Shown one piece after another: positions 1 through 12,908 of a DNA stretch of 12,908 bases. The translations under genes and the position numbers were made by a program. Under the pieces are notes generated by a model. It made no database searches and was not told the origin of the DNA. It saw only the letters and a program-made list of their open reading frames with translations. Origin of the DNA: Candidatus Omnitrophota bacterium. Its GTDB lineage: Bacteria; Omnitrophota; Gorgyraeia; Gygaellales; Profunditerraquicolaceae. The first letter of the stretch is position 1. Each line of letters opens with the position of its first letter. The stretch is from positions 1 to 12,908 of the forward strand of contig CAIVOB010000125.1 in NCBI GenBank assembly GCA_903907475.1, given 5' to 3'.

Positions 1-612
1 CGTTTCTCCTCCAGCAGCGATAAAATCGTTAAAACTGATAATCTCCGCCCGGATGAAACCTTGTTGAATATCAGAATGGATTGCCCCCGCTGCTTCCCAA
101 GCCGTGGTGCCCTGCTTAATAAGCCAAGAACGATTCTCTTTATCTCCCACGGTTAAAAAGCAAATATATTTACTTTCCACCAATACGCGCGCCAAAAGCG
201 CGCCAAAATCTTCTAATTCCTCATTTTTTATTACCACTACCGGCTTGAGCGTAAATAAACCATAACCGGAAATAACCTCTTTTTCAGCAGCGGTTAAACC
301 CAAAACAGAAATAAATTCTTCCTTTTCTAAAGCCGCTTTCATTTTCTCTAAAATTATTTTTTCCGCTGCGGGAGGATTTTTCGCCAGACGCGTCTCCATG
401 AATTCTAAATCTTTAAGTATTAAATCCATCTTCGCGTCTTGGGACAAAATAATCACATCAGCGTCAATGGCCAATTCGCCGCTAATTAACTCAATTTGCG
501 GATAAGTTTTTTTCTTGGCTTTTACTAATTTATCCGCCTGATCTAATTTTAAATCTTTCACATTATGTTTTCCTAAAGCAATGGCTGTAATACCAAAAGC
601 GGAAATCTTCAT
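1..612 (-). CDS. YchF/Obg-like protein lacking the GTPase core (DUF933/TGS C-terminal type), 3' end outside window
   Basis: Reading from the ATG at 612 to the window edge gives 204 residues with no stop, so the C-terminus is missing. Residues 117-204 match the YchF C-terminal (DUF933/TGS) region: LFTLKPVVVI (119-128), then a stretch close to the YchF '[29 protein letters not shown]' segment (residues 163-190, with QGFIRAE at 184-190), then FNDFIAAGG. The N-terminus starts like YchF (MKISAFGI) but goes straight to a 'DLKLDQADKLVKAKKK' segment equivalent to YchF 'DPRLDKLAEIVKPKK'. There is no P-loop GxxxxGKS, no recognisable DxxG and no NxxE/NKxD. Residues 62-77 resemble the YchF 'ELxLADLExxEKRL' helix. 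An in-frame TAA lies just upstream of the ATG, so the missing G domain is not a start-site error. It probably cannot hydrolyse nucleotide; TGS-mediated ribosome or RNA contact is inferred. It follows kamA by 81 nt, with only a weak, distant GGAAG upstream. Confidence 0.85.
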   Translation of the reverse strand, partial: MKISAFGITAIALGKHNVKDLKLDQADKLVKAKKKTYPQIELISGELAIDADVIILSQDAKMDLILKDLEFMETRLAKNPPAAEKIILEKMKAALEKEEFISVLGLTAAEKEVISGYGLFTLKPVVVIKNEELEDFGALLARVLVESKYICFLTVGDKENRSWLIKQGTTAWEAAGAIHSDIQQGFIRAEIISFNDFIAAGGET

Positions 613-621
613 AGTTTTTTA

Positions 622-638
622 AAGTTAAACGTTAACTT
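622..638. repeat. Perfect 7-bp inverted repeat upstream of the YchF-like gene
   Basis: AAGTTAA and TTAACTT flank a 3-nt spacer (ACG) about 10-26 nt upstream of the ATG at 612. It could be an operator-sized dyad or a small hairpin that affects initiation. It is AT-rich and in an AT-rich gap, so chance is a real alternative. Confidence 0.3.
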
Positions 639-693
639 CCTCTATTTTTAAAATAAGACAAACTTTTAAGGTTAATAATAACTACTTTTTCGA

Positions 694-1881
694 TTATTCC
701 AGGTAGGTGTAAATCTTGCCTTTATAATTACGCAAAACATATTTACCCTTGGCCTGGGAAAGAATATAATTTGGTCCCACGGGAATTTTTCCGCCGCCGC
801 CGGGGCCGTCAATCACATAGGTCGGGACAGCATATCCTGAGGTATGTCCGCGTAATTTCTCAATAATATTTATCCCGCTGGCTACCGGAGTGCGAAAATG
901 CTGTGTACCGCGCACCGGATCGCATTGATAAATATAGTAAGGCCGCACTCTAATTTGTAATAACTCATGCACCAAACGTTTCATAATATAAGGCCGGTCA
1001 TTGATGCCTTTGAGTAACACCGACTGACTGCCCAGAGGCACTCCCGCCTCAGAAAGCATATCGCAAGCATTTTTACAACGTTTGGTAATCTCTTTCGGAT
1101 GATTAAAATGAATACTCATCCAAATCGGCGAATATTTTTTTAGCATATTCACTAAATTTTCAGTAACCCGCTGCGGTAAAGTTACCGGAACCCGCGTACC
1201 GATTCTTAATAACTCAACATGCGAAATGGCGCGAATTTTTGAAATCAAAGCTTCCAGGACCTCATCCTCTAAAGTTAACGGATCTCCTCCGGAAATTAAA
1301 ACATCTCTAATCTTTCGATTGGCTTTAATATAATCAATGGCGGCGTCAAATTTAGTGGCCGGATCTCCTTCTTTTTCTTCATGATCACCAACCAAACGCC
1401 GGCGCGTGCAATGACGGCAATACATCGCGCAATGATCTGTGGCAAGCAATAAAACCCGATCTGGATAACGGTGCACTAAATGACTCGCCGGAGAATCCCG
1501 ATCTTCAGCGCAAGGATCGGCCATTTCATGCGGAGAAATAAGAAATTCATCGCTCACCGGAACCGCTTGCCTGCGAATCGGACAGTTCTCATCCTCAGCG
1601 TCAATCAGGCTGGCCCAATAAGGAGTAATCGCCATCGCCAATCTTCCTTTAGCTTTATCAATTCCCTTCTCCTCGCTGGGAGTAAGCTTAATAATTTGCT
1701 CTAATTCTTCTTTTGTACGAATGCGATGCTTAAGCTGCCAATGCCAATCTTCCCAATCCAAAGGATTAACATCTTTAAAAAGCGGAATTTGCTGATAATC
1801 ACGTGAGCGTTTGGGAGCGCGGGTAATTACCGGCGGCTCTAACTGCACTTTTTGATTTTCGACGCTTGTGGGATTACTCAA
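694..1881 (-). CDS. kamA: L-lysine 2,3-aminomutase (KamA family radical SAM enzyme)
   Basis: A 395-aa radical SAM/PLP enzyme, close to the usual length of about 400-420 aa. The [4Fe-4S]/SAM motif CxxxCxxC is C151, C155, C158, followed by TRRR. GGDPL is at 198-202. The PLP lysine is K365 in PGGGGK. D321 (YQCD) and D358 (VIDGPGGGG) correspond to D293 and D330 of the Clostridium subterminale enzyme, which bind the epsilon-amine of lysine; both offsets are 28. Glutamate-type 2,3-aminomutases differ at these positions, and EpmB-type proteins are shorter. The expected reaction is therefore L-lysine to L-beta-lysine in the cytosol. The start is TTG at 1881: AAAGGA lies 9 nt upstream (1891-1896) and the next Met is at residue 83. 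The gene overlaps the preceding ATP-grasp gene by 8 nt, so it is the third gene of a coupled operon. Family and substrate calls rest on motif residues; the product's fate is inferred from context. Confidence 0.93.
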   Translation of the reverse strand: MSNPTSVENQKVQLEPPVITRAPKRSRDYQQIPLFKDVNPLDWEDWHWQLKHRIRTKEELEQIIKLTPSEEKGIDKAKGRLAMAITPYWASLIDAEDENCPIRRQAVPVSDEFLISPHEMADPCAEDRDSPASHLVHRYPDRVLLLATDHCAMYCRHCTRRRLVGDHEEKEGDPATKFDAAIDYIKANRKIRDVLISGGDPLTLEDEVLEALISKIRAISHVELLRIGTRVPVTLPQRVTENLVNMLKKYSPIWMSIHFNHPKEITKRCKNACDMLSEAGVPLGSQSVLLKGINDRPYIMKRLVHELLQIRVRPYYIYQCDPVRGTQHFRTPVASGINIIEKLRGHTSGYAVPTYVIDGPGGGGKIPVGPNYILSQAKGKYVLRNYKGKIYTYLE

Positions 1882-2878
1882 TCTGCTTTTTCCTTTCTGA
1901 GGCGCTTAAAAGAATTGCCTCAATAAGATCTGCATATTTCATACCTGCGGCGTAAGCCATAATCGGAAAATTAGATTCATCGGGATCTAACCCCGGCAAA
2001 GGATTAATTTCTAAAACATAAGGCACATTAAATTTATCTAAACGAATATCGGTGCGCGAAATATCTAAACAGCCTACCGCCCGATGCGTACGCAAAGCGA
2101 CATCTTTAACGCGCGCAGTAGTTTCAGGATCTAACCGTGCCGGGCAATGGAATTCCGGAACCAACCCCAATTCACTATCGCCCTGAAATTCTTTCATCTT
2201 CCAAGAATAAAAATATTCTCCGCTTTTTTTACAATTTTCAAAATCAATCTCTAAAATCGGCAAAACCCGGGTTTTCCCGTTTTCTAAAATCCCCACCGTT
2301 AACTCTTTACCCTCGATAAACTCTTCCACCAAAGCCTCTTGACGATAAACCTCGATACACTCTTTAACTTTTTTATATAAATCTTCGGCGTTTTGCACGA
2401 CATTAGTTTTATTAATGCCTTTGGCCGAACCTTCACAATTAGGTTTGACGATTAAAGGAAATTTAAGTTCCCCGGCAAGCTCTTCGTTACCGCGCACAAA
2501 AAGCTGAAAATTCGGCGTGGGAATGCCTTCAGCTTTTAATATTTTTTTCGTTAAAGCCTTATTTAAAGCCAATGCCAAAGAAAATGTATCCGAACCAGTA
2601 TAAGGAATATTAAGATAATCTAGAACCGCCGGAACTTCCGACTCCCGGAACCGCCCATGTTTACCTTCGGCGATATTAAAAACCATATCCACGCGATTAT
2701 TTTTAAAGTAAGAAAATAAAGCCGGATACTCCACATCAATTGCTTCCACCGAATGCCCCTTATTCTTAAGCGCCGAAACCACGGAGTTGATTGTTTCTTC
2801 GGAATCACACTCCGAAAAATAATCCGCCGGCTTTAAAGGGTCTTTCTTTTTCAAATTATAAGTTAAAGCAACTTTCAT
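1874..2878 (-). CDS. D-Ala-D-Ala-ligase-like ATP-grasp enzyme (second of a tandem pair)
   Basis: 334 aa with ATP-grasp layout: N-terminal Rossmann-like part, K107 and K145 as likely ATP-binding lysines, small-residue loop VKPNCEGSAKG (144-154), EEFIEGKELTVGIL (185-198), R275/D277, and the metal site E290-I-N292-P in 'YVLEINPLPGL'. This is typical of the Ddl branch of carboxylate-amine ligases. Canonical Ddl signatures are missing, however: there is no N-terminal GGxSxEREVS and no HGxxGEDG; the latter is replaced by NIAEGKHGRFRESEVP (68-83). The acceptor loop keeps a P-G-L (294-296) like the Ddl PGM. It should form an amide bond using ATP, but substrates are probably not two D-alanines. The ATG at 2878 overlaps the stop of the upstream ligase as ATGA (4 nt), which indicates translational coupling. 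The 3' end overlaps kamA by 8 nt, so the substrate may be lysine or beta-lysine (inference). Confidence 0.85.
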   Translation of the reverse strand: MKVALTYNLKKKDPLKPADYFSECDSEETINSVVSALKNKGHSVEAIDVEYPALFSYFKNNRVDMVFNIAEGKHGRFRESEVPAVLDYLNIPYTGSDTFSLALALNKALTKKILKAEGIPTPNFQLFVRGNEELAGELKFPLIVKPNCEGSAKGINKTNVVQNAEDLYKKVKECIEVYRQEALVEEFIEGKELTVGILENGKTRVLPILEIDFENCKKSGEYFYSWKMKEFQGDSELGLVPEFHCPARLDPETTARVKDVALRTHRAVGCLDISRTDIRLDKFNVPYVLEINPLPGLDPDESNFPIMAYAAGMKYADLIEAILLSASERKKQIE

Positions 2879-3867
2879 TGGCTTAATCCATTCCGGCTCA
2901 ATGCGCTTTTTAGAATTCTACCGATCATCTCTTCATAAGTAATCCCAATATTCTGCGCTAAAAGCATAAAAACATCTTCGGTCGATAATGAAGGCAGCGG
3001 ATTAATCTCTAAAACGTAGGGATTGCCCTTATTGTCGACCCTAAAATCAACGCGCCCAAAATCCCGGCACTCTACCGCGCGATAAACTTTTAAAGCCAGA
3101 ACATCTAATTTTTGTTTTAATTCTTGAGTAATTTTAGCCGGGCAAATATATTCTAAGCGATCGGAAGTAATGCGCGCGAAGGTATAAAATTTATCATTTA
3201 ACTTTAATTTACCGTCAATTTTAATCTGCACCACCGGCAAAATTTCAGGATGCTCATTACCCACAATCGCCACCGTAAACTCCTGGCCAGAAATAAACTC
3301 TTCCACTAATGCCGGCTGTTTATAAGTATTAATAATAAAATCCACCTGTTTCTTTAATTCCTCTTTATTCTCCACGCGCGAACTCTCGCTCAACCCCTTC
3401 GATGAGCCTTCAAAACGCGGCTTCACAATTAAAGGGAAAGTACAATGATCGGAATCAATTAAATCCTGCGTCGAGCTAACTTCAAAAAACTTCGGCGTCG
3501 GGATTCCTTCGGCAATGAAAATTTTCTTCGCCATCACTTTATCTAAGGTTAACCCTAAAGTCAAAGCGTCGGCTCCCACAAAAGGAACTCCCGCCATTTC
3601 CAAAAGAATGGGAACCTGAGATTCCCGGTTCCTCCCCGTCAAGCCTTCAGAAATATTAAAAACAATATCTACTCCTAAATTACCGAATTTCTCCAATAGA
3701 TTAGCGGCATTGCCGATTTTTTTTACTTTAAAATTATTCGCGGCAATGGCGTTTGCGATGACATCAATCGTCGATGGGGCATCAAATTCCGCGTTGGCAT
3801 CCAGCGGATCCCCTTCCTTAAATTGATAATCTGTCTTTAAATCGTAAGTTAAACCAACAGTTTTCAT
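2875..3867 (-). CDS. D-Ala-D-Ala-ligase-like ATP-grasp enzyme (first of a tandem pair)
   Basis: 330 aa, paralogous to the gene just downstream. It has FNISEGLTGRNRESQVP (70-86) where Ddl has HGxxGEDG, then VKPRFEGSSKGLS (148-160), EEFISGQEFTVAIV (189-202), R272/D274 and the metal-binding E287-I-N289-P. An extra acidic segment near residues 18-35 (DPLDANAEFDAPSTID) stands where Ddl carries its substrate-binding EREVS motif. The acceptor loop reads NPLPSLST, lacking the glycine that follows N-T-x-P in Ddl and present in the sister enzyme (NPLPGL), so the two ligases may use different acceptors. The start ATG has AAGGA 4 nt upstream. This is the first gene after the promoter and structured leader at 3868-4097. 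Function as an amino-acid or peptide ligase is family-level knowledge; a role in a lysine/beta-lysine pathway is inferred from kamA. Confidence 0.85.
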   Translation of the reverse strand: MKTVGLTYDLKTDYQFKEGDPLDANAEFDAPSTIDVIANAIAANNFKVKKIGNAANLLEKFGNLGVDIVFNISEGLTGRNRESQVPILLEMAGVPFVGADALTLGLTLDKVMAKKIFIAEGIPTPKFFEVSSTQDLIDSDHCTFPLIVKPRFEGSSKGLSESSRVENKEELKKQVDFIINTYKQPALVEEFISGQEFTVAIVGNEHPEILPVVQIKIDGKLKLNDKFYTFARITSDRLEYICPAKITQELKQKLDVLALKVYRAVECRDFGRVDFRVDNKGNPYVLEINPLPSLSTEDVFMLLAQNIGITYEEMIGRILKSALSRNGLSQ

Positions 3868-3908
3868 AAATTCCTTAAATTGACTCCGCTGCTCCGTCTT
3901 GCTACGCC

Positions 3909-3940
3909 ATAATTTACGTCGCTACCACTCCGTAAATTAT
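3909..3940 (-). repeat. Perfect 10-bp stem hairpin in leader
   Basis: ATAATTTACG (minus strand 3940-3931) and CGTAAATTAT (3918-3909) pair perfectly around a 12-nt loop GAGTGGTAGCGA. No T-run follows, so it is not an intrinsic terminator by itself. Loop bases GAGTGGT (3930-3924) are complementary to ACCACTC (3969-3963) in the preceding hairpin. Confidence 0.6.
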
Positions 3941-3949
3941 TCACTCAAT

Positions 3950-3990
3950 AAAAAAGGGCCTGGAGTGGTGCTTAACTTTCCATGACCCTT
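3950..3990 (-). terminator. Terminator-like hairpin with T6 tract in operon leader
   Basis: On the minus strand AAGGG (3990-3986) pairs with CCCTT (3958-3954), with an inner TGG/CCA and AGT/ACT extension across small internal loops, and a run of six T at 3955-3950 follows the CCC. The layout is that of a weak intrinsic terminator. It lies downstream of the TTGACA promoter and upstream of the first ligase, so it would end a short RNA of about 110 nt or act as an attenuator. Confidence 0.55.
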
Positions 3991-4068
3991 AAGAATCTAT
4001 CCAATTTTTTCCAACTTAGTTTATCCAACCTCCCAAAATTTTACCCAATGACATGTAGCTATGCTCTT

Positions 4069-4097
4069 TTTTTACCACAAGATATGGGCATTGTCAA
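4069..4097 (-). promoter_or_regulatory. Sigma70-type promoter upstream of the ligase-kamA operon
   Basis: On the minus strand the -35 box is a perfect TTGACA (4097-4092), the spacer is 17 nt (4091-4075), and the -10 box is TAAAAA (4074-4069), 4 of 6 matches to TATAAT. Transcription would start near 4062. It sits in the largest intergenic gap of the window, which supports it as the start of a new transcription unit. Confidence 0.65.
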
Positions 4098-4189
4098 GTA
4101 TTTTTTGCCGCGCAGATAAAAAGTTTAGCTTAAAATTACCGACGATAAATCAATTTTTTTACTTAAAAAATAATTTATTCTTGAAAAAC

Positions 4190-4834
4190 TTACGAAGTTT
4201 TAATATTCACCGGATTAAATCTGATCTTTAAGCTTTTTAAGTCGCTCACTAACTGGTCAAAATCCTTAAAAACACAAGCCTGGAGGCCTAAAGATTTTGC
4301 GCTCGCCACTAATTCTGGGCGGTCATCAGTGTAAAAGATCTCTTCCGGGCTAACCTTAAGTGCGGCAATGACCTTTTTATAGATTTCTTGGTCCGGTTTA
4401 ATTAAACCTAATTCAAAAGAAAGAAAAACTTGATCAAAAACTCCAAAAACCGGGAAATTATTTTTTAAAAAGTCATAATGCAAAGTATTAATATTAGAAA
4501 GTAACGCTGTCTGATAATTTGAACGTAAATTATTAATTAACCCAAAAACGGCGCGATTCTTCGGGCTTAAAAAAAAGATATCATTCCAAATCGGAACAAA
4601 AGACTCGAAACTTAAGCGCAGGTCTAAAGCTTTTTTAACCTCAAGATAAAAATCTTCCGGAGTGATTTTCCCCGCTTCAAAAGCAATCGTCGCCGGAGAT
4701 TCAAAAAACAAGTTATAAATCTCCTGCGGTTTTAGAGCGCAAAAATGCGCGATTCTTTCTGCGGAACGTAAATGATTAAAATCCACCAATACTTTACCTA
4801 AATCAAAAAGCACGACTTTAATCTCCGGAGCCAT
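4190..4834 (-). CDS. HAD-superfamily hydrolase, YihX-like (HAD-IA)
   Basis: 214 aa, the usual size for class IA HAD phosphatases. Motif I is FDLGKVLVDF with nucleophile D11; the +2 position is G13 instead of the general acid Asp, as in E. coli YihX (FDLGNVIVD). Motif II is LLSNINTLH (S113, N114), motif III lysine is K146 in GLIKPDQEIY, and motif IV is D170-D171 in IFYTDDRPELV. A helical cap lies between residues about 20 and 90. It probably dephosphorylates a small phosphometabolite in the cytosol; YihX acts on alpha-D-glucose 1-phosphate, but the substrate here cannot be read from sequence. It starts at ATG 4834, 3 nt after the PAC2 gene stop, with GGGG about 9 nt upstream. It is the last gene of the upstream run, followed by a 322-nt gap. 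Confidence 0.85.
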   Translation of the reverse strand: MAPEIKVVLFDLGKVLVDFNHLRSAERIAHFCALKPQEIYNLFFESPATIAFEAGKITPEDFYLEVKKALDLRLSFESFVPIWNDIFFLSPKNRAVFGLINNLRSNYQTALLSNINTLHYDFLKNNFPVFGVFDQVFLSFELGLIKPDQEIYKKVIAALKVSPEEIFYTDDRPELVASAKSLGLQACVFKDFDQLVSDLKSLKIRFNPVNIKTS

Positions 4835-4837
4835 AAA

Positions 4838-5809
4838 TTAATTCCCCAAATCTTTAGTTTTCTTAAAGAGATCCAAAAACTTATCTTCATACTCTTTATA
4901 AACATTCCACTTGTCCAGCTCTACTTTTAATTCATTGGCTTTAGCGATATTAATCCGGCTTTCAGCAAAAAGTTTTTCGATTTTCTCTTTCACCGAAACC
5001 GGTAATTTCGTTAATTGACTTAAAGTTTTTTTAATTAACTCTACCTCTTCTTCGCCAATCGGAGTCGGTTGCCCGGGAGCGCCCAATTTTAAATAATCTA
5101 ATAATTTATTAATTTCTACTTCCATCGCTTCCGCCTGAGCCTTAAGCGGCGAAACATTTAAAGCGGTGTTGAGCACTTTTCCCAAACCTTCCAATACCGC
5201 CGCGGAAGCCTTAGGATTTTCAATTTGAATCGTATAAAGAGGAATATCACCAAGTAAACAAAAACCTGGTAAACCAAACTTTTTTGCCATCCCTAAAAAT
5301 AAACCATTCATCCCGCTAATTTGTCCTTCCTGAAGCGGAGTAAAATTATATTTTTTTAATAATTCCTGAATTTTTTGATTCGTCGCGGCAAACCATACAT
5401 GTGAATCTTGCGTATGATCAGTAGCCTGCGGCATTGAAGCAAAGCTCACCACCATCTCCACTTTAAACTTTTTCGCCAAATTTAAAATTTCTTGTGAATA
5501 TTCATCCGCTTTAGATAAATCCGGTTGCGCGTTGCTTAAAAAAATAATTAAATCATTTTTTCCGGTTTTATTTTTCCAATAATAAAATTTACTCTGCGGA
5601 AGCAACTGCAAATCTAAAATCCCCTTCTGCACCGCGCTTCCGGTAAGATAAAAAAATCTTTCCGCGCTAATACTCGCAAATTCTTGAGCTTTAAGCTCTT
5701 CCACTAAATAAGTGGCCGCTTTAAAAGCAACCTCTCCCATTCCCGGCCAAGCAACCACCAGATAAGGTTTCTTCAGATACGGCCTTTTAGTAATTTTTAA
5801 TCCTTCCAT
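4838..5809 (-). CDS. PAC2 family protein
   Basis: 323 aa. Residues about 15-220 match the PAC2 (proteasome-assembly-chaperone-like) fold family found in archaea and bacteria: VVAWPGMGEVAFKAATYL (18-35), GQISGMNGLFLGMAKKFGLP (162-181), LLGDIPLYT (185-193) and NPKASAAVL (198-206). Residues 221-323 form a charged, helix-rich C-terminal extension. In archaea and eukaryotes relatives assist proteasome assembly; in bacteria the role is unknown, and no proteasome gene is in this window. A strong AAGGAG (5816-5821) sits 6 nt before the ATG at 5809. The M20 peptidase gene ends 18 nt upstream and the HAD gene starts 3 nt downstream, so it is operonic. No signal peptide or membrane segment is visible; probably cytosolic. 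Confidence 0.85.
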   Translation of the reverse strand: MEGLKITKRPYLKKPYLVVAWPGMGEVAFKAATYLVEELKAQEFASISAERFFYLTGSAVQKGILDLQLLPQSKFYYWKNKTGKNDLIIFLSNAQPDLSKADEYSQEILNLAKKFKVEMVVSFASMPQATDHTQDSHVWFAATNQKIQELLKKYNFTPLQEGQISGMNGLFLGMAKKFGLPGFCLLGDIPLYTIQIENPKASAAVLEGLGKVLNTALNVSPLKAQAEAMEVEINKLLDYLKLGAPGQPTPIGEEEVELIKKTLSQLTKLPVSVKEKIEKLFAESRINIAKANELKVELDKWNVYKEYEDKFLDLFKKTKDLGN

Positions 5810-5827
5810 AATTTTCTCCTTAAAGTT

Positions 5828-6955
5828 TTAAACAAACTTAAAATTTTTTAAAAATTCTACTAAAACTTTTACCCCACTTTCCAAATTCGTTAAACTAGCG
5901 TATTCATCGGCGATATGCGCACAACCTTCCGCGCCAAAGCCGGTGGCCAAAGCCGGAATTTTATGTTTTTTAAAAAAAGTAATTACCGTTGCCCCTTCTG
6001 AACCACTAATCCGAGAATTTACTCCAATACTTTGCATCGCGATATTTAAATTTTTTACCAAAGGATGCTGGGGGCTAATAAAATAAGGGGCCTGAATTCC
6101 TTGGATTTCAATTTTAAATTTACGGCTATACCTTGAGATAGTTTTCTTTAAATTATTAATAATTTTTTGCGCGCTCATTCCCGGTAAGAAACGATAATCT
6201 AATTCAAATTCACACCAATCGCTGACCACATTTACCTTATCCCCGCCCTTAATCGTGCCGACATTGATCGTCGGTTGATGTAAATATTTATTCACCTGAT
6301 ATTTTACCTTCTGTTTTTTCAAAACGGTAATAATTTGCGCTGCCTGCTCAATGGCATTTTCTCCAAGCCATGGGTAAGCGCCATGAGCTTTCTTCCCCTT
6401 TAAACGCACCTTAAGATGCATCAAGCCCTTCTGTGTCACCACAATTTCAAAATCATCAGCATCTAAAACTATTGCCGCATCCGCCTTTAATAATTTACGT
6501 TCTAATAAAGGAATGAGGCCTAAATTCGAACCGCTCTCTTCATCAGCGGTAGCCGCGAAAATTAAATTATAATCTAACTTCACTCCATCTTCCACTAAAC
6601 TTTTAATTGCCTCTAAACCCACGACCAAGTTACCTTTACAATCCGTCGCGCCTAAACCATAAATCTTATCCCCGCAGATTTTTCCCCGCAAAGGATTACT
6701 GCTCCAACTTTTTCCCGCCGGCACGGTATCTAAATGTGGAGTCAATAATAAAGATTTGGCTTTAGTTTGAGCTTGCAAAGTAGCGATAACATTAACGCGG
6801 TTCTTTTTAAAAGTATAAGTCTTAATTTTTAAACCGAGGCGCTTTAAATAAGCGGCGACAAAGAGCGCCACCTGCCTCTCATCACCCGGCGGATTTTGCG
6901 AATCCAAAGCAATCAATTCTTCTAAAGTTTTAATTAAACGCTTTTTATTTACCAT
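5828..6955 (-). CDS. M20 family metallopeptidase/deacylase (ArgE/DapE-like)
   Basis: 375 aa, the normal length for the family. The di-zinc site is complete: H74-x-D76 (TPHLDTVP), D105 (GATDCKGN), E139 catalytic and E140 metal ligand (ADEESGS), D165 (VLDADD) and H347 (CAHIADE). Residues about 177-290 form the lid/dimerisation domain, with H191 (KKAHGAYP) as the conserved transition-state histidine. Relatives hydrolyse N-acyl-amino acids, N-succinyl-diaminopimelate or small peptides. The sequence does not separate these, and the neighbours are not arginine or lysine biosynthesis genes, so I leave the substrate open. The start ATG at 6955 lies inside the end of the PilZ gene (11-nt overlap), implying coupling. 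It has no signal peptide and is probably cytosolic. Confidence 0.87.
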   Translation of the reverse strand: MVNKKRLIKTLEELIALDSQNPPGDERQVALFVAAYLKRLGLKIKTYTFKKNRVNVIATLQAQTKAKSLLLTPHLDTVPAGKSWSSNPLRGKICGDKIYGLGATDCKGNLVVGLEAIKSLVEDGVKLDYNLIFAATADEESGSNLGLIPLLERKLLKADAAIVLDADDFEIVVTQKGLMHLKVRLKGKKAHGAYPWLGENAIEQAAQIITVLKKQKVKYQVNKYLHQPTINVGTIKGGDKVNVVSDWCEFELDYRFLPGMSAQKIINNLKKTISRYSRKFKIEIQGIQAPYFISPQHPLVKNLNIAMQSIGVNSRISGSEGATVITFFKKHKIPALATGFGAEGCAHIADEYASLTNLESGVKVLVEFLKNFKFV

Positions 6956-8897
6956 TTGACGCAGACTCCTTAAACGCTAAAGGATTAAACCCATAATAAG
7001 CAAAAAGGGTATACGCGGTTCCGGAGACCGAACCAGTGTGTTTGCCTTTAGGGGTTCTCCAACCGTGACCGGTATCAACATCATCTTGAGTCGCATAAGG
7101 CAGGCATCCCTGGCCCTGGCCGGAAGGCGAAGCGCTAGAAATAATCATCTTTCCCAACTGTCCCAAATACATCTGGGCTTTTTGGGCGTAACTCTCAGAT
7201 TTAAGCGGATCAATTTGACGATAAAAATCAGCTAATATTTTATAAGAAACGATTATCTGCGCGGTCCATTCGCTGGAAACCACTCCTCCCCGGCCAAGAT
7301 GCTGCTGCGGCGCAAAATCAAAACCCTGTACTTTAACCACTTCTCCGGAAGGTCTTCTAAAATCTACTTCCACCTTGCAATTCTCTTCCACAAAATCCAT
7401 AATTTTATCCGCGTCCATGCCTAAACTTTTAAGTTTTTCTACTCCCACCGCCGCAATTGACCAAGCGTAAGTATCAGTAGCAATCGTCGCATCGCCTTTG
7501 CCCCGTTTAACCGGAAGCTCTCCCCGATCATAAGTATGGCGCACTAACCACGCTAATGTTTTTCCTGCCGCCTCTTCGTACACTGGTTTCTGCGTAACTT
7601 TAGCAAGCATTTTTAAAAAAGCATAAGCATCTAAATTATGCTCCGTAGAATACCAGCTCATTTGAGGGCCGCCACGAATACCATTATCAATATCGGTATT
7701 CTGTAACTGCATAATATTTTGCGCCAACTCTTGCGCCAACGCTAAATAACTTTTATCTTGAGTTTTTTGGGTATACTGCATAATTGCCAACCCTAACCAA
7801 ATATTCGGCCCGGAATGTAAAATAAATTCTGCCGGCGCGCCATCCGAAACGTAATATGCATTTAAAAACCAGCCATTTTCCCTTTTTGCCGTTAAAGCAA
7901 AAAAATCCAATAATTTCCGCGCCCGCGCCAGATCGCCGGAATTAGTAAAAATCTGAATCAGAAGCGCTTGATCATAAGTAAAAGCCCAACTGGCGATATC
8001 TTTGTCCCCTTCAAAGCTCATCACCAGGCCCGTATGATTATTCTGATGGACTGCTAACCACTGATACATCTTTTCAAAATTAGCTTTTTCTAAAACTAGC
8101 TCTTGACGTTCTAAACCCAACGTTTGAGTTTGAAGGATATTTTCTTTATCGCGTAAAAGAGCCAACTTAGCTTGTAATAAATTTTTATCCTGAGTAAGCT
8201 TAAAGATCAAAACATTTAGTTCTGCGGACTTATTATTTTTCTGCGCTGCTTGTTTATTTCTTTCCCCCCTAATATTAGCAATGCGACTGGAAAGCGCCTT
8301 AAGCTCCTGCTGCAATTTTAATCTGTTAAAAGATATATTTTTAAGCTTTTCTTTTGCCAGATGCGCTTCTTGAGTGACGCTAATCAATTCATTAATAAGA
8401 AATTTATTCTGCTGGCTCAATTGACGATTAGAATAAATCCCTAAAGCCAGAGCAAGAATTAAAGCGCCAATAATTAAAATTACTACCGGTAGGAATAATT
8501 GCTTAAAATGGGCAAAACGCAGCAATTTCTTATTTTCATTTAAATTAATTTTTTTATAATCTAACCCGATTAAAGCCCGCTGCGCCAGTCCGGGAACTAT
8601 TTTCATCCAAGCCACTGCCGCTTCCGCGCGAATCGGATTGCGCGCCAAAGGAAGTTCAATCTCCAAGGCGATTTTTATCTTCCTTTCCTGCAGTAATTTA
8701 AATAAATCCTCTGGAAGATCGCGCACTGCCAGGCTAATTCCTCCCCGGCTGATATTACTGGTAAATCCCTGCGTCCAAGCCGAAAGGAAGCGCTTATCAT
8801 CTAAGGTCGCCAGGCGAAACTGCACCGGTAAAACTGTATCCAAGCGGATATATTTTCTTCGCTCCACCTGAGATTGGAACTTATTTTTTAACCACAT
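6945..8897 (-). CDS. PilZ domain-transmembrane-coiled coil-(alpha/alpha) barrel glycosidase-like fusion protein
   Basis: 650 aa in four parts. (1) Residues about 12-118 are a PilZ domain with both c-di-GMP motifs: RxxxR (R14, R18 in ERRKYIRLD) and N48-x-S50-x-x-G53 (SNISRGGIS). (2) Residues about 133-155 are one transmembrane helix (LFLPVVILIIGALILALALG) with basic residues on its N-terminal side, so PilZ should face the cytosol. (3) Residues about 157-275 are a Lys/Gln/Leu-rich coiled coil. (4) Residues about 276-640 are a helical domain with Trp/Tyr/Gly-rich repeats resembling six-hairpin glycosidases, e.g. SWAFTYDQALLI (303-314), SGPNIWLGLAIM (362-373), TDTYAWSIAAVG (474-485) and SSEWTAQIIVSY (541-552). 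The likely job is binding or processing surface polysaccharide outside the membrane under c-di-GMP control. That is inference: the catalytic residues and family are not identified. AAGGTG lies 8 nt before the ATG. The gene follows the exonuclease by 48 nt. Confidence 0.8.
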   Translation of the reverse strand: MWLKNKFQSQVERRKYIRLDTVLPVQFRLATLDDKRFLSAWTQGFTSNISRGGISLAVRDLPEDLFKLLQERKIKIALEIELPLARNPIRAEAAVAWMKIVPGLAQRALIGLDYKKINLNENKKLLRFAHFKQLFLPVVILIIGALILALALGIYSNRQLSQQNKFLINELISVTQEAHLAKEKLKNISFNRLKLQQELKALSSRIANIRGERNKQAAQKNNKSAELNVLIFKLTQDKNLLQAKLALLRDKENILQTQTLGLERQELVLEKANFEKMYQWLAVHQNNHTGLVMSFEGDKDIASWAFTYDQALLIQIFTNSGDLARARKLLDFFALTAKRENGWFLNAYYVSDGAPAEFILHSGPNIWLGLAIMQYTQKTQDKSYLALAQELAQNIMQLQNTDIDNGIRGGPQMSWYSTEHNLDAYAFLKMLAKVTQKPVYEEAAGKTLAWLVRHTYDRGELPVKRGKGDATIATDTYAWSIAAVGVEKLKSLGMDADKIMDFVEENCKVEVDFRRPSGEVVKVQGFDFAPQQHLGRGGVVSSEWTAQIIVSYKILADFYRQIDPLKSESYAQKAQMYLGQLGKMIISSASPSGQGQGCLPYATQDDVDTGHGWRTPKGKHTGSVSGTAYTLFAYYGFNPLAFKESASNGK

Positions 8898-8945
8898 TTT
8901 TTCTTCACCTTAAATTTTTAAACTTAAAACATATCTTAAACGCAT

Positions 8946-9518
8946 TTACAAATTAATACAATTAAAAAAAATATTTTTCTCTAAAGCCAAATTTTTAAGT
9001 TTTTTAAAAACCTCCCAACTTAACTCCACATCCGCAAATGCCCGATGCACTTGAGGATGATCAAGTTTTAATTCTTGCGCCACCGTCGTAAGCGCGTAGC
9101 GCGCTAATCCCGGAAGAAGTTGGCGCGCCGCGCCCAATAAATCTAAAGTCGGCGGAATACTTACTGACAAATTCGAGAGTAATTTTAACTCCTGTTTAAT
9201 AAAATTTACATCAAACTCCGCGTTATAAGCGCAAAGATAACTGCCTTGAATAAAATCAAAAAATTTAGGTAATACCGCAGCCATACGAGGGGCATTTTCC
9301 AGCATTTGCGGAGTTATTTTATTCACCGCGAAAGCTCCCGGAGAAATCTCCCGGCCCGGATTAATCAAAGCTTCAAAAACCGCCAGGCGCGCTTGCCCCT
9401 TAACTCTTAACGCCGCCAACTCCACCACTCTATCTCCAGTAAAAGGATTAAGCCCGGTCGTTTCGGTATCGAATATAGTAAATTCTATTTCTTCAATATT
9501 TTTAAGCATCTTTGGCAT
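8946..9518 (-). CDS. DEDDh-family 3'-5' exonuclease (DnaQ/PolC epsilon-like)
   Basis: About 190 aa from the preferred start. The RNase H-fold exonuclease residues are all present: D17-x-E19 (FDTETTGLNP), D103 (YNAEFDVNF), H158 and D163 (HRAFADVEL). The body also has GDRVVELAALRV and the INPGREISPGAF stretch typical of DnaQ/PolC proofreading-type exonucleases. It degrades DNA or RNA 3' ends and could be a proofreading subunit, a repair nuclease or a stand-alone enzyme. It has no polymerase part and no GIY-YIG extension. The frame stays open up to an ATG at 9596, but that would overlap the DUF2156 gene by 95 nt and add an unconserved, basic leader. ATG 9518 (GAGG about 12 nt upstream) or 9509 (8-nt overlap) puts the DTETTG motif near the N-terminus, as is normal. 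Neither has a strong ribosome-binding site. Confidence 0.85.
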   Translation of the reverse strand: MPKMLKNIEEIEFTIFDTETTGLNPFTGDRVVELAALRVKGQARLAVFEALINPGREISPGAFAVNKITPQMLENAPRMAAVLPKFFDFIQGSYLCAYNAEFDVNFIKQELKLLSNLSVSIPPTLDLLGAARQLLPGLARYALTTVAQELKLDHPQVHRAFADVELSWEVFKKLKNLALEKNIFFNCINL

Positions 9519-10401
9519 AGGCGCAATAAGCCTCAACCATGCGCCTTGGCTTATAAGAGTTTTTAACTTTACGTAAACTTTCCAAACCCGAATCATCCAT
9601 AATGTTAATATATTTAAAATCCTTTAAATAAATAGCGAATGTCCGAAAAATAAATTGCGCTAATCCTTTGACCGTCAAATCCGTAATTTCATAAAAAATA
9701 CAAAAAGTATCCCGGTTTACCCTATACCCTAAAGTAAAACCTTTAATCTTATTCTTATCTCTGACGATGATGCCCTCTAGATTTAATTTTTCATAATTAG
9801 CAAAAGTTTCCTTGATCACTTTACGGTTATCTTCAATCATCCCGCGATACAAATCATCGCTAGAATTAGCCATCCGAGCTTTCGCCCAAGAATTAAATAA
9901 GTTTAAACAATCTTTAAAGTCAACCTTCCTTAAATCCCTAACGCTAAAATTATAATGTTTAATAAAATAATTATAAGCGGCGCGCTGCGATTTAAATTTA
10001 TTGCCCTTTAGCTCTACCAACTCCTGACGCGCGCAAAGATAATCCGCATCTTTGGCAAGCACCCGATACCCTAAATTTCGATAATAATCTTGAGCTCCTT
10101 GAGGAATATTTTCCACCCGCGAAATATCTTTATTCTTGTTAATCTCATCCATAATTTTAAATACTTTTGGCAATACTTCCGCCTGAGGTTTAGCCGCTAA
10201 AGGAGGAAGATACATAAAACAGCCGATAGCATCTTGAAAAAAAATACACAAACTCTCTTGGATTATTACCCAGCGAATTTTAAAAAGCGCCTTCCAAATA
10301 TAAATATTGGCAAAAGAAAATACCGCCAAATCAGTGGGAAGATAAGTTAAATAGTGCTTAAAAAGATCTTGGTCTTTGAGGGTGAGCTTATTTAATTCCA
10401 T
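9502..10401 (-). CDS. DUF2156 (phosphatidylglycerol lysyltransferase C-terminal-like) GNAT-fold protein
   Basis: 299 aa, soluble, without the multi-pass membrane half of MprF. It shows the hallmarks of the DUF2156/COG4866 group: FANIYIW (30-36), a DYLCARQELVELKGNKFKSQR segment (120-140) followed by RAAYNYF, FYEITDLTVKGLAQFIF (236-252) and NIMDDSGLESLRKVKNSYKP (266-285). The family has two tandem GNAT-like folds. The MprF relatives transfer lysine or alanine from aminoacyl-tRNA to phosphatidylglycerol, while the soluble homologues are uncharacterised. Its position two genes downstream of a stand-alone tRNA-binding domain fits a link to aminoacyl-tRNA, but this is weak inference. The ATG at 10401 overlaps the end of the YkgJ-like gene by 14 nt; the bases just upstream are CCCC, so initiation probably relies on coupling. 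Confidence 0.83.
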   Translation of the reverse strand: MELNKLTLKDQDLFKHYLTYLPTDLAVFSFANIYIWKALFKIRWVIIQESLCIFFQDAIGCFMYLPPLAAKPQAEVLPKVFKIMDEINKNKDISRVENIPQGAQDYYRNLGYRVLAKDADYLCARQELVELKGNKFKSQRAAYNYFIKHYNFSVRDLRKVDFKDCLNLFNSWAKARMANSSDDLYRGMIEDNRKVIKETFANYEKLNLEGIIVRDKNKIKGFTLGYRVNRDTFCIFYEITDLTVKGLAQFIFRTFAIYLKDFKYINIMDDSGLESLRKVKNSYKPRRMVEAYCAYAKDA

Positions 10402-10897
10402 GGGGAAAATTTAATTCCGCGACTTCTCTGACCTCTTCATAGGCCTGAATAATCTGCGGATTATTTTTCAGCATCTGAATTTGTCGGGCAGAATTAAGAT
10501 AATCCGAAAGATAAGCAATATAATCCTTGGCTTCCGGCGTATTAATTTTTTCATAAAGATAGGGACAATTTAAATCAACGGTCAATAAAACCTTGCCCTT
10601 ACGTAAATTAAGTAAAAAAGGATAAAGCTGACATTCAAAGGGGCGCAAAGCATAAATTTGGCAATGATTAGTCGCGACTTTTAAAAAGGGACAGACAAAA
10701 CCTTCTCCCTCGAGATTAACTACCGGCATAATTCTGCGCTCCACGGAAAGGGCAGCGGCGGGAATATCTTTCCGCTCTAACAAGCCCTGGATCTCCTCAT
10801 CCAATAAACAAGGGCTCCACACTGAAATTGCCTCCTTAAAACGGCAGCAGCCTTGACAGGCCAAACAAACTTCAGTCGGAACAAATTGCCGAATCAC
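10388..10897 (-). CDS. YkgJ family cysteine-cluster (putative metal-binding) protein
   Basis: 169 aa from the chosen GTG start. CLACQGCC near the N-terminus gives C11-xx-C14-xx-C17-C18, the CxxCxxCC signature of the YkgJ/UPF0153 family. It is followed by C69 (FVCPFL), C79, C89 in RPFECQLYPF and C111 (LNCPY), eight cysteines in all. The family is predicted to chelate Zn or Fe (possibly an Fe-S cluster); function unknown. The frame is open to a TTG at 10936, but that start overlaps the tRNA-binding gene by 43 nt. GTG 10897 has GGGGAG 9 nt upstream (10907-10912) and makes a 4-nt GTGA overlap with the preceding stop, so I prefer it. It overlaps the DUF2156 gene by 14 nt, consistent with an operon. 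Confidence 0.83.
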   Translation of the reverse strand: MIRQFVPTEVCLACQGCCRFKEAISVWSPCLLDEEIQGLLERKDIPAAALSVERRIMPVVNLEGEGFVCPFLKVATNHCQIYALRPFECQLYPFLLNLRKGKVLLTVDLNCPYLYEKINTPEAKDYIAYLSDYLNSARQIQMLKNNPQIIQAYEEVREVAELNFPHGIK

Positions 10898-11214
10898 TTG
10901 ACAATACTCCCCAACTTTAAATTCTTTTCCGGACAAATTAGTGCTAATCCGCTTTCATCGGAACCGGCTAAAACCATTCCCTGGCTTTCCACTCCGCGCA
11001 AAATCGCCGGCTCAAGATTATCCACTAAAACTACTTGCTTACCGATTAGTCCCTCTTTAGTATAAAAACTTTTAATTCCCGCCACGACCTGTTTTTGGCG
11101 ATCGCCTAAATCTAAAGTTAAAATCACCAGTTTATCCGCGTTCGGGTGATCATTAACCTCTTTAATCTGCGCCACCCTCAACTCTAACTTCCTAAAATCA
11201 TCAATCGTAATCAT
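10894..11214 (-). CDS. Stand-alone tRNA-binding domain protein (MetRS C-terminal/Trbp111-like)
   Basis: 106 aa, entirely an OB-fold tRNA-binding domain. It begins ITIDDFRKLELRVAQI (2-17), then NADKLVILTLDLG (25-37), VVAGIKSFY (43-51) and VDNLEPAILRGVESQGMVLA (64-83). These match the C-terminal appendix of bacterial methionyl-tRNA synthetase and free proteins such as Trbp111. Such domains dimerise and bind tRNA non-specifically. The MetRS catalytic part is not adjacent: the upstream neighbour is a barrel protein. It may therefore work in trans with a short MetRS or serve another tRNA-using enzyme. It starts at ATG 11214 with a strong AAGGAGG (11219-11225), 31 nt after the barrel gene. Its stop TGA overlaps the GTG of the cysteine-cluster gene. 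Confidence 0.9.
   Translation of the reverse strand: MITIDDFRKLELRVAQIKEVNDHPNADKLVILTLDLGDRQKQVVAGIKSFYTKEGLIGKQVVLVDNLEPAILRGVESQGMVLAGSDESGLALICPEKNLKLGSIVK
10907..10912 (-). promoter_or_regulatory. Ribosome binding site deciding the YkgJ-like start
   Basis: GGGGAG on the minus strand, 9 nt before GTG at 10897. It favours this start, with a GTGA overlap, over the TTG at 10936. Confidence 0.6.
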
Positions 11215-11245
11215 TTTTCCTCCTTATAAAATAAGTACCCTGATT

Positions 11246-12760
11246 TTAAAACTTTAATTCCGCATAAAACTCAAGTTGATAAGCATTATTAGCCTGGCCA
11301 TCCCCACGTAAATAAGGGCTAAACGGACTCCCGTCTAAATCTTCGCGCTTTTCTTTATAATACTGACCTGGAAGAAAATAACCTCCTAAAAAACCCAGCG
11401 TCATATTTTTAGTAATTTTATAATCCACAAATAAATCCGCCTCCAGCCCCAAATCCTGAGAAAGGTATTTTCCCTCGCCATTGACCAGCCCCACCGGACG
11501 ATTAAATGCCCTTAAATAATACCAATATAAACTTAGACAAAATTTCTCGGTAAAATTATAATCAAAACCAACTGAGGGCATAATTAAATCTTCGAAATCA
11601 CCGGAATAGAATGTCCCTGGCCGGGGTACTCCATAGTTTAAACCATATCCTCCGCCCATCGCCACAATCGGTAACATTTCTACGTTACTGGTGCTCACGG
11701 AATCGCTCAAATAACGATTCGTGGGTGAAGAATAACTAAAAGCGCGGTTTTTTCCTGAAACATAAGACCCAACCGGCGCGCCTGCCATTTCCAGCGTAGT
11801 TTTATTCCCGGAACAAAGTAAAAATTGCAACTCCGGAACAAACTTTTCTAAAACATACTCTAACCCAAAATAAAACATATAGCCAGTATGCTCAATATTT
11901 TTGTACTCACTATCCTGACTCTTGGCATATCCAAAGTTCCGGGCTGCTTCTAATTTTAGAGTAAAATCATCTTTGCCGTACTCCCAAGCAAAGCCAAAAG
12001 TACCTAATAAATCTTTTTTTACCGGCGTAGCAAATAGATTATCCCTTTTGCCATTAGAAGTATAATCCGCCAACATCCCTAAATAAGGCCAAAAAGTTTG
12101 CGCGCCAGAGGTAATTTTAACATCAGTAGCGAAAAAATTAGCGGCATTCGACTCGTACTTTTGCCCTTGCTCAACTTCTTGCTGAATTTTAGGCCCCAAA
12201 CGAATTTTATAAATTAAATCCGGGCGGCAATAATAAAAACGCCAAAGATAATTTTGCGTTTCTTGGTATAAAGTAAAACCATAATTTTCATAACCGCCAT
12301 TAAGGCTAAAACCATTGCCGACCTCATAAACGTAAGCGCCCGCTTTAAGGCCCCAATGCTGCGTCAAATGCGTATCGAGCCAAAATTCCTCGATCTGAGG
12401 TAAAAGTTCGGTATTACGATATTTCTCTACTCTCCCGCCGGAGTTAATGAGCGTATTATGAATAAAAAGCGGCGCGCTGTAATCATAAGGGCCATTACGT
12501 TCAAGCTTCAAATAAAATTTATTTTTTGTATCTTTAAAATCCGCGCTTAGCGCGAAACTATAATCGATCCCCAAATAAGCAGTCTTGTCGTCTCGATTGT
12601 GGCTATCTAAACCCACGACGTTCTTCCAGCTCACTAAATCGGTACGCAAATACGTATCCAAACCTAATGTCAATTGTTCGGTGTTTATGAACTCATAACC
12701 AAGGCTAAAAGTAAGGAACCCAAAAGTAAAAATCAAAAAAAATCCTAATTTTTTGAACAT
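11246..12760 (-). CDS. Outer-membrane beta-barrel protein (porin or alginate-export-like)
   Basis: 504 aa. Residues 1-21 are a signal peptide: MFKKLGFF followed by a hydrophobic core FLIFTFGFLTFSLG, cleaved near G21. The rest alternates polar and aromatic residues in many short strands (e.g. YLWRFYYCRPDLIYKI at 171-186, LGLEADLFVDYKI), with Gly/Tyr/Asp-rich turns. It ends in YAELKF, with the terminal Phe used by the BAM machinery. The length fits a 16-18-strand porin or an AlgE-type export channel, and the GGYFLPGQYY segment before a long Asp/Glu loop resembles alginate-export family proteins; this sub-assignment is tentative. It is probably a channel for an organic solute or polysaccharide. 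No clear Shine-Dalgarno precedes the ATG at 12760, only an A-rich leader. It is the first coding gene after the tRNA and may head the operon. Confidence 0.8.
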   Translation of the reverse strand: MFKKLGFFLIFTFGFLTFSLGYEFINTEQLTLGLDTYLRTDLVSWKNVVGLDSHNRDDKTAYLGIDYSFALSADFKDTKNKFYLKLERNGPYDYSAPLFIHNTLINSGGRVEKYRNTELLPQIEEFWLDTHLTQHWGLKAGAYVYEVGNGFSLNGGYENYGFTLYQETQNYLWRFYYCRPDLIYKIRLGPKIQQEVEQGQKYESNAANFFATDVKITSGAQTFWPYLGMLADYTSNGKRDNLFATPVKKDLLGTFGFAWEYGKDDFTLKLEAARNFGYAKSQDSEYKNIEHTGYMFYFGLEYVLEKFVPELQFLLCSGNKTTLEMAGAPVGSYVSGKNRAFSYSSPTNRYLSDSVSTSNVEMLPIVAMGGGYGLNYGVPRPGTFYSGDFEDLIMPSVGFDYNFTEKFCLSLYWYYLRAFNRPVGLVNGEGKYLSQDLGLEADLFVDYKITKNMTLGFLGGYFLPGQYYKEKREDLDGSPFSPYLRGDGQANNAYQLEFYAELKF

Positions 12761-12859
12761 ATTTTACTTTTTAATAAAAGATCCAAAATGTAAAACTTAA
12801 ATATTATGGTAACATCGGAGGAAAGAAAACTCAAGAGTTTAAAAAGCAGATGAAAAAAC
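12761..12859 (-). promoter_or_regulatory. Intergenic region between tRNA-Asp and the barrel gene, possible promoter
   Basis: 99 nt. On the minus strand it holds a T-rich start just after the tRNA, an AT dyad AAACTC-TT-GAGTTT (12840-12827) that could help end the tRNA transcript, then TTGAGT followed 17 nt later by TACCAT (with CATAAT overlapping it), a weak promoter candidate for the barrel gene. None of these is strong. Confidence 0.3.
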
Positions 12860-12908
12860 TGGCGGGGCCGACGAGATTTGAACTCGCGATCTCCTCCGTG
12901 ACAGGGAG
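12860..12908 (-). tRNA. tRNA-Asp (anticodon GTC), 3' part; 5' half outside window
   Basis: On the minus strand the window edge enters the anticodon stem. CTCC-CTGTCAC-GGAG gives the 7-nt anticodon loop with GTC at 12902-12900, followed by a 5-nt variable loop AGATC. The T arm is GCGAG-TTCAAAT-CTCGT (first pair G-T), then the acceptor strand CGGCCCC, discriminator G and an encoded CCA at 12862-12860. Anticodon GTC plus G73 fits tRNA-Asp. The D arm and the 5' acceptor strand lie beyond the window. Confidence 0.93.

Follow-up and report, generated by a model that had tools for sequence, protein, structure and literature searches.

Organization of the ligA-ligB-kamA Operon

The window, by which is meant the whole stretch of 12,908 nucleotides that was analysed, comes from an Omnitrophota genome and carries a tight three-gene operon, ligA-ligB-kamA, on its minus strand with a conserved promoter/leader region upstream. 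The first gene, ligA (2875..3867, 330 aa, PF07478), and the second, ligB (1874..2878, 334 aa), encode non-canonical Ddl-like ATP-grasp ligases, and the third, kamA (694..1881, 395 aa with a TTG start), encodes an L-lysine 2,3-aminomutase of the radical SAM/PLP type, identified by TIGR03820 and PDB 2a5h. The open reading frames confirmed the overlaps described in an earlier note on this DNA, with 4 nt shared by ligA and ligB (2875-2878) and 8 nt by ligB and kamA (1874-1881).

A putative promoter was read from the sequence on the same strand (4069..4097), with a -35 element TTGACA (4097-4092) and a -10-like element TAAAAA (4074-4069) spaced by 17 nt, and its CTTGACAAT is strongly conserved in an alignment of 21 sequences comprising the window and 20 same-genus loci. 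That one promoter serves all three genes, as the earlier note had proposed, is made plausible by this alignment, but a generic consensus promoter scanner did not list the TTGACA/TAAAAA site, returning 10 promoter-like sites in all against 9.7 in shuffled sequences. A conserved leader block follows (3950..4062, minus strand; GGAGG...AAGTTGGAAAAAATTGGATAGAT), ending at its 3′ side in a terminator-like hairpin with a T-run (3950-3990), with a mean column identity of 73% and a consensus hairpin of 8 pairs over the same 21 sequences. The block came nowhere near the gathering score of any Rfam family, the stability of the window copy was not above that of shuffled sequences (z 1.16), and a function as an attenuator is possible. 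A leader-peptide reading of the block was dropped, with neither start codon nor frame conserved when the alignment was judged by eye.

Identity of KamA

KamA scored 534.8 bits against the curated lysine 2,3-aminomutase model TIGR03820, over the cut-off of 525.4, while scoring below the cut-offs of the glutamate and arginine 2,3-aminomutase models and of the EpmB model (252.5 bits against 369.3). It also matches the lysine 2,3-aminomutase structure 2a5h (E 7e-147), the aligned block holding a constant offset of 28 such that D321, D358 and K365 correspond to residues 293, 330 and 337 of the chain. We take both Asp residues to bind the lysine side chain and K365 to be the PLP lysine; these three residues, which the earlier note had picked out, and the radical-SAM Cys triad are invariant in all 99 aligned KamA. 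Model cut-offs and residues together ruled out a glutamate or arginine aminomutase or EpmB. The protein resembles AblA/KamA in equivalog score, Cys triad, PLP lysine and both lysine-site Asp residues, but the window gene differs in adjoining ATP-grasp ligases, with KamA and ligase fused as one protein in four genomes (L062-L065), rather than ablB or fermentation genes.

Ligases Outside the Canonical Ddl Family

Both ligA and ligB match Dala_Dala_lig_C (PF07478), the solved structures nearest to the ligases are Ddl, and the AF2 model of ligA (pLDDT 87.6) has the Ddl fold, structure models having served for fold only. The homology to NF002378 runs near the whole length, with scores of 204 bits for ligB and 186 bits for ligA against a cut-off of 243, and neither ligase reaches the cut-off of any Ddl model within the best 25 models. 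Neither matched the Ddl N-terminal domain (PF01820) at E 0.001, whereas the two canonical relatives scanned did so at 1.8e-20 and 4.2e-16. Likewise, canonical Ddl keep H, E and D at the H63, E68 and D69 columns in 10/10 sequences, whereas HGxxGEDG is absent from ligA and ligB, in which these columns read E, R and E (20/20 and 12/12, respectively). The ATP-grasp catalytic residues K97, K144, E180, E187, R255, D257, E270 and N272 are all present in the same 20 ligA and 12 ligB.

The donor and acceptor motifs of Ddl are altered in group-specific ways. The column of the acceptor serine (S281) is Asp in 20/20 ligA, and the K215 column, which lies in a low-confidence loop, is Ile/Leu in 20/20 ligA and Lys in the other groups. 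As this lysine is absent, the chemistry of ligA may be different or weak, and we infer from the alignment that acidic E27, D29 and E74 of ligA would suit the donor pocket to a diamine. In the phylogeny, which the earlier note had named as a check, canonical Ddl form one clade (100/100) with ligA (100/100) and ligB (96/99) in clades apart from it, and the node uniting ligA, ligB and the lig1 ligases of other phyla has moderate support (90/69). Judged from sequence, ligA and ligB are predicted Ddl-fold proteins with intact ATP-grasp residues that stand outside the canonical Ddl, differing from them in the missing HGxxGEDG motif and PF01820 match, the changed acceptor site, the separate clades and a location outside the mur/fts cluster.

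All 10 relatives fetched carry a separate GEDG-motif Ddl within a mur/fts cluster, and the suggestion that ligA and ligB might be the sole Ddl enzymes was rejected on this ground. The order murC-murB-ddl-ftsQ-ftsA was read by eye at the relatives' ddl loci, with Pfam detecting all five families at one locus (L162) and MurC-type, Ddl and FtsA at another (L163), and kamA was found at 0/10 of these loci within about 3 kb each side. In the window's own genome the murC-region match lies on a contig of 3,906 bases that ends about 170 bases beyond the match, so that the canonical ddl of this genome probably falls in an assembly gap.

Distribution of the Ligase-kamA Pairing

Within Omnitrophota a ligA-type gene lies at most 3 kb upstream of kamA on the same strand at 104 of the 110 KamA places tested. 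In six order-level relatives kamA is accompanied by ligA alone with no second ligase, so the two tandem ligases stressed in the earlier note hold for the window but are not a fixed feature. Outside the phylum, the loci considered were the top 80 among 579 confirmed relatives when ordered by how closely they resembled a single Desulfobacterales ligase, and they belong to Desulfobacterota, Planctomycetota, Bacteroidota and others with the usual order kamA-lig1-lig2. Among these best 80 loci, kamA was upstream of lig1 in 73 (68/71 where there was 1.5 kb of room), kamA and lig2 were both present in 67, and an HDAC/APAH-type gene in 29; kamA, lig1, lig2, HDAC-type and GNAT genes occur together in Desulfatitalea alkaliphila M08but (L089). 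The outside KamA tested (L082) scored 499 bits, just under the equivalog cut-off of 525. The pairing is thus conserved across Omnitrophota and other phyla, as the proposed neighbourhood check of the trio had asked, and the difference in order by lineage (lig-kamA against kamA-lig) argues that the linkage is not mere inherited synteny.

The earlier view that the system has no acetyltransferase applies to the window operon but not to the wider family, in which GNAT is common (58/80 of the best outside loci) and an APAH-like deacetylase occasional. The nearest solved relatives of the outside HDAC-type domain are acetylpolyamine amidohydrolases (PDB 9gkz and 6phr; two proteins tested), from which it differs in sharing a gene with GNAT domains or lying beside a GNAT gene; the window genome has no HDAC-type gene (PF00850). 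A solved GNAT relative, 2r7h, bears the name putative D-alanine N-acetyltransferase. At one locus (L153) the gene after the GNAT gene encodes a three-domain Mur ligase. Set against the kamA-lig1-lig2-GNAT module, the window has kamA adjoining a lig1-type ligase, but its second ligase, ligB, is of a clade separate from lig2, and its three-gene operon contains neither GNAT nor HDAC/APAH.

No cell-wall gene was recognised by eye among the neighbour families common to at least three of the 80 outside loci, and these loci had no common transporter, regulator or riboswitch pointing to a role. A riboswitch scan of 11 outside loci gave one cobalamin riboswitch only, with none of the Na+ or c-di-AMP type, and a plasmid search gave one distant ATP-grasp match with no kamA annotated nearby.

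Among the window proteins scanned there was neither an acetyltransferase of the outside-operon kind nor a fermentation gene. The gene at 9502-10401, which shares the strand of ligA and lies farther upstream, encodes an LPG_synthase_C-type protein. A pathway link to the conserved housekeeping neighbours (EF-G-like, YchF-C, PurH, FolC-type, M20 ArgE/DapE deacylase, PAC2 and HAD) was set aside as looking like regional synteny, and none of them was recognised among the gene families that recur beside the outside operons. In the genome (a MAG 94% complete), ablB (TIGR03827) gave no match, the control being matched in 5/14 cases, 3 over the cut-off, with Methanosarcina and Bacillus among the matches. 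Matches to the EpmA model were confined to one 467-aa ORF (best 50 bits against a cut-off of 287), and a search for lysine 5,6-aminomutase (PF09043) found no genome match with the controls equally silent.

A Proposed Beta-Lysine Pathway

The earlier note held that the operon makes beta-lysine and ligates it. The coupling of the two steps is strongly supported by the conserved pairing and is the best reading because KamA-ligase fusion proteins exist, while the substrates of the ligases, the order of bonds and the product are what we infer. On balance we favor a pathway that uses beta-lysine to make a small peptide or an amide. In it, KamA would convert L-lysine to L-beta-lysine, and a Ddl-fold ATP-grasp ligase would activate a carboxylate with ATP to an acyl-phosphate that is passed to an amine, beta-lysine being one partner; ligA would form the first bond, and in genomes that have ligB this enzyme would add another bond or yield an alternative product. 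The other phyla would combine these enzymes with a distant ligase of a second kind, in many cases with a GNAT and in some with an APAH-like deacetylase as well, and the presence of these last two in the operons suggests that an amino group, most likely one of the diamine, would be acetylated and deacetylated along the route there. As the window operon has no GNAT or HDAC, the window variant may make a different product from the outside operons. The leading guess at the role is an intracellular stress or compatible-solute peptide rather than a part of the cell wall. More tentatively, and with the odds somewhat against so broad a scheme, there may be a widespread class of beta-lysine peptides made via Ddl-derived ligases, with the diamine acetylated in many phyla and deacetylated in some by an enzyme like acetylpolyamine amidohydrolase, in a protecting-group or capping logic, and with Omnitrophota of the window's kind having a stripped-down ligA and ligB version under a novel attenuated leader RNA. 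Against the beta-lysine pathway, the ligases could act on D-Ala and not on beta-lysine, and KamA would then serve an adjacent step, given that annotations call such Ddl-like proteins D-Ala ligases and in view of the name borne by 2r7h.

Alternative Explanations

The fold of the ligases and their nearest solved relatives would suit cell-wall modification, in which the ligases build a peptide of D-amino acids or one containing beta-lysine and so change the stems or cross-bridges of peptidoglycan, and the Mur-ligase gene at L153 and the LPG_synthase_C gene of the window point the same way. This is nonetheless unlikely, with the Ddl signature residues replaced, the ligases lying outside the mur/fts cluster that houses canonical ddl in 10/10 fetched loci, and the neighbour families shared by the outside loci yielding no recognisable cell-wall gene. 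A role as redundant or specialised D-Ala-D-Ala (or D-Ala-D-X) ligases, linked to kamA through the supply of lysine or cell-wall precursors, is very improbable: scores under every Ddl cut-off among the best 25 models, the acceptor Ser changed to Asp in ligA and a tree that sets the ligases apart from the fully supported canonical clade all outweigh the near-whole-length homology to NF002378.

KamA is known for the osmolyte N-epsilon-acetyl-beta-lysine, and the window and outside operons share the KamA step with that pathway (AblA and AblB), the outside operons often adding a GNAT. It is rather unlikely, a little more so than a cell-wall role, that beta-lysine or its N-epsilon-acetyl form is the end product here with the ligases as unrelated neighbours, since the KamA-ligase fusions demand a role for the ligase, and the window genome has two peptide ligases but no ablB even though the control search detects Methanosarcina and Bacillus. 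One report (PMC9337991) links Na+ riboswitches to ablA in certain bacteria, but neither these nor c-di-AMP riboswitches occurred in the 11 outside loci scanned. The faintest prospect is consumption of beta-lysine by EF-P beta-lysylation or lysine fermentation. EpmB belongs to the KamA family and beta-lysine is the first intermediate of lysine fermentation, but the window KamA falls well under the EpmB cut-off, as does the best EpmA match under its own.

Relation to Published Systems and Significance

Literature on aminomutases with ATP-grasp ligases or beta-lysine, and on Omnitrophota aminomutases, gave no recognisable account of the operon in the portions available, except for a lichen Nostoc genome paper, the accessible part of which proposes that a second 'type 3' Ddl modifies peptidoglycan (PMC5987646). 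The Nostoc operon appears alike in having an extra Ddl of non-cell-wall type, and LAM stands in the abbreviation list of the paper, but the Nostoc Ddl is read there as peptidoglycan modification. The parts examined of PMC6701809, PMC10066038 and PMC12855168 contain no description of the operon.

If the proposed pathway is correct, the D-alanine-D-alanine ligase name given to proteins of this kind in Planctomycetota, Desulfobacterota, Bacteroidota, Omnitrophota and others would place them in the wrong pathway, and the KamA enzymes paired with them would supply peptide synthesis, not fermentation or the making of a simple osmolyte. The product would be within reach of genetics and metabolomics, as the carriers include a named strain, D. 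alkaliphila M08but, with the kamA, lig1, lig2, HDAC-type and GNAT genes side by side.

Organization of the operon and its leader

The genome carrying the window is 1.19 Mb and 94% complete, with the window itself forming a 12.9-kb contig in which ligA (2875-3867), ligB (1874-2878) and kamA (694-1881) lie on the minus strand. The gene overlaps described in an earlier note were borne out, being 4 nt between ligA and ligB and 8 nt between ligB and kamA. The two ligases share 40% identity, and the named relatives of ligA belong to Candidatus Omnitrophica/Omnitrophota. KamA scored 534.8 bits against the lysine 2,3-aminomutase equivalog, above its cut-off of 525.4. The proposed KamA sites D321, D358 and K365 do align with residues 293, 330 and 337 of the lysine 2,3-aminomutase structure 2a5h, the two aspartates being presumably those that bind the lysine side chain, with Cys3, both aspartates and the PLP lysine kept in all 99 KamA proteins aligned from the same-phylum and outside sets. 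Assignment as a glutamate or arginine 2,3-aminomutase or as EpmB was rejected, each model scoring below its own cut-off.

The leader (3950-4097, minus strand) comprises a TTGACA promoter box, a strongly conserved AAGTTGG..A.AAT block and a terminator-like hairpin ahead of the ligA start codon. This layout is common to the window and 20 same-genus loci, L025 being left out of the comparison as its upstream part is off the contig. Of 178 fetched loci, 23 contain the box pattern exactly, and all 23 cover the leader; no Rfam family came near its gathering score for the leader. The leader is possibly an attenuator or a new cis-regulatory RNA.

Conservation within Omnitrophota

KamA was found in 22 of 26 same-genus genomes, the four without it being 69-82% complete. 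Six order-level relatives (G035, G036, G040, G041, G043, and G046) carry ligA-kamA with no ligB next to the pair or between its genes. KamA was detected in 154 (E <= 1e-60) of 285 genomes drawn evenly across the phylum, and ligA-type matches in 168 (E <= 1e-45). At 104 of the 110 strongest KamA places a ligA-type gene lies no more than 3 kb upstream in the same orientation. Among the six exceptions G042 and G260 begin at a contig end, G244 has ligA on a different contig and G309 has ligB and another ligase in place of ligA, leaving G266 and G307. In four genomes (G234, G280, G285, and G293; loci L062-L065) KamA and a ligA-like domain form a single protein of 724-814 aa followed by a second ligase, with a GNAT gene next in the three checked for one (L062, L064, and L065). 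The recurrent theme is KamA with a lig1-type ligase, commonly accompanied by a second ligase of varying origin.

Three other loci carry a conserved 329-aa protein after kamA-lig (L067:8889-9878, L068:8424-9413, and L071:6155-7144) whose resemblance to ATP-grasp families in Pfam is only weak (E 0.02-0.04); the L067 protein, the only copy run against NCBIfam, weakly matched RimK/LysX models. The 329-aa protein is possibly a second ligase from another family. At L047, a relative with ligA only, an AMP-binding (acyl-CoA synthetase-like) gene at 2373-3872 directly follows kamA.

Relation to canonical ddl

A Ddl with the GEDG motif was present in all 10 fetched relatives, in the order murC-murB-ddl-ftsQ-ftsA by eye, with a Pfam check in L162 and a partial one in L163. 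In the window's genome the sole ligase-type matches found were ligA, ligB and weak ATP-grasp matches. The contig with its murC match is 3,906 bases long and runs out shortly after that match, such that the missing ddl probably lies in a segment left out of the assembly. As a control, kamA lay within about 3 kb of canonical ddl in none of 10 loci.

The module outside the phylum

Outside Omnitrophota the best 80 of at least 579 confirmed relatives of a Desulfobacterales ligase were compared, a set biased towards that ligase. The records are named as Desulfobacterota families, Planctomycetota, Bacteroidota, Gammaproteobacteria, Acidobacteria, Aminicenantes, Neomarinimicrobiota, WOR-3, Fibrobacter and others, these being bin names that may err. 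By tblastn, kamA was upstream in 73 of the 80 (68 of the 71 that had 1.5 kb or more available) and lig2 downstream in 73 (68 of 73 with 1.1 kb), with GNAT in 58 (45 of 52 with 4 kb), an HDAC-type gene in 29 (18 of 52 with 4 kb) and CxxCxxCC in 14. Both kamA and lig2 occurred in 67, and together with GNAT in 55. Among these 80 loci kamA was not found by tblastn at L112, L117 and L130 despite room, and apart from the module genes no neighbour family occurred in more than six. The closest matches are acetylpolyamine amidohydrolases for the HDAC domain (E 2.6e-75) and, for the GNAT, 2r7h, named 'putative D-alanine N-acetyltransferase'. In Planctomycetota loci (e.g., L099 and L132) the CxxCxxCC gene sits between kamA and lig1. 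P0152 is a lig1-type ligase (496 aa) with a CxxCxxCC domain fused at its N-terminus.

Proposed function

Family membership gives strong support for KamA converting lysine to beta-lysine. ATP-grasp chemistry is ligation through an acyl-phosphate, and the ligases would therefore act by this route. The gene linkage and the KamA-ligase fusions lead us to infer that the ligases use beta-lysine as substrate. In other lineages, the presence of both a GNAT and a deacetylase suggests that an amine is capped or protected. The favoured reading, held with low certainty, is that the operon product serves inside the cell as a peptide solute or a stress metabolite; the reported prevalence of Omnitrophota in non-saline samples (PMC10066038) counts against such a role. 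A text search of the literature found no description of the kamA-ligase module, most subscription papers lying outside its scope, such that this is not proof of novelty.

Other genes in the window

At 5828-6955 (minus strand) lies an M20 ArgE/DapE-family deacylase (TIGR01910, above cut-off). Of 18 Omnitrophota loci compared, 8 have this gene upstream of ligA. It could remove an acyl group from a diamino compound, but the region has the look of general synteny. At 9502-10936 (minus strand) an LPG_synthase_C (lysyltransferase-type) gene and a CxxCxxCC gene lie side by side, with the homologues of the two fused as a single ORF at L072:13622-15001. The 3′ part of a tRNA gene (12863-12908, minus strand; Rfam tRNA, 31 bits) is cut by the window end.
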